Source: Roseiflexus sp. (GTDB lineage: Bacteria > Chloroflexota > Chloroflexia > Chloroflexales > Roseiflexaceae). Taken from it: 64,000 bases of DNA. Shown in pieces: positions 1 through 64,000 of this stretch. Every line of letters begins with the position of its first letter. Positions within the stretch are counted from its first letter, which is position 1. A model generated the notes under the pieces. That model was not told the DNA's origin. It ran no database searches and saw nothing but the letters and a program-made list of their open reading frames with translations. The translations under genes and the position numbers were made by a program. Location: positions 1 to 64,000 of the forward strand of contig JAGHYV010000006.1 of assembly GCA_017743475.1 (NCBI GenBank). The letters are read 5' to 3'.

Positions 1-31
1 CCATTTTAGTTCTTATGAAAATAGTATACCA

Positions 32-611
32 CTAAACCTTGATGAAGTCTAATGAAGTATCTCGGTTTTTCGGATAGGCACCGTTCATACAAAATTTGTG
101 TATGTTGCTCCATAATAAAGCGGTATCCGAGATGTCTGCTGGATACACGAGTACACGCACCAAGAACCCATTGGCACCAACCCAGCATTGCCGTTTGCGC
201 CCGTTGACCTTGTTTTCCTCCATCGTCGCCGCGCTCTCCGCCTGATTCGGTTGTTTTGACGGATTGGGAGTCCAGGACGCTGATGGACGGCTCTGGATCG
301 CGATTCAGCGCGTGTCGCGCCAGTTTCCGCGGCGTATCATTCGTTTTGATGAACGTTCCATCACGATTCCATGTGTCAAAATAATAGCGAACGGAGCTCA
401 TCGGCGGAACATCTGTCGGCAGCATGCGCCATTGGCAGGCGGTGCGATGGTTGTCCAGCAGTGCGTTGACGATCGCGCGGCGATCGATGTCGGTCGGGCG
501 ACCGCCGTTTGGCGACGGGGTGACGATCAGCGGCGCGAGAGCGGCTCACGGTTCATCGGTCAGATCGGTTGCATCCTTTGTTGGATTAGGATCGAAGCGC
601 CAGTGCGGCAT
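32..611 (-). pseudogene. IS5-family (DUF4096-type) transposase relic
   Basis: Read on the minus strand, the start MPHWRFDPNPTKDATDL is followed by the usual N-terminal domain of IS5-group transposases and then by the VLDSQSVKTTESGG segment that carries the first catalytic Asp. Two lesions are visible. A TGA replaces the expected Trp codon after LTDEP, about 20 codons in. A frameshift near position 220 moves the reading frame from the SGGERGDDGG segment to the KVNGRKRQCWVGANG segment. The relic then reads to a stop near position 32 and lacks the C-terminal part with the remaining catalytic acidic residues. The element's outer end was not located and may lie left of the window. It cannot encode an active transposase. 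The family call rests on recognised motifs. Confidence 0.85.
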
Positions 612-661
612 CACCAATTGCTCCTCATCAGAACAGCATGGTTGTTCTCATGATACCACAA

Positions 662-1040
662 ATCCGGATTTCTGATCGCCCTCTGACCGCTGCGAAACGA
701 GCAGAGCGTATCAGGTGGACGCGCTTGTCAGGCACAATCATCTATCAAAAACCTGCTCGCTAATACGACATATGCGAAGCATCCCTGGCATGATAACAGC
801 AAAGGAACGCAGATGTTCGACAATAGGTCAGTCAACACTCTCGTCAGCGACAAAGTTCATACAGATGCCTCAGCCAGGGGGTATACGACATCAGCGCGCA
901 GAGCCTCTTTGGCAAAGCTTTTGCATATGCTTGCCTCCACAGATTTGTCGCGCTACGTCCAACGGCTAGCGCTCTACCTGTGCTGCAAGGCGCAACAGAG
1001 CAGCGTCAGGTGCAAGCGCGTGTTGGGCAGCGTTGTAAGG
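662..1040. other. Intergenic stretch with no recognisable gene
   Basis: Short open frames exist on both strands, but none has a convincing start, ribosome site or recognisable motif. No tRNA or repeat was seen. It lies between the transposase relic and the MITE and is probably decayed or non-coding DNA. Confidence 0.5.
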
Positions 1041-1214
1041 CTATAGCAGTTCTCAGATACATTGACTCCTGTCTGGGTCTGCCATGTCGCACGGGACGCC
1101 CGCGTCCAGCGAAGTGTAGACCGAAAATTTATTTCGGTCATCTCGTGGGGCGCGCCATTCCCAGGAGTATTCAACCCTGTTCATCAGGTTCAACCTTTGT
1201 GAGAACTGCTATAG
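1041..1214. mobile_element. 174-bp MITE with perfect 15-bp terminal inverted repeats
   Basis: The left end CTATAGCAGTTCTCA (1041-1055) and the right end TGAGAACTGCTATAG (1200-1214) are perfect reverse complements. The outer TA dinucleotides fit the TA target duplication of IS630/Tc1-mariner elements. The interior has no coding capacity. A diverged inverse-orientation relative lies at 52167-52327. The end motif TAGCAGTTCYCA also matches the right end of the IS630 relic at 32447-33097 (TAGCAGTTCCCA on the minus strand), so that family may have moved it in trans (inference). Confidence 0.8.
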
Positions 1215-1266
1215 TTTATCCGGCTCTGGCGTCAGACACCTGATCAACAGCACGCGTGGGAAGGTG

Positions 1267-2247
1267 TCACCATCCCAGCACCAGAGCAAAGATCAGCGGC
1301 GCGACGATTGTCGCATCCGACTCGATGATAAACTTCGGTGTGTCGACTGCCAGTTTGCCCCAGGTGATCTTCTCGTTCGGCACCGCACCCGAATACGAAC
1401 CATAACTGGTCGTCGAGTCGCTGATCTGGCAGAAATACCCCCACACTGGCACATTGGTACGACGCAGGTCCTGATGCAGCATCGGCACTACACAGATCGG
1501 GAAATCCCCTGCAATTCCGCCGCCGATCTGAAAGAATCCGATCGAATGTTTGGCTGAGGTTCTGGTATACCAGTCAGCCAGGTCGATCATATACTCAATC
1601 CCGCCACGCACCGTGTGCACATTCTTTATCTCGCCAGCAATGCAGCGTGCAGCATAGATATTGCCAGTCGTCGAGTCTTCCCAGCCCGGAACATAGATCG
1701 GCAGGTCACGCTCCATCGCCGCGTAGACCCACGAGTCGCGCGGATCGATTTGATAGTACCGTTCTAGCGCGCCTGAGCGCAGGATTCGATAGAGGAACTG
1801 GTGCGGAAAGAAAGACTCTCCTACCTGGTCGGCACGTGTCCATTCCTCGATCAGCACCCGCTCAAGACGACGAATCGCTTCTTCTTCAGGAATGCAGGTG
1901 TCGGTAACGCGATTCATGTGGCGCTCCAGCAACTCCTGCTCCTGCTCAGGGGTAAGATAGCGGTAATGCGGCACGCGCTCGTAGAAATTGTGAGCGATCA
2001 GGTTGAAAATATCTTCTTCTAGATTGGCGCCGGTGCACGAGATGGCATGCACCTTGTCCTGACGAATCATCTCCGCAAGCGAGAGACCGAGTTCAGCGGT
2101 GCTCATCGCGCCGGCAAGCGTGATCATCATTTTCCCGCCCTTGTCCACGTGTGCACGATACGCCTCTGCAGCATCGATCAGCGCTGCTGCATTGAAGTGG
2201 CGGAAGTGATGTCGCAAAAATTGACTGACCGGCCCGCCGATGCTCAT
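1267..2247 (-). CDS. Deoxyhypusine synthase-family protein
   Basis: 326 residues, close to the usual length of bacterial DHS-like proteins. In eukaryotes and archaea DHS transfers the aminobutyl group of spermidine to a lysine of eIF5A. The catalytic lysine motif is kept: EKITWGKLAVD places the lysine at about residue 298. The NAD/spermidine segments SCTGANLEEDIF and HSIGFFQIGGGIAGDFP are also present. Bacteria lack eIF5A, and bacterial relatives are known to act on free polyamines as homospermidine synthases, so the substrate here is probably a polyamine (inference). AGAAGGAGG lies just upstream of the ATG, and an extended -10 is seen about 55 nt upstream. The gene is monocistronic, with the MITE downstream. 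Confidence 0.85.
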   Translation of the reverse strand: MSIGGPVSQFLRHHFRHFNAAALIDAAEAYRAHVDKGGKMMITLAGAMSTAELGLSLAEMIRQDKVHAISCTGANLEEDIFNLIAHNFYERVPHYRYLTPEQEQELLERHMNRVTDTCIPEEEAIRRLERVLIEEWTRADQVGESFFPHQFLYRILRSGALERYYQIDPRDSWVYAAMERDLPIYVPGWEDSTTGNIYAARCIAGEIKNVHTVRGGIEYMIDLADWYTRTSAKHSIGFFQIGGGIAGDFPICVVPMLHQDLRRTNVPVWGYFCQISDSTTSYGSYSGAVPNEKITWGKLAVDTPKFIIESDATIVAPLIFALVLGW

Positions 2248-2300
2248 AGGAACCTCCTTCTGTCTTCAACGAATATGACAATGAATACGCATACCACGCT

Positions 2301-2309
2301 ATTATATCA
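2301..2309 (-). promoter_or_regulatory. Extended -10 promoter element (TGATATAAT)
   Basis: On the minus strand, TGATATAAT lies about 55 nt upstream of the DHS-like start codon. No good -35 hexamer is visible, as expected for an extended -10 promoter. Confidence 0.5.
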
Positions 2310-2493
2310 GGTATGGTTCATCTGCGAAAGGAACATTGTTCTGTTCAGGTTGGGAAGATGTTCTCTAAATGAGAGGGAACATGATCTCCTTGTGACGTGC
2401 ACTGTGCGCATGTCCATCGTTACGCGACTTCACCCACCAACGCGATTGCTGCCCATCATAAACGTGCAGCGCTCCACCAACAAGGCGCTGTCG

Positions 2494-3144
2494 TCACAAC
2501 GCATCGTCTGGCTCAATTCCCAGCGCTCGCAGACGCTCGCGTAGCATGGCGCAGACGCGCTTTCGCCTCCGCCCGTGCTGCTGCTTCTTTCGCCTGCGCT
2601 GCCGCCTGCTTGCCTGCGCTGCCGCCTTCGCTGCCTGCCCCACTACCGTCACATAGTTCCCAATCTCCCACCCCGCCGCGTCGTAGCAGACTAAGTGGTC
2701 GCGCCGTATTCCCGGCCATACGTCCGCAATCACCAGATGCGCTCGCCCATCGGCGTCCGGCACCTGCGACCGGTATGCCCCCACTTCCAGATGATAGTCG
2801 AGCAGCCGCGGCCACCACGCCTCGCCTCGCCCCGTATCGTCTACGACCACGTACTACGCTACTCCTGCTCACGCGTAATGCTCTACCTTGATCACTACGT
2901 CGTTCTCACGCGCATCCAGCAAAACGATGTCGATAATCAGCGCCGGGCGCGCCTGCTCGACCGCCACCTCAAACGTGTTCCAGTTGCGCCGCTTGCGTAC
3001 GCCGGGGATGACCATCACGTCCGGTTCAAGGTGACGGGGATTATCATGAGCAGGACGCGGCACGAGGCGCCACCTGCAGCAGAACGGGTCGGCTTTGGCG
3101 TCGGCGAGGGGAACCGGTTGTGGCGTCGCGGTGGTCATATTCAT
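2494..3144 (-). pseudogene. Decayed Uma2-family (DUF820) endonuclease gene
   Basis: The conserved Uma2 elements read in one frame: EPDVMVIPG (metal-binding Asp), ARPALIIDIV, then VVIKVEHYA. The frame is then broken by TGA and by TAG, four sense codons later, exactly where intact relatives read an RAAGVAEYWVVDP-like segment. The frame reopens with VVVDDTGRGEAWWP. The Ala/Lys/Glu-rich C-terminal helix shows compensating frameshifts, because its best coding frame switches to AAAQAKEAAARAEAKAR and then back. The usual Glu of the PD-(D/E)XK core is also changed (DIV in place of EIV). At least two stops and two indels mean it is not functional. An intact Uma2 gene lies at 60459-61079. Confidence 0.8.
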
Positions 3145-3204
3145 AGTATGAAGTAATATAACATAACGGGTAAGGCTGCACTCCAACTCTATCCTGCAAT
3201 CGCG

Positions 3205-4998
3205 TCACCCCACTATTACTCCCTCGCGGAACTGCAATGCATAGAGGCGCGCATACAATCCCTGCTTCGCCAGTAACTCCTCGTGCGTCCCCTGCTCGAC
3301 AATTCGCCCGTGGTTGAGCACAATGATCCGGTGGGCAATTGCAACAGTGCTGAGACGGTGCGCAATAATGACCGACGTGCGCCCGCGCATCAGGCGCTCA
3401 AATGCTTCCTGAACCAGCGCCTCCGACTCGCTGTCGAGCGAACTGGTTGCTTCGTCGAGCAGCAGAATGCGCGGGTTCTTCAGCATCACACGGGCGATGG
3501 CGATCCGCTGACGCTGTCCGCCGCTCAACTTGATGCCGCGCTCACCGACCAGTGTCTCATATCCACGCGGCATCGCCATGATAAAATCGTGCGCATTTGC
3601 AGCCTTTGCCGCCGCGATGATCTCCTCCTCACTCGCATCCAGTTTCCCATAGACGATATTCTCACGGATCGTTCCGCCGAACAGCATCGTTTCCTGCGGT
3701 ACCAGACCAATCTGCTCTCGCAGACTGCGCTGCGTCACATCGCGCAGATCATACCCGTCGATCAGCACCCGCCCGGATGTCGGGTCGTAGAAGCGCGGGA
3801 TGAGATTGAACAGCGTACTTTTACCTGCCCCGCTCGGACCAACCAGCGCCACGATCTCGCCCGGTCGAATAGCAAGTGTGATGTTATGTAACACTCTCTG
3901 ACCGGTTTCGTACTCAAACGAAACATCATCGAACACGATCTCGCCGTGCACCGGCGGCAGAACACGCGCGTCTGGCGCATCTTTGATCGTCGGTTGTGTA
4001 TCGAGAATCTCGAACACACGCCGCACTGCGCCCACTGCTTCGCGGAACTGACCGTACAACCCGGAGAGTTGCGCCAGGCTGGCGCCGATAGTAATCGCAT
4101 AGATCAAAAAACCGCTGATCGTCGCAAATGACATGCGCCCGGCCAGTACCTCGCTGCCGCTGAACCACAGGATTGCTGCAATGCCGCTGAACCCCAGGAA
4201 CGCCATCAGTCCACCAAATGCCGACCGCAGCAGCGCCAGACGCAGCGCCGCTTTCAGGGTGCGCTGCATTGCACGCTCGTAACGCCCGGTTTCATACGAC
4301 TCACGGACGTAACTTTTGACTACTCGCACTCCCTGTAACCCTTCTTCGACCGCTACCGTCGCATCTGCCAGTTCATCCTGCACCCGTGTGCTGAAGCGTT
4401 GTAGCCAGCGACCAAAGACAGCTGCCACAGTAACGACGCTGATCGCCAGTATGAGCACGAACCCTACCAGGCGCGGATTGAGCAGAAAGACAATGATGAT
4501 CGCACCAAACAGTGCGACAATGCTCGAAAGGAATTGAGTGACATTGTTCGTCAGGATTGAACGCACCTGTGTAACATCGCTGGAGATGCGCGACACGATT
4601 TCGCCAACGCGTCGGCTGGCAAAGAAACTCAATGAGAGCGTGTGCAGGTGGCGGTACAACTGAACCCGCATATCAAGAACGATCCGCTCACCGACAACAT
4701 TCAAGATATACCCCTGAAGAAACGTCAGGAACGCCTGCATGAAAAAGAGTGCGATCAACGCCAGCGTCAGATTCGTCAGCAGCGTCTGGTCACCACGCTG
4801 CAAGACAGCCTCAAGCAATTGCACGATGACCAGCGGAAAACCGAGATTGATTGCGCTTGCCCCCGCAAGCGCCAGCAGCGCACCCAGCATGTGGCGACGA
4901 TACGGTTGCAGATAGTGCAGCAAACGACGCCAGTCGACGGTGCGCACTGGGATAACGTCCACCGTGCGTCGTGAATTGCGAGATTGCCGGTTGAGCAT
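3205..4998 (-). CDS. ABC exporter, fused membrane and ATPase domains (MsbA/MDR-like half-transporter)
   Basis: About 597 residues. The N-terminal half (about residues 30-310) has six hydrophobic segments of the type I exporter fold. The C-terminal half is the ATPase, with Walker A GPSGAGKST, signature LSGGQRQRIAIAR, Walker B ILLLDEATSSLD and switch His IAHRLST. Half-transporters of this kind form homodimers and export lipids, peptides or drugs; the substrate cannot be read from the sequence. I chose the ATG giving MLNRQSRNSRR because GAGAAAG sits about 10 nt upstream. An in-frame ATG 12 codons earlier lacks an obvious ribosome site. The gene stands alone, with the translin gene transcribed divergently. 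Confidence 0.9.
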   Translation of the reverse strand: MLNRQSRNSRRTVDVIPVRTVDWRRLLHYLQPYRRHMLGALLALAGASAINLGFPLVIVQLLEAVLQRGDQTLLTNLTLALIALFFMQAFLTFLQGYILNVVGERIVLDMRVQLYRHLHTLSLSFFASRRVGEIVSRISSDVTQVRSILTNNVTQFLSSIVALFGAIIIVFLLNPRLVGFVLILAISVVTVAAVFGRWLQRFSTRVQDELADATVAVEEGLQGVRVVKSYVRESYETGRYERAMQRTLKAALRLALLRSAFGGLMAFLGFSGIAAILWFSGSEVLAGRMSFATISGFLIYAITIGASLAQLSGLYGQFREAVGAVRRVFEILDTQPTIKDAPDARVLPPVHGEIVFDDVSFEYETGQRVLHNITLAIRPGEIVALVGPSGAGKSTLFNLIPRFYDPTSGRVLIDGYDLRDVTQRSLREQIGLVPQETMLFGGTIRENIVYGKLDASEEEIIAAAKAANAHDFIMAMPRGYETLVGERGIKLSGGQRQRIAIARVMLKNPRILLLDEATSSLDSESEALVQEAFERLMRGRTSVIIAHRLSTVAIAHRIIVLNHGRIVEQGTHEELLAKQGLYARLYALQFREGVIVG

Positions 4999-5111
4999 AG
5001 GGCGAATCTTTCTCTCAAAACAAAGGCATTGCAAAAAGGGGTTTCAGTATAGCATACGCTTCCAGGGAAAGTCCGGGAGCGCTGAGATTCTGCATCCGTT
5101 ACTGCATCAAC

Positions 5112-5117
5112 TATAAT
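5112..5117 (+). promoter_or_regulatory. Candidate -10 (TATAAT) for the translin-family gene
   Basis: A consensus TATAAT lies in the divergent spacer, about 94 nt before the start codon. There is no clear -35 and no TGn extension, so this is weak support. Confidence 0.3.
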
Positions 5118-5210
5118 GCGTGTTACTCATAGCACGAGTTCTGAGTTGTCGAATAAACGCCCGTTCCGCCCGGGCACCGTCCAGTTTCAAAGGTCATGTG
5201 AAGGAAGGCT

Positions 5211-5897
5211 ATGAATGCCATCGAAACTGTTGTTGCTGCTGCGGTCGCGCAGATCGAAGCGAGCCATACTGCGCGTGAGCAGGCGCTCATCCTAGCGCGC
5301 GCGCTGACGCGCCAGTGCGCCAACGTCATTCGTGCAGCCCATCGCCGGGAATTCGCTGAAGCTGCCGCGCTGCTGGCAGAAGCCAGCGCGTCAGCGCGTG
5401 CGCTGCGCGAAAGCCTCGCCAACCATCCTGATCTCCTATATGCTGGCTATTCCCAGGACGCGCTCAAGGAATACGCTGAGGCCGCGCTGGTGTATGCCTT
5501 CCTCCATGGCGACCCTCCGCCCGATGCAGCGTCGCTTGGAGTCGATGCCGCAGCGTACCTCAATGGTCTGGCTGAAGCGGCCTCGGAATTGCGCCGTGCT
5601 ATTCTCGATAGCATGCGCGCTGGCGCAACCGCACATAGTGTGGCGCTGCTGTCAATTATGGACGATATCTATAGCCTGCTTATCACGATCGACTACCCGG
5701 AAGCCGTCACTGGCGGCTTGCGCCGAACGACCGATGCGCTGCGTGCGGTGCTCGAACGCACCCGCGGCGACGTTACTGCTGCGATCCGCCAGGATCACCT
5801 GATCGCAGCACTCGAAGCGTTTGAACAACGCCTTGATCGCCTGCAAGCCACGACACTGCCACGGAATACGTCTCTCGAACAATCCGACGGGGGATAA
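5211..5897 (+). CDS. Translin-family protein
   Basis: 228 residues, the typical size of translin. The predicted fold is all alpha-helical. Conserved family segments are recognisable: SQDALKEYAEAALVYAFLHG in the middle, LAEAASELRRAILDSMRAG, and MDDIYSLLITIDYPEAVTGG followed by LRRTTDALRAVLERTR. Eukaryotic translin and TRAX bind and cleave RNA or single-stranded DNA as octamers; TRAX carries the acidic nuclease residues. Some acidic residues are visible here (KEYAEA, MDD), but whether the protein is catalytic cannot be decided. AAGGAAGG lies just upstream of the ATG. It is a single gene, followed at once by an adenylate kinase relic. Archaea and a few bacterial phyla carry such proteins; their role there is unknown. 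Confidence 0.75.
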   Translation: MNAIETVVAAAVAQIEASHTAREQALILARALTRQCANVIRAAHRREFAEAAALLAEASASARALRESLANHPDLLYAGYSQDALKEYAEAALVYAFLHGDPPPDAASLGVDAAAYLNGLAEAASELRRAILDSMRAGATAHSVALLSIMDDIYSLLITIDYPEAVTGGLRRTTDALRAVLERTRGDVTAAIRQDHLIAALEAFEQRLDRLQATTLPRNTSLEQSDGG

Positions 5898-5944
5898 AGG
5901 GCATCACTGCATGTGCAGGGAAGGGATGCGACCGCTGCGCTTGA

Positions 5945-6350
5945 CTCGTACTCCTGGGATTGCCTGGTGCCAAGAAAAGCATGATCGCAGAAGGACTTGC
6001 CCATTAACTCCTGCTGGTTCCAATCTTGGCGCACTGCTGCGCGCCGGGATTGGCGTCCGCACCCGGATCGGGCGCGAAGTTGCGCCACTGCTCGAACGCG
6101 GCGACCTGGCACCCGACTCGCTGATGGATCGGGTCTTGCGTGCCCGTCTGGAAACCCTGGACCCTGACGAGGGCATTCTGCTCGATGGCTACCCGCGCAC
6201 CACACGCCAGGCGCCTGGTCTTGCTGCAATGCTGGTAGACTGTGAACATGCATCTGGTGAACGCCATCGAAGTTTCCAACGAAGAAGTGGTGCGTCGGCT
6301 AAGTGAGCTGTGCATTTGTGGGAGTGTCGGTGAACCGTTCCCTGTCCACA
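5945..6350 (+). pseudogene. Adenylate kinase relic
   Basis: Three pieces align in order with adenylate kinase but in different frames. First comes a corrupted P-loop, LVLLGLPGAKKS (expected GxPGAGKGT), soon followed by a TAA. After a shift come the AMP-binding and core parts, ALLRAGIGVRTRIGREVAPLLERGDL and ILLDGYPRTTRQA. After another shift comes AIEVSNEEVVRRLSELCICG, matching the segment before the LID. The LID remainder and the C-terminus are missing. It is clearly non-functional; a working adk must lie elsewhere because the enzyme is essential. Confidence 0.8.
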
Positions 6351-6401
6351 TTGATGACCTTGCCGGTATTATGCATTATCGCAAGCGCAAGGGATATTCA
6401 T

Positions 6402-7199
6402 ATGCTTGCTAGTCGCACTGCTCCGAAAGCGCGCATGCGGCGCTGGATCTATCCACTGACGTATTTGCTGCTGATTATCTTCTTCCTGCCGATCTACACC
6501 GAAAAACCATATACGCCGCAGGAAGCCTCGAATGTCATCAGGGAGCTGCTGTTCGTCACCAACAATCCAGCGCTGTATACCTTGCTGGCGCCATTGTTTC
6601 ACCTCGCCACCATTGGGTTGATCGTACTGATTGCGCTGCGTCCTGCCTCTGCCGGTCGCGTCCTGGCAGCGTATATGGGGGTGAATTACCTGGTGATCGG
6701 GTGGGTTCAGTCGCAGGGTGTCACCGAGTCTTACGGGTATGTCGTGCAGACGGGCAACCTGGTTGCCTGTGCGCTGCTAGGGGTGATGTGGCTGGCGGTA
6801 TCTTTTCAGAACTGTCTCAACATTTCGTTCAACAATCTGGGTTGACGCCACTGCCTGTTGATGCCGCTTGCGCTGCTGGCATTCTTGTCGCCAGCTACAG
6901 TCATCGACGGTGTCGTTTATCCCGACTTCAATCCGATCCTGCTGCTCACCTCACTGGCATATGGTCTCTCGTACTGTCTGACGACGCCGGTCTTCCTGTT
7001 TTTGCTGATCGTTGCGCTGCCGAACGTTCTGCCGCTTGCCTATCGCATCACCGCATTCAATGCGCTGCTCTACGGTCTTATCAATATGATGTCGTGGTTC
7101 GATCCGACAGTGTGGTGGATGGGGGTGTTGCACGTCCCGTTGCTGGCACTGTCGATTGTGGCGCTGATTCTGGTGCAGCGTCAGGCGCCGGTTGCCTGA
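6402..7199 (+). pseudogene. Multi-pass membrane protein interrupted by one in-frame TGA
   Basis: The ATG at 6402 follows AAGGGA with good spacing. The frame gives about 147 residues with four hydrophobic segments (YLLLIIFFLPIY, LYTLLAPLFHLATIG, VLAAYMGVNYLVIG, LVACALLGVMWLAV), then TGA at 6843. The same frame stays open to 7199 with three or four more hydrophobic segments ending in VALILVQRQAPVA. A single TGG-to-TGA change would explain the break and restore a protein of about 265 residues. A separate downstream protein from the TTG at 6858 is possible, but no ribosome site was seen. The family was not recognised. Confidence 0.6.
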
Positions 7200-7525
7200 C
7201 CTGATCCCCGCGTGTGCAGGACGCGCTCCTGTGTCTCTCTGTTGCTCAGATACTACTCAGCGTTGTCGAAATGCAACCATGGGTTAAGAAACGACGACAC
7301 TACGTCGGATCAGGTTCAGATACGGTATACTACACCATGAACGGAGCAGTCCGTTCGCGTCTAGTGTGCCGCTGACGACGGTGTCTGTGCACATGTGCAA
7401 TACCTCTCAACACGCGTGGGCGTCCGTGTCGTTTGCAACGGGTGCAGAGGTGTGTGTTCTTTTTTTCTCCAGACGGCACAGCACGATGTCGCATGCCGAT
7501 TGCCAGCGAGGAAGGAGGAATCGCT
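7200..7525 (+). other. Non-coding stretch upstream of the FBP aldolase/phosphatase relic
   Basis: TATACT near 7326 could be a -10, and a run of seven T occurs near 7460 after a G-rich, weakly paired segment. This could be an old leader, but no hairpin strong enough to name was found. Confidence 0.3.
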
Positions 7526-8108
7526 ATGGCAGCGGAACTGACGATCAGTTGCATTAAGGTATCGGCTTGCCTGGGATGTGTTCGATATCTGCACCCGTGT
7601 GGCGAAGATCTGAAACTGTACGGCACCGGACAGAACCTAAGTCAGGAAGGATGACCTAGTGTGCATTGTGCGGGCGCAGGACGAGTTCCCGACGGTCGGC
7701 GAAGTGCTGGAGCCTTTCACGATGCCGCACATCGTTGAGGGGTGGATGCGCGGATCGCACTACGGTCCGCTGATGCCGTGTCGTGTGGGAGACGCCTATC
7801 CGGGGCGCTTTGACGGACCGCCGCAGGTCATCGCGTTAGGGTTCCAGATCGCTGAGGGACAGTTGATCGGACCGCGTGAGATGTTCGACGATCCCGGTTT
7901 TGATGAGGCGCGTCATTTGTGCAACGTCACCGCCGATCATCTGCGCCGTCATGGACTGTTCGAGCCGCATCGTTTACCAATGGAAGAAATGGAGTACACC
8001 ACGCTTCCAGAGGTGATGAAAAAGCTGGCAGACCGCTGGCAACCGGTGAATGGTCATGCGGTGAGCGGCGAAGCGGTGGAGACGTTGCCCGCCAGCGTTG
8101 CATTGTGA
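7526..8108 (+). pseudogene. Fructose-1,6-bisphosphate aldolase/phosphatase relic with internal deletions
   Basis: The start, MAAELTISCIKVSA after AAGGAGGAA, matches the N-terminus of the archaeal-type bifunctional FBP aldolase/phosphatase. The frame then jumps to pieces resembling its GDDLQL and YAAGQDL segments and stops with TGA at 7652. The C-terminal third follows in another frame and is well preserved: GWMRGSHYGPLMP, RFDGPPQVIALGF, LIGPREMFDDPGFDEAR, RRHGLFEPHRLP, EEMEYTTLPEVMKKL. Roughly 170 central residues are gone, including the region expected to hold the Schiff-base lysine and several metal ligands. Intact enzymes have about 370-400 residues. The gene is therefore dead, and gluconeogenesis must use another copy or enzyme. 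Confidence 0.85.
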
Positions 8109-8127
8109 TTGTTGAAAGGAGGGGGCG

Positions 8128-8328
8128 ATGCCAATCCGTGACTGGAGACATGCTGAGGAGCGTGCCGCGCGCCTGATCGATGATCGTCAACATTATGTGG
8201 AAGGGGCGATCATCGATTGGCTGATCCGCACCGGGCAGTGGGATCCGCAGGCAGAGGAAAAGATCCGCGCCTGGCTCGAACGTCAGGCGGTGGAACTGGC
8301 TGAGAAGGAGCGGCAGGCGTCCAATTAA
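8128..8328 (+). CDS. Small acidic helical protein, family not recognised
   Basis: 66 residues, preceded by a very strong ribosome site (AAAGGAGGGGG) six to eight nt before the ATG. The sequence is rich in Glu, Arg and Trp, with two likely helices around AEERAARLIDDR and ERQAVELAEKERQ. No signal peptide or membrane segment is present. It starts 20 nt after the FBP aldolase/phosphatase relic and could once have been co-transcribed with it. Its stop codon overlaps the stop of the convergent nitrilase gene by four bases. The ribosome site and clean frame argue that it is real. Confidence 0.6.
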   Translation: MPIRDWRHAEERAARLIDDRQHYVEGAIIDWLIRTGQWDPQAEEKIRAWLERQAVELAEKERQASN

Positions 8329-9044
8329 GCATCGAAGACCAACGCATCTTCCGTGCCGTGCGGCGACTCGGCCAGAATGTCACCTGTCGGGCTGACAACC
8401 ATTGCGCCGCCGAATGATGCTTCGGGCTGCGTGGGGTCTTCCAGTGCATTGACGATCAACGCCGTCACCTGCAGGGTTCTGACGGCATCCGCATATGCCT
8501 GACGCTCCTCACGCAGCCAGCGCTCCGTGTCGGGGGATGTTCCATCGAAACTGCGCGCCAGCGGAACAACCACGATGTCTGCGCGGGCGCCGAGCCTCAT
8601 CCGAGCACGCTCATCGAACAGATCGCCGCATATCAGGATCGCCAGCCTGCCAGCCGCCGTATCCACGATGTGAATGTCGTCACCGGCGGCAAAGGGAGGC
8701 TGTTCGCTCATTTTGCGCTGTACAAGCGCTATATGACCGGATGGTTCCACCAGGACGGCGGAACTGTACCACCCTTCCGCCGCGCGCTCCAGCATCCCAA
8801 AGCAGATAGCGCAACGATACGCCCTCGCCAGCGCCGCAACTATCGCCGTCGTCTCACCGGGTATCGGCGTGGCGTACTGTTCGAGATCGCGTGGCTCATA
8901 CAGATACCCGGTGAATGCGCATTCCGGCAAACAGATCAGATCAGGAGCATACCGTGCCACTTCTGCCAGTCGTCGCCGGAAATGCTCCACATTCACCGAA
9001 GGATTTCGAGGCTCGATTTTTAGTGGAAGAAGACACGCACGCAT
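8325..9044 (-). CDS. Carbon-nitrogen hydrolase (nitrilase superfamily)
   Basis: 239 residues with the family triad in order: Glu41 in ICLPECAFTGY, Lys111 in ALVQRKMSEQPP and Cys139 in LAILICGDLFDE. Members hydrolyse nitriles, amides or N-carbamoyl compounds through a cysteine thioester; the substrate is not predictable here. The length is slightly short for the superfamily (250-330) but all three residues are present. I chose the ATG giving MRACLLPLKIEP. The frame is open 38 codons further upstream only because the adjacent heptamer repeat reads as a low-complexity Glu/Pro/Arg/Thr/Asn stretch, which is unlikely to be translated. It probably forms an operon with the upstream lectin-fold-like gene. 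Confidence 0.85.
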   Translation of the reverse strand: MRACLLPLKIEPRNPSVNVEHFRRRLAEVARYAPDLICLPECAFTGYLYEPRDLEQYATPIPGETTAIVAALARAYRCAICFGMLERAAEGWYSSAVLVEPSGHIALVQRKMSEQPPFAAGDDIHIVDTAAGRLAILICGDLFDERARMRLGARADIVVVPLARSFDGTSPDTERWLREERQAYADAVRTLQVTALIVNALEDPTQPEASFGGAMVVSPTGDILAESPHGTEDALVFDA

Positions 9045-9149
9045 GGTTCCTGGTTCTTGGTTCTCGGTTCCTGGTTCTCGGTTCCTGGTTCCTGGTTCTC
9101 GGTTCTCAGTTCTTGGTTCTTGATTCTCGGTTCTCGGTTCTTGGTTATC
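9045..9149. repeat. Degenerate tandem heptamer repeat, consensus GGTTCTC, about 15 copies
   Basis: Fifteen successive 7-nt units vary only at a few places (GGTTCCT, GGTTCTT, GGTTCTC, AGTTCTT, GATTCTC, GGTTATC). They fill the whole space between the nitrilase start codon and the stop of the gene upstream of it. A five-copy array of the same unit lies just before argH at 61363-61397. The units are contiguous with no spacers, so this is not a CRISPR array. Confidence 0.9.
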
Positions 9150-9915
9150 ACTTCTCAATCCTCACCTGCGCAATCTCCATCCACTGCGCCCCTGGTACGT
9201 CGAGCAAACCCCAACCGAACTCACCGCGCGGCGTGGCGATCAGCCACTGGTTATCGACCCATGCGACGAAGCCAAGCCGACCGCGCGGCGCGCAGTCCGT
9301 TTCGTGAACGACCTGACCATCGATCAAAAAACGCGCGCCGCCGGTCAACCATTCGAGGGTGAAGGTGCGGAATGTGTCGTCCGGCGGCGGGATGAGCGCC
9401 TCGCTGACCGAAAGCGCCCGCTGAACGCGATGCCAGAGGCACTCGTAGATGCCGGGCAGACGATTTGCCAGCATAACCAGCGGCGCAACCGGCGCCCAGC
9501 GCAACGCCCGGCGCGTAGTTGCGTCGATTGTCGCAACTTTCCATCCAAAACCTGGAACGCCATATGCCAGCGGCATATTGGCAGGCGGCGAAGCATAGAA
9601 GAACCAGATCGCCGCAGGCAATACCGGCAACACTTTCCCGACCGGCGAAATGGGCGCATTCCAGAAGCCGAACCCCGCTGTTCCCCGAACAGACGTTCCC
9701 ATCCGCGCGACCACCGTCAGGCGCAGCGGCGCGCGCCAGGGGAAGCGATGGCGCGGCAGACCGGTGTAATCGTCGATCTGGGCATTGGCATAGCGCCGCG
9801 CCGTCGCGCCGGCGACCACAAAACGCATACCCTCAGGAGTCAGAACTAGGCGACCGCCGCCGGTCTGCGTGAGTCGCCAGCCGGATTGTGGACGGGGGCG
9901 AAATGTTTCGTTCAT
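9148..9915 (-). CDS. Uncharacterised protein, possibly concanavalin-A/lectin-like beta-sandwich
   Basis: 255 residues, no signal peptide. The middle and C-terminal parts (FRTFTLEWLTGGARFLIDGQVVHET, then GRLGFVAWVDNQW) resemble the jelly-roll of glycoside hydrolase family 16 and related laminin-G/lectin folds, in which a strand like LEWL precedes a short FxIDGxxV strand. No catalytic E-x-D-x-E motif was found, so an enzymatic role is not supported. A segment WFFYASPPANMPLAYG may be a hydrophobic loop. It ends at the heptamer repeat and lies upstream of the nitrilase in the same direction. The function is unknown; the fold call is tentative. Confidence 0.65.
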   Translation of the reverse strand: MNETFRPRPQSGWRLTQTGGGRLVLTPEGMRFVVAGATARRYANAQIDDYTGLPRHRFPWRAPLRLTVVARMGTSVRGTAGFGFWNAPISPVGKVLPVLPAAIWFFYASPPANMPLAYGVPGFGWKVATIDATTRRALRWAPVAPLVMLANRLPGIYECLWHRVQRALSVSEALIPPPDDTFRTFTLEWLTGGARFLIDGQVVHETDCAPRGRLGFVAWVDNQWLIATPRGEFGWGLLDVPGAQWMEIAQVRIEK

Positions 9916-9994
9916 AGGACGTTCTGGCGCCGGTTGTTTATGGGCGTTGCCGTTGTGCGATGATGTTACCCGCTCTCTGGCAAAGAAACTGCGC

Positions 9995-10012
9995 CCCTGG
10001 AAGACTCCAGGG
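9995..10012. terminator. Short perfect hairpin downstream of the S9 peptidase
   Basis: CCCTGGA-AGAC-TCCAGGG forms a 7-bp GC-rich stem, extendable by flanking GCG/CGC. It lies about 115 nt beyond the peptidase stop. There is no T-tract, so it is a candidate only. Confidence 0.35.
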
Positions 10013-10039
10013 ACGCAGCCGCGCCACAGTCGGGGGGGC

Positions 10040-10059
10040 GCGTGCAGGCGCCTGCACGC
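10040..10059. repeat. 20-nt perfect palindrome
   Basis: GCGTGCAGGC followed directly by its own reverse complement. It lies in the spacer between the S9 peptidase stop and the divergently starting lectin-like gene, 28 nt from the previous hairpin. It could be part of a terminator or a dimeric protein binding site. Confidence 0.6.
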
Positions 10060-10125
10060 CCATTGTTGTCAGCGCCTATAACCTTTCGATAACCACCTTG
10101 TGTCGTAGCGCGCTTGTTTGTGGTC

Positions 10126-12060
10126 CTAAAGATTGTCGATTTGAATCGGTTCAACCGGATCGGCAAGTTCAAATCCCAGAATGCGCGAGTAGAAGTACAA
10201 CTCGGCTTCGAGCGCCCGCACGATCGTCTCTGCCTTGCGGAAGCCGTGCTGTTCACCTTCAAATGCCAGGTATGCAACCGGTATCCCCTTTGCGCGCAGG
10301 GCTGCCGCCATTCGTTCGGACTGATCCGGCGGCACAACTTTGTCTTCTAGTCCTTGCAGAAAGATGACCGGGCAGTTGAGCTGTTCGATATGGTGGATCG
10401 GCGAACGCGCGTGGTAGAGATCGATGCGTTCAGGGTAAGGTCCGATCAGGCGGTCGAGGTAGCGTGACTCGAATTTGTGCGTATCACGCGCCAGCGCCTC
10501 CAGATCGCTGACGCCGTAGTAACTGGCGCCAGCTTTGAACACCCGGCGGAAAGTGAGCGCTGCCAGGGTCGTGTAGCCGCCAGCGCTGCCACCAGCAATG
10601 ATCAATCGCGCTGGATCGGCGAGCCCCTGCGCTGCCAAATATGTTGCTGCGTTGCAGCAATCGTCCACATCAACGATCCCCCAGCGTCCATCGAGACGCT
10701 GGCGGTACGCACGCCCGAATCCGGTGCTGCCGCCGTAGTTGACATCCATCACCGCAATGCCGCGACTCGTCCAGAACTGAATGCCGAGGTCGAACGACGC
10801 CGACGTTGCACCGGTCGGTCCGCCGTGACTCAGCACGAGCAGCGGCGGTTTTTCATGATCAGGCGCGCGAAAGTCGCGGTTGCGCGGTGGATAATAGAAA
10901 CCGAACGCAGTCACGCCGCCTTCGGTCGGAAATTCCACTACCTGCGGCGTCGAGATAAAGCCGGGATCGATCTGGATATCCATCGAACGGCGAATAGTTG
11001 TCAGTGCGCCACTTGCCAGATCGAGCATCACCAGTGTCGAGGGGGTGTTCGATGAAGCACCGATGAAGACAACCCTGCCATTGGCGGCGCGAGGACCGCT
11101 AAGGCCAAAATCGCTGAACGGCAGATCGAGCGGCGTCAGCGTTCCGCTCTGCGTGTCGAGCGTCGCCATTTTTTGCTCACCGCGCTCAATGTAGGTGCAG
11201 GTCAAGCGATTCGCCGACTCGATGGCGTAGGTGCGTGCACTGAACACCCACAACGGCAGACCGAATTCAGCCTCCATCGGGCAGAGCGCCTCGATATTGC
11301 CACCACGCCATCGGTAGAGGTTCCACCATCCAGTACGTTCGGCAACGAAATAGAGCGCGCCATCAGGTCCCCACTCAGGTTGAAAAGCGGCATCGTCCGG
11401 TCCGCCAGCGATCCGTTCGGCAGTTCCCAACGAGCCATCCTCACGCAATGGCGCAACCCATAGTTCGGCAGCGTCCCACGGCATGTTCGGGTGGTTCCAG
11501 GAGAGCCATGCCAGCCGGGTTCCATCCGGGCTGAGACGCGGGCTGGCATAAAAGTCGGACCCTGCAACCAGGATCTGCTGCGGGGTCGTCCCGTCGAGCG
11601 GAACGGCGACAATCGCATTGACCGCCTCACCATCGCCGGAATGATCCTCGCGCACACAGATTAGACGGTTCCGCCCGCGATCAACAGTCATATCCGCGTA
11701 GCGCAACGGCGCTTCAGAAGTAACGGGGGTTGGCGTTTCACCCGCTTGCTGGCGGTAGATGCGGTGATCGGCAAAGTTGCTGAAGTAGACAATGCCACGA
11801 TCAACCGTGTACGGAGCGCCACCGTATTCGTGGACGCGGGTGCGCACGTTGAAGCCGGGCGGGGTCACATCAGCAACCGTTCCATCGGCAGCGCGCCGCA
11901 CAATGACCACCCGACCGCCTTCAGCCGGTCGCCCTTCGAGCCAGTAGATGTCATCGCCGTCGAGGGCGATATCGTTCAATGAAACGCCCGATGTTGCTAC
12001 CAGCGCAGCAGTGATTGGCGAGCGCCACGAACCGTATGGCGCAGTCTGCGAATGGGACAT
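10126..12060 (-). CDS. S9 family peptidase (prolyl oligopeptidase/acylaminoacyl peptidase type)
   Basis: About 644 residues. The N-terminal two thirds form a beta-propeller with WD40-like/TolB-like strands (DGTRLAWLSWNHPNMPWD, WGPDGALYFVAERTGWWNLY). The C-terminal alpha/beta hydrolase domain carries the triad: nucleophile Ser492 in GGSAGGYTT, Asp in GLEDKVVPPDQ and His in EGEQHGFRK. The oxyanion-side motif SHGGPTGAT is also present. Such enzymes cleave short peptides after Pro or release N-acylated residues, usually in the cytoplasm. The start MSHSQTAPYG has GGGAG in front of it; an upstream in-frame start lacks one. No signal peptide was found. Monocistronic. Confidence 0.92.
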   Translation of the reverse strand: MSHSQTAPYGSWRSPITAALVATSGVSLNDIALDGDDIYWLEGRPAEGGRVVIVRRAADGTVADVTPPGFNVRTRVHEYGGAPYTVDRGIVYFSNFADHRIYRQQAGETPTPVTSEAPLRYADMTVDRGRNRLICVREDHSGDGEAVNAIVAVPLDGTTPQQILVAGSDFYASPRLSPDGTRLAWLSWNHPNMPWDAAELWVAPLREDGSLGTAERIAGGPDDAAFQPEWGPDGALYFVAERTGWWNLYRWRGGNIEALCPMEAEFGLPLWVFSARTYAIESANRLTCTYIERGEQKMATLDTQSGTLTPLDLPFSDFGLSGPRAANGRVVFIGASSNTPSTLVMLDLASGALTTIRRSMDIQIDPGFISTPQVVEFPTEGGVTAFGFYYPPRNRDFRAPDHEKPPLLVLSHGGPTGATSASFDLGIQFWTSRGIAVMDVNYGGSTGFGRAYRQRLDGRWGIVDVDDCCNAATYLAAQGLADPARLIIAGGSAGGYTTLAALTFRRVFKAGASYYGVSDLEALARDTHKFESRYLDRLIGPYPERIDLYHARSPIHHIEQLNCPVIFLQGLEDKVVPPDQSERMAAALRAKGIPVAYLAFEGEQHGFRKAETIVRALEAELYFYSRILGFELADPVEPIQIDNL

Positions 12061-12273
12061 TGATGTTTCTCCCGTTATAAACCGAGAATGACGGATAGCG
12101 CTTGCGCTATCTGTTGCACACATGGCTCATCCAGCAGGAACGTTGATGATCCGCCGATTGATAAGTATATCATCTGAACGGACTTTCAGGTCGTGGCTTC
12201 ATCGATACTGCGCAGGCAATACGCTCAACGTGTAACTTTGACCTTCAACGTCCAACCTTACAACCGCCCAAGG

Positions 12274-12282
12274 TGCTATAAT
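12274..12282 (+). promoter_or_regulatory. Extended -10 (TGCTATAAT) of a leaderless promoter
   Basis: TGCTATAAT ends eight nt before the histidine kinase ATG. Transcription would start at or next to the A of the ATG, implying a leaderless mRNA. No -35 at normal spacing and no ribosome site was seen. Confidence 0.6.
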
Positions 12283-12289
12283 CAAAGCC

Positions 12290-13804
12290 ATGTCAATACG
12301 CACCCGGTTGACAGTTTCATACGTCGGCTTTTTTGCGATTGCGTTACTGGCGCTGCATGTTGGATTGTACCTGATCGTGCGCAGCGCGCTACTGAACAGC
12401 GTTGACAACGAGTTGCGCCTTGGCGTCGAAGTGCTGCGGCGAGGCTTCGCCGAGAGCAATCAGACGCCATACGGCTACTTTCGTGATGATCAGTTGCGCG
12501 CCATTCTGTTGCGCCAGCCGCCGGTGCGCGACTTCGAAGCGACTAGTCTGTATGTCCAGTTTTTTGACATTGACGGTGATCTTGTTGGTCGTTCACCGAA
12601 CATTGGTGATGGCGACCTGGCGACAGCGCTTGCCCTCGACCCGCAGCGCTTCGCCAGCGCACTCGCAGGCAACGAGCAGATTACGACTATCGAACATGGG
12701 AACGTTCGCGTCCGCGAGTTAATGGCACCACTGTGGTTCTTTAATCCGGTCACCCGCCGCGACGAGGTCGTCGGCGTTCTCCAGGTCGCGCGCTCAATGG
12801 CGGAGACCCAGCATGCGTTGCAACTCCTCTTCTACGCATTGACCTTCGGTGGTGTGATCGTCCTGCTAGCGGCAGCACGCGGCGGCGCGTGGTTGACGCG
12901 CGCTGCATTTCGTCCGATTGACGAGATTGCTCAGACGGCACAGAGTATTGTGCGTGCTGAAGATTTGAGTCGGCGTATTCCGGTACCGCCAGCCGCCGAT
13001 GAGTTACAGCGTCTGACGATTACGGTCAATGATCTGCTGGCACGGATGGAGGAACTTTTCAATACGCAGCGTCGTTTCATTGCCGATGTTTCCCACGAGT
13101 TGCGTACGCCGCTGACGGCGATGCAGGGCAATCTTGAGGTGCTGGCGCGTGGTGCAGCGCGCGACCCGCAGCTGCTAAACGAGTCGCTTGATGATATGCG
13201 CCGCGAGGTTGCCCGGTTGATCCGTATGGTCAATGATCTGCTTTTGCTGGCGCGGAGCGACGCCGGTATTCAGATCCGCCGCGATCCTGTCGAACTCGAT
13301 ACGCTGCTTCTCGAAACGTATCGTGAGTTGCGCCTGCTGGCAGGACAGGTACATCTTCGTATTGGCGAGGAGGATCAGGCAGTTGTGATAGGTGACCGCG
13401 ATCGTATCAAACAGGCACTGCTCAATCTTGGCGTTAATGCCATCCAGCACACGCCGCCTGGTGGCGAAGTGACGCTGAGCCTTACGATACGCGACGGGTA
13501 TGCCGCGTTGAGTGTCGCCGATACCGGATACGGTATTGCGCCGCAAGATCTGCCGCACATTTTTGATCGTTTCTATCGCGCGGATCGTTCCCGCAGTCGC
13601 AATGGCGGTGGAGCGGGACTGGGATTGTCAATTGTTCGTTCAGTAGTTGAGGCGCATAGCGGGCAGGTGCTGGTGACCAGCGAACCGGGCAGAGGGAGTG
13701 TCTTTACAATGCTGTTGCCGCTTGCGGCTCAACCAGATCGAATACCCCAGCTGGAGATCAACCCCGTCCCTGAAACTGCCCCCCAAACGGTCGATGCCGC
13801 ATGA
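12290..13804 (+). CDS. Membrane sensor histidine kinase (HAMP, HisKA, HATPase)
   Basis: 504 residues. TM1 at about residues 9-31 (VGFFAIALLALHVGLYLIV) and TM2 at about 178-198 bracket an extracytoplasmic sensor loop of about 145 residues. A HAMP domain (about 200-252) follows, then the dimerisation domain with phospho-acceptor His269 in FIADVSHELRTPL, and the ATPase with N box LLNLGVNAIQH, G1 VADTGYGIA, F box and G2 GGAGLGLSIV. Architecture matches EnvZ/BaeS-type kinases. No response regulator adjoins it. Its last codons overlap the start of the SLC13-like transporter (ATGA), so the two are translationally coupled, suggesting it senses or controls that transporter's substrate (inference). Confidence 0.93.
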   Translation: MSIRTRLTVSYVGFFAIALLALHVGLYLIVRSALLNSVDNELRLGVEVLRRGFAESNQTPYGYFRDDQLRAILLRQPPVRDFEATSLYVQFFDIDGDLVGRSPNIGDGDLATALALDPQRFASALAGNEQITTIEHGNVRVRELMAPLWFFNPVTRRDEVVGVLQVARSMAETQHALQLLFYALTFGGVIVLLAAARGGAWLTRAAFRPIDEIAQTAQSIVRAEDLSRRIPVPPAADELQRLTITVNDLLARMEELFNTQRRFIADVSHELRTPLTAMQGNLEVLARGAARDPQLLNESLDDMRREVARLIRMVNDLLLLARSDAGIQIRRDPVELDTLLLETYRELRLLAGQVHLRIGEEDQAVVIGDRDRIKQALLNLGVNAIQHTPPGGEVTLSLTIRDGYAALSVADTGYGIAPQDLPHIFDRFYRADRSRSRNGGGAGLGLSIVRSVVEAHSGQVLVTSEPGRGSVFTMLLPLAAQPDRIPQLEINPVPETAPQTVDAA

Positions 13805-15642
13805 ACCCTGAGATGATCATCGTTTTCGGCATTCTGACGCTGACGGTCATCCTGTTTGCCAGTGATCGTCTGCGTCTGGATGTGGTTGCGCTGATGGCGG
13901 TGTTGCTGCTGCTCCTGACCGGCATTCTGACGCCCGCCGAAGCCCTTGCCGGGTTTTCTGATCCGATTGTGCTGATTATCGCCGGGTTGTTTATCGTCGG
14001 TGCGGGCCTGTTTCAGACCGGTGTCGCCGATGCGCTGGGGCAGCAACTGGTGCGGCTCGCGGGCACAGGTGAAGCGCGTCTGATCGTTGCGATCATGCTG
14101 ATCGTCGCCTTTCTTTCAGCATTCTTGAGTTCTACCGGTACGGTCGCCGTCTTTCTCCCCGTGGTCGTCAGCCTGGCGCAACGCACGGGCATCAGCCCGA
14201 CGAAACTGCTCCTGCCCCTCGCCTATGCTTCGCTGATCGGCGGCATGCTGACATTGATCGGTACACCGCCCAACATTGTCGTCAGTAATCAACTCCAGTC
14301 CGCTGGCATAACGCCCTTCGGCTTCTTTTCGTTTACGCCAGTCGGTGCGGTAATGCTGGTGATAGGAATTGTCTATATGGCGATGGTCGGGCGTCGGTTG
14401 CTGCCAGAACGTGCCCATCTATCGGGTGTGTCACGTGATGGAAAAACACCGATTGACCCGGCTACCCTGCTGGCGCTCTACGATCTTCCTGGCAAACTCG
14501 CGCGGGTGCAGATCGAACCATCTTCTCCGCTGGTTGGGCAGACGCTGGCGCAGGCCAATCTACGCGCGCGCTATCGTGTGAATGTGGTCGATGTCGAGCC
14601 GCCAGCATCCCAGGGAATGATCGCCCCGCCACAGGTTGCACGCTCTGGGATAACGCTCAAGCCGATGGATGTGCTGCTAGTCAAAGGATCAGCGGACGAT
14701 GTTGCACGCCTGGCCAAGGATTTGCAGGTGCGTGTGCTTGCGACTGACGTCAACCCGGATGACCTGATCACCGAAGAAACCGGGATTGTCGAACTGGTAC
14801 TGACGCCGCGGTCACGGTTGATCGGTCATACGTTGCGCGAAGTGCGCTTTCAGGATACATATCAGGTGCTGGTGCTGGCAATCCTACGGATGGGTGCGCC
14901 GCTCGATGCACCGACGTCGCAGGTGGAATTGCGCTTCGGCGACACCCTTCTGGTGCAGGGCGACTGGGAACGGATCGCATCTCTCCTTGATGAACGCAAC
15001 GATTTTGTGGTTGTCGGCGAGATACGCCGTCCACCCGTTAGACGCGCGCTGACTCGACGCGCCCCAATTGCGCTGGCGATCATGATCGGTATGCTGTTCC
15101 TCATTTCATTTGAGGTGATGCCGATGGTCACTGCGGTGCTGCTGGCTGCGGTAGCAATGGTGCTGACCGGCTGCCTGTCGATGGATGAAGGGTATCGGGC
15201 GATCAACTGGGAGAGTGTGGTGTTGATCGCCGGTATGCTCCCAATGGCGACCGCGCTCGACAAAACAGGCGGTATGAGTCTTGCTGCGAGCGGGTTGACA
15301 GCGACTCTCGGCGCAGTGAGTCCGCTGGCATTGATGGCAGGTCTCTTCATCCTCACAGCAATGTTTAGTCAGTTTATTTCCAATACTGCCACTACGGTGC
15401 TGATGGCGCCGATTGCGTTTCAGGCAGCGATTGAACTTGGTGTATCGCCATATCCGCTGCTCATGGTTGTTGCGCTTGCGGCTTCGACGGCCTTCGCCAC
15501 TCCGGTGGCGTCACCGGTCAACACGCTGGTGCTGGGACCGGGCGATTATCGTTTTACTGATTTCGTGCGGGTCGGGACGCCGCTGCTGGTGATGATGCTG
15601 ATTGCGTCGCTGCTGGTTGTGCCAGTGCTGTTTCCGTTGTAG
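13801..15642 (+). CDS. SLC13/DASS-type anion transporter with two TrkA-C domains
   Basis: 613 residues. The N-terminal hydrophobic half (about 1-200) contains LIGGMLTLIGTPPNIVVSNQL, a hallmark of the ArsB/NhaD/SLC13 (ion transporter) superfamily. A soluble middle part (about 220-400) contains two copies of the RCK/TrkA-C ligand-binding domain (SSPLVGQTLAQANLRARYRV and RSRLIGHTLREVRFQDTYQV begin them). The C-terminal half has about six more membrane segments, with the repeat motif FISNTATTVLMAPIAFQ. Such proteins are usually annotated as sodium-coupled sulfate or dicarboxylate transporters; the ion is not determined by the sequence. It starts inside the stop of the histidine kinase gene, so both are made from one transcript. 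Confidence 0.9.
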   Translation: MNPEMIIVFGILTLTVILFASDRLRLDVVALMAVLLLLLTGILTPAEALAGFSDPIVLIIAGLFIVGAGLFQTGVADALGQQLVRLAGTGEARLIVAIMLIVAFLSAFLSSTGTVAVFLPVVVSLAQRTGISPTKLLLPLAYASLIGGMLTLIGTPPNIVVSNQLQSAGITPFGFFSFTPVGAVMLVIGIVYMAMVGRRLLPERAHLSGVSRDGKTPIDPATLLALYDLPGKLARVQIEPSSPLVGQTLAQANLRARYRVNVVDVEPPASQGMIAPPQVARSGITLKPMDVLLVKGSADDVARLAKDLQVRVLATDVNPDDLITEETGIVELVLTPRSRLIGHTLREVRFQDTYQVLVLAILRMGAPLDAPTSQVELRFGDTLLVQGDWERIASLLDERNDFVVVGEIRRPPVRRALTRRAPIALAIMIGMLFLISFEVMPMVTAVLLAAVAMVLTGCLSMDEGYRAINWESVVLIAGMLPMATALDKTGGMSLAASGLTATLGAVSPLALMAGLFILTAMFSQFISNTATTVLMAPIAFQAAIELGVSPYPLLMVVALAASTAFATPVASPVNTLVLGPGDYRFTDFVRVGTPLLVMMLIASLLVVPVLFPL

Positions 15643-15810
15643 TCGGCAGGTTGTCGGGTGAACATATGCGATTGCTTTACAGCGTGTAGGTTTGTGATAT
15701 GATGTAAGGTACATCCCTTTCGCCCCACGAATGATGTGCGGTGCCTGTTGCAGGAGTTGGGGGGATAGCAGGTCGCATATCACTCTTTCGTCGTCGCTTC
15801 GAACACCGGT

Positions 15811-17319
15811 ATGGCATTGCTGCTCGAAATGCGAGGAATCAGCAAGCGCTTTGGCGGCACACAGGCGCTTGATCAGGTTGATTTCTCGCTGGATCGCGGT
15901 GAAGTCGTCGGATTGCTGGGAGAAAATGGCGCCGGTAAATCGACCCTCATCAAAATCCTTGCCGGCGTGCATCGTATGGATCAGGGCGCTATCTTTATCG
16001 ATGGGAAGCCCGTTACCCTTCAAACGCCGCAGGATGCACAGCGCCTTGGAATTGCCGTCATCTACCAGGAGTTGAACCTTACTCCCAATCAAACTGTTGC
16101 GGAAAACGTATTTCTTCACCACCCGCAGCGCATGAATGGAATCCTGGGGAAGATTGGCATTATTGATCATCGCCGACGTGAGCGTGAGACTGCCGCGTTA
16201 CTTGCCCAACTCGGTATCACCGGTCTTGATATCCGTCGCAAAGTAGGAGAATTGTCGGTAGCGTTCCAGCAGTTGACTGAGATCGCCAAAGCACTGGCGC
16301 TCGAAGCGCGTCTGATCGTGATGGATGAACCCACATCGGCGTTGCCTGACGAAGAAGTGGAGCATCTTTTCGAGATCATCCGTCGTTTGCGCGAGCGAGG
16401 TCTGGGAGTTGTGTTCGTTTCCCATCGCCTGAACGAGGTTCGGGCTATCTGCGACCGGATCGTGGTGCTGCGGGATGGAAAGAATGCCGGTGCATTGCCG
16501 GTGAACGAGGCTTCTGATGATCGCATCATTGCGATGATGGTGGGACGTTCTATCAATAATCTCTACCCCAAGCGCCCGGCAACTCTTGGCGATGTGGTGC
16601 TGGAGGTTCAGGGTCTCACCCGCCGTGGAATCATCGAAGATATTTCGTTCCACCTGCGTGCAGGCGAAGTAGTCGGTCTGGCAGGACTAGTCGGATCGGG
16701 GCGCACCGAAGTAGCACGTGCCATTTTTGGCGCAGACCGCATTGATAAGGGAACGATTCGTCTCAATGGAACGCCGGTGCGCATCCGGTCGCCGCAAGAT
16801 GCGCGAAATCTGGGGATTGGTTATGTTCCCGAAGATCGGAAAGTCCAGGGCCTGGTTCCTGGTATGACTGTGCGTGATAATATTACGCTCGCTGTCCTTC
16901 GTCAACTGGCGCGCGCCGGTCATGTGGTCGATCGGTCGGTGCTGGAAGGAGTTGCCCGGCGCTACGTCCACGAACTGCACCTGCGTCCGCCGCGGACTGA
17001 TCTGCCGGTCGGATCACTCTCTGGCGGAAATCAGCAAAAGGTAGTGCTTGCGAAATGGCTGGCGGTTGATCTGAAGGTCTTATTGCTGGACGAACCAACC
17101 CGTGGCATCGATGTAGGCGCGAAAGCGGAGATCCATGGTTTGATCGATGAACTGGCGCATCGTGGTATGGCTATTCTGCTTATTTCTTCCGAGTTGCCCG
17201 AAGTGCTTGCGATGAGTGACCGTATTCTGGTCATGAGTGAAGGTCGCCTGGTCGGGGAACTGTCGCGCGAGGAAGCGACGCAGGAGCGCATTCTGGCGCT
17301 GGCGAGTGGGAGAAAGTGA
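15811..17319 (+). CDS. Sugar ABC transporter ATPase (RbsA/MglA type, tandem ATPase domains)
   Basis: 502 residues, two ABC domains. Domain 1 has Walker [10 protein letters not shown] (37-44), signature LSVAFQQ and Walker [13 protein letters not shown]. Domain 2 has the degenerate P-loop [10 protein letters not shown] usual for this family, then [15 protein letters not shown] and [13 protein letters not shown]. The protein energises uptake of a monosaccharide or related compound with the permease and binding protein encoded downstream (25-nt and 63-nt gaps). The sequence does not reveal which sugar. I kept the ATG giving [14 protein letters not shown]; no strong ribosome site precedes it. Confidence 0.95.
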
Positions 17320-17344
17320 CCAGTAACATTGCGAGGGCTGGATC

Positions 17345-18370
17345 ATGAGCAAAGATGCATCTGTTGAGAGCAAGGGCACGACGGTCGTTGCCCGACAACC
17401 CGGCATTATTCGCCGCATCCTCCAGCGTCCGGAAACGAGCATTGTCATTGTGCTGGTTGCGTTGAGTCTGTTTCTGTCGCAAAGTAGCGATGCATTCCTT
17501 ACGCCGAGCAATCTGTTCAACATTTTGCGCAATAATGCAGATATCGCCATTGCTGCGCTCGGCGTAACCCTGGTGATTATGGCTGGCGGGATCGATCTCT
17601 CGATTGGATCGACAATGGCACTGAGTGGGCTGGTGGCTGCCATCGCCGTCAGTCAGGGCGGGACGACAGCCTATCAATTGCCCGGTTTCGGATTGCCGCC
17701 AGCACTGGCATTTCTGCTGGGGGTGCTGGCAGGCACGCTAGTTGGTCTGATCAACGGGTTGTTGGTTGTACGGCTCAAGATTCCGCCCTTCATCGCGACC
17801 CTGGGCATGCTGGGCGTTGTGCGCGGTGTAGTCGTGGGGTTGACGAGCGGTCAAACGGTGAGAAACTTTCCGGTTGAGTTTACAAACCTCGGTCAGGGGT
17901 ATGTTGGTCCGGTACCGGTGCCGGTCATTTTTCTCATCGTGCTCGCTATCGCTGTCGGTCTCTTTCTATCATACCATGTTTGGGGGACATACATATATGC
18001 TATCGGCGGTAATGAAACCAGTGCGACGCTGACCGGTTTACCGGTGGAGCGTGTCCGGATCCTGACCTATGTTCTGTCGGGTGCGCTCGCCGGCGTGGGG
18101 GGCGTGCTGGTGGTGGCACGCTTAGGTGTTTCGGCGCCGACCCAGGCGTTGGGATACGAATTGTTTGTGATTGCAGCCGCTGTCATCGGCGGGGTCAGTC
18201 TGTCCGGCGGGCGCGGGACAGTGCTGGGCGCCGTTCTGGGCGCTATCCTGATTGGTGTGTTGAATAATGCTCTGGTGTTGTTGCGAGTCGAGAGTTACTG
18301 GCAACAGGCGTTTACTGGTGGTATCATCTTGCTCTCAGCCCTGGTTGATCGTCTGCGTCAACGGCGATGA
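17345..18370 (+). CDS. Sugar ABC transporter permease (RbsC type)
   Basis: 341 residues with eight to ten hydrophobic segments spread over the whole length. It has the family motif GVTLVIMAGGIDLSIGS near residue 75-90 and GAALAGVGGVLVVARLG-like sequence in the C-terminal half (here SGALAGVGG), the coupling site for the ATPase. It forms the inner-membrane channel of the sugar importer. A purine-rich GCGAGGG sits before the ATG. It lies between the ATPase and binding-protein genes, the normal gene order of ribose-type operons. Confidence 0.95.
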   Translation: MSKDASVESKGTTVVARQPGIIRRILQRPETSIVIVLVALSLFLSQSSDAFLTPSNLFNILRNNADIAIAALGVTLVIMAGGIDLSIGSTMALSGLVAAIAVSQGGTTAYQLPGFGLPPALAFLLGVLAGTLVGLINGLLVVRLKIPPFIATLGMLGVVRGVVVGLTSGQTVRNFPVEFTNLGQGYVGPVPVPVIFLIVLAIAVGLFLSYHVWGTYIYAIGGNETSATLTGLPVERVRILTYVLSGALAGVGGVLVVARLGVSAPTQALGYELFVIAAAVIGGVSLSGGRGTVLGAVLGAILIGVLNNALVLLRVESYWQQAFTGGIILLSALVDRLRQRR

Positions 18371-18433
18371 AGATGCGTAGGGTGGGAGCGAGTTGATAGA
18401 TGTTCGTTCTTCAATAACCAACGGAGGTTGCTG

Positions 18434-19477
18434 ATGGATCAACGCAGACTCTCACGACGGACATTCTTACGGGCTGCGGCTGTGGGTGCGAGCGCCGCAG
18501 TACTGGCAGGCTGCACAACAACTGCCCCCACGCCGCCGCAGCAGACTGGACCCCAACCCACCGCGCCATCAGGTGGGGCGGCACCGCAGCCGCTGACATT
18601 TGTGTGGTCGCCAAAGGCGGTGAACAATCCGGTCTTCGATGTCGCCCGACGTGGCGCCATGGACAAAGCAAAGGAACTGGGCATCACCGTTGAGTGGATC
18701 GGACCGGAGTCCGCCGATGCCCAGAAACAGGCAGAACTGCTTGATGCCGCGATTGCCCGCAAAGTAAACGGCATGGGCATCTCATGCAACGATCCCGATG
18801 CGCTGAAGCCGGTTATTGATCGGGCAATGGATGCCGGTATTCCGGTTATTACGTGGGACTCGGACTCCCCCAATTCAAAGCGCATCACCTTCTACAGTCT
18901 CGACAATGAAGCCGCAGCAAAGAAGGCTGCCGAAGTCATGGTCGAGCTGCTCAAGGATAGTCCGAACAAAACGTATGCGATTCTTACCGGTGTCCCCGGA
19001 GCGCAAAATCTGGAAGCGCGCATCAAGGCGTTCCGCGAAGTTGCCGATCCCGCTGGGTTGCAGTGGGTGGCAACCGATCCGTGTTACGACGATATTCAAA
19101 AGGGCGTCGAAGTCGTCGAGAATCGCCTGACGGCGAATCCCGACCTTGGCGGCTACTTTATGGCAGGCGCATGGCCCCTCTTTGGCGACATCAATGCAAT
19201 GCCTAAGTTTCAGGCTGCTGCTAAAGCCGGCATGAAGACTGTCGCATGGGACATCCTTGAGAACGAGCTGAAATTGCTCAAAGAAGGGCTGGTGCACGCC
19301 CTGATCGGGCAAAAGTTCTACGGCTGGGGCTACGATGCAGTGGGTATTCTGTACGACATCGTGGTGAACAAGAAGACATATCCGCCCTTCGTGGACACCG
19401 GTTTCGATCTGGTGCGCACGCCGGAAGAGGCGGATCGGTTCTTGAAGAAGTGGGAGACGGGGAACTGGAAGGACTAA
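18434..19477 (+). CDS. Sugar-binding lipoprotein of the ABC importer
   Basis: 347 residues. The N-terminus combines a twin-arginine-like motif (SRRTFLRAA) with a lipobox LAGC, the lipidated Cys being residue 27. A Pro/Thr-rich linker follows, then a periplasmic-binding-protein fold of the ribose/galactose class (VFDVARRGAMDKAKELGI, IDRAMDAGIPVITWDSD, YAILTGVPGAQNLEARIKAF). It captures the sugar outside the membrane and passes it to the permease. GGAGG lies six nt before the chosen ATG. A strong terminator lies 35 nt after the stop, ending the operon. Confidence 0.95.
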   Translation: MDQRRLSRRTFLRAAAVGASAAVLAGCTTTAPTPPQQTGPQPTAPSGGAAPQPLTFVWSPKAVNNPVFDVARRGAMDKAKELGITVEWIGPESADAQKQAELLDAAIARKVNGMGISCNDPDALKPVIDRAMDAGIPVITWDSDSPNSKRITFYSLDNEAAAKKAAEVMVELLKDSPNKTYAILTGVPGAQNLEARIKAFREVADPAGLQWVATDPCYDDIQKGVEVVENRLTANPDLGGYFMAGAWPLFGDINAMPKFQAAAKAGMKTVAWDILENELKLLKEGLVHALIGQKFYGWGYDAVGILYDIVVNKKTYPPFVDTGFDLVRTPEEADRFLKKWETGNWKD

Positions 19478-19511
19478 TGCTCCGTCGCCGCTGGTCATAG
19501 GTGATCCCCTG

Positions 19512-19542
19512 GAGGCAACCCGTCGGGTTGCCTCTTGCTTTT
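19512..19542 (+). terminator. Rho-independent terminator of the sugar ABC operon
   Basis: GAGGCAACCC-GTC-GGGTTGCCTC makes a perfect 10-bp stem with a 3-nt loop, followed by TTGCTTTT. It lies 35 nt beyond the binding-protein stop. Confidence 0.92.
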
Positions 19543-19728
19543 CCGACGTGCGTTCCAACGTGCGTAGAGAAAACGTCGTCAAGGATACTGCTCCTCTGCG
19601 CGGCACAAAGATGTCACAGTGTTTCTGGAAGCCAATCCCGTAGCAGGGATGCCCGGAATCTTCTATAATGGCTTTCCCGATTGAGGACCCGCAGGTTGAT
19701 GCGTTGTGTTGACAGAAAGGGACCATTG

Positions 19729-20814
19729 ATGAATCGCCACGACATCCGTTTGCTCCAGGCGGTGCGACTCTATCCTTCGGTGACGATCACGTTGCCGACC
19801 CATCGCACATCACCCGACAACAAGCAGGACCCGATTCGCGTGCGGAATCTGGTGACCGAGGCGACCAATCGGTTGCTCGGTGAGTTTTCCAGGCGCGATG
19901 TCGAGCCGCTGCTTGCTCGTTTGGAGGCGCTGGTCAACGATATCGATTATCGCTACACCCTCGATGGTCTAGCGCTGTTCGTCAACCGCGATATTGGCCG
20001 TCGGTTCATTCTGCCGTTTACGCTGCCGGAGCGTGTTGTGGTGGATGAAACGTTCTGGACGCGCAGCCTGGTGTTTGCACTCAATCGCACGCCACGCTAC
20101 TGGGTGCTGGCGCTCAGTGAACAACCGACGCGCCTGTTTGAGGGGGTGCGTGAGCATCTGCAGGAGATCACCGGGGAAGGTTTCCCGATGACACATACCG
20201 GTCCAGGCGGAGAGCGCGGATTGCCGAATGACCCTGCAATTAATCGTTCGGCGTACCGTGATGAGCGACACCGCCAGTTTTTCCGCCAGGTCAGCGCGGC
20301 ACTGACGCCCTTCATTACGGATGACCCGTTGCCGCTGGCGCTGGTCGGCGTTGATCGATATATTGCCTTCTTCCGTGAAGTGTCGCCGCATGCTGGCGCT
20401 GTGATAACGACACTGACCGGCAGCCATGATAAGACGCCGGCGCACGAACTCGGGAAACTGGTGTGGCCCCTGGTCGAGCAGAACCTGTCTGTCCGCCGCG
20501 CTGGGGCGCTGAAGGAACTCGAAGCAGCGGTCGGTGCGCAGAGGTATGCCTCGACCATTGGCGAGGTCTGGCGGTTTGCCCACGAAGGGCGCGTAAGCGT
20601 GCTCCTCGTCGAAGAGAACTATTATCAACCGGCGCGGATTGCCGCTGATGGCGTCGCATTGACACCGGTAGATGACCCGACGTTGCCGGACGTAGTGGAT
20701 GATGCAGTAGACGAGATCATCTCGATAGTGCTGGAGAAGGGTGGGCGCATGGTTTTCGTGGATGATGGCGCGTTGCCTCAACACCAGCGTATTGCAGTGG
20801 TGCTCCGATACTGA
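19729..20814 (+). CDS. baeRF-family protein (bacterial eRF1-like)
   Basis: 361 residues. The pattern fits the bacterial archaeo-eukaryotic release factor family: an N-terminal segment SVTITLPTHRTSPDNKQDPIRVRNLV, strands LDGLALFVNRD and RYWVLALSEQPTRLFEG, then the C-terminal eRF1 domain-3-like part RVSVLLVEENYYQPARI and DDAVDEIISIVLEKGGRMVFVDD. These proteins are thought to act at the ribosome in rescue or stress, but no member's reaction is settled. The canonical GGQ of eRF1 is not visible. The ATG giving MNRHDIRLLQ has AGAAAGGG upstream; TATAAT at 19664 may be its -10. Single gene. The family call is confident; the role is not known. Confidence 0.75.
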   Translation: MNRHDIRLLQAVRLYPSVTITLPTHRTSPDNKQDPIRVRNLVTEATNRLLGEFSRRDVEPLLARLEALVNDIDYRYTLDGLALFVNRDIGRRFILPFTLPERVVVDETFWTRSLVFALNRTPRYWVLALSEQPTRLFEGVREHLQEITGEGFPMTHTGPGGERGLPNDPAINRSAYRDERHRQFFRQVSAALTPFITDDPLPLALVGVDRYIAFFREVSPHAGAVITTLTGSHDKTPAHELGKLVWPLVEQNLSVRRAGALKELEAAVGAQRYASTIGEVWRFAHEGRVSVLLVEENYYQPARIAADGVALTPVDDPTLPDVVDDAVDEIISIVLEKGGRMVFVDDGALPQHQRIAVVLRY

Positions 20815-21043
20815 TTGCTGCCCGTTGCTGCGTGAAAGCGCCCATGATCTGTCTGACTGTCAGTGATGAGATTGTTCCGGCAGTTTACAGCCTGAACATT
20901 AAACAGCACTTCGGCAACGTGGGATGTGTGCTGAGTTGTGGCGCTCTTCCCTGCCACTATCTTGATCAATTACCTGCGCACCCACCCGATCGATGCGCTG
21001 CACGCTATCGTTCATAATCTTATGGGTCGTCCGAGTAGAACGC

Positions 21044-22027
21044 ATGAATCCCACTGACATCCTGACAACCTTGCAGGCGGCTGGTCGTCCGCTCAGCGAT
21101 TTGGTCGGTTTGCCGCAGCGCGGCATTAGACGGCTGGCGACGGCGCGCCTGCTGGTGGATAAGGCGACGCGTGACCAGATCGTTCTTTTCGAGCCGACAC
21201 TGGCACCGTTCCTGCGACGGATTGTGCGTGGCGTGGATATCCATCCCTGGTATTGCGAACCCTCTCGCTACCTGGTGATGCTGCCGTCGGGATGGAGCGC
21301 TGGAGCGGATGTGCGCGCTGAACAGGCATGGGAACATCTGGCGCAGCGTTGTCCGCCACTCCATCGCCATCTTGCACCAGCAGCAACCCGTAAAACGCGC
21401 GATGTGGCATGGTGGGAACTCCCGGACTGCGACCTGACACCCTTTGCACAGGCGCGCATTGTCTGGCCCACTGCCAGTGTGACAAAGCGGTATGCACTCA
21501 CCGATCCCGGTTATCTGGTCGGCCCTGGCGTCTGTCACATCCCTGCTTCCCTTTTTCTACTAGGGGTGCTGATGAGTCGTCTGGGGTGGCTGGCAGTAAC
21601 GGCGATAGGACGGGTTGGGCAGGTCTACCGGCTGGCGCCAGAGCAGATCGGACGTATACCAATACCGGAGGCGACAGAAAACGAGCGTGCGGCGATTGAA
21701 GCGCTGGTGCAACGGATCATTGACCTAACTCGCGAGCAGGTTGCGCTGGAGCGCCGGTTTACCCAACGGCTGTTGAGGGATTTTGGACCTCCCGGTGCGA
21801 CGCCGGGCGCGCGTCTGGAAAGCTGGTGGGAACTGGATTTTGCGGAGCTGCGCCAGGCGATTGCAGCGCGCTTCGGCGGCGACATCCCGGCACGCTTCCG
21901 GGAACAATGGCAAGCACAGCACGCCGACGCCGTTGTCCGGCGCGCTGCGCTCACCGATACCCGCGCCCTTGCCGAAGCGACGCTGGATACGCGGGTGGCG
22001 ATGCTGTATGGGGTTGATCTACCTTGA
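21044..22027 (+). CDS. Stand-alone TaqI-like C-terminal DNA-specificity domain protein
   Basis: 327 residues. The sequence aligns in kind with the target-recognition region of type IIG/TaqI restriction-modification proteins: [20 protein letters not shown], a stretch ending in [38 protein letters not shown], and [19 protein letters not shown], followed by a helical spacer-like tail ([21 protein letters not shown]). No N6-adenine methyltransferase motifs (NPPY, FxGxG) or nuclease motifs are present in it or its neighbours. It could be an orphan specificity subunit or the remnant of a larger enzyme that still has a clean frame. The ribosome site is weak. Its stop overlaps the convergent lactate permease stop by nine bases. 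Confidence 0.7.
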
Positions 22028-23743
22028 AGCAGCGTTGCGCACTGCTTCATCAACCAGCGGATCACTGATACTCAAGCCGTAGATCGCAATCAACCCGATA
22101 GTGCCAGCAACCAGAAGGTAGTAGAGTGTCGGGATCGCTGTCTTACGCAGCGTTGCCCCTTCCTGACCCAGCAGCCCCACCGTTGCCGAGGCAGCAACCA
22201 CATTGTGGATAGCGATCATATTGCCAGCTGCTGCACCCACCGATTGCAGCGCTACAATCGCCGCGCCGGAGATCAGCAGACGCTCGACGACGCCGTGCTG
22301 GAAGAGACTGAACATCAGGTTGCTGACGGTGTTGCTGCCAGCGATGAACGCTCCAAGCGCTCCGATCGTCGGTGCAAAGAGGGGCCAGACACCGCCAACA
22401 TTAACTGCAACCCACTCAGCCATGCTGATCGGCATGCTTGCGATGCCCAGCGCATTGACCCCCGAATTGATATAGACGCGCACCATTGGTACGGTGAAGA
22501 TTAGCACAAAGCCCACACCCAGAATAACCTTGCTCGAATCGCCAATCGCTGCCTGGAGTGCGCTGCGACTCATCCGGTGGATAAAGAAGGTGATCAGCAC
22601 GACCGTGATCAGGATCGATGCTGGCAGATAGAGCGGTGTTGTCGAGGCCGTAATCCCGGTGTCGAAGATGTTGCTCCATTCGATCTTCAGCACTGATCGC
22701 AGCGTGGAACCGATCGGCAGTTGCGGCAGACGGGTCAGCACCAGGAAGAGCGCCACTAGCAGATATGGCGTCCACGCCAGCCAGGTGCTCATCGTCTTCT
22801 TGCCCGTCAGATCATCGAGTTTCATTTCAATGCGACCAAGCCACTCCGGTTGCCACTCGCTCGCCGGTGCAAAATCCCATGTATCCTTCGGCAGCAGAAA
22901 CCGGCGTCGTGCCGCTGCAACGACAATCGCCAGCCCGATCAGCGCGCCCAGAAGTGATGGAAACTCCGGACCCAGCAGGATACCAGTAAGGGTGTAGGGT
23001 ACAGTAAACGCCAGACCGCTGAAAATAGCGAACGGGGCCATCGACAATCCTTCCGTCCACGATTTGTTCTTGCCAAAGAAACGGGTCATCATTACGACCA
23101 TCAGCAGCGGCATGAGCGTGCCGGTTATGCCGTGAATGACTGCGGCGCGCACCGTAATAAGGTGCAGATAGTCGCTAAACGTCAGCCCGACTGCGGCAAG
23201 TTGTGCGTTGAATTCGGGCGTCTCCAGTCCGCCACGCACTCCGACCAGGATTGGAGTTCCCACTGCGCCGAACGTCACCGGAGTGCTCTGCACCATCATC
23301 CCGATCATCACCGCTGCCATCGCCGGGAAGCCGAGCGCAACCATCAGCGGCGCAGCAATTGCTGCCGGGGTTCCGAATCCCGACGCTCCTTCGATGAACG
23401 AACCGAAGAGCCAGCCGATAATGATCGCCTGCACCCGCCGATCATCGCTGATCCTGCTGAACCCATTACGGATGACCGTTACTGCGCCGGAATACTTGAG
23501 TGTGTTGAGGAGCAGAATAGCGCCAAAGATGATCAGGAGAATATCAAACGTAATAAACAACCCCTGAATAGTCGAGGCGACCACTCGCAGCGGCGAAACC
23601 TGCCAAGCAAAGATAGCAATCAGAACGGCGACCAGGTAGACGACCGGCATCGCTTGCCGTGCAGGCCAGCGCAAGCCGACGAGGAGAACCGCTGCAATCA
23701 GGATTGGACTGAATGCCAGCAACGCCTGAAGTCCGAGACTCAT
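22019..23743 (-). CDS. L-lactate permease (LctP family)
   Basis: 574 residues, close to the usual 530-590. About 12-14 hydrophobic segments run through the protein. Family motifs include the early [39 protein letters not shown], the central [20 protein letters not shown] and [20 protein letters not shown]. LctP proteins import L-lactate, D-lactate or glycolate with protons. The ATG giving [11 protein letters not shown] is preceded by GGGAGG. The gene stands alone, so its catabolic partner genes must be elsewhere. The GSNT and GAAAGNM motifs make this a confident family call. Confidence 0.93.
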
Positions 23744-24012
23744 GGAACCATACCTCCCGCTCAACGTCGAACAATGCACTGAGACCGTGCACGCGAAACC
23801 CGCTCGGCGCCTGCCGGGTATACCACGTTCCTGGTGGTGGTGCCAGATTGAAACTTTGTGGTGTCGGGTGCATCATATCAGGGAATGCGCCCGATATTTG
23901 ATGATGGTTGTCAACAGGTTATAACGGGTTGATAACTTTTCTAACGATGAAAGCACCCATTTGCTCGCGCCACTCGCCGTCCCACCACCGGAGACCGGTT
24001 CCTGATAGACCA

Positions 24013-24044
24013 CAGGAGCGATGCAGCATACTGCATCGCTCCTG
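24013..24044 (-). terminator. 14-bp perfect hairpin after the large nuclease gene
   Basis: CAGGAGCGATGCAG-CATA-CTGCATCGCTCCTG is a perfect 14-bp stem with a 4-nt loop. It lies about 70 nt beyond the stop of the minus-strand nuclease gene. A T-tract is lacking in either direction, so the terminator role is probable rather than certain. Confidence 0.6.
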
Positions 24045-24111
24045 AAATATTGAAGGTCCTTATGGTCGCAGGAAGGGGACGCACCCTTTTTCCGCGATTC
24101 CCGATGTTCAC

Positions 24112-27100
24112 CTACCGATTGCCGCCGCCGAAGTCGTCGAGGAGCGCATTGTTCGCCTGGTGATAGAACAGACCAATGCGACCGCCGCGGTTGACGTACA
24201 GGTTGCCGACAACTGTCGTTGTATCGGCAACGCCGATCAGTGTGCAGTTGACGTAGACACGAACCGAGCCGTTAGCCAGGGCGCGCGCGCCAAGCACGTC
24301 GCCGTTGGTAAGGGTCACGTTTGTAAAGACACGCACTGTGCGCCATCCCCATCCAGGCTGGAGTGCCTCAACAACAATCTGGCGGTTCACCGCATCGTAA
24401 GAGACCAGAATGGCGCCTTGCGTCGCGTTTGTGCCACGTCCCTTCAGCAGCAGCGTGTGGTGTGCGCTGTTCGGGTCAATCGTAGTCAGGGTGACGAAGG
24501 CTTCCTGATCATTGCCGAACTGGGTTGTCCACAGAACAACACCGCCTTGCTCGACATCGACCAGGTTACCGGCGATGCGATACTGGTCGAGTTGAGTTGC
24601 ACCGGTCCAGTTGCGTCCCAGCCGTCCATTCGCGCGGTTGAAGGTATCGAGGACGCTGGTCGCCGGGAAGGTTGTGACCTTCACTGTGATCGATTTCACT
24701 TCTTCAACAGCACCCCACTCGTCGATTGAGAAGAACTCAACCAGGTTCGCGCCTTCGCTTGTGATTGCGAAAGGCGTTGTATACGTCTGCCACGGACCGC
24801 TGTTCACGCGGTACTGCGTCGTCGCCGGTTCATCGGTCGTCAGCGTGACCGTTGCGCTGCCAAAGAAGCAATCTGCCGGGCAGAGCGGCGTGGTCGGTCC
24901 GCTGACGCTCGCGGTTGTCACCGGCGGAATAGCGATGCCGTTGAGCAGGATACGTCCGCTTGTTTCCGTCTGCCCGTCAGTGACGCTAAGGGTAATCGTG
25001 ACCGGACCGGCATAATTGAGCGCCGGGGTGAACGTCAGATTCGCCAGCGCTGCATTCACGGTGGCAGGTGCGCCGCTGATCGAGGTTGCGTTGAGCGTTC
25101 CCGCAGTCGCCGGAGCAACTGCCAGCGTCACCGTCACCGGCGCCGAGTCTGGATCGATGACAAATGGGTCGTACAACGCCAGCGGCGGCTCTTCGGTGTA
25201 CGTCTGGGTGAAGAGCAGATCGCCGAGCGGTACGCGCGCCACGGTCAGGTCATTGCTGACTTCGTTGGCTGCCAGAACATACAGCGCGCCGTTGCGTTCG
25301 AACAGCTTGACCCCTTCAGGATTCGTGCCAGCTGGCAACAGCAGGAAGACGTTCGGCGCGGCAGGGTTGGTTACATCAACCAGCGCCACCGACCGGGCGC
25401 GTTCCAGCCCAACAGCAACGATCGCCCGTCCGCCGAATACCTTCGCATCCAGCACCTCCGGCTCGCTGCCGCCGCGATTACTGCGATCATCCGGGTACAG
25501 ACCATAGCGCGCGGCAAGTTCGTCGATCTGGTTGCCGGTATCACCCACCAGCGCACCAGTGAGTGCGTTGAAGACGCTGACCGTGCGACCGCCGCGCACC
25601 CGTCCACTGATTGCACCCGGTGGAATATCGTCGCGCGTATCGCCTTCATCAGCCGTCACGAAGTAGCCGTCGCCGCCGATCTCGATATATGCAATCCCGT
25701 CCGGCTCGCGGAATAGGCTCAACAACCGCGTGGGGTTGAAGCCATCGCCGTTGACCGTATCGAACGCGTGGGTCGTCTTCCCCAGACCGAAGAATGTCAA
25801 GCTGTTGTCCGCCAGGTTGAGACGTACCACGCCGTTGTTCTCCTGGAGAGAAATGTAGGCGTACTGGCTATCTGCCGAGAAGACGACCGATTCCGGTTCC
25901 AGGGTCGCAGGCGTGTTGTCGATGGGCAGTCTGGCAATATCGTCGGTGCGGTTGGTCATGAAACCAGGCGTACTCGCCTGTGAAGGCAACGGGATCTGCG
26001 TGACGTTCAGTGTGGTTGAGGTATCTGGGTCGAAACCGCTCAGGTTTACCACCGTCAGCGACCCCGGTCCGCCGTTGTCACCAATGGCGAAACCCTCTGC
26101 CTCGTTCGCAATTACAGCGTACTGCCCGTTTGGCGAAATGGCGACCGAGTCGGGCTGAATGCCGGTGCTTGCGCTGGCGATCAGCGTTCCGTTCAGGCGA
26201 TAAGCGTAGACCGTCCCATTCACCGGCGCTGCTGCTGGCGCAGCCGAACCGGCAACCGCCAGGAAGTAGTCCTGCGTCGGGTGAATAGCGACCGAGTTCA
26301 ACCCGGTCAATCCGGTAATGGTCGTCAGAACACGAATGTTGAACAGGTCGGTAGTGTCGAGCACATACACGATGCCAGCATCGGCATTGCTCAACACTGC
26401 CCGGTTCCCGCGAATGTCGATAATTTCGGCGCCGGTGATGCCCTGGCTCGCTCCGAAGGTTGCCACTGCCGAGATCGCAATCGGGTCGTTCAGGTTTAAC
26501 CCGACCAGGATCGGATCATGGTCCGAGGTGCGATACTGGTCTGGAGCAAATAGGCTCGTCTGCTGCCCCGTGCTCTTGAAGTTCAGATTGTAGTCCAGCA
26601 CATTCGGCTCATCGGCGTTGATGTGGTATTCTGCCGCCCCGCTCACCTTCGCCAGCGCCGACGGCGACGCCAGTGCGTAGTCGAGCGTCCCCCACTGACC
26701 ATTGAACACGTAGGAGTAGGCGTTCTCGCCGACGAAAGTGCGTACCAGGTCGACGTACCCCGCTGCGCGGAGGACGTCAATCGGCTCTTCCTGTGCATAG
26801 GAGTTGAGGTCGCCTATGATCAGGATGTCCGTGTCGCCTGTGCCGGTCGGGTCGGTCGCCAACCAGGTGATCAACTCCTGCGCCGCATTGCGCCGCACGA
26901 TGTTGCAGTTGCCTGAGCCATCGCCCGCATCCGGCGCATCACACGGGCTACCCTTCGACTTGAAGTGATTGACCACAACGGTCACATCCTCGCTGCTTGC
27001 GCGGTGGCGGAAGGTCTGCGCCAGCGCGGGGCGGTTGCGCGGCACCGAGTCGCCACCGTTGACGAACGCAACCGTGTTGAGTACTGCAGTCCGACCGACT

Positions 27101-29037
27101 GGCGTCACCACGGCGGGCTTGTAGATCAGCGCTACCTTGATTGCGTCCGTGCCGAGGGCATTCACCTGCCCGGTCGCGGCATCGACGTTGATAAAGGCGT
27201 AAGTCCCTGGTGCCGTGGCGGCGTTCAGCCGGTTCACCAGTTCGGCAAGCGCACTGTCAGGTCCGTACCCATCGTTCTCAATCTCCATCAGTCCGAGCAC
27301 CTCTGCATCCAGACGCAGGATTGCCTGGATCAGTTTGGCGTTCTGGCGCTCGAATTCGATTGCGTTCTCCGCGCCGCGACAGCCAGTGGAAGGGCCGCCG
27401 ACCCCAAGTGTGCAGCCGGTGAAGGTGTTGAAGTAGTTCAGCACGTTGAATGCTGCCACCTGCATATCGCCGCCAACGTTGGGCGGCAGGTCAGGGCGCG
27501 GGTTGGCGGCGACAAAGTTGGGCACGCCGCCGCCAAGCGCATTGACCGGACGCACCCGGTAAGCGTTGCCGCTAGCAGGGTTGCCCGCCCAGGTGTAGGT
27601 CATCACACCGACCAGTCCCGTCACCGTGTCGCCGCCCCGCAGAGTGTTGCTGGCGCTCAGCGGATTGCCGCCGCGCCCGAAGCGGATCGGGTCGGGGTTC
27701 TGATTGTTCAACTCATCATCGAGGATGATCCGGTTGAGATCGTTGGCAGCCTGCAACGCCAGCGCCGCTGGACCAGGATCCACGGCATCAGTTGGCTGGC
27801 GCAGACGCCCGCCCGAACTCAGCACGACCTGCCCAAAGCGCCCCAACTGGAAATGCTCGGTGACGTAGAGGGTCTGTGGGAAGCGTACCAGCATGCCTTC
27901 ATAGCGCTCCAGGTAGGTCGAGTCCGGGAAGGGCATCGTGACATCGACTGGCGTCACCGTCGCAGTGGTTCCACAGAACTCGATGGCAGTCACATTCCCA
28001 ATCTGGGTCTGATCCTGGAACTCGGTCGCTGTGCCGGTCACTTGAACGACCTGACCGAGGCTGACGGAGTCGTTGTCTCTGTTGAAAACGAAGATGCCTT
28101 CGGACGTAAGCGGATCGGCATCGATCTGGGCGATCTCCTGAAGATAGAAACCGCGCAGGTTCGGCGCGGGACCTTCGTAGTCGCCGACGACCACGCCCTG
28201 AATGGTGACGACCGTACCACTGATTGGGGTCGTAGCGCCGTTTCCCTGCACCTGGTTGATCGGCGTATCCGGTGCGTTACAGGCAACTGGAAGCGGAGTC
28301 GGTTCTGGTGTTAGCGAGGGGGTGGGAGTAGCGCTGCTGAGTGGCTCACCGCGCACGGTGACCATATCGAAGCGCAGGGTGCCGGTTGGGGCATATGAGC
28401 TTGGAGGGTTGGAGGCGACATACACGCTGCCGCCAGCAGCGAACGCCGCGACCACGCGGAACACGACGTTCGGATTATTGTTTAGCGCCGGGATGCTGCT
28501 GAAATCGAACGAGCGATTGTTGAACCACGCATCGCCTGCTGTCGCCACGAAGGTAGTGGCTTCGCTAAACGTCGCGCCGCCGTCGGTCGAATAGAGCAGT
28601 GCAACCGTGTTGGCAGCAGTATTACTATGGCGCAGGTCGAAACTGAAGCGAATGTTCTGATACCCAACTGTGCTGACGGCGAACTGGACACCACGCTGGC
28701 GATCCTGAGTTCCCTGCGGCGCGTAGTTGGTCGTATTCCATGCCGAGTCATCGCCAGTAGCGGGGTCGGTGCTGCCGCCGCTCGCGTCGCCGCTGGCGAA
28801 GGTGGCGGTTGTGCCGCCGACGAGGGAAGCGGTTCCGCTGCCGATCGCCGGATCAATCGTGCCGGTATTAGTGTTGCCGTCAGGCATCGGGGAATTGAAC
28901 GTCCACTGGGTGATGATCGTGGTGGTTGCGGTCGCTGGCTGTGCAATCCCAAGCATGCCAGCGAAGATCAACGCCAGCATCGCCGCTGCGATAACCAGGC
29001 GCTGCGCCGCAACCGGGCGGCGGTTGGGATCAACCAT
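24112..29037 (-). CDS. Giant exported mosaic nuclease/phosphoesterase (ExeM/NucH-like with choice-of-anchor I domain)
   Basis: About 1641 residues. A Sec signal peptide ends near AQPATATT (about residue 36). In order: a jelly-roll-like domain (to about 235), a Thr/Pro linker, an OB-fold-like domain as in ExeM (about 250-420), and an endonuclease/exonuclease/phosphatase domain (about 510-840) with AAFNVLNYF, EVLGLMEIEN, VVNHFKSKG, IIGDLNSYAQE and TSDHDPILVGL. The choice-of-anchor I beta-propeller follows (about 850-1290, VYAYRLNG, GYFVTADEGDTRDD), then Ig-like domains, a chitobiase/OmpL47-type repeat (PATTQYRVNSGPWQTY) and a C-terminal lectin-like jelly roll. It probably degrades extracellular DNA or phosphoesters at the surface. 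AAGGAG precedes the chosen ATG. No sorting signal was seen at the C-terminus. Confidence 0.88.
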   Translation of the reverse strand: MVDPNRRPVAAQRLVIAAAMLALIFAGMLGIAQPATATTTIITQWTFNSPMPDGNTNTGTIDPAIGSGTASLVGGTTATFASGDASGGSTDPATGDDSAWNTTNYAPQGTQDRQRGVQFAVSTVGYQNIRFSFDLRHSNTAANTVALLYSTDGGATFSEATTFVATAGDAWFNNRSFDFSSIPALNNNPNVVFRVVAAFAAGGSVYVASNPPSSYAPTGTLRFDMVTVRGEPLSSATPTPSLTPEPTPLPVACNAPDTPINQVQGNGATTPISGTVVTIQGVVVGDYEGPAPNLRGFYLQEIAQIDADPLTSEGIFVFNRDNDSVSLGQVVQVTGTATEFQDQTQIGNVTAIEFCGTTATVTPVDVTMPFPDSTYLERYEGMLVRFPQTLYVTEHFQLGRFGQVVLSSGGRLRQPTDAVDPGPAALALQAANDLNRIILDDELNNQNPDPIRFGRGGNPLSASNTLRGGDTVTGLVGVMTYTWAGNPASGNAYRVRPVNALGGGVPNFVAANPRPDLPPNVGGDMQVAAFNVLNYFNTFTGCTLGVGGPSTGCRGAENAIEFERQNAKLIQAILRLDAEVLGLMEIENDGYGPDSALAELVNRLNAATAPGTYAFINVDAATGQVNALGTDAIKVALIYKPAVVTPVGRTAVLNTVAFVNGGDSVPRNRPALAQTFRHRASSEDVTVVVNHFKSKGSPCDAPDAGDGSGNCNIVRRNAAQELITWLATDPTGTGDTDILIIGDLNSYAQEEPIDVLRAAGYVDLVRTFVGENAYSYVFNGQWGTLDYALASPSALAKVSGAAEYHINADEPNVLDYNLNFKSTGQQTSLFAPDQYRTSDHDPILVGLNLNDPIAISAVATFGASQGITGAEIIDIRGNRAVLSNADAGIVYVLDTTDLFNIRVLTTITGLTGLNSVAIHPTQDYFLAVAGSAAPAAAPVNGTVYAYRLNGTLIASASTGIQPDSVAISPNGQYAVIANEAEGFAIGDNGGPGSLTVVNLSGFDPDTSTTLNVTQIPLPSQASTPGFMTNRTDDIARLPIDNTPATLEPESVVFSADSQYAYISLQENNGVVRLNLADNSLTFFGLGKTTHAFDTVNGDGFNPTRLLSLFREPDGIAYIEIGGDGYFVTADEGDTRDDIPPGAISGRVRGGRTVSVFNALTGALVGDTGNQIDELAARYGLYPDDRSNRGGSEPEVLDAKVFGGRAIVAVGLERARSVALVDVTNPAAPNVFLLLPAGTNPEGVKLFERNGALYVLAANEVSNDLTVARVPLGDLLFTQTYTEEPPLALYDPFVIDPDSAPVTVTLAVAPATAGTLNATSISGAPATVNAALANLTFTPALNYAGPVTITLSVTDGQTETSGRILLNGIAIPPVTTASVSGPTTPLCPADCFFGSATVTLTTDEPATTQYRVNSGPWQTYTTPFAITSEGANLVEFFSIDEWGAVEEVKSITVKVTTFPATSVLDTFNRANGRLGRNWTGATQLDQYRIAGNLVDVEQGGVVLWTTQFGNDQEAFVTLTTIDPNSAHHTLLLKGRGTNATQGAILVSYDAVNRQIVVEALQPGWGWRTVRVFTNVTLTNGDVLGARALANGSVRVYVNCTLIGVADTTTVVGNLYVNRGGRIGLFYHQANNALLDDFGGGNR

Positions 29038-29209
29038 GCACGTGCTCCTTCCAGAGTCTCTTATCAGGAATCGCTGGTTGTAACATGTCCATTGCTGGAC
29101 GCTGGGAACGCAGCAACGCACCAGTTGAGGGTCTCCCGCAACAGGCACCGTACAAACCGGCGCATTATGCCTCAGACCTCAGCATTCTGTCGGGCAACAC
29201 CAACCACGA

Positions 29210-29228
29210 ATCGTTGCTTTGCAACGAT
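29210..29228. promoter_or_regulatory. Inverted repeat in the divergent nuclease/protease spacer
   Basis: ATCGTTGC-TTT-GCAACGAT gives two 8-nt arms around three T. It lies between two divergent exported-protein genes and could be an operator; a terminator role is less likely at this place. Confidence 0.35.
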
Positions 29229-29364
29229 CCTTCTCGTTTTCTTCACTTACCTGATCCTCGAATTGGCTCGATGTGATTATACTCACAGTGCGGTTAAGAA
29301 AGAAGCCTGAAATTGTTAAGCAATACGGATAACATGATTACAGTGTTTTCATCAGCATATTTCC

Positions 29365-29394
29365 TTGACACTGCCCGCTCCTGGGTGCTATGCT
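29365..29394 (+). promoter_or_regulatory. Sigma-70-type promoter of the subtilase gene
   Basis: TTGACA, 18-nt spacer, TATGCT with a TGC extension just before it. The predicted start point near 29401 gives a leader of about 35 nt. Confidence 0.6.
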
Positions 29395-29435
29395 GATACT
29401 TGTGATCGAAGCGGAGCTCGTGTCAGGATCATCGC

Positions 29436-32435
29436 ATGTCGGCTCGCGCTGCTATTTCGCGCCTCCTGATCATTGTCCTGGTTCTCCTTGCTGCATGTGT
29501 GGATAGGTCTGGCGGGATCTCGGTGCGCGCATCAGGGGTTCTCGCCGCTTCCCCCACCTCGATCGGTGAAACACTCGCGCTGGGTCAGCAGGTCACTCGA
29601 CCGCTGGTGATCACGAATACCGGTACAACCCCGATCACAGCCTTGCTGTACGAAGCGTATGCGCAACCGTCACTGGCAATGGCGCATGCCTGGGGTCCTG
29701 CCAGCGTACCGTTGCCACAGCAGGAACAATCGCTCGACCCGCGCTTGGCAATGCAACTGGACGAACCCTCTGAGCGTGGTGCGTTCATTGTCTATTTGCA
29801 CAATCAGGCAGACCTGAGCGCAGCGTATGGCATGACCGACTGGGCGGAACGCGGGCGGTTCGTTTACCGCACGCTGGTCGAACACGCGGAGCGCACCCAG
29901 AGCCCGCTGCGCGCCGAACTGGCGGCGCGCGGTCTGACATACCGACCATTCTGGATTGTCAATGCGGTCTATGTTGAAGGAACGCTTACCGATGCGCAGG
30001 CACTGGAACGGCGCGCCGACGTTGCGCTGGTCCGCGCCGATGCACGTGTGGCAGTTGCGCCGCAGGTATCGGCGCCAGCGAGTCTCGATGAGCGGTGCAG
30101 TTCGGACGGGAATCCGGTGTGCTGGAATATCCGGGCGATCGGCGCCGACCGGGTCTGGAATGAGTTCGGCATCACCGGTCAGGGAGTCACCGTTGCATCG
30201 ATTGACACCGGCGTGTCGGGGATTCATCCAGCGCTGCGCGACCGGTACCGCGGCGCGCTTGGCAGCGGAATGTACGATCACAACTACAACTGGTACGATC
30301 CGCAGGGTGTGTTTCCGATGCCAGTTGATCAGAATGGGCATGGTACCCACACCATCGGCACGATCGTCGGTAGTCGACCAGGCGGCGAGCGATTCGGCGT
30401 TGCGCCGGGCGCGCGGTGGATTGCTGCGCAAGGATGTGATGGGTCGTCCTGCAGCGAAAGCGATCTGTTTGCTGCCGCGCAATGGATCCTGGCGCCGACC
30501 GACCTCAACGACCGCAATCCGCGACCGGATCTGCGCCCGATGATTGTCAACAACTCATGGGCTGGCGGCAGCAACGATCCATGGTATGCTGGTTACACCG
30601 CAGCATGGCGCGCAGCCGGGATCTTCCCGGTCTTTGCAGCGGGAAATGGTAGCGGCACCTGTCGCACAATTGCATCTCCGGGCGATTATGCTGATGTGGT
30701 GGCGGTCGGCGCTACCAATCGTAGTGGTTCAATTGCATCGTTTAGCCTGCGTGGTCCTGCTGCTGATGGGCGGATGAAGCCGGATTTCGTCGCTCCTGGT
30801 GATGGCGGCATTTACTCTGCGTCGCTCAATGACGGATACACAACGCTGCGCGGCACATCAATGGCAACTCCGCATGTCGCCGGGGTTGTAGCACTGCTCT
30901 ACGCTGCCAATCCAGCGCTGATCGGCAATTACGAAGCAACTTATGCCATCCTGCGCGACACAGCGCGACGGCGAGATGATCCGCAGTGTGGCGTCGTAGC
31001 GGGGGGCGGGAACAATGTTTATGGGTGGGGGTTGATCGACGCACACGCGGCTGTTGCCCGCGCGCGCGTTGATGTTCCCTGGTTACGTCTCTCGACAACG
31101 ACCCTGAACCTCGATCCCGGTCAAAGCGCATCCGTCAATGTGACCCTTGATGCCAATAGTGTTGCATCGCCTGGAACCTACATGGCGCGTATCCAAATCT
31201 ATGCCGGTGATCTGACTCTTCCGCCGGTATCGGTGCCAGTTACAATGGTGGTGACTGGCGTTGGCGGCATACCGGTTACCGGCATTGTGCGTGATGCAGA
31301 GACCGGTGCACCGCTCATAGCAACTGTCAGCACCAAGAGCGGGGCAAGCACGACGACCGCCGCTGACGGAACCTTCTCGCTGATGCTGACTGCGGGTGTC
31401 CATACTCTGACTGCATCTGCGCGCTCGTATGCCCTTCAGCAACGCATGATCACCGTGCCAACCGGCGGATCAGTCGATTTTGGGTTGCTGCTCGATGCGC
31501 CGCGGATTGCATTATCGACCGATTACGTGACGGCCACACTCGATTTTAACACCAGTGTCGCGCGCACGGTAACTATTACGAACACCGGCACACGTCCATT
31601 AACGTTCGAAGCGAAAGTCGGGTACGCACCATTTGGCATCTACCGCAGTGATGAGCCGGGAGGTCCGGTGTACCGGTGGATCGATCTTCCGCCTGATGCG
31701 CCAACCCTGGAACTGACGAACACAACCCGGATCGATGGCGTGCCGTTGGGACTGACATTCCCGCTCTATACCTATCTGATGACTCAGACCTCCATCACGT
31801 CGGATGGGACGCTGATGTTTGACTGGCCCTATCCGTACACTGGTCTGCTGGAACGTTGTCTGCCAGCTACCGAAGCATTCTTCAACCTGCTGGCGCCATT
31901 TCGCACCGACCTCGACCCGTCGCGTGGCGGAAGCGTGCGTTATGGGACAGTCAACAACGGTACAACGTTTGTGGTCAGTTTCGAGCATGTACCGACCGCC
32001 GCAGGTCCGCCGGATCGCACATTCACGTTCCAGACGCTGCTTCACCAGGATGGCCGGATTGTCTACCAGTACCGCGATCTAGGAGCGTTGCCGGAGCGTC
32101 TCAGTGTTGGGATTCAGAAAAACCTGAACCAAGTGCAACAGATCGGTTGCGGTGCTGATACCCCGATCACTTCGGGACTGGCCATCGAGTTCAGACCACA
32201 GTTCCGTCCAGAGGGTTGGGTGATCGTGAACCCGGAGAAAGGGTCGCTCGAACCGGGTGCCAGCACAGACCTGATGTTCACCTACTTCTGGCAGGCGCTG
32301 CCGCAGGGTAGCCGTCTTCGCACAAACATCATCATTTCCAGTAGCGATCCGCGTCGCCGCACAGCAGCGATTACAACTGAGGCTGCGATGCGTCCGGCGC
32401 CGCATATTGTGTGGCTGGGCATTGTGGCGCGGTGA
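29436..32435 (+). CDS. Subtilisin-like (S8) serine protease, large lipoprotein
   Basis: 999 residues. The N-terminus is a lipoprotein signal (LLIIVLVLLAAC, Cys21). An inhibitor-like propeptide region is likely at about 105-205 (GAFIVYLHNQADLSAAYG). The S8 catalytic domain follows with Asp257 (VASIDTGVSGIHP), His302 (NGHGTHTIGT) and Ser475 (RGTSMATPHVAGV). After it come a BACON/Ig-like segment, a carboxypeptidase-regulatory-like domain (TGIVRDAETGAPLIATVS, about 610-690) and further beta-sandwich repeats with TVTITNTGTRPLTFEA. It is probably anchored to the outside of the membrane and digests protein nutrients or processes surface proteins. The start has CAGGA upstream. The IS630 relic begins 12 nt after the stop. 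Confidence 0.92.
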   Translation: MSARAAISRLLIIVLVLLAACVDRSGGISVRASGVLAASPTSIGETLALGQQVTRPLVITNTGTTPITALLYEAYAQPSLAMAHAWGPASVPLPQQEQSLDPRLAMQLDEPSERGAFIVYLHNQADLSAAYGMTDWAERGRFVYRTLVEHAERTQSPLRAELAARGLTYRPFWIVNAVYVEGTLTDAQALERRADVALVRADARVAVAPQVSAPASLDERCSSDGNPVCWNIRAIGADRVWNEFGITGQGVTVASIDTGVSGIHPALRDRYRGALGSGMYDHNYNWYDPQGVFPMPVDQNGHGTHTIGTIVGSRPGGERFGVAPGARWIAAQGCDGSSCSESDLFAAAQWILAPTDLNDRNPRPDLRPMIVNNSWAGGSNDPWYAGYTAAWRAAGIFPVFAAGNGSGTCRTIASPGDYADVVAVGATNRSGSIASFSLRGPAADGRMKPDFVAPGDGGIYSASLNDGYTTLRGTSMATPHVAGVVALLYAANPALIGNYEATYAILRDTARRRDDPQCGVVAGGGNNVYGWGLIDAHAAVARARVDVPWLRLSTTTLNLDPGQSASVNVTLDANSVASPGTYMARIQIYAGDLTLPPVSVPVTMVVTGVGGIPVTGIVRDAETGAPLIATVSTKSGASTTTAADGTFSLMLTAGVHTLTASARSYALQQRMITVPTGGSVDFGLLLDAPRIALSTDYVTATLDFNTSVARTVTITNTGTRPLTFEAKVGYAPFGIYRSDEPGGPVYRWIDLPPDAPTLELTNTTRIDGVPLGLTFPLYTYLMTQTSITSDGTLMFDWPYPYTGLLERCLPATEAFFNLLAPFRTDLDPSRGGSVRYGTVNNGTTFVVSFEHVPTAAGPPDRTFTFQTLLHQDGRIVYQYRDLGALPERLSVGIQKNLNQVQQIGCGADTPITSGLAIEFRPQFRPEGWVIVNPEKGSLEPGASTDLMFTYFWQALPQGSRLRTNIIISSSDPRRRTAAITTEAAMRPAPHIVWLGIVAR

Positions 32436-32446
32436 TCGTGCGAGTT

Positions 32447-33097
32447 TAGCAGCTCTCGCAAAGTTTGGACATAGCATGCGAGATTGAACCATCCCCTGGA
32501 GATGGAGCGACGCACTGATGGTGGCGGTCGCCAGCGCCGCGCGGGGTATATGGCCATGCGCCCGTCGGGTGCGCGGGGCGCGCGCAGACCGGGGCGTGAG
32601 ATTCAGATTGCTGCCGCACTTGTTTACCACTACGACTGCATCGGCAGGATGGGTGTGCAAGCGGAGGCGGAAGGCAGCGCATGCCGCCTCGTTGCACTCG
32701 GCAGCGTGCAGCGTTGTTTGTTGCGTGACCAACCAAGACGAATGATGGCATGGTCAAGGGTGGGGTGCGCCACAGGATGGTTGGGATACTGCTGGTTCCC
32801 CCAGGCGATGTGAGCGGCGCGCGTGGCGTCAGGCGCCGCGTCCAGGCGGGCGTGCAGCGTGTCCCGGTCGTGCTGGTTGAAGCGCTGCGGTCGGCCCGAC
32901 AAACGGCCTGGCGCGAGGGACGCTCCTGTGCGCGCCTTGCCGAGCCAGCACTTGATGCTGGACAAACTGGCAGCGAAGGTCGCGGCTGCCGCACGGCGGG
33001 ACATCCCCTGGTAGACGGCAGCTACGACTCGTTCACGAAGGTCACGAGCATATGCTCGTATACCAGCGTCTATCATAAACCTGTTTGGGAACTGCTA
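32447..33097 (-). mobile_element. IS630-family element, internally deleted derivative
   Basis: About 650 bp, compared with roughly 1.0-1.2 kb for complete members. The plus-strand left end reads TAGCAGCTCTCGCAAAG; the other end, read on the minus strand, is TAGCAGTTCCCAAACAG: imperfect inverted repeats sharing TAGCAGYTCYC. TA dinucleotides are present next to the right end. The element carries a decayed transposase (separate entry) whose 3' third is missing, so it can move only with outside help. The ends resemble those of the MITE at 1041-1214. Confidence 0.75.
32463..33076 (-). pseudogene. IS630 transposase relic
   Basis: The N-terminal helix-turn-helix domain is well preserved (AYARDLRERVVAAVYQGMSRRAAAATF, then WLGKARTGASLAPG and RPQRFNQHDRDTL). 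After a frameshift near the RNKQRCTLPS segment, the catalytic core begins in a second frame, CAAFRLRLHTHPADAVVVVNKCGSNLNLTPR. The expected first catalytic motif is DECG; here Asp and Glu have become Asn and Lys. Sequence homology stops soon after ISASLHLQGM, which joins directly to the element's end. The second and third acidic residues are absent. The protein cannot be catalytic. Confidence 0.82.
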
Positions 33098-33240
33098 TAT
33101 AATTTCGGTCTACTCTTTCTTAAGCTTGGAAGAAATGTGCGCTAAGCACAACCGGAGCCATGGCAAGGAGACAAAAGGATCAGTGCATCCAGTGTGGAGC
33201 ATTGGCGGCATAGCAATCCTCATGACCTCAAAGAGACGTA

Positions 33241-33249
33241 TGATATAAT
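33241..33249 (+). promoter_or_regulatory. Extended -10 (TGATATAAT) of the DUF2231-plsC operon
   Basis: TGATATAAT lies 28 nt before the DUF2231 start codon, giving a leader of roughly 20 nt. No -35 match was seen. Confidence 0.5.
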
Positions 33250-33276
33250 GGTATTGCACATTATGTTTGTTCGCCG

Positions 33277-33717
33277 ATGTCTCCACTCCATCCATTCACA
33301 GTTCATCTCCCGATCGGTCTGCTTATCGGGAATGCCATCATGACGGCGCTCTATCTCTGGCGCGGTGATCGTTCGCTGGAAACAGCGGCGTATCATTGCC
33401 TGTGGCTGGGATGGTTGCTCTTGTTACCCGCCGTTGTCACCGGAACGATCGATGCTGCACGACAGGTGTTCGATCCGCTGCATCCCAGGGACGACGCGCT
33501 AGTCTGGGTCAACGCGCACGCACTGGCGGGAGTGGCGATAATGGTCGTATACTGGCAGGCGTGGCAGGTGCGGCGACGAAACCCGGCAATCCTGGACGAT
33601 GCTGAAGCACGGCGCGGCTATCTGGCGCTACTAACGCTGGGGGCAATGCTGGTTGTGCTGACTGGATGGCTAGGAGGGCAGCTGGTTTATTCGCTGCGCC
33701 TGGGGATAGAAATGTAA
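33277..33717 (+). CDS. DUF2231 membrane protein
   Basis: 146 residues, four hydrophobic segments, starting with MSPLHPFTVHLPIGLLIG, the conserved opening of DUF2231 proteins (His and Pro in HPFxVHLPIG). A second conserved His lies in NAHALAGVAIMVVYW. The family is found near cytochrome and heme-containing membrane proteins and may bind heme or metal through these His residues (inference). No biochemical role is established. The plsC-like gene starts 15 nt downstream, so they probably share a transcript. Confidence 0.85.
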   Translation: MSPLHPFTVHLPIGLLIGNAIMTALYLWRGDRSLETAAYHCLWLGWLLLLPAVVTGTIDAARQVFDPLHPRDDALVWVNAHALAGVAIMVVYWQAWQVRRRNPAILDDAEARRGYLALLTLGAMLVVLTGWLGGQLVYSLRLGIEM

Positions 33718-33732
33718 GCAAAGGAGAGCGCT

Positions 33733-34407
33733 GTGCTCGATCTGTTCTTCTACGTGTTGCTCTGGATACCGCTCAATCTATTGCGGCTTGTGTGGGCAGA
33801 TTGGAAGATCGAGGGGCGTGAGCATCTGCCGCCGCGCTCGCAGGGCGTGCTTCTAGCGGTCAATCACCTGCACTGGAGCGATATTCTGGTCGTCGGCGCC
33901 TCCCTTCCCCTCTCCTATCGTCCCTGGTGGATCGCAAAAGTTGAATTGTTCAACAACCCGATTGCAGCTTGGTGGTTCCGCACGATGCATGTCATCCCAA
34001 TCAAACGCGGCAAGCGCGATCTAGCAGCGCTCGAAGCTGCGGAAGAGGCGCTCAAGCGAGGTGCAGTGCTGATCATGTTTCCTGAAGGACATCGCAGCGA
34101 TACAGGACAGTTGCAGCGAGGACGTGGCGGCGCAGTGCGCCTGGCTATTCGCGCCCGATGTCCGATAGTGCCGGTTGCAATCTGGGGCACTGAAGGGGGA
34201 ATCGGCGCAATCCTGCGGCGGCGTCCAATTCGGGTACGGTTTGGTAAGCCGTATTATCCGCCTGTCGAAGGCGACAAAATCCCCTTTGACCGCATGAACG
34301 ACCTGACCGATGATATGATGCTACGGATAGCAGAGATGATGCCAGAACGATACTGGGGCTACTACCGAGAACGGATGCTGGCAGAGACTGCGGAGAAATC
34401 GTCGTAA
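33733..34407 (+). CDS. 1-acyl-sn-glycerol-3-phosphate acyltransferase (PlsC-like)
   Basis: 224 residues. The four acyltransferase blocks are visible: NHLHWSD (HX4D, His45-Asp50), the substrate-binding segment KVELFNNPIAAWWFRTMHVIPIKRGKRD, FPEGHRSDTG, and VPVAIWGTEGG. It transfers a second acyl chain to lysophosphatidic acid to make phosphatidic acid at the membrane. One N-terminal hydrophobic segment (about 3-20) could anchor it. It starts with GTG behind AAAGGAGAG. It follows the DUF2231 gene by 15 nt. Confidence 0.9.
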   Translation: MLDLFFYVLLWIPLNLLRLVWADWKIEGREHLPPRSQGVLLAVNHLHWSDILVVGASLPLSYRPWWIAKVELFNNPIAAWWFRTMHVIPIKRGKRDLAALEAAEEALKRGAVLIMFPEGHRSDTGQLQRGRGGAVRLAIRARCPIVPVAIWGTEGGIGAILRRRPIRVRFGKPYYPPVEGDKIPFDRMNDLTDDMMLRIAEMMPERYWGYYRERMLAETAEKSS

Positions 34408-34459
34408 CCCCTTCCATATTCCCTTTCCGCAGCAGCGCCTTGCGGGAAGGCGGTGTTGT

Positions 34460-34625
34460 GGTCTTTGAACAAATAGTTCAGTGTAGCCCGCGTAGACGGG
34501 CTTCGCCCCACGTGGCCACGGGCTAATGGTCTTTGAATACCAGTACATCTGGACGCCCGCGGACAGGCCCGCGACGGGAGAGTCCTGGTATTGCCCGTCG
34601 CAGGACATCCGGACACCCGCGGACG
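34460..34625. repeat. Short direct repeats and hairpins (GGCTAATGG family)
   Basis: GGTCTTTGAA occurs at about 34460 and again at about 34528. AGCCCG-CGTAGA-CGGGCT (34485-34502) forms a hairpin. GGGCTAATGG at 34520-34529 recurs near 52099 and 52144. ACATCTGGACGCCCGCGGAC (34545-34564) recurs as ACATCCGGACACCCGCGGAC at 34605-34624. This is repeat-type intergenic DNA. Confidence 0.75.
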
Positions 34626-34639
34626 GATCACGTTTTCAG

Positions 34640-35280
34640 TATCCCAGCGATGTGCGCAACCGCAGGAGAGACGGCGCGCCGATCCCGGAAGCGCTGCCCC
34701 GATGTCGTCAGGCCAATCGTCTTCGTCCGCCGGGTGACGACCCGGCCCGTCACGCCGTCCAAACGGTCCACGCTGCGCAGCGCGCGCTCGGTCGCCCGCC
34801 TCCGTGCTGCCTGCCCTGAGCGACGACCGCCCGTCCCTTCCTGTTGACCAGGGGCGGACACCGCGTGACTATAGCTTCATTCTGCTCCCTCGTCACCCAC
34901 TGGTAGGGATGCGCGCGCATCGCCCCCCTGGCTGCGATCTCCTGCAGGCGGACCTGATCGTGGGGAGCAGGGCGAGGCCCTTGACGGCGGGTGCGCTACC
35001 AGGTCAGGCCCACCCGCTCTCGAATGCGGGCAAGCCCGCGCAGCACGGCGGCGCGCCCCCGCGCCACCTGGCTGGGCGTCCAGGGTCTAGCGCGTTTGTC
35101 AGCCCGCACTGTCGCGGGTCACGGTGGACCAGCTGCGCTACCTTGGTGGCTGCCGTCGCGGGGTCATGGTGGTCGGGGGAAACCAGCAGTCATGTGCCCG
35201 CGTCCATCCTGGAGGAGAGGCTCGCGCTACCCTTGGCTTCTCAACGATTCAGCCAGAGAGAGAGACGGTTTCAGAGTAGT
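34640..35280. other. GC-rich stretch, possible decayed coding relic on the minus strand
   Basis: No frame is intact. On the minus strand a patch around 34870-35070 reads RGLARIRERVGLTW, stop, then QVRLQEIAARGAMRAHPYQWVTREQNEAIV. It has protein-like composition but is broken by several stops. I do not recognise a family. The rest shows neither genes nor RNA motifs. Confidence 0.4.
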
Positions 35281-35291
35281 GCGGACGTAGC

Positions 35292-35316
35292 AAGCCCTCG
35301 TTAACCCGCGAGGGCA
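35292..35316 (+). repeat. Hairpin upstream of the radical SAM gene
   Basis: GCCCTCG and CGAGGGC form a 7-bp stem around a loop of about 8 nt. It lies about 125 nt before the start codon and is unlikely to be a terminator, as there is no T-tract. It shares the GCCCTCG core with the 57-nt repeats at 55018 and 62853. Confidence 0.45.
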
Positions 35317-35437
35317 GGAAGCCCTTGCTTCTTGGAAGGCATATCAGATTATGAACAGCCACACTGCTTTGCCCTTGATTCTTCCCCAGAAAGGTGTAGA
35401 CTCTCAGAGAGCGCCATTTCATCACAAGGAGGTCGCT

Positions 35438-36535
35438 ATGAACGAACGCACATTCCTTGCCCCCGGCGTCGTTCTGGGCGATTGGTGGCATCGCACTGCC
35501 GACGGACGTTTGCAGTGTGATCTCTGCCCGCGTGGTTGCACGATGCGCCCCGGTCAGCATGGGTTTTGCTTCGTGCGCGAGGCGCGTGAGGAAGGGATTG
35601 TGCTGACCTCGTATGGGCGTGCATCGGGCTTCTGCGCCGATCCAATCGAGAAGAAGCCGCTCTTCCATTTCCTGCCAGGTACAGGCATCTTTTCCTTCGG
35701 CACTGCCGGATGCAACCTGGGGTGCCGCTTCTGTCAGAACTGGTCGATCTCCAAAGCGCGCGAGATGGCGCTGCTCGATGCATGCGCCACGCCGGAGGAA
35801 GTCGCTGAAGCGGCGCTTGCCACCGGATGCCGGAGCGTTGCATTCACCTACAATGATCCGGTTATTTTTGCCGAGTATGCCATCGACTGCGCCCGTGCTG
35901 CACATGAACGCGGTCTGGCGACGGTAGCAGTGTCGGCGGGTTACATCTCGCCTGAAGCGCGTCCCGCCTTCTTCGAGCATATCGATGCGGCGAACATCGA
36001 CCTCAAGGGTTTCAGCGAGGAGTTTTACCGGCGGTTGTGCCTCGGTTCGCTAGCGCCGGTGCTTGATACGTTGCGCTGGCTGCGTCACGAAACGAAGGTC
36101 TGGCTGGAAGTCACCAACCTGATCATTCCGGGCGCCAATGACTCACCCGATGATGTTGCGCGCCTGTGCAACTGGTTCGTGCGCGAACTTGGACCTGATG
36201 TGCCGCTGCATTTCACTGCGTTTCACCCTGATTATCGCATGCTCGACACGCCGCCAACCCCGGCTGCAACGCTGAAACGCGCCCGCGAGCAGGCGCTCGC
36301 CGCTGGTATTCGCTACGTGTACACCGGAAATGTGGACGATACTGAAGGGCAGTCGACCGTCTGCCCTGGCTGCGGCATGCGAGTCATCGAACGCGACTGG
36401 TACCGCCTGAAACGCTGGCGCCTTGATGCGTCCGGTCGGTGCGTTCGCTGCGGTCATCCGGTTCCGGGGCGCTTCGAGGGCGCACCAGGACGCTGGCAGG
36501 GACGTATTATGCCGGTGCGCTTTGTTGTTGCATAA
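35438..36535 (+). CDS. amrS: AmmeMemoRadiSam system radical SAM enzyme (AmrS)
   Basis: 365 residues. An N-terminal Cys pair region CDLCPRGCTMRPGQHGFC precedes the radical SAM cluster motif CNLGCRFC (in FGTAGCNLGCRFCQNW). SAM-domain signatures FTYNDPVIFAEYAIDC and IDLKGFSEEFYRRLC follow, and a C-terminal zinc-like CPGCG...CVRCG segment. It belongs with the Memo (AmrB) and AMMECR1 (AmrA) proteins in a widespread conserved trio of unsettled function. Here the Memo homologue is 20 kb away (56185-57039) and no AMMECR1 gene is in the window. AAGGAGGT sits seven nt before the ATG, a near-perfect ribosome site that decides the start. Confidence 0.9.
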   Translation: MNERTFLAPGVVLGDWWHRTADGRLQCDLCPRGCTMRPGQHGFCFVREAREEGIVLTSYGRASGFCADPIEKKPLFHFLPGTGIFSFGTAGCNLGCRFCQNWSISKAREMALLDACATPEEVAEAALATGCRSVAFTYNDPVIFAEYAIDCARAAHERGLATVAVSAGYISPEARPAFFEHIDAANIDLKGFSEEFYRRLCLGSLAPVLDTLRWLRHETKVWLEVTNLIIPGANDSPDDVARLCNWFVRELGPDVPLHFTAFHPDYRMLDTPPTPAATLKRAREQALAAGIRYVYTGNVDDTEGQSTVCPGCGMRVIERDWYRLKRWRLDASGRCVRCGHPVPGRFEGAPGRWQGRIMPVRFVVA

Positions 36536-36546
36536 CAACGCCTGCG

Positions 36547-36965
36547 CTACACACCCAACCGTCGCGCGGCATGCAGCGCTGCTGTTACCGTCATGCTGTC
36601 GCGGATGTCGCTGCGCGGCACCATGTCCAGCACCTGCTTAACTTAAATGGCATGGCTTCAATTTCGAGAAATTCGGTATCATCGGGCGGCAGACTCGATG
36701 ATGTCAGATCGAAGCCAAGAAACAGGTGCGCTGTTTCTTCCACGACACTCTTTGAGGTGTAATAACTGCTGATCCACTCGAAACGTCCGGCGCGGTAGCC
36801 GATCTCCTCCTACAACTCGCGCTGTGCGGCTTCGTCTGGCGTTTCTTCCTCGTGCATCCCTCCGGTCGGCATCTCCCAACGGTGCCCTTCGTGGTAGACG
36901 TAGCGATACTGTCGAATCATCACGACCCGTCCATCGGGTAGAAGCAGGAGCACGCCCTATATTTT
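36547..36965 (-). pseudogene. Nudix hydrolase relic (ADP-ribose pyrophosphatase type)
   Basis: On the minus strand VLLLLPDGRVVMIRQYRYVYHEGHRWEMPTGG leads into the Nudix box GGMHEEETPDEAAQREL-stop-EEIGY. A TAG stands in place of the variable residue between REL and EE. Past it the frame continues (WISSYYTSKSVVEETAHLF), then shifts: the tail VLDMVPRSDIRDSMTVTAALHAARRL lies in another frame. The N-terminal sixth is also missing. One nonsense codon inside the active-site box plus a frameshift mean that no active enzyme is made. Confidence 0.85.
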
Positions 36966-37027
36966 GCTGCCAGCGGCGCGCCGTTCCTTATCCCGTCCAT
37001 CGACGAGTCAGCGTTACGCGTATAGTA

Positions 37028-37544
37028 CGAACGGATCGACGGGCTGCTGCTGGCAGGCAGTGGCGACATCGAGTCGCACCACTACAGCGAAGCGCCACTT
37101 CCCGCACTCGGCGTCGTCGATGCACCGCGCGACCGCACTGAACTCCCTCTGGTGTGCTGGGCGGTCGTCGAGGGAAAACCAGTGCCCGGTATCTACCATG
37201 CATGGCGCGCAGATGATTTAACGTAGCGCTTGACGGCGCTTTGTGCCAGGATACCCCTTACAGATCGAAACATCATTCAATCATTTTCGTATGCTTGCCA
37301 GAACTGGACGTATCTGACGCATACGTTGTGCCTGTCGCCCGACTCGCACCTGCGACGGATCCTTGGCAGTGATGAACTGACGATCAACTCGCTGCACCAT
37401 GCTGTCGTTTGGGCGCCAGACAGCGTGATCGAAGCCATCGAGAGCACAAATGGTCGCTTTCTGATCGGCGTCCAGTGCCATCTTGAAGCGCCCCAGAGCG
37501 AGATCGATCCACATTGGCGCGTGCTGTTCCGCAGTTTCATTCAG
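37028..37544 (+). pseudogene. Peptidase C26 / gamma-glutamyl hydrolase-like amidotransferase relic
   Basis: The piece RIDGLLLAGSGDIESHHYSE...RDRTELPLVCWAVVEGKPVPGIYH matches the core of PuuD-type class I amidotransferases, but the nucleophile in the GICRG elbow is replaced by Tyr (GIYHA). After a frame change and a deletion, the C-terminal part reads SDELTINSLHHAVVWAPDSVIEAIES and FLIGVQCHLEAP (normally GVQWHPE). The frame continues opposite the GNAT gene. The His/Glu pair survives but the Cys is gone. It was probably a neighbour of the Nudix relic in one lost module. Confidence 0.78.
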
Positions 37545-38423
37545 TCAAAGATCACAGCGGAGGATGATCTGTCGATCACCAGTGTGCCGGAATCCAAACC
37601 ATTCGTAGAGGCGTCGGGCGTTGCGGTTGTACGCCTGGGTGTTGAGCGTGAGCCGCTGCGCGCCAATGGCGGTGGCGTAGGACACTACTTCGTACAGTAA
37701 CCGCGCGCCAATCCCACGATGCTGCCGGTCGGGTAGCACGGCGATCCGCACCAGGTGCACTAGACGCCCCTCACGATGGATCGTCACGAAGGCGTAACCG
37801 ACCACTTCCAGGTTCTCTTCGACGACCAGAAAGCGCGGGGTTTCGTGCAACGCCGTGCTGATCTGCACAGCGTCCTTGCGCCACTCGGCGCTGAAGCAGC
37901 GCGTATCGACTGCCAGGATCGCCGGTATGTCACCAACAGTCGCTGCGCGTACTCGCACTGTCGGGTTGCCCTGCGTCGGGATGTTCATGCACACTTTTTC
38001 ATAGACGATGACATCGGTGTCGTGGGTATACCCAACGTTGCGCAGTGCCGCCATCGCCCATGAGTCATCTGGGTCGGCGCAGGCGACATAGATACGCGCA
38101 ACACCTCTGGCGCGCAGTGTCTGATGAAATGGCGGCAGCAACGCATCGATGGCACGTGTGGTCGAAAGTCCGCTGCTCAATGCCAGCACCCGGATCCACG
38201 TAACCGTTTCGTGGGTCCAATCAGACAGAATGATGCCATGTGGTCTGTCGCCAGCGAGTAGCAATAGCGCTGGCGCCCTGGCGAGCAACCCCACTACTTC
38301 ATCGACGCCAACACTCATCAACCAGCGATCAGCATGATCGAGCAGATGCAACGCAATTTCCAGGTCGTCGGACGACACCGGGCGCGTGGTCAGCAACTCG
38401 GAAGAAGGCGATAGGTGCGACAC
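37545..38423 (-). CDS. Tandem GNAT N-acetyltransferase
   Basis: 292 residues in two GNAT-like halves. The C-terminal half (about 155-290) has the acetyl-CoA loop in VLPDRQHRGIGARLLYEVV (R/QxxGxG/A) and the closing YNRNARRLYEWFGFRHTG. The N-terminal half (about 15-145) is more diverged (RGVARIYVACADPDDSWAMAALRNVGY). The architecture resembles mycothiol synthase or ribosomal-protein acetyltransferases, but the substrate is unknown. Its ATG lies nine nt after the amidohydrolase stop, so the two form an operon. The 3' end abuts the C26 relic on the other strand. Confidence 0.85.
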   Translation of the reverse strand: MSHLSPSSELLTTRPVSSDDLEIALHLLDHADRWLMSVGVDEVVGLLARAPALLLLAGDRPHGIILSDWTHETVTWIRVLALSSGLSTTRAIDALLPPFHQTLRARGVARIYVACADPDDSWAMAALRNVGYTHDTDVIVYEKVCMNIPTQGNPTVRVRAATVGDIPAILAVDTRCFSAEWRKDAVQISTALHETPRFLVVEENLEVVGYAFVTIHREGRLVHLVRIAVLPDRQHRGIGARLLYEVVSYATAIGAQRLTLNTQAYNRNARRLYEWFGFRHTGDRQIILRCDL

Positions 38424-38432
38424 GGCTTGTTC

Positions 38433-40082
38433 TCAGCGTGATCCGTTTCGCCAGTACGCCACACGTCCATCGATCACCGTTATATCCACCTGAATCTCCC
38501 TGATCTCCTCCGCCGGGCAGGTGAAATAATCGCGGTCGAGCACAACCATGTCCGCCAGAAAACCGGGCGATAATCGCCCTTTGATATGCTCTTCGCGGGT
38601 CAACCAGGCGCCAGCCGCAGTGCAGGCGTAGAGAGCTTCTTCGCGGGTGATCGCCTCCTGAGGCGCGATGAGCGTTCCCTTCCACGTTTTGCGTGTCACC
38701 AGGCTGTAGAGACTAATCATAGGATTGTAATGCACGGTGCTGGGAATATCGCTGGTTGCGATGACCGGAATACCACGGTCGAGGTAGGTGCGCACCGGTT
38801 TGTACTGATGTGCCAGACGCTCGCCCACGTCGCGGAAGAGATCATCCCCTTCGTAGTAGATGAAGGTGGGCTGAACAACAGCAGCAATCTGATACGTTGC
38901 CATATGCCGCAGGCTTTCTTCAGTAGCAAAGTAAGCGTGGATCAGGTTATGCCGGTGATCCTTGCGCGGCGAGGCTTCGATAACCTCAGCAAAGGCGCGC
39001 GCCGCCTCGTGATGCGCCCGGTCGCCAATCGCGTGAATGCCGATATCCCACCCCAGTGCATGACCGCGGGCAAAGAATTCGCGCAGGTCTTTCGGATCGA
39101 GCCGGTTGTAATCGTAGACTTTCTCTTCGCCAACAAACGGCTGGAACATCCAGGCAGTGCGGCTCGTCGTACCGCCGTCAATCGCCATCTTCAGCCCACC
39201 CAGACTGAGCCAGCGATCCCCCAGACCACTGTACACTCCCAGACCAGCAGCGCGTGCGTCGAGCTGATCGCGGGTCTCGTCTTCGCGAAAGCCGTGCCAG
39301 GAGGGCATCAGATTGACCCGCACTGGCAATCGTCCGGCGCGGCGAGCATCCAGATATGCGCGCATTTCCCATGGTTGCAGCCCTGGATCGAGGATACTGG
39401 TGATACCAACCGCCAGATACGCGCGACCGGCAGCCTCAAGCGCTGCGACTGCCTGTTCAGGAGTCGGTTGGGCGATCAGGCGTCGGCAGAAGAGTTTGGC
39501 AGATGCTCGAAGAATGCCGTTCGGGGAACCGTCGGCAAACCGTTCGATCCTGCCACCCTGCGGATCGGGGGTCGTCGCGTGCACGCCTGCCAGTTCGAGC
39601 GCCCGGCTGTTCACGACATCTATATTGAAGAAACGCTTTAACAGCACAGGATGATCGGTCGTTGCCGCATCGAGATCGAGTCGATTGGGCAAACGCCCTT
39701 CCACAAAGAGCGACTCGTTCCATCCCTCGCCAATGATCCATTCGCCGCGTGGCGTTTTTGCCGCCTGATCGCGCACCATTGCGACCATCTCCGCAATTGA
39801 CGTGCAATGCTCAAGTTGCAGGCGGGTGAACTTGATCCCCAGTTCGAGCATATGGTTATGGGCGTCGTTGAAACCGGGAACAACTGTGCGACCGCCGAGA
39901 TCGATCTGTTCGGTTCGTGGACCGGCAAGCGCACGAACATCGGCATCGGCACCGATTGCGACAACCTGCCCATCCTTGCAGGCAATAGCAGAGCAACGCG
40001 GTAACTCGGAATCGAACGTTGTTATCGCACCGTTGAACAGGATCAGATCGGGCGCAAGATCGCGGGCACGCAGTGTGGGCAT
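38433..40082 (-). CDS. YtcJ-like metal-dependent amidohydrolase
   Basis: 549 residues, usual for the amidohydrolase-3 group. After a small N-terminal beta domain, the metal site starts with NDAHNHMLELG (HxH). Later ligands appear as DIGIHAIGDRAHHEAARAF and HAYFATEES, and the last Asp is in VIATSDIPSTVHYNP. The C-terminal RLSPGFLADMVVLDRDYF closes the family pattern. These enzymes hydrolyse amide or N-acyl bonds; substrates are mostly unknown. No signal peptide. It is divergent from ruvB across a 233-bp spacer and followed by the GNAT gene. Confidence 0.9.
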   Translation of the reverse strand: MPTLRARDLAPDLILFNGAITTFDSELPRCSAIACKDGQVVAIGADADVRALAGPRTEQIDLGGRTVVPGFNDAHNHMLELGIKFTRLQLEHCTSIAEMVAMVRDQAAKTPRGEWIIGEGWNESLFVEGRLPNRLDLDAATTDHPVLLKRFFNIDVVNSRALELAGVHATTPDPQGGRIERFADGSPNGILRASAKLFCRRLIAQPTPEQAVAALEAAGRAYLAVGITSILDPGLQPWEMRAYLDARRAGRLPVRVNLMPSWHGFREDETRDQLDARAAGLGVYSGLGDRWLSLGGLKMAIDGGTTSRTAWMFQPFVGEEKVYDYNRLDPKDLREFFARGHALGWDIGIHAIGDRAHHEAARAFAEVIEASPRKDHRHNLIHAYFATEESLRHMATYQIAAVVQPTFIYYEGDDLFRDVGERLAHQYKPVRTYLDRGIPVIATSDIPSTVHYNPMISLYSLVTRKTWKGTLIAPQEAITREEALYACTAAGAWLTREEHIKGRLSPGFLADMVVLDRDYFTCPAEEIREIQVDITVIDGRVAYWRNGSR

Positions 40083-40280
40083 TACTATCCTCCAGATTGC
40101 GCGCTTGCCAGTGCGCAGATTCGAGCCTGCGGAGAACGAGATTACATCATCGACAACCTGTGCCCGTCAGGGAATGTACCGCCCGTGGCTTACAGCCAGG
40201 TCATGTTGCATGCTGGCGGCATCCGTCTGGCGCAGGGCGACGCCAGGCATTATACCACAGGCGTCGCGCTACAAGCGATA

Positions 40281-40307
40281 TGGTATAATGACCGCACACG
40301 TGTGCGG
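40281..40307 (+). promoter_or_regulatory. Extended -10 and adjacent 16-nt palindrome before ruvB
   Basis: TGGTATAAT (40281-40289) is an extended -10. Two nt further, CCGCACAC-GTGTGCGG (40292-40307) is a perfect 16-nt palindrome spanning the predicted transcription start, just ahead of GGAGG. This is an ideal place for an operator. Confidence 0.55.
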
Positions 40308-40315
40308 AGGCCTCT

Positions 40316-41359
40316 ATGAGCGAAGAACGGGTCGTCACGCCGAAAGCTGGCGAAGAAGATCAGCAGATCGAAAAGAGTCTACGCCCGCGCCGTCTCGCTG
40401 AGTTCATCGGGCAGGAAAAGGTCGTCGAGCAGTTGCGCATTGCGATCATGGCTGCGAAAGGGCGTGGCGAACCACTCGATCACACACTACTCTATGGACC
40501 GCCCGGTCTGGGAAAGACGAGTCTGGCAGGCGTGCTTGCCGCCGAAATGGGGGTCAACATCAAGTTGACGTCTGGTCCTGCCATCGAGCGCGCTGGCGAC
40601 CTTGCCGCACTGCTCACCAACCTGCAGAAGGACGATATTCTCTTCATTGATGAGATTCATCGCCTGAACCGGGCTATCGAAGAAGTGCTCTACCCGGCGA
40701 TGGAAGACTTCGCGCTCGATATTATGGTTGGGAAGGGTCCAGGGGCGCGCAGTTTGCGTCTGAAACTTCCCCGATTCACAGTTATTGGTGCAACGACCCG
40801 TCTGGCATTGCTGACATCGCCGCTACGCGACCGTTTCGGTTCGGTGCACCGCCTCGAGTTTTACTCGGTCGATGCGCTTTACCAGATTGTGATGCGCTCG
40901 GCGCGCATTCTGGGGGTTAATTGCACGCCAGAGGGAGCACACGAGATCGCGGCACGGGCACGTGGAACGCCTCGCATCGTTAATCGCCTGTTACGCCGGG
41001 TCCGCGATTATGCCCAGGTCGTTGGCAACGGTGTCATTACGCTGGAGACGGCACGCGAAGCACTGGCAAAACTGGAGGTCGACCACCTGGGTCTCGACGA
41101 AAATGACCGGCGCTTGCTGCGCGCGATCATTGAGTTGTTCAATGGAGGACCGGTCGGGCTTTCGACGCTAGCGGCGTCGCTTGCTGAGGAGGTCGATGCC
41201 ATCGAAGACGTGTATGAACCGTTCCTGCTGCAACTGGGCTTTCTGCAACGCACGCCGCGTGGTCGAATTGCCACACGGCGCGCATATGAACATCTGGGCG
41301 TTCCCTACATCGAACGCACCATCGATAATGGTGTGGATCAGGGGCGATTGTGGTCGTGA
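40316..41359 (+). CDS. ruvB: Holliday junction branch-migration helicase RuvB
   Basis: 347 residues, the normal length. The AAA+ domain has Walker A GPPGLGKT (61-68), Walker [13 protein letters not shown] and sensor 1 VIGATTR. A winged-helix DNA-binding domain follows, with [13 protein letters not shown] and [15 protein letters not shown]. RuvB hexamers drive branch migration with RuvA; neither ruvA nor ruvC is nearby. GGAGG lies before the ATG. The gene ends one base before the convergent msrB stop. The identification is secure. Confidence 0.98.
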
Positions 41360-41836
41360 CTAGTGCTTCGATTCGCGCTCCTTATCTAATACGCCCTCAA
41401 ACAGCGGCAGATATTCGCCGTACCCTTCCTCTTCTAGTTTCTCAACCGGGATGAAGCGCAGCGCAGCCGAATTGATGCAGTAGCGCAACCCTGTAGGCGC
41501 AGGACCGTCATCAAACACGTGACCGAGGTGCGAGTCGCCATGCTTTGAGCGCACTTCGGTGCGCACCATCCAGAGTTTGCGATCCTCGCGCGTCACGATA
41601 TTGTCCGGCTCAAGCGGCTTCGTAAAACTGGGCCAGCCGGTGCCCGAGTCGTACTTGTCGAGTGAACTGAAGAGCGGTTCACCAGACACGACATCCACGT
41701 AAATGCCGTGTGCTTTATTGTTCCAGTAAGCATTCTGAAACGGCGGCTCAGTCGCTTCGTGCTGTGTCACCGCATACTGCTCAGGTGTCAGACGCCTACG
41801 TAGTTCTTCGTCCGATGGTTTACTGTATTGCTTCAT
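41360..41836 (-). CDS. msrB: Peptide-methionine (R)-S-oxide reductase, zinc-less type
   Basis: 158 residues. It reduces methionine-R-sulfoxide in proteins. Motifs: [29 protein letters not shown] and the catalytic Cys in [12 protein letters not shown]. The zinc-binding CxxC pairs of many MsrB proteins are absent: the first is replaced by VDVVSG and the second by VRTEV. The start [12 protein letters not shown] is preceded by AGGAGGT. A longer frame upstream is spurious. The gene abuts ruvB tail-to-tail with no spacer. Confidence 0.96.
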
Positions 41837-41936
41837 TGGGTGGTTACCTCCTGATAACTGTTGTTCTCCGTCAGTGTACCATGTCTTCGCATTCGGCGGC
41901 AGAACGGATGCATTTGCATTCTGACGGGGTGGACGC

Positions 41937-41965
41937 TTGCACGTGTGTCCTTCTTCTGGTACACT
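41937..41965 (+). promoter_or_regulatory. Promoter upstream of the first methyltransferase gene
   Basis: TTGCAC, 17-nt spacer, TACACT. The predicted start point near 41972 gives a leader of about 27 nt containing AGGAGG. Confidence 0.55.
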
Positions 41966-41998
41966 GCGGAGACATTGCTTGATGGGCAGGCAGGAGGC

Positions 41999-42763
41999 AT
42001 GGAGCGAACCGAGTATGAGGTAATGGCGGCAGTCGAAGACCGCCACTGGTGGTACGGCGGCATGCGTGCTATCGCGGCAGTGCTGCTCGATGAGGTCTAT
42101 GCCGGGCAACGCGATCTGCGCATCCTCGACGCTGGCTGTGGTACTGGGGGGAATGTCGTCTTTCTCCGTCGCTACGGGTCAGTCGTGGCAGTCGATCTGG
42201 CGCCGGAAGCGGCGATCTTCGGGCGTGAACGGTTACGTGGCGCACTAGTGCGGGCAACTGTGCTGGCGTTGCCGTTCGTCGATGCGTGCTTCGATCTGGT
42301 GACATCCTTCGAGGTGCTGTATCATCGCGGCGTTCCTGACGAGGGAGCGGCGCTGCGCGAGACGTGGCGCGTCCTTCGACCTGGCGGACGTCTCCTGCTA
42401 CGGTTGCCTGCATTCGAGTGGCTTCGTGGCAGGCACGATTGCGCCGTTCATGGTCGGCGGCGCTATACAATCAGTGAGGTCCAGACGTTGCTGCGAAATC
42501 AGGGATTTGCGATTGAGCGAATTTCTTATGTCAACACGCTCCTGTTACCATTCCCACTCGTCCAGCGACTCATTGAGCGTCTGCTGCCCGGCGCGGCTGG
42601 CGAAGGATCAGACCTTCAGCTGCCGCCAGTGTTGCTGAACGAAGTGTTACGCTGGCCCCTCGCCGCTGAGGCTGCCTGGATCGCACGCGGTGGCTCGTTT
42701 CCGGTGGGTCTCTCTGTCATCTGCCGCGCGCGGAAGGATCAGACATTGGCGTGCTCAGGCTGA
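41999..42763 (+). CDS. Class I SAM-dependent methyltransferase
   Basis: 254 residues. Motif I is [17 protein letters not shown], motif [10 protein letters not shown], motif [12 protein letters not shown] and post-motif [15 protein letters not shown]. It resembles UbiE/Coq5-like enzymes acting on small molecules or lipids, and the C-terminal helical region with [16 protein letters not shown] hints at a hydrophobic substrate. AGGAGG lies before the ATG. It is followed after 86 nt by a second methyltransferase gene in the same direction. Substrate unknown. Confidence 0.88.
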
Positions 42764-42849
42764 AATCAGTTGGAGCTGGCTTTCGATGAATAGACTGGCA
42801 AGCGGATGTGCCTGCCCAATAATCTCGTTTCCCTTGTGACAGAGACATT

Positions 42850-43515
42850 ATGTTCCAGACACTGCTCAACAAAATCTCCGCTCATCCTGGACTCTGGGGT
42901 TTCCTGCGGCGAGTCGTCGAAGATGGGTTCGATGCCGAGAAAGACGTGATCCGGCAGGAACTTGATCCCTGGCGTGATCGCGGGAAGCGGCAATTTCTCG
43001 ATCTTGGCTGCGGTACCGGCGAATTTTCGATCTGTTTTCCACCTGAGTCGTATACTGGCATCGATATCGCCCGACATTACATCCTCTATGCAGGTCGCCG
43101 TCGTCCTGGACGCTACGCGGTGATGAGCGGCGCGGGTCTTGGCTTTGCTTCGGGCAGTTTTGATGGTGCGCTTGTTCTGGGTGTGTTCCACCATCTGCCT
43201 GATGATCTGGTGCAAACCACGCTCGCAGACCTGCACCGCGTGCTGCGTCCTGGCGCCACGTTACTCGTGATGGAAGATATTCCTTCACCGCGCCCGTGGA
43301 ATGTGCTGGGTCACCTGATGCACTGGCTCGACCGTGGTGATTACATCCGTGAGGATGATGCCTATCGTACATTGATGCAGCCGTACTTCTCGCTGCGCCG
43401 CAGTTATCACATCAAGAGCGGTATCTGCGACCTGGCAGTGTATGTGTTAGATCGTCTTGATCAGCAGGAAGCTGTCGAGTCAGAAGTGTCTGTGTTCCGT
43501 CGCGTCGGGGAGTAG
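42850..43515 (+). CDS. Class I SAM-dependent methyltransferase
   Basis: 221 residues. Motif I is RQFLDLGCGTGEFSI, then YTGIDIARHYILYA, VLGVFHHLPDD and HRVLRPGATLLVMED. Related to the UbiE/MenG group by pattern, but the substrate cannot be assigned. The TVP38-like membrane gene begins three nt after its stop, so they are co-transcribed and probably share a lipid or envelope job (inference). Confidence 0.88.
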   Translation: MFQTLLNKISAHPGLWGFLRRVVEDGFDAEKDVIRQELDPWRDRGKRQFLDLGCGTGEFSICFPPESYTGIDIARHYILYAGRRRPGRYAVMSGAGLGFASGSFDGALVLGVFHHLPDDLVQTTLADLHRVLRPGATLLVMEDIPSPRPWNVLGHLMHWLDRGDYIREDDAYRTLMQPYFSLRRSYHIKSGICDLAVYVLDRLDQQEAVESEVSVFRRVGE

Positions 43516-43518
43516 ATC

Positions 43519-44196
43519 GTGGGACGTTTTCCTGCTCATTTGCTGCCTCACTTGAGTGCGCGCCGTCTGACCTCCGTCGCGCTGGTGATCCTGCTCGTCG
43601 GTGCTGTTTTGTGGCTGTTCCGCGCCTCTAGCGAGTTGCTGAACCCTTCCATCATCCGCACCACTATCGTTGCACTCGGTCCGCTCGGTCCGCTGGCGCT
43701 GATCGGTGCGCTGGCGCTGTTGCTGGTCGCGCCGGTCGCACCTGCGTCAGTGTTGCAGATCGGCGCGGGACTGGCATTCGGACCACTGGTCGGATTCCTA
43801 TACACGTTGATCGCTGATGCAATTGGGGCAAGTATCGGATTCTGGCTTGCCAGGCGGTGGGGTCATGCGCTGCTTGATCCGCGACTGTCGCCGGAGATGC
43901 GCGCGCAGATCGAACGTTTATCGCAGCGCATGACCTGGCGCAGTGTCATGATCTTGCGCCTGCTACCGGGTCCGGCGTATCCGCTGGTATCGTTTGCTGC
44001 TGGCTATTCGCAGCTGGAATTTGGTGCGTATACGCTGGCATCACTCGCCGGAGTAGCGCCAGCGCTTGCACTGCTGGCATTTGCTGGTGACCTGGTAACG
44101 CACTCACCTCTTCTGGCATTCGGGCTGGTCGCGCTGCTGGTTAGTTCGCTGGCGATCGTCGGTCGCTGGATAAGCCAGCGCACGCCTCCCACGTAA
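43519..44196 (+). CDS. TVP38/TMEM64 (VTT-domain) membrane protein
   Basis: 225 residues with about five hydrophobic segments. The VTT domain core is seen as LLVAPVAPASVLQIGAGLAFGPLVGF, GASIGFWLARRWG and RLLPGPAYPLVSFAAGYSQL. Relatives in bacteria and eukaryotes act as phospholipid or undecaprenyl-phosphate scramblases. It starts with GTG three nt after the methyltransferase stop. The last 93 bases overlap the 3' end of the convergent gene on the other strand. Confidence 0.88.
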   Translation: MGRFPAHLLPHLSARRLTSVALVILLVGAVLWLFRASSELLNPSIIRTTIVALGPLGPLALIGALALLLVAPVAPASVLQIGAGLAFGPLVGFLYTLIADAIGASIGFWLARRWGHALLDPRLSPEMRAQIERLSQRMTWRSVMILRLLPGPAYPLVSFAAGYSQLEFGAYTLASLAGVAPALALLAFAGDLVTHSPLLAFGLVALLVSSLAIVGRWISQRTPPT

Positions 44197-45186
44197 CCAG
44201 AGGATCAATGCGAGCAGCCATCCCATCCAGGCAAGCACGGTTTTACCGTAGCGCGCAATGAACAACCCCGCTAGGATCACAGTTCGCGCTGCCTGCATCA
44301 CCAGGTAGGGCGCTGGTGCAACCCGCACCGTCTCGTTCCAATCGAGACTGGCAATCCGTTCCAGGTAACCAGCAGCGATACACTGTTCCAGCGTTGCAAC
44401 ATACACGATGTCGGTGCAGGCAGCTGCCAGGATCAGGTCACGCCGCAGATCATCCCAGCATAGGATTGTGTCGTCGCTGCTTGAACTTCCGACGGCAAGC
44501 GCATCAGCGGACGGACCATAGACCGCAATCAACGCACTGCCAAACCACGCTAGCGCCGCTTCGCTCAGACACATCAGCACTTCAATATCGGCAGGAAGAT
44601 CAACGATGTCGAGCGCGCGTTGCAGAAGAGTCGTGCCGACGCGCCGATCATCGGCGATCAGGGGAATCTGGTAGGCATGCACCTCGTAGCCATCACGTCG
44701 CGCCGCTGCCATCAACTCAAGATACGCTGCGCGCGCTGCCGGGAAGAGCGCATTATCACGCGCCAGCCAGATCCGCCGCATAATCTCGCGTGCACCGCTC
44801 CAACCAACGAACAGTGTATCGCTCAGCGGCGGCTCCATATCAAAGCCGACGGCGGCAAAATGCACGTTGTTCGCGCGCGCCCACGCATGGAACGCCTGAT
44901 ATGCCGCTGCAGCGCGCGGGTAATTCTGGAGATTGAACGCCAGACCTTCGTCGGCGGGCAATGTCAACCAGGCAACAACTGGAATGCCATGTGCATTGAG
45001 CAGGCGCGTCGCAGTTGCGTGGGCGTCATCGAGAACGGGCAATGCCAGCGCAATACCGTAGTTATGCGTCGCAAGCAGGTGCAACACCTCTGCGCGATCA
45101 AGCAGCTGCAGCAGTTCCGCACCGCCCGATTCGCAGAAGAAGAAAAGTTGCGGCTCCGTGTGGAACGTCGTGATCGTCGCATTCAT
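44104..45186 (-). CDS. Uncharacterised protein with TIM-barrel-like pattern and C-terminal membrane anchor
   Basis: 360 residues. Alternating strands and helices (ALALPVLDDAHATATRLLN, IPVVAWLTLPADEG, HFAAVGFDMEPPLSD, YEVHAYQIPLIADD) look like a barrel; the DMEPP segment could be a catalytic strand end of a glycosidase-like fold, but I do not recognise a family. One hydrophobic segment near residues 315-335 (VLAWMGWLLALILWL) is followed by a basic tail, suggesting a tail-anchored protein facing the cytoplasm. The 3' end overlaps the convergent TVP38-like gene by 93 bases. No strong ribosome site. Confidence 0.6.
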   Translation of the reverse strand: MNATITTFHTEPQLFFFCESGGAELLQLLDRAEVLHLLATHNYGIALALPVLDDAHATATRLLNAHGIPVVAWLTLPADEGLAFNLQNYPRAAAAYQAFHAWARANNVHFAAVGFDMEPPLSDTLFVGWSGAREIMRRIWLARDNALFPAARAAYLELMAAARRDGYEVHAYQIPLIADDRRVGTTLLQRALDIVDLPADIEVLMCLSEAALAWFGSALIAVYGPSADALAVGSSSSDDTILCWDDLRRDLILAAACTDIVYVATLEQCIAAGYLERIASLDWNETVRVAPAPYLVMQAARTVILAGLFIARYGKTVLAWMGWLLALILWLRGRRALAYPATDDRQRTNQQRDQPECQKR

Positions 45187-45259
45187 AGGCGAACCATTGT
45201 AGCACAAGCGGAAAAACTGGTATCATATGAGGAAGACCATATATCGAGAAAGCAGACTG

Positions 45260-46246
45260 ATGACGGCTATTGTTGAAACCCGTGATCTAACCCGTCGCTA
45301 TGGTTCAAATCTGGCGCTCGACCATCTGAACCTTACCATTCCCGAAGGCGCCATTTTCGGCTTTATCGGTCCAAACGGTGCTGGCAAGACTACGACAATG
45401 CGAATCCTGACGACGCTGCTGGCACCAAGCGCTGGCGAAGCGCGTGTCGCTGGCGTATCGGTCGTGAGCGACCCGCGCACCGTGCGGCGGCTTGTCGGCT
45501 TCATGCCCGATTTCTTTGGCGTCTACGACAACATGAAATCGTGGGAATATCTCGATTTCTTTGGTCGTGCCTATGGTATACCAGCGCAGCGCCGTCAGCA
45601 GTTGATCGGAGAACTGCTGGAACTGGTTGATCTGGGACACAAGCGCGACGACCTGGTGATGTCGCTATCGCGCGGCATGAAACAACGTCTGAGCCTGGCG
45701 CGTGCGATGATGCACGATCCGCAACTGCTCATTCTCGATGAACCGGCGAGCGGTCTCGATCCGCGGGCACGCATCGAGTTGCGCGAACTGCTTAAGGAGT
45801 TGCGTGCGCTCGGAAAGACGATCATGATCAGTTCCCACATCCTGACTGAACTGGCAGAAATGTGCACTCATATCGGCATTATCGAGCGTGGGAAGTTGCT
45901 CGCCGCTGGCGAGGTACAGCAGATCCTGCGTTCGATGCGCCCGCACCGCATTGTCGAGATACGCATTGTTTCCGGTGCGGCACACGCCGAAGCGATGCTG
46001 CGCACGCATCCCGATGTGCTGGAGTTGCGCCGCGAGGGGGCGCGTGACACCAAGGAAAACGAATCAGAGCCACTCGATGATGCAACAGGTCCCCATACGC
46101 TCCTGGCAGATTTTGCCGGTGACGAACATGCGCTCAGCGAGTTGCTTGCAGCGCTGGTGACAGCTGGCGTGCGCATCTCACATTTCGCCGAACAGTCTGG
46201 CGACCTGGAAGACATTTTCCTGCACGTAACCACGGGTATTGTTTAG
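45260..46246 (+). CDS. ABC transporter ATPase (ABC-2 exporter type)
   Basis: 328 residues. Walker A GPNGAGKTT, Q-loop region VGFMPDFFGVYDNMKSWEYLDFFG, signature LSRGMKQRLSLAR, Walker B LLILDEPASGLD and the His switch in MISSHIL. The C-terminal about 100 residues form the regulatory extension typical of Nod/DrrA-like ATPases, ending in LEDIFLHVT. It pairs with the ABC-2 permease starting ten nt downstream. Substrate not predictable. The ATG giving MTAIVETRDLTRRYG has GAGAAAG upstream. Confidence 0.93.
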   Translation: MTAIVETRDLTRRYGSNLALDHLNLTIPEGAIFGFIGPNGAGKTTTMRILTTLLAPSAGEARVAGVSVVSDPRTVRRLVGFMPDFFGVYDNMKSWEYLDFFGRAYGIPAQRRQQLIGELLELVDLGHKRDDLVMSLSRGMKQRLSLARAMMHDPQLLILDEPASGLDPRARIELRELLKELRALGKTIMISSHILTELAEMCTHIGIIERGKLLAAGEVQQILRSMRPHRIVEIRIVSGAAHAEAMLRTHPDVLELRREGARDTKENESEPLDDATGPHTLLADFAGDEHALSELLAALVTAGVRISHFAEQSGDLEDIFLHVTTGIV

Positions 46247-46256
46247 GGTAACGCAT

Positions 46257-47198
46257 ATGCCGGAACTCAACCCGATCCTGATTAGGGATCTCCGCAGCAG
46301 AATGCGAGGTGCACGCGCCTACATTCTGTTAACGATCTACCTGACGATCCTTGCTGGCGTCTCTCTCTTACTCTATGTGGCAATTGCTGGAAGCGTCGGC
46401 AGTGACCTCAACGCCGGGCGTGAGATTGGTCGTGCGCTGTTTTTCACGATTGCGACGGTGGCGCTGATCGAAGTCTGCCTGATTACGCCGGTGCTAACAT
46501 CCGGCAGCATTGCCGGTGAGAAGGAGCGTCAGACCTATGATCTCCTTATCGCCTCGCTCCTCACTCCCTGGCAGATCGTGTGGGGGAAACTGGCATCGGC
46601 GCTCGCATTCGCGCTACTGCTGATACTTGCGGTTGTGCCAGTGATGAGTCTGGCTTTTCTGTTTGGCGGAGTTGGATTGACTGAAGTGCTCATTGCGATC
46701 GTCGGTCTGGTGGCGACCGCCATCCTGTACGCCGCCATCGGGCTCTTCTGGTCGGCACTGATGCAAAGCTCACTGGGAGCGACCAGTTTCGCCATTGGCA
46801 CAGTGATTGTCATTCTGCTTGGCATCCCGTTTCTGATCGTTATTGTTACTCTGATCCTGGAACCCAGCGCGCTATCGAGACTGCTGGAATCGCTCTGGTT
46901 CATCTACATCAGCCGGCTATTCATCTCCTTGCATCCCTTCATTGCGCTTGGAACAACGGCATCACAACTCTCAAGCGGCGAGAGTCCTTTCTTCGAGGTT
47001 GTGCGAACAGGTACAGCAAATGTCGTGGTACTCAGTCCATGGCTGCTGTATGCGATCCTTTCACTGATCGCAACGGTGATTCTGGTTGCGTCGAGTGTAC
47101 GACACATCCATCCAGTGCAACCGGAGTCTGCCAGGCGCAGGCGCGCCCGTTCGCAGGACCGTCAGGACGTGCTAGGGGAACGGGTCAGCAAACGGTAA
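46257..47198 (+). CDS. ABC-2 type permease
   Basis: 313 residues with six hydrophobic segments. The opening ELNPILIRDLRSRMRGARAYILL and the mid-protein LTSGSIAGEKERQTYDLLIASLLTPWQIVWGKL are typical of ABC-2 permeases (EKERQT(L/Y)xLL(L/I)ASPL motif). It makes the channel for the upstream ATPase. Its last 37 bases overlap the 3' end of the convergent flippase-like gene. Confidence 0.9.
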   Translation: MPELNPILIRDLRSRMRGARAYILLTIYLTILAGVSLLLYVAIAGSVGSDLNAGREIGRALFFTIATVALIEVCLITPVLTSGSIAGEKERQTYDLLIASLLTPWQIVWGKLASALAFALLLILAVVPVMSLAFLFGGVGLTEVLIAIVGLVATAILYAAIGLFWSALMQSSLGATSFAIGTVIVILLGIPFLIVIVTLILEPSALSRLLESLWFIYISRLFISLHPFIALGTTASQLSSGESPFFEVVRTGTANVVVLSPWLLYAILSLIATVILVASSVRHIHPVQPESARRRRARSQDRQDVLGERVSKR

Positions 47199-48199
47199 CA
47201 GATCATTCCGACGGGGAGCATCATCCAGAAACTGATCAGGCGGAACAGAATAGCAGCGCCCAGCGCAGCTTCGAGGGGCACCCCCTGGGCATGGAGCGCA
47301 ACAGTCAGTGCAGCTTCAACAGTCCCACCACCGCCAGGCAGCAGAGTAAAGACGCTGACAATCAGTGTCAGACCATAGGCTGCAAACATCGCCGCAACCG
47401 GCGGATCGGCGCCGAGACTGTGGAGAATCGCCAGTAGCGCCAGACTGTGGCAGCAAAAGACGAGCAACTGCAGCCCGACCAGCATAACAATGCGGCGAGG
47501 CTGCTCCAGAACAAGGCGTCGGCTGGCAAGAATTTCATCGACCGCCTGGGTCACCTGGGCAGCAGTCAGTACCGGACCAAACAGGCGATTGACGATGCGT
47601 TTCAGACGCAACGCCCACTGCTGAAGTATTGCATCGGGGCGTGACGCAACGTAGATGGCACCGCTCATCACTCCCAGCGCTACCGCCAGTGCACCGTAAC
47701 TTACTGATGCGCCGCTCAGCCCAGACGTAATCAGCAGATAGAGCAGCCCATAAGTGAACGCCATCAGCACGGCGCCGTTCCAGCTCAACAACTCCATCCC
47801 TGCAACCATAGCCACGCTGCCGACCGGAAAACCGCGCCGACGGAGACTGGCGACCAGAAATGCGTATGCACCTACACTCCCGGCAGGGATCGCCTGGTTG
47901 ATCAGGATGGTCACCATCGCAGCAGCAGTCAACCACCAGAACCTGGCGCGATGACCAAGCATCGCCAGCACGCGCCCATAGATCTGTCCCGCACACACAA
48001 AGCCCATTAAGACTGCGCCAAACGCCAACACGAGGTAATGCAGGCGCACGTTACGCAGCAGCACAAAAGCCTTGATCACCTCTTCGCGGTTGAGGTACGC
48101 CATTGCCACGATAGCTGCCAGTAAGAGCAGCCCAATGATGGCGCCCCAGGGAGTACGTCGAAGCTGCGCTGTTTTCGTACTGATAAGACACCTCCGCAA
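47162..48199 (-). CDS. Lysylphosphatidylglycerol synthase TM-region/YbhN-like flippase-type protein
   Basis: 345 residues, about eight hydrophobic segments. Conserved family parts: INQAIPAGSVGAYAFLVASLRRRGF, AMVAGMELLSWNGAVLM and TLLPGGGGTVEAALTVAL. The family forms the lipid-flipping membrane domain of MprF, and stand-alone copies are usually of unknown substrate. It lies 12 nt after the E1-beta stop on the same strand, so is probably in the operon with the dehydrogenase subunits, an unusual partnership. The 3' end overlaps the ABC-2 permease gene. Confidence 0.85.
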   Translation of the reverse strand: MRRCLISTKTAQLRRTPWGAIIGLLLLAAIVAMAYLNREEVIKAFVLLRNVRLHYLVLAFGAVLMGFVCAGQIYGRVLAMLGHRARFWWLTAAAMVTILINQAIPAGSVGAYAFLVASLRRRGFPVGSVAMVAGMELLSWNGAVLMAFTYGLLYLLITSGLSGASVSYGALAVALGVMSGAIYVASRPDAILQQWALRLKRIVNRLFGPVLTAAQVTQAVDEILASRRLVLEQPRRIVMLVGLQLLVFCCHSLALLAILHSLGADPPVAAMFAAYGLTLIVSVFTLLPGGGGTVEAALTVALHAQGVPLEAALGAAILFRLISFWMMLPVGMICYRLLTRSPSTS

Positions 48200-48211
48200 C
48201 GCGGAATACGT

Positions 48212-49195
48212 TCAGTAGCGTGCCAGGTCACGCATTGCCGCCGCAATTTTCTGCGGGTTCAGCATAAAATGATCTTCAAGCGGATCGGCAAATGGCGCGG
48301 CGAACAGATCGGGAGATGCAAGGCGCCGCACTGGCGCGTCCAGGTATTCGAACGCATGCTCGGCAATGATTGCGGCAATCTCTCCTCCAATGCCACCGGT
48401 CAGCACGTCCTCATGCACAATCAACGCCCGCCCGGTCTTCTCAACCGACGCTAGAATCGCCGCGCGATCAAGCGGCGCCAGGGTGCGCAGATCAATGACT
48501 TCGGCATCGATCCCTTCAGCAGCAAGTTGTTCCGCCGCAGTCAGGGCGTAGTGCACCATCAAACCATAACTGAACACACTCATATCAGCGCCACTCCGGC
48601 GCACTACTGCCTTGCCGATCGGTTCGTGGTAGATCCCTTCCGGCACCTCGCCGCGCACCGAGCGGTAGAGTTGTTTGTGCTCGAAGAAGATCACCGGGTC
48701 CGGGTCATGAATCGCGGCGATCAGCAAGCCTTTGGCATCGGCAGGCGTTGACGGGATGACGACCTTGATTCCAGGCGTGCTGGTAAACAGGCGCTCGACG
48801 CTCTGCGAATGGTAGAGCGCGCCATGAATGCCAGCGCCAAACGGGGCACGGACGACAATTGGGCAGCTCCAATCACCATTTGAACGGTACCGGAGACGCG
48901 CTGCCTCGTTAAGAATCTGATCGATAGCCGGATAAATATAGTCGGCGAACTGAATCTCGGCAATCGGCAGCAGACCGTGGATTGCAGCACCAATTGCAAC
49001 TCCCACAATAGCGCACTCGGCAATCGGCATATCGATCACACGGCGTTCGCCAAAACGCGCCAGTAACCCTTCAGTCGCCAGAAAGACGCCACCTCTGACA
49101 GCGACATCCTCACCAAGGACGATGATCCGGTCATCAGCTGCCATAGCATCGTGCATCGCCGACCGGATTGCTTCGAGAAATGTCATGACAGGCAT
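48212..49195 (-). CDS. 2-oxoacid dehydrogenase E1 component, beta subunit
   Basis: 327 residues. Thiamine-dependent E1-beta pattern: VLGEDVAVRGGVFLATEGLL, IDMPIAECAIVGVAIGAAIHGL, RAPFGAGIHGALYHSQSVERL and VIDLRTLAPLDRAAI. With the upstream alpha subunit it forms a heterotetramer that decarboxylates pyruvate, a branched-chain 2-oxoacid or acetoin; the exact substrate is open. The start is uncertain: GTG at 49204, ATG at 49195 or ATG at 49186, none with a strong ribosome site. I used the middle one. E2 and E3 genes are not in the window. Confidence 0.92.
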   Translation of the reverse strand: MPVMTFLEAIRSAMHDAMAADDRIIVLGEDVAVRGGVFLATEGLLARFGERRVIDMPIAECAIVGVAIGAAIHGLLPIAEIQFADYIYPAIDQILNEAARLRYRSNGDWSCPIVVRAPFGAGIHGALYHSQSVERLFTSTPGIKVVIPSTPADAKGLLIAAIHDPDPVIFFEHKQLYRSVRGEVPEGIYHEPIGKAVVRRSGADMSVFSYGLMVHYALTAAEQLAAEGIDAEVIDLRTLAPLDRAAILASVEKTGRALIVHEDVLTGGIGGEIAAIIAEHAFEYLDAPVRRLASPDLFAAPFADPLEDHFMLNPQKIAAAMRDLARY

Positions 49196-49225
49196 ACGCG
49201 GCACTCACACCACTCTGGGCAGGCG

Positions 49226-50230
49226 TTATCCGTATACATGATCGGCAATACTTTCAATCGATGGCCAGGGCGCTGCAAGTGCAGCATCAGTAGCGGCATC
49301 GACTTCAGCGCGCACCTCACGCCGCATCGCCTCGATCTCGTCGTGGGTGATGATCCCGTGTTCCACCAGGTAGTGTTCGAAGCGCTTGATCGGATCACGC
49401 GCGCGCCAGGCTTCAACCTCTTCTGATTTGCGGTAGCGGCGATCATCATCGGCACTGGTATGGGGACGAAGACGGTATGTTTTGCATTCGAGCAACGTTG
49501 GACCACCGCCGTTACGTGCCCGTTCCATCGCCTGATGCGCAGCTTCGTATACTGCAAAGACATCATTGCCATCGACAACGACCCCGTGCATACCATACCC
49601 TGCCGCCTTTGTAGCGACATTTGGCACTGGAACTTCCTTGTTCACCGGAACCGAAATCGCGTACTGATTGTTCTCGCAGACAAAGACTGCTGGCAATTGA
49701 TAGATCCCGGCAACGGTCAACCCTTCGTGCCATGCCCCTTCAGCCGTTGCACCCTCGCCAAAGAGCCCCATAACCGCGATGTCCTGCTCGCCCTTAACAC
49801 GGAATGCCAGCGCAATACCTGCCACGTGAACCAGGTGGCTTCCCACCGAACTGGATCCGCTGACAATACGAAGACGACGACTGCTAAAATGCCCGAACAT
49901 CTGTCGCCCGCCACTCGATGGATCGTCTCGCCGCGCCATTGCGTGCAATAGAATATCCAGTATCGACTGACCGAGCGCCATCACCAATGTCATATCACGG
50001 TAGTACGGTACCACGTAATCGTGACCCACGCGAATAGCCCATGCGCATCCCAGTTGGGTTGCTTCGTGACCTGCCGGGGTCACGACGAAGTGGGCGCGTC
50101 CCTGACGATTGAGCAACCAGAGCCGGTCATCGGTTTCACGCGAGGCGATCATGGTGCGCAAACCGGAAATCAACCGTTGGCGGCTCAGTCCCAGGCGAAT
50201 GTGGGGAGGAACCTCGTGCGCTTCTTCCAT
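49226..50230 (-). CDS. 2-oxoacid dehydrogenase E1 component, alpha subunit
   Basis: 334 residues. The thiamine diphosphate motif runs from GLFGEGATAEG to FVCENNQYAIS (GDG-x-NN pattern, here GEG...NN). The phospho-loop-like RLRPHTSADDDRRYR and the start FVVTPAGHEATQLGCAWAI fit branched-chain-type E1-alpha. It forms the active site with the beta subunit encoded 30 nt downstream. Start MEEAHEVPPHIR is behind GGTGAGG. The upstream histidine kinase ends 34 nt before it. Confidence 0.93.
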   Translation of the reverse strand: MEEAHEVPPHIRLGLSRQRLISGLRTMIASRETDDRLWLLNRQGRAHFVVTPAGHEATQLGCAWAIRVGHDYVVPYYRDMTLVMALGQSILDILLHAMARRDDPSSGGRQMFGHFSSRRLRIVSGSSSVGSHLVHVAGIALAFRVKGEQDIAVMGLFGEGATAEGAWHEGLTVAGIYQLPAVFVCENNQYAISVPVNKEVPVPNVATKAAGYGMHGVVVDGNDVFAVYEAAHQAMERARNGGGPTLLECKTYRLRPHTSADDDRRYRKSEEVEAWRARDPIKRFEHYLVEHGIITHDEIEAMRREVRAEVDAATDAALAAPWPSIESIADHVYG

Positions 50231-50264
50231 ATCCTCACCACCTGATATATTATACCCAGTCTCA

Positions 50265-51899
50265 TCATGTAAGCGGTACGCGCAATTCGACCGTCGTGCC
50301 TTCCCCTTCCGCCGAGCGGATCCGGCACTCACCGCCGATCAGACGTGCGCGCTCGCGCATATTCAGCAAACCGAGCGATCCACGGGTATTGTAACTCGAT
50401 TCGACTGCCGCAAGGTTGAAACCCCGCCCCCGATCGCGCACGCTGGCAACCAGATATCCTTCTTCCAGATAGAGATAGATGACTACTTCATCAGTGTGCG
50501 CATGTTTGCGCGCATTGTTCACCGCCTCCTGAATGATAATGAAAATCGCGCCTTCAATTTCGACCGGCAAACGTGGAATGCCTGGTGGCGCTTCGAGACG
50601 AAGTCTCATCTTGCCTGCTGGATCACGGAAGCGCGCCACGTACTGTTGCAACGTCGCCAGTAACCCCTGCGTTTCGAGGCCAAGCGGGCGAAGTTCGAAG
50701 AGCAGGGTGCGAATATCGTAAGCTGTCTTCTGCACAAGATCGGCAAGCACGTTCAGTTCGCTTTCGACCCGTTCCGGCATCGCGCGCAGCAATTTTTTGA
50801 TGAACTCGATATTCATTGCTATTGCAGCGATGCTCTGGGTCGGACCGTCGTGCAGATCGCGCGCAATTGCCGCCCGCACCTCCGCTTCCTTAGCGAGCAA
50901 CCGTTCGTGTTCCTCCTTCAAGTGACGCACCAGACGGGCATTTTCGACCGCGATCGCGGCCTGGGTAGCCAGCGTTGTCAGCAGGCGCAGGTCCCGTTCA
51001 TTGAAAGGAGTGCCGTCGCGCTTGTTGAGCACCTGCATCACCCCAACGACGCGGTCGCCAATGCGCATCGGCGCGCAAAGGATCTGGCGCGTCACAAAAT
51101 CGATATCACGCGCCACCCCATCGAACCAGCGCGGGTCATGTTCGACATCGTTGACGATCTGACCGATGCCATTCGTTGCTACCCAACCGGCGATGCCACG
51201 ATCAAGCGGAATACGAAACTCACGTTGTTCACCGCTGTGAGGATCTGGCAGTTCGAGCACCAATTCGCGCGTTTGCTCATCGAGGAGCATGATCGAACAG
51301 CGCTCGGCACCCATAGCCTGCGGCACCTGGTTGCGAATGTCATTGAGCAGGCTGGGGAGATCGAGGTTACTTGCCAGTGCTTGCCCAACCTGGTAGAGCA
51401 GGTGCAGTTCACGCAGATCCTGTTCAGCGCGGCGCAGGCGCGCCAGTTTATCAGCTTCTCCGCCGATGGCGCGCACTAGCAGCATGGCCAGGTCGTCATC
51501 TGGTACAGGCGACGGATGCTCTGTGTCCGTGTCAAGAATGACCAGGTGGAGCAGACCGACAGTGTGCGAACCGCTCGAGAGCGGAAGTTCGAGCAGTTTG
51601 CGTTCGTCATCAAGCGTGTAGTATCCGATCGTCGGTTCGCGCCCCTCTTCGCGGCGGGCAAAGGTTTCGCGCGCTTCGGCGATTAAGGCGCCAGCCTCAG
51701 CATCAATGATGCCATGTTGCAGGCGGATAACCTCGCCATGTGGGGCATGGTAAAGCAATGCTCCTCCCTGAGCAGGCCAGAGAGCGACAAGACGTTCCAG
51801 TGATGCCTGGAGCAGTTCATGCACGTCCTGATGCCCTCCAGCCGAAATGAGTTGCCCCAGGGTTTGCAATTGACGCTGATCAACAAGCAGCGGCGCCAT
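50265..51899 (-). CDS. GAF-domain sensor histidine kinase (NarX/DesK-like)
   Basis: 544 residues, no membrane segment. Two GAF domains: about 30-150 (diverged) and about 175-325 (LGRALASNLDLPSLL-like opening, here VGQALASNLDLPSLL; MQVLNKRDGTPFNERD at its end). The HisKA_3 dimerisation part has phospho-acceptor His350 in AIARDLHDGPTQSIA. The ATPase has QEAVNNARKHAHTDEV and RDRGRGFN. It probably senses a soluble ligand or redox signal. No response regulator is adjacent. It is the first gene of a probable operon with E1-alpha and E1-beta. The chosen ATG has GAGG upstream. Confidence 0.9.
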   Translation of the reverse strand: MAPLLVDQRQLQTLGQLISAGGHQDVHELLQASLERLVALWPAQGGALLYHAPHGEVIRLQHGIIDAEAGALIAEARETFARREEGREPTIGYYTLDDERKLLELPLSSGSHTVGLLHLVILDTDTEHPSPVPDDDLAMLLVRAIGGEADKLARLRRAEQDLRELHLLYQVGQALASNLDLPSLLNDIRNQVPQAMGAERCSIMLLDEQTRELVLELPDPHSGEQREFRIPLDRGIAGWVATNGIGQIVNDVEHDPRWFDGVARDIDFVTRQILCAPMRIGDRVVGVMQVLNKRDGTPFNERDLRLLTTLATQAAIAVENARLVRHLKEEHERLLAKEAEVRAAIARDLHDGPTQSIAAIAMNIEFIKKLLRAMPERVESELNVLADLVQKTAYDIRTLLFELRPLGLETQGLLATLQQYVARFRDPAGKMRLRLEAPPGIPRLPVEIEGAIFIIIQEAVNNARKHAHTDEVVIYLYLEEGYLVASVRDRGRGFNLAAVESSYNTRGSLGLLNMRERARLIGGECRIRSAEGEGTTVELRVPLT

Positions 51900-52047
51900 A
51901 GCGGACCTCGCAGCGGTAACATGTTTCGTACTGTACGGCATTGGATGATCTCTGTCAATGCCGCACATCTTCATATATCATACATCATATCGGAAGAGTA
52001 TGGTTGCCAGCGGTGCAAACTCTGGTACACTGATGCATACACCGTGC

Positions 52048-52610
52048 ACTATCGCTAATGAAGATTGTGGAGTATAAACCGGTATTCGTGCCGCTGTAGG
52101 GCTAATGATCTAGCACCCAATCCGGTATCTCTGACTAGCCGTGGGGCTAATGGAGATTGAGAACTTATTGCAGTTCTCACAAAGGTTGAACCTGGTGGAA
52201 AAGGTTAAACACTCCTGGGAATGGCGCGTCCCACGCGATGACCGAAATACATTTTGGTCTACACTCTGCCGGAAGCTGGCGTCTGGTGCAACACGGCAGG
52301 CCTAGACAGGGGTTGACGTCGGTATACTGGACTAGCCTTCGGGATAATGGAGATTGAAAACTTAATCTGGTATGCGCTTCTTGCCATCGGGCTAAAGCCC
52401 TCGGCTATGTAATGCAAAGCCTGCCTGCGTGGGCCATACCGGCCTTAATTCTTGAAATTCACAAGCCCTCGGCTATAGAATGCGAAGCCTGCCTGCGCGG
52501 GCAAGAGCGAAGTACTCAACAACCATATAGCGCTCCGTCGTCTTGCTACTGCCAGCAAAGCAGTCGTATCTCATCCAGTGTAAGTCTTTCACACATTCGC
52601 TAGAAGCAGG
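52048..52610. repeat. Repeat-rich intergenic region with nested MITE relic
   Basis: Two imperfect 35-nt direct repeats (52133-52167 and 52330-52364), beginning GACTAGCC and ending with the TAATGGAGATTGA-AACTTA segment, flank the MITE relic. Two 40-nt repeats beginning AAGCCCTCGGCTAT (52395-52434 and 52463-52502, 36 of 40 identical) follow. No gene was found in this stretch of about 700 nt. Confidence 0.8.
52167..52327. mobile_element. Diverged relative of the 174-bp MITE, opposite orientation
   Basis: The reverse complement of 1041-1214 matches here over about 150 nt, for example TTCTCACAAAGGTTGAACCTG, CACTCCTGGGAATGGCGCG and GATGACCGAAATA segments (short gaps between). The left terminal repeat survives as TTGCAGTTCTCA; the right end has diverged after GGTTGACGTC, so the terminal repeat is lost. 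It is an old, immobile copy. Confidence 0.78.
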
Positions 52611-52617
52611 TGAAACG

Positions 52618-54120
52618 ATGTCAGTGCCCTCCGCTACTCATGTTGATGTCATTATCGTTGGGGCTGGTCTCTCTGGCATTTGCGCTGCGTACTACATCCA
52701 GACGTATTGTCCGTCACGAACCTTTACCATTCTCGAAAGCCGTGACGCTATCGGCGGCACATGGGATCTCTTTCGCTATCCAGGAGTCCGTTCGGACTCG
52801 GATATGCATACGTTTGGCTACAGTTTTCGTCCCTGGCGCGGGTTGAAGTCGATGGCAGACGGTCCATCGATCCTGCGCTACATCAAGGAGACGGCGCATG
52901 AATACGGAATTGATCGGAAGATCCATTTCGGGCATCGCGTTCTCCGCGCTGCCTGGTCGTCCATTGATGCGCATTGGAGCGTGGATGCCGTTCGCGTGTC
53001 GGATGGAACAATGGTCCGGTTCACCTGCAACTTCCTCTTTATGTGTACCGGCTACTACAACTACGATCAGGGCTACACGCCCGACTGGCAGGGGGTCGCG
53101 CATTTTCGTGGACAGATCGTTCATCCCCAACACTGGCCCAATAACCTCGATTATGCCGGAAAGCGCATTGTGCTGATTGGAAGCGGCGCAACAGCAGTAA
53201 CGCTGGCGCCAGCGCTAGCGCAGCACGCGGCACACGTGACCATTCTCCAGCGATCACCGACCTATGTCGTTGCATTACCGGCGGAAGATCCGGTGACGCG
53301 ATGGCTCTACCGGACCTTCCCAGCACACATCGCCTATCTGCTGGCACGTTGGTGGTCGATTGGGGTTGGTATCTACTTCTATACCCTGGCGCGCCGTCTG
53401 CCTGACGCGACCCGGCGCAATATTCTCAATCAGGTACGGGCGCACCTGGGACCCGATTTCGACGTCGAAACCCATTTCAATCCACGTTACAACCCATGGG
53501 ATCAGCGGCTCTGTGTGGCGCCAGATGGTGATCTGTTTCAGGCGATCAGGTCTGGCAGACTGTCGATCGTCACCGATCAGATCGAGACGTTTACCGAAAC
53601 TGGGGTTCGACTCTCCTCCGGCGCCGAACTCAGTGCCGACATTATTGTGACGGCTACCGGTCTTGCGCTGAAACTGATGGGCGGGGCGCAGATCGTCGTT
53701 GATGGCGTTCCGGTCGATCTGGGAAAAACGGTGACGTACAAAGGCGCGATGTTTAGCAATATACCCAACCTGGCGCTGGCATTCGGCTATACCAACGCCT
53801 CCTGGACGTTGAAGTGCGAACTGATAGCGCGCTTCGTTTGCCGCCTACTGAACCACATGGAACGTCATGGGTATGTTCAATGCACGCCGCGGATGCCCGA
53901 TCCTGCGCAGGCGAAGGAACCGGCGGTGACGCTTACGTCTGGCTATATTCAGCGCGCAATCGATACTATCCCTCGTCAGACTGGCCGTGCTCCCTGGAAG
54001 GCATACCAGAATTATCTCCGCGATGTTCTGTGTCTGCGTTTTGGTCGGCTTCATGATGGGGTTATGGAATTCGTTCGACCGGGCTATCCCCGGATGCAGA
54101 TGGTTCGGGAGGAACAGTAG
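52618..54120 (+). CDS. Flavin-containing monooxygenase, Baeyer-Villiger type
   Basis: 500 residues. The FAD-binding glycine motif is in VIIVGAGLSGICAAYYI near the N-terminus, the second (NADPH) in IVLIGSGATAVTLAPAL near residue 185. Between them the signature HFRGQIVHPQHWP fits the Baeyer-Villiger fingerprint FxGxxxHxxxW. RYPGVRSDSDMHTFGYSF is conserved in this group. It is close in pattern to actinobacterial EthA-type enzymes that oxidise ketones. Stop overlaps the GTG start of the next gene. Possibly acquired from Actinobacteria (inference). Confidence 0.92.
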   Translation: MSVPSATHVDVIIVGAGLSGICAAYYIQTYCPSRTFTILESRDAIGGTWDLFRYPGVRSDSDMHTFGYSFRPWRGLKSMADGPSILRYIKETAHEYGIDRKIHFGHRVLRAAWSSIDAHWSVDAVRVSDGTMVRFTCNFLFMCTGYYNYDQGYTPDWQGVAHFRGQIVHPQHWPNNLDYAGKRIVLIGSGATAVTLAPALAQHAAHVTILQRSPTYVVALPAEDPVTRWLYRTFPAHIAYLLARWWSIGVGIYFYTLARRLPDATRRNILNQVRAHLGPDFDVETHFNPRYNPWDQRLCVAPDGDLFQAIRSGRLSIVTDQIETFTETGVRLSSGAELSADIIVTATGLALKLMGGAQIVVDGVPVDLGKTVTYKGAMFSNIPNLALAFGYTNASWTLKCELIARFVCRLLNHMERHGYVQCTPRMPDPAQAKEPAVTLTSGYIQRAIDTIPRQTGRAPWKAYQNYLRDVLCLRFGRLHDGVMEFVRPGYPRMQMVREEQ

Positions 54121-54941
54121 TGGCGCAGCGGATGCATCTCGCGGGTCGAACGGCAGTCGTCACCGGAGCAGCCAGTGGCATTGGCAGAGCTGTTGCTGTG
54201 TCGCTGGCGCGGCGGCGTTGCCATCTTGCCCTGGTAGATATCAACCAGGCGGGACTGGAGCATACTGCGGCGCTAGTTGCGACCCATGGCGTGTGCGTGA
54301 GTTGTCACTGCATGGACGTGGCTGATGCGGCAGCAGTTGCAGCATTGCCCAATGCAGTGTGTCACATCCATGCTGGCGTTGATGTGCTGGTCAACAGCGC
54401 TGGCGTCGCCGTATGGGGGACGTTTGAGCAGGTCAGCGACGCTGACTTCGAGTGGCTGTTCAGTGTTAACGTTCATGGTCTCGTGCGTATGACACGCGCG
54501 TTTCTGCCGCTCCTGAAAGCGAGCGATGATGCTCGCCTGGTCAATATATCGAGTGTGTACGGGCTGGTTGCCCCGGCAGGACAGGCTGCGTACGCAGCGA
54601 GCAAATTCGCAGTGCGCGGTTTCTCTGAAGCGCTGCGCCACGAACTGGAGCATACGTCGGTCGGTGTCACAGTTGTTATTCCAGCTGGAGTAGCAACGTC
54701 CATTTCCCTAAATGCGCGCCGCCCTGCAGCACTTTCGGACGAGGAATTCGAGCGAGGGATGGCACGAGCGCGGAGATTGTTGAAACTCTCACCGGAGATC
54801 GCGGGTGAAACTATTGTCCGGGGCATCGAAGAACGGAAGGCGCGGGTGCTGATTGGCACCGACGCTCGATTGATCGATCTGCTGGTGCGCATTGCTCCGG
54901 TGTCATACTGGCAGATCATGCAACTTGTGATACGACGATGA
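54120..54941 (+). CDS. Short-chain dehydrogenase/reductase
   Basis: 273 residues. TGAASGIGRAVAVSLARR is the NAD(P)-binding TGxxxGIG motif; INQAGLEHT follows beta-2, with VNSAGVAVWG, the Ser in NISSVYGL and the catalytic YAASK. The C-terminus (PVSYWQIMQLVIRR) is hydrophobic and basic, common in membrane-associated SDRs. It starts with GTG inside the stop of the monooxygenase gene, so the two proteins are coupled and may act on one substrate (alcohol to ketone, then oxygenation; inference). Confidence 0.92.
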   Translation: MAQRMHLAGRTAVVTGAASGIGRAVAVSLARRRCHLALVDINQAGLEHTAALVATHGVCVSCHCMDVADAAAVAALPNAVCHIHAGVDVLVNSAGVAVWGTFEQVSDADFEWLFSVNVHGLVRMTRAFLPLLKASDDARLVNISSVYGLVAPAGQAAYAASKFAVRGFSEALRHELEHTSVGVTVVIPAGVATSISLNARRPAALSDEEFERGMARARRLLKLSPEIAGETIVRGIEERKARVLIGTDARLIDLLVRIAPVSYWQIMQLVIRR

Positions 54942-55017
54942 GCCATAGACTGCTGCCCGAACCGATGCCGCACCTGTTGAAAGATTAGGAACGTAAGTAA
55001 GAGTTCACGTTTCTCCT

Positions 55018-55074
55018 GGGAGCGAGGGCATCTTACCTTCGTCAATGCGGCGAGGGAGGGACGCCCTCGTTGCC
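55018..55074. repeat. 57-nt dispersed inverted-repeat element, copy 1
   Basis: GGAGCGAGGGC (55019-55029) and a matching arm GCCCTCGTTGC at the other end (two mismatches). Same length and arm sequence as 62853-62909. Both lie about 75 nt after the stop of a plus-strand gene, here the SDR. Confidence 0.75.
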
Positions 55075-55153
55075 CAGGCGCGTGTGTTAACGATGCGAAT
55101 AGTTATGAAAGTGAAACGGTTGGCATAGGTTAGCGACTCTTAACGCATTGCAC

Positions 55154-55182
55154 TTGCACGACTCCTATTCGCGTAGTACAAT
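55154..55182 (+). promoter_or_regulatory. hpf: Promoter of the hpf leader
   Basis: TTGCAC, 17-nt spacer, TACAAT. The predicted start point near 55189 leaves about 243 nt of untranslated leader before hpf. Confidence 0.55.
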
Positions 55183-55188
55183 GAAACA

Positions 55189-55353
55189 ACAGTCGTGAGT
55201 CTATCGCCTCTACTGAATATTCGTAGCCTGGAAAGGACGACAAACGTGATCCACGCCGTTTGTGGCCCGCACGGTTACGGAGACATATATATTGTTGTTG
55301 TTCGTTGATGACAGACAAAGCCCTCAGCCGCCTGATCGGTGGTTGGGGGCTTT
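55189..55353 (+). promoter_or_regulatory. Structured hpf leader with terminator-like hairpin (candidate attenuator)
   Basis: A stem ACAAACG...CGTTTGT is seen near 55240-55265. Then AAAGCCCTCAGCCGCC-TGATC-GGTGGTTGGGGGCTTT (55317-55353) pairs over 16 bp if G-U pairs are allowed, followed by a T-rich segment. The hairpin lies 79 nt before the hpf start codon, inside the transcript. It could stop transcription unless an alternative structure forms. Confidence 0.5.
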
Positions 55354-55431
55354 CTGCATCCTTTAGGGCATTGTTGCCGCTTTATCGTCGTCTGCCCGTC
55401 ATTGACGTGGGCAGTGAGGCAGGAGGCCGTT

Positions 55432-56013
55432 ATGGATCTGATCGTGAAAAGCCGCAATGGCAAGATCTCGGAGCGTCAGCGTCAACACATTGAGCAAAAA
55501 CTCTCACGTCTCGACCGGTATCTCGACCGGATTGCTCAGGTGACGGTCGAGCACATGGAAGAAACGCGGCGCGACGAGGGAAATGTCCATCGCGTGCAGG
55601 TGACGGTTGTCGGTGATCACGGCGTTCTGGTGCGTGCCGAGCGACGAGCGCCGGAACTCTATGCCGCGATCGATGAGGTGTATGATACGCTCCAGCGTCA
55701 GATCGAGCGCTACAAGGATAAACACTGGCGGCGAGGAAAACTACGCCGTCAGGGTGGGCAGATAGTCGAGGCGCTGCCCGAATTGGCTGCTTCCTCGCTC
55801 GACGATACCCAGGAAGAGGAGAATCGACCTCGCATCGTCCGCACGAAGGAGTTCCAGGTTAAACCGATGTACAGTGACGAAGCAGTAGAGCAGATGGAAC
55901 TGCTGGGACACAACTTCTTCATTTTCCAGGATGCGGAAACCGGAAAACTGAATGTGCTTTACCGCCGCCAGGACGGCAATTACGGTCTGATCGTGCCGGA
56001 AGTCAGTGGTTAA
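55432..56013 (+). CDS. hpf: Long-form ribosome hibernation promoting factor
   Basis: 193 residues, long type. The N-terminal RaiA/HPF domain (1 to about 100) starts MDLIVKSRNGKISERQRQHIEQKLSRL and ends in a basic helix QIERYKDKHWRRGK. An acidic linker follows, then the C-terminal dimerisation domain (RTKEFQVKPMYSDEAVEQMELLGHNFFIFQDAETGKLNVLYRR). It stabilises idle ribosomes as 100S dimers. AGGAGG lies six nt before the ATG. A long leader with a terminator-like hairpin precedes it. A strong terminator follows the gene. Confidence 0.95.
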   Translation: MDLIVKSRNGKISERQRQHIEQKLSRLDRYLDRIAQVTVEHMEETRRDEGNVHRVQVTVVGDHGVLVRAERRAPELYAAIDEVYDTLQRQIERYKDKHWRRGKLRRQGGQIVEALPELAASSLDDTQEEENRPRIVRTKEFQVKPMYSDEAVEQMELLGHNFFIFQDAETGKLNVLYRRQDGNYGLIVPEVSG

Positions 56014-56064
56014 CGGCGTACACAACGTCCGGCATGGCGCGATCAATCGCGCTCTGCTTTGATG

Positions 56065-56090
56065 CAGGCCCCGCCAGTTCGGGGCCTTAC
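56065..56090 (+). terminator. Terminator after hpf
   Basis: AGGCCCCG-CCAGTT-CGGGGCCTT forms a 7-9-bp GC-rich stem with a T-containing tail (TTACGCTTCT), about 55 nt after the hpf stop. Confidence 0.7.
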
Positions 56091-56184
56091 GCTTCTCATG
56101 AATTGAACCATGTGCGTGCCGGGTATGCGGGCGTCCCCGGAGTGCGCGAGCGTTATGCGTGCAAGATGCGCGCGATCCCGGCAG

Positions 56185-57039
56185 TCACCTGTTCTGCACT
56201 TCGCTGCGCGCCGTCTGCCAGATAGCCGCCGCCCCATATCCGACGACCCACGGCGCTGCACGTTCAACATCGCCGGATGTGCCGTAGCGCAGGATGGTCA
56301 CCCGGTTCGCGCCGAGTTCACGGCATGCCCACAGGACAGCCGCGATCGCGCCACTGCCGCACGCATATCCGACCCCTTCCGCCTCGGCAGCAATGACGGC
56401 ATCTGGATCGAAGGCTTCAACTCGCTGCAGCAACCCGGCATCGAGGCGACGCGCCACCGGTTCCGGTTCGTAGTGCGACAGATCGGAACTGGCGACCAGA
56501 AGCGCATCCCGCCCACGTAGCGTTTCTGCCAGCGCAGCGCCGAGCGCAGCTGAGGTAACGGCGCTCTGATCCGCCAGCATTACTGGCAACAGCCGAAATG
56601 AACCAAACACGCGCTGCAAAAATGGCAGTTCGATCTCGACTGCGTGCTCATCGTCGTGGCGGCGCGGCGTCAGACCAAACCCCGTCCGTCGTCGCAGCGC
56701 TGCGTCAAGGCACGCAATTGCATCGTTATCGACGGGAACAATACCAAGCGGCGTTTCGTAGGCGGTATGTCCGGTAGTGATCAGGGGCGTTTGTCCGCCG
56801 CGGTGCCAGGGTGACACGATGACGACAATCTCCGGTGTTCTGCCGCGCACACAGGCGAATGCCCACGCAGCGATCGAACCAGAGTAGCGCACACCGGCAT
56901 GTGGCGCCAGCACTCCCCATACCTTTCCCGGTAGCGCTGGCGGTTCCGCCTGAGCCAGGTAACGATCAATCTCACGTCGCAGGTGCGCAGGGTTTGATGG
57001 GTACCAACTCCCGGCAATTGGGGATGGACGAATATCCAT
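56185..57039 (-). CDS. amrB: Memo-family AmmeMemoRadiSam protein (AmrB)
   Basis: 284 residues. MDIRPSPIAGSWYPSNPAHLRREIDRYL opens the family; APHAGVRYSGSIAAWAF, VIVSPWHRGG and ASSDLSHYEP hold the conserved His residues of the LigB/Memo fold. Human MEMO1 binds copper or iron at such a site; the bacterial role with AmrS and AMMECR1 is not established. GGAGG precedes the start. CorA ends 37 nt upstream on the same strand, so it is the last gene of that operon. Confidence 0.92.
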   Translation of the reverse strand: MDIRPSPIAGSWYPSNPAHLRREIDRYLAQAEPPALPGKVWGVLAPHAGVRYSGSIAAWAFACVRGRTPEIVVIVSPWHRGGQTPLITTGHTAYETPLGIVPVDNDAIACLDAALRRRTGFGLTPRRHDDEHAVEIELPFLQRVFGSFRLLPVMLADQSAVTSAALGAALAETLRGRDALLVASSDLSHYEPEPVARRLDAGLLQRVEAFDPDAVIAAEAEGVGYACGSGAIAAVLWACRELGANRVTILRYGTSGDVERAAPWVVGYGAAAIWQTARSEVQNR

Positions 57040-57076
57040 GTTCCACCTCCGACCGAGAACTGAAAACCAACGGTCG

Positions 57077-58096
57077 TTACAACCACCCGCGCCATTTGAA
57101 AACACCGATCAGGATCAGGCTGATCATTCCCATTAACCCGAGAGCGAAAGGATACCCCCAGGGCCAGCGCAACTCAGGCATAACATCGAAGTTCATGCCG
57201 TAGATCCCGGCGACCAGCGCAGCCGACATCAGGATGATCGACGTGATGGTCAGCGTTTTCACCACCTCGTTAAGTTGGTTGGACTGGACTGACAGAAACG
57301 CATCGAGTGCGCTGGACAGGAGATCGCGGTAGGTATCGATACTGTCTGTAATACGGATCAGGTGATCGTAGACATCCTGGAAATACGCAGTCATTTCACG
57401 TGGATAGATCGGCGCTTCACGCCGGATCAGCACGTTGAGCACATCGCGTTCAGACGCCACAATCTTGCGCATCAACAACAGTTCGCGTTTGAGTGTAAAG
57501 ATTTCCTGGAGCAATTCAGGACGGAAATGATCGAAGATCTGCGCTTCAACTTTTTCCACACGCTCGATCAGTTCATCCAATACTGGAAAATACTCATCGA
57601 CAATAGTATCAAGCAGATGGTAAAGCAGTTCGGAAACATCCTCGCCAAAATCATGCTCATACCGCTGCCAGCAGCGGATGGTTTCGTCGATGGCCACGAT
57701 TGGATCTTGATGGATGCACACCAGATAGTTTGATCCAATGAACAGACTCACCTGCTGAGATGATACCCGCCGTTGTTCAACATCATACTGCAATGCGTAG
57801 AAGACCAGGAAATAGTACTGGTCATATGCGTCGATCTTGGGTCGCTCGTGGAAATGGGTTGCATCCTCAATCGCCAGCGGATGGAAGCCAAACTCCTCAG
57901 AGAGCAGCGCCAGATCCTCCGGACGCGGATGCTGCAAATCGACCCAGACAATCTGATCCTTCTGCTGGATCAGATCGCTGATCGCCGCAGGTTCAACTGT
58001 GCTGTCAAAGCGCCCATCATGCTGACAGACGACAAGATGACGCATAGCCGCGCATGGCGCAGCCTGCTGTCGGGTATTGCGAATCAGACGCGCCAT
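57077..58096 (-). CDS. corA: CorA-type magnesium/divalent-cation channel
   Basis: 339 residues. A long cytoplasmic N-terminal part with WVDLQHPRPEDLALLSEEFGFHPLAIEDA and helices VEKVEAQIFDHF... precedes two C-terminal membrane segments, with the GMN selectivity motif in AGIYGMNFDVMPEL. The pentameric channel imports Mg2+ or Co2+. The ATG at 58096 is one nt after the upstream TrkA stop, which favours coupled translation; an internal ATG at 58045 (MRHLVVCQHD) is an alternative. Partner genes are two TrkA-domain proteins upstream. Confidence 0.92.
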   Translation of the reverse strand: MARLIRNTRQQAAPCAAMRHLVVCQHDGRFDSTVEPAAISDLIQQKDQIVWVDLQHPRPEDLALLSEEFGFHPLAIEDATHFHERPKIDAYDQYYFLVFYALQYDVEQRRVSSQQVSLFIGSNYLVCIHQDPIVAIDETIRCWQRYEHDFGEDVSELLYHLLDTIVDEYFPVLDELIERVEKVEAQIFDHFRPELLQEIFTLKRELLLMRKIVASERDVLNVLIRREAPIYPREMTAYFQDVYDHLIRITDSIDTYRDLLSSALDAFLSVQSNQLNEVVKTLTITSIILMSAALVAGIYGMNFDVMPELRWPWGYPFALGLMGMISLILIGVFKWRGWL

Positions 58097-58097
58097 A

Positions 58098-58760
58098 TTA
58101 CTGGAACCGCTCCGACAGCGCCGCCTCGCGGTCGCGATATACTAGAGCAATTACCTGGTCCCCTGCCTGGATAACGGTTTCGCCTGACGGTAGAATGACG
58201 TCGTCACCGCGCAGGATCGCGGTCAGCAGACAATCGGGGGGCAAATGTAGTGACGCAACATTCTTCCCGACTGCGCTTGACTCAACAGAAACGGTAAACT
58301 CAATGAGCGAGATTCGCCCCTCACGCAAGCGAGTCAACTGAACGATTGCCCCGAGATTGATATCCGCCTCCAGTCCGCGCCCGATCGTCTGCGCCGTATC
58401 GATCGGCAGGTCAACCCCCATGCGGCGGGTGAAAAGCCAGGCATTCTTTGGATTGTTGATCCGCGCTGCAACGCGACCCACACGAAACTCGCGCTTGCAC
58501 AGCACCGCGATGACCAGATTATCCTCGTCGTCGCCAGTGACCGCTGCAACCGCGTCGGCAAACTCTGCTCCCGCTTCACGTAGTACCGAAGGATCGCACC
58601 CATCTCCTTCGATGACTCGAATGTCGGGAAGGGTGCGCATCAGTGAGTGCACCACCTGTTCCTGTTTTTCGACCAGTGTGATCGAGTGACGCCCCTCAGC
58701 AGCCAGAAACATTGCCAGGTTGCGCCCGATTTTGCCGCCGCCAACGATAATCACATTCAT
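58098..58760 (-). CDS. TrkA-family potassium-uptake regulatory protein
   Basis: 220 residues. The RCK_N Rossmann part opens with MNVIIVGGGKIGRNLAMFLAAEG (GxGxxG), then EGDGCDPSVLREAG and AVTGDDEDNLVIAVLCK. An RCK_C domain follows from about 135 (FTVSVESSAVGKNVASLHLPP). It gates a potassium channel or transporter by NAD(H) or nucleotide binding. The membrane subunit (TrkH/KtrB) is not in the window. CorA starts one nt after its stop. Confidence 0.92.
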   Translation of the reverse strand: MNVIIVGGGKIGRNLAMFLAAEGRHSITLVEKQEQVVHSLMRTLPDIRVIEGDGCDPSVLREAGAEFADAVAAVTGDDEDNLVIAVLCKREFRVGRVAARINNPKNAWLFTRRMGVDLPIDTAQTIGRGLEADINLGAIVQLTRLREGRISLIEFTVSVESSAVGKNVASLHLPPDCLLTAILRGDDVILPSGETVIQAGDQVIALVYRDREAALSERFQ

Positions 58761-58850
58761 GTCGCTGGTATTCCGTCTCTATCTGAACCGTATTCACACA
58801 AGGTCTGTTCATCGACAATTCTACTGGCAGGTCGCACCGGACCGTAAATT

Positions 58851-59495
58851 TTATTGAATCATCGATTCGAGCAGGCCCGTTGCTGTCGCCAAAACCGCAA
58901 TATGCACGACATCCCCTTCTTCGAGCAATACTCCTGGCGTAGGCAGAAAAGCACGCCCGCGCCGCACAATGGCAACCGGCATAATTTCGCCCGGCACCGA
59001 CAGATCGCGCACAAAATGCCCCACCAACCGTCCAGTAATAGTTACCTCTGCGATCTCTACTTCACCGCCGCCAAACTGGATCGACGACACGGTCTCATCA
59101 CCGTGCAGAATCCGGCGAATCGTATGGACGGCCCAACTTGTCGAACTGATTGTGCGAATGCCCAGCTCGCGGTAGATCGCCTCGCGCTGAGGATCGTAAA
59201 TGCGCGCCACCACATTCGGCACACGAAAGACATCGCGGGCAACAGTTGCCGTAATGTAATTCGAATTGTCGCCATTGGTTACGGCTGCAAGTGCATCAGC
59301 GCGCTCAACGCCAGCCTCACGCAGCGTATCGCGATCAAACCCGACGCCCAGCACGGTTTGCCCGCGGAACTCACGCCCGAGGCGCTTGAACGCTTGCGGA
59401 TTCTTGTCGATAACCGAAACTGAATGTCCCTCGGCGACCATCTGCTGCGCCAGCAGACTTCCAACGCGACCGCATCCGACGACAATCAGATGCAT
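58851..59495 (-). CDS. TrkA-family potassium-uptake regulatory protein
   Basis: 214 residues. MHLIVVGCGRVGSLLAQQMVAEG carries GxGxxG; the acidic strand end VIDKNPQAF and AAVTNGDNSNYITATVAR follow. The RCK_C domain is C-terminal (ITGRLVGHFVRDLSVPGE). It lies between argF (nine nt upstream) and the second TrkA gene (90 nt downstream), so the two TrkA proteins are likely partners of one channel assembly. Confidence 0.92.
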   Translation of the reverse strand: MHLIVVGCGRVGSLLAQQMVAEGHSVSVIDKNPQAFKRLGREFRGQTVLGVGFDRDTLREAGVERADALAAVTNGDNSNYITATVARDVFRVPNVVARIYDPQREAIYRELGIRTISSTSWAVHTIRRILHGDETVSSIQFGGGEVEIAEVTITGRLVGHFVRDLSVPGEIMPVAIVRRGRAFLPTPGVLLEEGDVVHIAVLATATGLLESMIQ

Positions 59496-59504
59496 ATGCC
59501 ACCT

Positions 59505-60446
59505 CTACAAGCCAAGCAGGGTCAGAATCAGCGCCTTCTGAACGTGCAACCGGTTCTCCGCCTGCTCGAACACCACTGATTGCGAACCGTCGATAACGTC
59601 AGCGGTAACTTCTTCGCCTCGGTGCGCCGGAAGACAATGCATAAACAATGCCCCGGAACGGGCACGGCTCATCAGCGAGGCATTGACCTGGTAGGGTTGG
59701 AAGATTGGTCGTCGCCGCGCCGCTTCGTGTTCCTGCCCCATCGACGCCCATACATCAGTATAGACTGCGTCTGCGCCCTCGACGGCTTCAACCGGCGAGG
59801 GTGTGATCCAGATCGAAGCGTTGTGTTCGGCAGCAAGCCGTTCGGCGAGTGTCAGAATCTCAGGATCAGGGCGATAGTCGGGTGGGCAGCCGATCCGGAT
59901 GTTTATCCCCAAAGTGGCGCCCAGCAGCATAAGGGAATGGGCAACATTGTTCCCATCGCCAACATACGCCAGCGTCAGTCCTGCAAGTTGCCCGTAATGT
60001 TCACGTAACGTCAGCATATCTGCCAGCGCCTGACAGGGATGCTCACGGTCAGAGAGCGCATTAATGACCGGTACAGTTGCATAGCGTGCCAGGGTTTCGA
60101 CTGTCGCGTGCCGGAAGACCCGCGCTGCAATGGCATGCACCCAGCGGCTCAGATTGCGCGCTACGTCAGGGACGCTCTCACGCCCGCCCATATCGATGTC
60201 GTTTGCCGACAGATAACTGCCGTGCCCGCCAAGCTGGGTCATTCCAGCTTCAAAGGCGACACGTGTGCGCAGTGAGGGCTTCTCGAACACCAGCGCCAGC
60301 GTCTTACCCTGCAATGGCAGCGCCCCATGTGCATCACGAGCGTGCCCACCGTTTCGCCATTCCGCCTTGAGCGCCTGCGCACGATCCAGCAGCGCTTCAG
60401 CCTCAGTGCGCGTTAGATCAGCAGCGGAAAGAAAGTGCCTGACCAT
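59505..60446 (-). CDS. argF: Ornithine carbamoyltransferase
   Basis: 313 residues, normal length. Carbamoyl phosphate site SLRTRVAFEAGM, then HPCQALADMLTLREH, YVGDGNNVAHSLMLLGATLG for ornithine/Asp side, and C-terminal HCLPAHRGEEV. It makes citrulline from ornithine. argH (the last arginine step) lies 1 kb upstream on the other strand. An Uma2 gene ends 12 nt upstream and trkA starts nine nt downstream. Confidence 0.97.
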   Translation of the reverse strand: MVRHFLSAADLTRTEAEALLDRAQALKAEWRNGGHARDAHGALPLQGKTLALVFEKPSLRTRVAFEAGMTQLGGHGSYLSANDIDMGGRESVPDVARNLSRWVHAIAARVFRHATVETLARYATVPVINALSDREHPCQALADMLTLREHYGQLAGLTLAYVGDGNNVAHSLMLLGATLGINIRIGCPPDYRPDPEILTLAERLAAEHNASIWITPSPVEAVEGADAVYTDVWASMGQEHEAARRRPIFQPYQVNASLMSRARSGALFMHCLPAHRGEEVTADVIDGSQSVVFEQAENRLHVQKALILTLLGL

Positions 60447-60458
60447 GTCGTTCCTCGT

Positions 60459-61079
60459 CTATTCTGCATCAAAGACTGCGTCAACGCTGACGGCGAAACC
60501 CTCCAGCAACGCCGATGTCGCCTGCGCGCCGCGCCCAAACGTTTCGTGTTCGCCGCGGGCATCACCCAATAGCCGCAAGACCATGATGGTCTCGTTGAGC
60601 GGATTGATGATCCAGTATTCGGGGATCCCGCCTTCAGCGTGATCGGTGCGTTTTTCGACCAGATCGCGCTCAGGCTTCTTATGACTCACGACTTCCAGCA
60701 CGAGATTGGCGCCGGTCCAGAACTGTTCCTGACGGCGCGTATCACGTGCTGAACGCACTAGCAGCAGATCAGGTTCACGGTACTTCCCCGAATGAATGCG
60801 GAGACGCAATGGCGCAACCAGCACTTTACCGCCCTGAAGTTCATTTGCAGCCAAGAACGGCTGGCAGAGGAAGAGGAGAGTTGATTGATGACGATCAGAC
60901 GGCACCGGTAGAACTTCGATATATCCATCGGTGAATTCGATCAGAGCGCTTGCATGACCGCTCAACCACAGATAATCCTCCTCGTGCCATTGGCCCTGGC
61001 GCGGTGCAGCACTGCACACCAGTGCATCGAGTTCTTCCTGGGAAGTGGTGATCGTTGAATGGTGCGAAACGAGCATCAC
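60459..61079 (-). CDS. Uma2-family endonuclease (DUF820)
   Basis: 206 residues. The PD-(D/E)XK-type core: EPDLLLVRSA (Asp), ANLVLEVVSHKKPERD (Glu) and EKRTDHAEGGIPEYWIINP (Lys). Proteins of this family are often multi-copy in Chloroflexota and cyanobacteria; their biological role is unknown, and nuclease activity is inferred from the fold. It is the first gene of the argF-trkA-trkA-corA-amrB run. All core residues are present, in contrast to the broken copy at 2494-3144. Confidence 0.88.
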   Translation of the reverse strand: MMLVSHHSTITTSQEELDALVCSAAPRQGQWHEEDYLWLSGHASALIEFTDGYIEVLPVPSDRHQSTLLFLCQPFLAANELQGGKVLVAPLRLRIHSGKYREPDLLLVRSARDTRRQEQFWTGANLVLEVVSHKKPERDLVEKRTDHAEGGIPEYWIINPLNETIMVLRLLGDARGEHETFGRGAQATSALLEGFAVSVDAVFDAE

Positions 61080-61362
61080 CTTGCACTCTCGAATGCGGAT
61101 GCAACTCCTCCTGCTGATGATATACGCATTGTACCACAGAGCAAGGGTCAGGGGTGAGGGCGCTGGTCGAACATCAGGGGTTCTGCCTCTTTGTCAAGCC
61201 ATGTATCCTGATGCGGCACACCTTACAAAGAGATGGGCGCATCTGTGCCGTCGGAATAACATTCACTGAAAACCGCACCTTTTGCCGCTTATCGCCCGCT
61301 GCGCACCTAATCTTTATTTCGTGTACCATGACCGTGTCTTTCATCTGTGGCGCCCGTCCAGG

Positions 61363-61397
61363 AGTTCTCAGTTCTTGGTTCTCAGTTCTCGGTTCTC
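61363..61397. repeat. Five-copy heptamer array before argH
   Basis: AGTTCTC, AGTTCTT, GGTTCTC, AGTTCTC, GGTTCTC in direct tandem, the same unit as at 9045-9149. It ends four nt before the argH ribosome site AGGAGC. Confidence 0.85.
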
Positions 61398-61411
61398 ACA
61401 AGGAGCAAAGC

Positions 61412-62779
61412 ATGTGGGGCGGTCGCTTTAGCGAACAGGTAGACGCGCTCATGGCGCAGTTCAACAATTCGTTTTCGTTTGATCGGCGTATGTGGCGCGA
61501 AGACATTCGCGGCAGCATTGCCTGGGCGCGTCAACTCGCCAGGGTCGGCATCATCTCAGCAGAAGAACGCGATACGCTGGTTGATGGTCTCAATATGGTC
61601 TATGCCGAGTTTGCCGAAGGACGGTTCGAGGTGCGTGAAACTGATGAGGACATTCACACCGCAGTCGAACGTCGCCTGGGTGAACTGGTCGGTACGGTTG
61701 CCGGAAAATTGCACACTGGTCGTAGCCGAAACGACCAGGTGGCGACTGATGTGCGTCTCTGGACGCTGGGGGCGATCCGGCGCATCGACGATGGGCTACG
61801 CGCCCTGCAAAAAGCATTGCTGGCACAAGCCGAAACCGCTGGCACCGCGCTTATGCCGGGATATACCCATTTGCAGCGCGCCCAGCCAGTGCTGCTGGCA
61901 CACTGGTTGCTGGCGCACTTCTGGCCCCTGCAACGTGATCGTGAGCGTCTGGCGGACTGCGCAAAGCGAACGGCAACGCTTCCGCTAGGATCCGGCGCGA
62001 TTGCCGGAACGCCGCTGATGGTGGATCGCACGGCGCTGGCTGCTGAACTTGGTATGACCACTATTTCCCCCAACAGTATCGATGCAGTCAGTGATCGAGA
62101 TTTCATTGCAGAGTTTCTATTTTGCGCAGCGTTGATAGGGACGCACCTGAGCCGTCTGGCAGAAGACATGATTATCTACAGTAGCGCTGAGTTTGGTTTT
62201 GTGACTCTTGCCGACGCCTATAGCACCGGTTCAAGTCTGATGCCGCAGAAGAAAAACCCTGACTCGTTCGAACTGCTGCGCGGCAAGGCGGGTCGTTTGA
62301 CAGGCGATCTGATTGCAGTGCTGACTGTGCTGAAAGGTCTACCCTCCGCCTATGACAAAGATCTGCAGGAAGACAAAGAACCTTTATTTGATGCAGCCGA
62401 CACCCTCGAACTCGCGTTGCCGGTCGCGGCAGGCGCAGTAGCAACAGCGCGCTTTCATCCGGATCGCATGCGCGCAGCGCTCGACGATGCCATGCTGGCG
62501 ACCGATCTTGCCGATTATCTAGTTGCGCGCGGCGTGCCATTCCGCGAAGCACACTATATTACTGGCAGGCTGGTGCGTGAAGCGGAGCAACGGGGTGTTG
62601 CGCTCTCAGCGCTGCCGCTCGAGGTCTTTCTCGCGGCGCACCCGGTATGTGAACCCGATGTACTTCAGGTGTTCGACTTCGACCGTTCAGTGGCAACGCG
62701 GCGCGTACCGGGCGCAACTGCGCCTGAAGCGGTGGATGAGCAGATCGCACAGGCGCGGCGATGTGTTGAGGAGCGATGA
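61412..62779 (+). CDS. argH: Argininosuccinate lyase
   Basis: 455 residues. MWGGRFSEQVDALMAQFNNSF opens the family; TAVERRLGELVGTVAGKLHTGRSRNDQVATD, GYTHLQRAQPVLLAHW and the lyase signature GSSLMPQKKNPDSFELLRGK are intact. It splits argininosuccinate to arginine and fumarate. The ATG is set by AGGAGC ten nt upstream; the frame further upstream is spurious. A heptamer repeat lies directly before the ribosome site. Confidence 0.97.
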   Translation: MWGGRFSEQVDALMAQFNNSFSFDRRMWREDIRGSIAWARQLARVGIISAEERDTLVDGLNMVYAEFAEGRFEVRETDEDIHTAVERRLGELVGTVAGKLHTGRSRNDQVATDVRLWTLGAIRRIDDGLRALQKALLAQAETAGTALMPGYTHLQRAQPVLLAHWLLAHFWPLQRDRERLADCAKRTATLPLGSGAIAGTPLMVDRTALAAELGMTTISPNSIDAVSDRDFIAEFLFCAALIGTHLSRLAEDMIIYSSAEFGFVTLADAYSTGSSLMPQKKNPDSFELLRGKAGRLTGDLIAVLTVLKGLPSAYDKDLQEDKEPLFDAADTLELALPVAAGAVATARFHPDRMRAALDDAMLATDLADYLVARGVPFREAHYITGRLVREAEQRGVALSALPLEVFLAAHPVCEPDVLQVFDFDRSVATRRVPGATAPEAVDEQIAQARRCVEER

Positions 62780-62852
62780 TTCTGCTGCCGGAACAGTGCC
62801 CTTTCCCGCATGCACAGATGTCACGCCTGCACACAGCGATACGACACATCAC

Positions 62853-62909
62853 GGGAGCGAGGGCATTTTGCTCTCGACTGCCTCCATGAGGGCGAGACGC
62901 CCTCGCTCC
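62853..62909. repeat. 57-nt dispersed inverted-repeat element, copy 2
   Basis: GGAGCGAGGGC (62854-62864) and its perfect reverse complement GCCCTCGCTCC (62899-62909) enclose a 34-nt loop that itself contains further complementary GAGGGCG/CTCTCG bits. It lies 74 nt after the argH stop. It matches 55018-55074. Confidence 0.8.
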
Positions 62910-62967
62910 AAAGCGACCGGCGCAGAGATGAACGAACACCTGTGGACTATGTATGCATATCGTTCTA

Positions 62968-64000
62968 TCAGATTTGATGCGAGACCTCCGCCACTGCAAC
63001 CTGCAGTGCACGCACCGGCATCCAGAATGCGGCGAGCGTCCCCTTTCCTGGCGCGCTTTCAATGGTCAACTCGCCTCCCATCAACCGGCAGTAGCGCTGA
63101 CTGATCGCCAGTCCCAACCCCGCTCCACGCTGCTCGCGTCCAATATCCTCCTCTGCAATCGCAAAGGGGACAAACAACGTCGCCATCCGCTCCGGCGCAA
63201 TTCCCCTACCCGTATCGCGCACCCAAAACCGCAACCGCATCCAATCATCCTCTGTCGCCTCACATACCACTCCCACCTCCACCTCGCCGTCTGTCGTGAA
63301 CTTGGCTGCATTGCTCACCAGGTTTAGCAGCACCTGGCGCACCTTCGCCGCATCCCCCCGCACCACCCCGACCGCCTCCGTTCCCACCATCACCAGATGG
63401 TTCCGATTGCGCCGGATCAACGGTTGCACCGTGGCCGTCACGTCGCGAACGATCTCCGTCACATCAAACGCCACCTCGTGCAGCGTCATCTGTCCGGACT
63501 CGATCTGCGCCATCTCCAGCACATTATTCGCCAGGGCCAGCAGGTGCCCGGTCGCCACCCGGATCGCCTCCAGGTCGGCGCGCGTCTGCGCCAGGCTCTG
63601 CCGCTCGATCCCGGTCTCGAGCAGGTGGCAGTACCCGGCAATTGCCATCAGCGGCGTGCGGATTTCGTGGCTCATATGCGCCAGAAACGCACTCTTGGCG
63701 CGATTGCCCGCTTCCGCTGCGTCGCGTGCGGCGATCAGTTCCTGCTGCACCGCCAGCAGGCGCTCGTTGTTGCGTTGCAGTTCCGCCCGAATGCGTCGCT
63801 CGGCGCTGATGTCGCGCCAGACGAACAGGCGTCCGCGGTACGTCTGGCGCGCATCGTAGATTGGCAGAATGCGCACATCGAACCAGCGTCGTTCGGTTCC
63901 GACCGCTACCTCAACCTCTTCTGCTGCTTCGCGCACCTCGCGGTAGCGCTCGACCATTTCGGGCCAGCGCGTCATTATAATATCGCGCGCGCGTTTGCCG
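62968..64000 (-). CDS. PAS sensor histidine kinase (partial, cut by window edge)
   Basis: The last about 344 codons are seen; the frame stays open to the window edge (GKRARDIIMTRWPEM), so the N-terminus is missing. A PAS/PAC end (RRWFDVRILPIYDARQTYRGRLFVWRDIS) is followed by a coiled coil and HisKA with the His in AFLAHMSHEIRTPLMAI. The ATPase has N box LLNLVSNAAKF, G1 VRDTGRGIAPERM and G2 GAGLGLAISQRYCRLMGG. There is no receiver domain at the C-terminus. Signal and target unknown. Confidence 0.92.
   Translation of the reverse strand, partial: GKRARDIIMTRWPEMVERYREVREAAEEVEVAVGTERRWFDVRILPIYDARQTYRGRLFVWRDISAERRIRAELQRNNERLLAVQQELIAARDAAEAGNRAKSAFLAHMSHEIRTPLMAIAGYCHLLETGIERQSLAQTRADLEAIRVATGHLLALANNVLEMAQIESGQMTLHEVAFDVTEIVRDVTATVQPLIRRNRNHLVMVGTEAVGVVRGDAAKVRQVLLNLVSNAAKFTTDGEVEVGVVCEATEDDWMRLRFWVRDTGRGIAPERMATLFVPFAIAEEDIGREQRGAGLGLAISQRYCRLMGGELTIESAPGKGTLAAFWMPVRALQVAVAEVSHQI

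Follow-up and report, generated by a model that had tools for sequence, protein, structure and literature searches.

The window analysed here, a 64,000-nt stretch of a Roseiflexus draft genome (G000, 4.97 Mb), carries on its minus strand a gene of 255 aa (9148..9915), for which profile searches of Pfam and NCBIfam gave no match, followed by a gene for a carbon-nitrogen hydrolase of the nitrilase superfamily (8325..9044, 239 aa; PF00795, E 1.8e-25), for which no NCBIfam model scored over its cut-off. A degenerate heptamer array (9045..9148, plus strand) begins at the TGA stop codon of the first of these genes (9148–9150, minus strand) and occupies the whole 103-bp gap down to the nitrilase ATG (9042–9044); the order on the minus strand is 255-aa gene, TGA, array and nitrilase ATG. 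The unit is GGTTCTN on the plus strand, and both neighbouring genes have it as NAGAACC on their coding strand. TRF called the array at 9044–9146 with a period of 7, 14.7 copies, 82% matches and a score of 122, and also with a period of 21 (score 141), in agreement with the roughly 15 units counted before the nitrilase in a preliminary description of this DNA. Seven exact three-unit matches lie inside the array. Across the whole window, a two-unit heptamer pattern with up to two mismatches matched 22 times where 3.26 matches were expected, a number reached by none of 100 shuffles; 14 of the 22 matches are this array and four are a second one. A known RNA family at the nitrilase site was rejected, as Rfam gave no matches at E ≤ 1 in 8600–9600.

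The second array (61363..61398, plus strand) belongs to the same family and lies above argH (61412..62779, plus strand; argininosuccinate lyase, 455 aa; TIGR00838, 594 bits against a cut-off of 279.5). TRF gave it a period of 7, 5.1 copies and 79% matches, which bears out the five units previously described before the argH ribosome site. It ends next to the Shine-Dalgarno sequence of argH, AAGGAG (61400..61405, plus strand), which is conserved beside the array. GTTCTC-type units, about three to nine of them, occurred above argH in all five genomes compared (our own, the complete relative G002, and G003, G004 and G005), all in one orientation and ending beside the Shine-Dalgarno sequence; G001 was left out because its locus stops short of the gene start. 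As the array stands above a separate Shine-Dalgarno sequence in all five genomes, no reading frame depends on it. Further up, our genome, G002 and G003 have in common the stretch TTTCGTGTACYATG, which appears from its sequence to resemble a −10 region and holds the putative −10-like element TACCAT (61324..61329, plus strand). In G002 the array extends to this stretch, while our genome and G003 have other sequence there. With a −10-like stretch above it, the argH array would fall in the leader, and a place within the 5′ leader is probable. Further upstream of argH, G005 has a GGGGTTA-type heptamer array (L046), with the unit length of plant telomere repeats.

The preliminary description placed the repeat directly before translation starts. 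This is correct at both sites, but the nitrilase array fills the entire gap from the upstream stop, and in the three relatives compared at this gap (G002, G004 and G005) the heptamers adjoin the stop-codon side. In G004 and G005, about four heptamers directly follow the upstream stop and are succeeded by other sequence before the nitrilase. In G002, the gap contains GAGAAGT-type units interrupted by an insert of about 0.9 kb. This insert (locus L037, about 2456–3370) is transposase-like by eye, and part of it matches window positions 123–687 at 85%. The nitrilase match and the upstream gene of G003 lie on different contigs.

Similar arrays are found throughout the genome. A three-unit pattern with at most one mismatch matched 355 times in our genome, compared with 51 times for a reversed control pattern. 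The strict four-unit pattern had matches in 19 of 60 relatives, including all five congeners, with a single strict match in G003 and 75 four-unit matches in G004. A survey was made of 1.6 Mb of G002 (one contig, 5,801,598 bases), in two halves of 0.8 Mb, with genes called by a simple custom gene finder. Gene starts were assigned by a simple script and stops are firmer, each species is represented by one genome, and the array detector needs about four units, so that shorter arrays escape it. Period 7 was nearly the sole short tandem period between genes: coverage at lag 7 amounted to 7489 bp over 758 gaps, the next largest value at lags 4–13 was 135 bp, and 20 mononucleotide shuffles gave 0. 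This coverage was mostly intergenic, with six genic arrays among 126 (1/64 and 5/62 in the two halves), and a strict array was carried by 65 of the 758 gaps. In four 400-kb blocks of G002, intergenic coverage also appeared at lags of 15, 22 and 30, perhaps from 7+8 composite units or other repeats.

The units are of several kinds. The 114 G002 arrays with clear strand bias comprised 45 GTTGAAG-like, 38 GAGAACY, 22 GATAGCC and 9 other arrays; the genus has at least three unit families, and some arrays mix families in register (GATAGCC with GAGAACT). Median length was 69 bp for anchored arrays (n = 50) and 51.5 bp for unanchored ones (n = 64). GTTGAAG units were present in 25 of 44 stop-anchored and in none of 16 start-anchored arrays of G002, and this restriction to stops suggests some constraint. 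TGA was the stop codon of 28 of the 38 G002 genes with an abutting array, compared with 621 of 1161 genes overall. The stop codon matched the array consensus in register in 9 of the 38 arrays anchored at stops, where 2.9 were expected; it is thus itself part of an array unit in a subset of these arrays. No description of heptamer arrays in Roseiflexus was found in the open-licence literature. In the part of PMC4060949 available, Roseiflexus is mentioned once, for oligopurine runs.

Arrays near genes follow an orientation rule: the purine-rich strand runs 5′ to 3′ away from the abutted gene edge, whatever the unit or the gene direction. The rule was stated from the first 0.8 Mb of G002 before the second 0.8 Mb was analysed. 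Within 50 bp of a gene, it was kept in the discovery half by 18 of 22 arrays at stops and 6 of 10 at starts, and in the fresh half, with three ambiguous arrays set aside, by 23 of 25 and 9 of 9, respectively (pooled, 32 of 34, p = 7e-8). For our own genome, 41 sequences including the window contained 63 arrays, from which two genic arrays and 19 at locus edges were excluded; within the same distance, all 13 arrays at starts kept the rule, as did 9 of 13 at stops, ambiguous arrays again being set aside; the four misses at stops span entire short gaps, where the nearest edge is therefore arbitrary. Where a G002 gap left at least 150 bp free, 28 of 92 arrays had their purine-5′ end no more than 10 bp from a gene, and none of the 92 had its purine-3′ end so close (2.1 expected for each end). 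All 11 G002 gaps with both polarities had the purine array first and the pyrimidine array after it. Together, the counts at stops and starts, the end distances and the mixed gaps indicate that the arrays read outward from genes, at starts and stops alike and whichever way the gene points.

The rule extends beyond the genus, within limits. Seven other genomes of the order supplied loci with 62 arrays, none of those in G031 being near a gene; the rule was followed by 18 of 19 arrays at stops and the single one at a start within 20 bp, and by 18 of 21 and 3 of 3, respectively, within 50 bp. One genome of the same order, G057, had GGGGATC units of the type known from Xanthomonas and Nostoc, in the published orientation. 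A scan of GTDB returned at least 115 stretches with a four-unit GGTTCTY array; among the matches listed were Verrucomicrobia, Pirellulaceae, Bacteroidetes, Proteobacteria, Actinomadura, Paenibacillus, cyanobacteria and others. Orientation was scored, among the matches listed, from 131 arrays of at least three GGTTCY units, of which 38 at locus edges and 15 genic ones were left out; gene calls across phyla were crude and came from training on GC-binned loci. Within 50 bp of a gene, and again among the matches listed, 9 of 12 arrays in records with Chloroflexota-like names were oriented outward (a group that includes five loci titled bare 'bacterium' or similar, sorted by hand), as against 10 of 31 in other records. 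The latter count did not bear out a universal polarity rule. Following the rule is not intrinsic to the heptamer.

To follow the arrays between species, 39 arrays of our genome were put to pairing, and 14 rows (13 distinct) were paired with G002 by the gene-side flank. The pairing presupposes orientation and so adds no evidence for polarity. Detected length differed by at least one unit in 12 of the 13 orthologous pairs, and both copies lay within 20 bp of the gene in 10 of 13. The anchored edge stays put while copy number and unit makeup vary between species, and unit type can be replaced wholesale, as with GAGAACC and GAGAAGT at the nitrilase or GATAGGY and GATAGCC at L184. Gene-side units were more alike than far-side units in 8 pairs, with the reverse in 5 (duplicate row removed). 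The preliminary description had set constant copy number and random placement of other arrays against its proposal; between species neither was found, as copy number varies and placement relative to genes is far from random. Several contigs of G009 and G008 (L320, L322, L326 and L328) end inside or beside heptamer arrays. Assemblies thus break there, and unit counts from drafts are unsafe.

On balance, we think it probable that the nitrilase array is one of many degenerate heptamer simple-sequence arrays spread over the intergenic DNA of Roseiflexus, changing by gain and loss of 7 bases. Replication slippage or unequal exchange would add or remove units 7 bases at a time, with local homogenisation of the units, and coding sequence would bound the spread of the arrays. 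Under this reading, the array at 9045–9148 would be a fast-changing and probably transcribed spacer that separates two genes read in the same direction. Leader or trailer effects may come on top of the gain and loss at tolerated places bounded by genes. Slippage alone leaves polarity unaccounted for. A plain mutational process does not predict polarity as strict as that of the fresh-half arrays and the mixed gaps, nor an array kept at argH in five of five genomes.

It is possible, though rather unlikely, that the arrays are functional leader and trailer elements in which selection keeps composition and place and not the exact units. Above starts, pyrimidine-rich heptamers would enhance translation as unstructured elements, for instance through ribosomal protein S1; after stops, purine-rich heptamers would bear stop codons in several frames or block Rho loading. 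The persistence of the argH array beside its Shine-Dalgarno sequence argues for the former, as does the pyrimidine-rich sense strand of start-anchored arrays (all 9 in the fresh half and all 13 in our own loci, within 50 bp), yet many start-side arrays adjoin a start codon with no visible Shine-Dalgarno sequence. For trailers, the purine-rich strands of GTTGAAG, GATAGCC and GAGAACT carry TGA or TAG, GTTGAAG is confined to stops, and TGA is over-represented at array-abutted genes. Most units of our nitrilase array, however, lack a stop, and the array has one frame that stays open from end to end. Many gaps lack an array altogether, strict arrays being present in fewer than a tenth of those surveyed, and a role at the transcript level has no obvious need of mirror polarity at both gene ends.

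At least six different heptamers in the order share the outward purine-rich polarity. Neither a simple transcript element nor plain slippage accounts for such mirror symmetry, which would point to an activity at the DNA level. We accordingly also considered a directional, sequence-independent process that deposits or retains heptamers at the borders of genes through an unknown DNA-level activity, such as extension of 3′ ends at breaks or a factor whose pitch is 7 bases; we regard it as improbable.

Templated or end-directed addition, in which a telomerase- or DRT10-like activity adds heptamers to 3′ ends at intergenic breaks, is more doubtful still and would appear very improbable. The polarity fits the extension of free 3′ ends on both sides of a break, as do the facing arrays of the 11 mixed gaps, and the mixing of different heptamers in register is consistent with it. 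DRT10 makes tandem-repeat DNA from an RNA template, as protein-primed cDNA with 9-nt units in Eco3 according to the available part of the report (PMC12632851). Roseiflexus arrays resemble such products in being short tandem-repeat DNA with a polarity like that of 3′-end extension, but no such enzyme was found with them in a PF00078 search. That search found one reverse transcriptase in each of five of the six genus genomes and none in G004, despite the 75 four-unit matches there, so array-bearing genomes do not all have one, and the sole PF00078 reverse transcriptase of our genome adjoins cas1. As judged by PF00078, a reverse transcriptase as the driver was not borne out. With gene-side and far-side units about equally conserved, outward growth was not seen. 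On contig 44 of our genome (L292, 152–2742), where the RVT_1 gene adjoins cas1, the frames between the two resemble read-through of heptamer arrays.

The preliminary description also proposed that the array extends the nitrilase open frame, such that changes in copy number could shift the frame and produce phase variation. The extension itself was confirmed: one frame is open through the entire array, for 39 codons to a stop and 38 from a TTG, and an alternative 277-aa reading from this TTG enters the array. The Met start and the length of 239 aa, however, were identical in four of four species, while the open frame above the ATG was 39 codons in our genome, 4 in G002, 8 in G004 and 27 in G005. 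The N-terminal extension is therefore not conserved, and units gained or lost above the ATG leave the nitrilase frame unchanged. We conclude that the array at 9045–9148 does not set the reading frame of the nitrilase and at most alters the length and composition of the spacer. On–off switching of the extension by copy-number changes is thus hardly credible. In its favour are a period of 7 bases, which 3 does not divide, copy numbers that vary between species and a frame open across the array. Against it, a change of units shifts neither the frame nor the start of the nitrilase product, the G002 gap holds an insert of about 0.9 kb, the arrays are nearly all intergenic, and phase variation was judged unlikely by Rehm et al. 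for their heptamers too, in the part of that article available (PMC4692102). For the nitrilase, it was rejected on the conserved start.

The array at 9045–9148 belongs to a known class of fast-changing intergenic heptamer repeats. Short tandemly repeated repetitive (STRR) heptamers are known from heterocystous cyanobacteria, and like them the arrays of one Roseiflexus genome comprise several different heptamers; three are described for Calothrix (PMC4692102). In the available sections of the same article, Rehm et al. (2015) describe intergenic heptamers of Xanthomonas and Nostoc, GGGNATC and GGGGA(C/T)T, which lie near the 5′ neighbouring ORF whatever the ORF orientation, a class that also favours four units; quadruplexes are discussed there, and no role was found for the G-rich heptamers. 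Roseiflexus arrays likewise have period 7, are dispersed and in intergenic excess, vary in unit number between relatives, and obey the same orientation-independent polarity rule, lying closer to the 5′ neighbouring ORF whatever its orientation. They differ in that the main units (GAGAACY, GATAGCC and GTTGAAG) lack the GGG runs that a G-quadruplex class would require, and in that several unrelated families share the rule within one genome. A second comparison is with the TAACTGA direct repeats of Beggiatoaceae, cyanobacteria and Bacteroidetes, for which the accessible text of MacGregor (2015; PMC4679880) proposes a translational regulator and describes mixing with other heptamers and 7-nt indels between strains. 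These too are intergenic heptamers, often just above start codons and in scattered phyla, but the Roseiflexus unit and its favoured location are different.

The kind is thus already known, and the Roseiflexus arrays are new members of it, most of them without G-runs. Because the main families keep their polarity without GGG runs, a cause other than a G-quadruplex is needed, and the polarity shared by unrelated, mostly G-run-free heptamers makes the G-quadruplex unlikely as a common cause. For annotation, the TTG-started nitrilase of 277 aa and similar ENREPRT-like protein starts should be taken as read-through of arrays. The polarity of the arrays at gene edges is a sharp rule that every mechanism must satisfy.

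Follow-up and report, generated by a model that had tools for sequence, protein, structure and literature searches.

The window (the whole 64-kb stretch of DNA that was analysed, from a Roseiflexus genome, G000) contains hpf, a gene for a long-form hibernation promoting factor whose product carries both the S30AE domain and the C-terminal domain characteristic of long HPF. In the leader of this gene, a promoter is followed by a short upstream open reading frame (uORF), a terminator-type hairpin and a further small hairpin (Table 1). We located hpf in 72 of 82 Chloroflexales genomes and compared 70 leaders in the correct orientation, and 20 further hpf leaders were drawn from the rest of the class; taxon labels other than Roseiflexus and Ca. 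Viridilinea were inferred. Most Chloroflexales genera exhibited a layout consisting of a CTTGCA-N17-GTAGTACAAT promoter, a Shine-Dalgarno sequence (SD) and start codon, an ORF of 12-22 codons, a terminator-type hairpin and, after approximately 40-140 nt, hpf. None of the leaders taken from outside the order showed a promoter-uORF-hairpin layout. A tRNA-Arg(CCU) gene lies directly upstream of hpf in many genomes from these other families (L084-L098, L101).

Table 1. Positions of the hpf gene and of the elements of its leader in the window.
Feature	Position	Strand	Basis
Promoter TTGCAC-N17-TACAAT (GTAGTACAAT type)	55154-55182	+	Sequence; consensus kept in 20 genus representatives
Promoter box TTGCAC (-35)	55154-55159	+	Sequence
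Promoter box TACAAT, after a 17-nt spacer	55177-55182	+	Sequence
Predicted transcription start	~55189	+	
P2, imperfect hairpin with uORF SD and start codon	55220-55281	+	Consensus fold of 7 leaders; also seen in other genera
P2 outer arms	55220-55230/55270-55281	+	
P2 inner arms	55241-55246/55257-55262	+	
uORF Shine-Dalgarno GGAAAGGA	55230-55237	+	Duplex with anti-SD of -5.6 kcal/mol; purine-rich stretch at this position in almost every genus
uORF, 20 codons, VIHAVCGPHGYGDIYIVVVR; GTG start at 55246, stop TGA at 55306-55308	55246-55308	+	Relatives retain the frame and the place of the stop but not the peptide
Second in-frame TGA	55309-55311	+	
Terminator-type hairpin, 16 bp, loop TGATC	55317-55353	+	Fold; pairs swapped across genera; U tract weak in window
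Small hairpin CTGCCC...GGGCAG before hpf SD	55392-55414	+	Surrounding terminator-to-SD region structured in genera
hpf Shine-Dalgarno AGGAGG	55421-55426	+	Sequence
hpf, long-form hibernation promoting factor, 193 aa	55432-56013	+	PF02482 and PF16321, both above gathering score

The promoter had been recognized in a preliminary description of this DNA and is present as stated there; it is, moreover, conserved across Chloroflexales. A generic sigma-70 scan misses it because its -35 box, TTGCAC, shares just 3 of 6 positions with TTGACA. The best promoter lay upstream of the hairpin in all 58 of the 58 leaders scored, and in none of them (0/58) was a rival to it found between the hairpin and hpf. 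In g33 and most g8 leaders, which have neither hairpin nor uORF, the same promoter type stands 83-94 nt from hpf, about as far as the hairpin usually does, which would fit loss of the uORF-hairpin module in one piece. Because module-less genera attach this promoter near hpf and no rival promoter follows the hairpin, the upstream promoter can be tied to hpf. The pattern TTGC-N15-17-TAGTACAAT occurs just twice in the window's own genome; the other exact site (L103; G000:C56 near 232486, minus strand) lies ~80 nt before an apparent bL25/Ctc ribosomal protein gene, identified by eye, which is another ribosome gene.

The terminator-type hairpin, AAAGCCCTCAGCCGCC-TGATC-GGTGGTTGGGGGCTTT, is G+C-rich, has a predicted stability of -28.4 kcal/mol and exceeds in length every other uninterrupted hairpin (loop 3-8) of the 64-kb window; shuffled sequence yielded 0.1 hairpins of at least 16 bp per window. 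Its presence and its length of 16 bp had been described correctly, except that the distance from its end to the hpf ATG is 78 nt rather than 79. Because the stem is followed in the window by UUU only and then by CUGCAUCCUUU, a strict terminator scan gives it no score; several relatives, however, have U5 or longer at this place (T5 to T8 in g16, g14 and the sister Roseiflexus). The stem is built from different pairs in each genus with pairing kept, i.e., it covaries across genera. We treat the hairpin as a putative terminator at which polymerases would stop in vivo, possibly a leaky one in the Roseiflexus strain of the window.

The preliminary description overlooked the uORF (55246-55308), its Shine-Dalgarno sequence and the structured region around its start. 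The gap between the uORF stop and the hairpin is 8 nt, and a second TGA follows the stop in frame. We scanned for uORFs of 10-25 codons that start with ATG or GTG, form an SD duplex at least as stable as -5 kcal/mol and stop 0-12 nt short of the hairpin; such uORFs occurred in 11.9 of 25 genus-equivalents versus 0.76 +/- 0.85 in dinucleotide shuffles. With the conserved start taken as given, frame 0 stopped within the 0-12 nt zone in 14.9 of 20 genera, compared to 2.5 +/- 1.5 in shuffles and to 3.6 and 4.1 for the other frames, although some start codons in this test were chosen by eye, which biases it towards frame 0. Differences in uORF length were multiples of three (60, 63 and 66 nt in Roseiflexus; 42 and 45 nt in g16), and in two leaders in which the uORF stop was lost (L003 and L055) the next in-frame stop substitutes for it. 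No peptide conservation was detected among the uORFs of relatives, codon positions 1 and 2 being as variable as position 3, and there was no clear enrichment of synonymous changes in the uORF. Because indels come in units of three and back-up stops exist, yet the codon positions vary alike, the frame and the stop position of the uORF look to be under selection while the peptide does not. Val-Cys codons recur in Roseiflexaceae-like leaders; this recurrence is explained by RNA pairing, as those codons make up the 3' arm of P2, the stem that encloses the start codon.

Departures from the common layout were found in several genera. The ATG frame passes the hairpin in 3 of 5 g12 leaders, in one of the two from g22, and in g24, g28 and g31; two of those three g12 leaders and g24 also have a GTG start, preceded by a weak SD, whose frame stops before the hairpin. 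Herpetosiphon-like (f3) leaders have an ORF that ends within the 3' arm of the terminator. A hairpin is present with no clear ORF in g25 and g26, most f2 leaders have no kept ORF, and g3, g8 and g33 have neither element.

The predicted leader, in a fold that includes the terminator, was more stable than its shuffles (z -3.3), and the leader stems noted previously are conserved. P2 contains a 28-nt block that is invariant among the seven leaders from Roseiflexus and its sister genus, while the only letters common to the P2 region across genera are the Shine-Dalgarno sequence and the start codon. Compared with body-shuffles, P2 was more stable in most f1 genera and in g12, though not in all (mean z -0.92); as folded, it would be able to hide the uORF start. 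The region between the terminator and the hpf SD likewise folded better than shuffles across genera (mean z -1.72). An extra stable hairpin lies between the transcription start and the uORF in L011, L013, L015, L044 (g17), L058-L060 (g21), L045 (g23), L048 (g24), L046 (g27) and L043 (g28); the window is without one.

No upstream segment was found to pair with the terminator arm, as an antiterminator would, above the level of shuffles (mean z +0.24 over genera), and in Roseiflexus the complementarity to this arm was weaker than in shuffles. Because there is no antiterminator, yet the stop codon is held within the ribosome footprint of the hairpin, we favor occlusion of the hairpin by the ribosome itself and lean, from comparison of the leaders, towards reading the hpf leader as a pyrBI-like transcription attenuator operated by translation of the short uORF. 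The architecture is well supported, whereas the mechanism and its polarity are what we infer from it with the aid of published E. coli data. An attenuator sensing nutrient or translation state had been proposed for this leader; an attenuator of translation state is the part of that proposal best supported, and in place of a structured-RNA sensor the evidence favors a short uORF ending just before the terminator.

According to this model, transcription would begin near 55189 and, if the uORF were free of ribosomes, the hairpin at 55317-55353 would form and part of the polymerases would stop before hpf. A ribosome translating the uORF would reach the stop 8 nt before the hairpin, where its footprint (~10 nt past the A site) would cover the stem base; with the base covered, the hairpin could not close and polymerase would continue into hpf. 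The peptide would be irrelevant, since what would count is the arrival of a ribosome at the stop close enough behind RNA polymerase. A polymerase pause is assumed, so that a terminator near the start of an ORF can be repressed, because in E. coli a terminator less than 100 bp into a coding region shows little repression when polymerase does not pause (PMC4824070). The weak U tract of the window and the leaders that depart from the common layout likewise count against the model. The signal sensed would be ribosome availability and coupling, with hpf transcription reading the ease of ribosome starts on the uORF and their closeness to the polymerase. As a natural corollary, hibernation would take ribosomes away and lower hpf transcription, a feedback exerted by HPF. 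During starvation, slowing of polymerase could improve coupling and raise hpf, while fewer initiations would lower it, and the sequence cannot decide the sign. Only tentatively do we suggest that the uORF may serve as a sequence-indifferent meter of initiation-competent ribosomes, which would open hpf transcription until HPF, by removing them, closed it. Little is understood of how bacteria adjust the hibernation-factor level to the number of their idle ribosomes, and the hpf leader represents a compact candidate circuit, conserved over most of the order, that would take the ribosome itself as its signal.

Published systems provide parallels for the individual parts of this model. In E. coli, termination at tR2 fell from ~90% to <10% when a stop codon stood 5 bp before this terminator, an effect that depended on translation (Li et al., PMC4824070), whereas amino-acid attenuators keep >20 bp between stop and terminator and so avoid this distance effect (PMC4824070). 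The hpf leader resembles those constructs in having a stop a few nucleotides before the hairpin and differs from them in being a natural leader with a conserved short uORF rather than an artificial reporter placed behind a long gene; if the model is true, it would be a natural, multi-genus case of the stop-to-terminator distance effect measured there (PMC4824070). In the pyrL leader of E. coli pyrBI, the ribosome directly blocks terminator folding (PMC5021804), and by analogy a ribosome on the hpf leader ORF would stop an intrinsic terminator from folding with no antiterminator required (PMC5021804, PMC4824070). The hpf leaders share with the pyrBI type both a leader ORF that reaches the terminator (in most genera its stop precedes the hairpin by 0-12 nt, in f3 it lies within it) and the lack of a competing antiterminator. 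pyrL differs from the hpf uORF in extending across the terminator and in sensing UTP via polymerase pausing; the hpf uORF, of 12-22 codons, comes to its stop shortly before the hairpin, only the f3 ORFs end inside the hairpin, and the target here is hpf. The principle is known, and the novelty, as far as we found, lies in hpf as the target, in the phylum, in an ORF that is short and sequence-indifferent, and in the retained distance from stop to terminator; a search of the open literature returned no account of hpf leader attenuation and none of hibernation in Chloroflexus.

Among the alternatives, the one that fares best retains an attenuator and reverses its polarity: translation of the uORF would permit the terminator, and slow or absent translation would allow an alternative structure (P2 or another) to relieve it, such that hpf would be induced by poor translation. 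Such a response would be biologically attractive for a hibernation factor, and P2 could serve it by concealing the uORF start. The whiB7/wblC uORF attenuator and the S. meliloti DUF1127 leader (PMC12218461) act in this sense, as do attenuators of the trp or ilvB type, and the hpf uORF may be analogous to the former two in reading the general translation state to control transcription of a stress gene. Those leaders, however, respond positively to poor translation via alternative structures or Rho, neither of which was seen in the hpf leader. We consider this polarity unlikely, given that no upstream pairing to the terminator arm exceeds shuffles, that there are neither regulatory codons nor a conserved peptide, and that the stop falls within the ribosome footprint of the hairpin, where amino-acid attenuators keep more than 20 bp.

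A second alternative takes promoter, uORF and hairpin to be an independent short transcript, either a small RNA or the product of a micro-protein gene, that ends at an ordinary terminator, hpf being expressed by constitutive read-through; the three elements do form a self-contained unit, and the U tract is leaky in the window. This is decidedly unlikely, as the peptide is unconserved and hpf would be without a second promoter, the unit stays with hpf across the order and has no other copy detectable by covariance model in its own genome, and the genera without it put the same promoter type straight before hpf. We give somewhat less credence still to hairpins that merely stabilize or process the mRNA, with the uORF incidental or translationally coupled to hpf. 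Several hairpins do occur along the leader, including the excess of structure between the terminator hairpin and hpf, but the uORF stop is fixed in position relative to the hairpin, relatives carry canonical U tracts, and the end of the uORF, ~120 nt before hpf, is too distant for reinitiation coupling.

It is very improbable that the leader is a ligand-binding riboswitch or a protein-binding structured RNA such as the raiA motif, to which the preliminary description had pointed. The invariant P2 block within Roseiflexus and the sister genus could be taken to suggest one, but across genera no ligand-pocket-like core is conserved, there is no antiterminator, and the leader gave no Rfam match even at E<=5. 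The raiA model (RF03072) found no match in related loci and 40 related genomes, and no control genome matched either. Like the raiA motif and the raiA-hairpin, which often neighbor genes of this protein family, the hpf leader is an RNA beside such a gene; those RNAs, however, were described from Bacillota, Actinomycetota and Streptomyces, and the hpf leader differs from them in architecture and yields no covariance-model match. Two classical leader types were rejected: an amino-acid attenuator (trp/his/ilv type), because the uORF peptides vary from genus to genus, share no run of codons and are accompanied by no exclusive antiterminator, and an arrest-peptide leader (tnaC/erm type), because it needs a conserved peptide and codon positions 1 and 2 vary like position 3.

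A covariance model of the Roseiflexus-type leader identified one site in its own genome, the one in the window, and beyond the training set it recovered the g6 hpf leader (E=3e-4); three more matches (E ~0.002-0.01) lay away from hpf and look like chance. A strong fold upstream of the promoter (54942-55188) contains a dispersed repeat and was rejected as part of the leader; a ~90-bp intergenic inverted repeat at 55000-55090, also upstream of this promoter, belongs to a set of ~40 dispersed genome copies with 74-83% identity. The single background candidate for a similar leader in the same genome, before position 19699 of the window, is the terminator of the preceding gene. The gene at 19699-20814 (+ strand) encodes a bacterial archaeo-eukaryotic release factor family 3 protein (PF18845), which is also translation-related.
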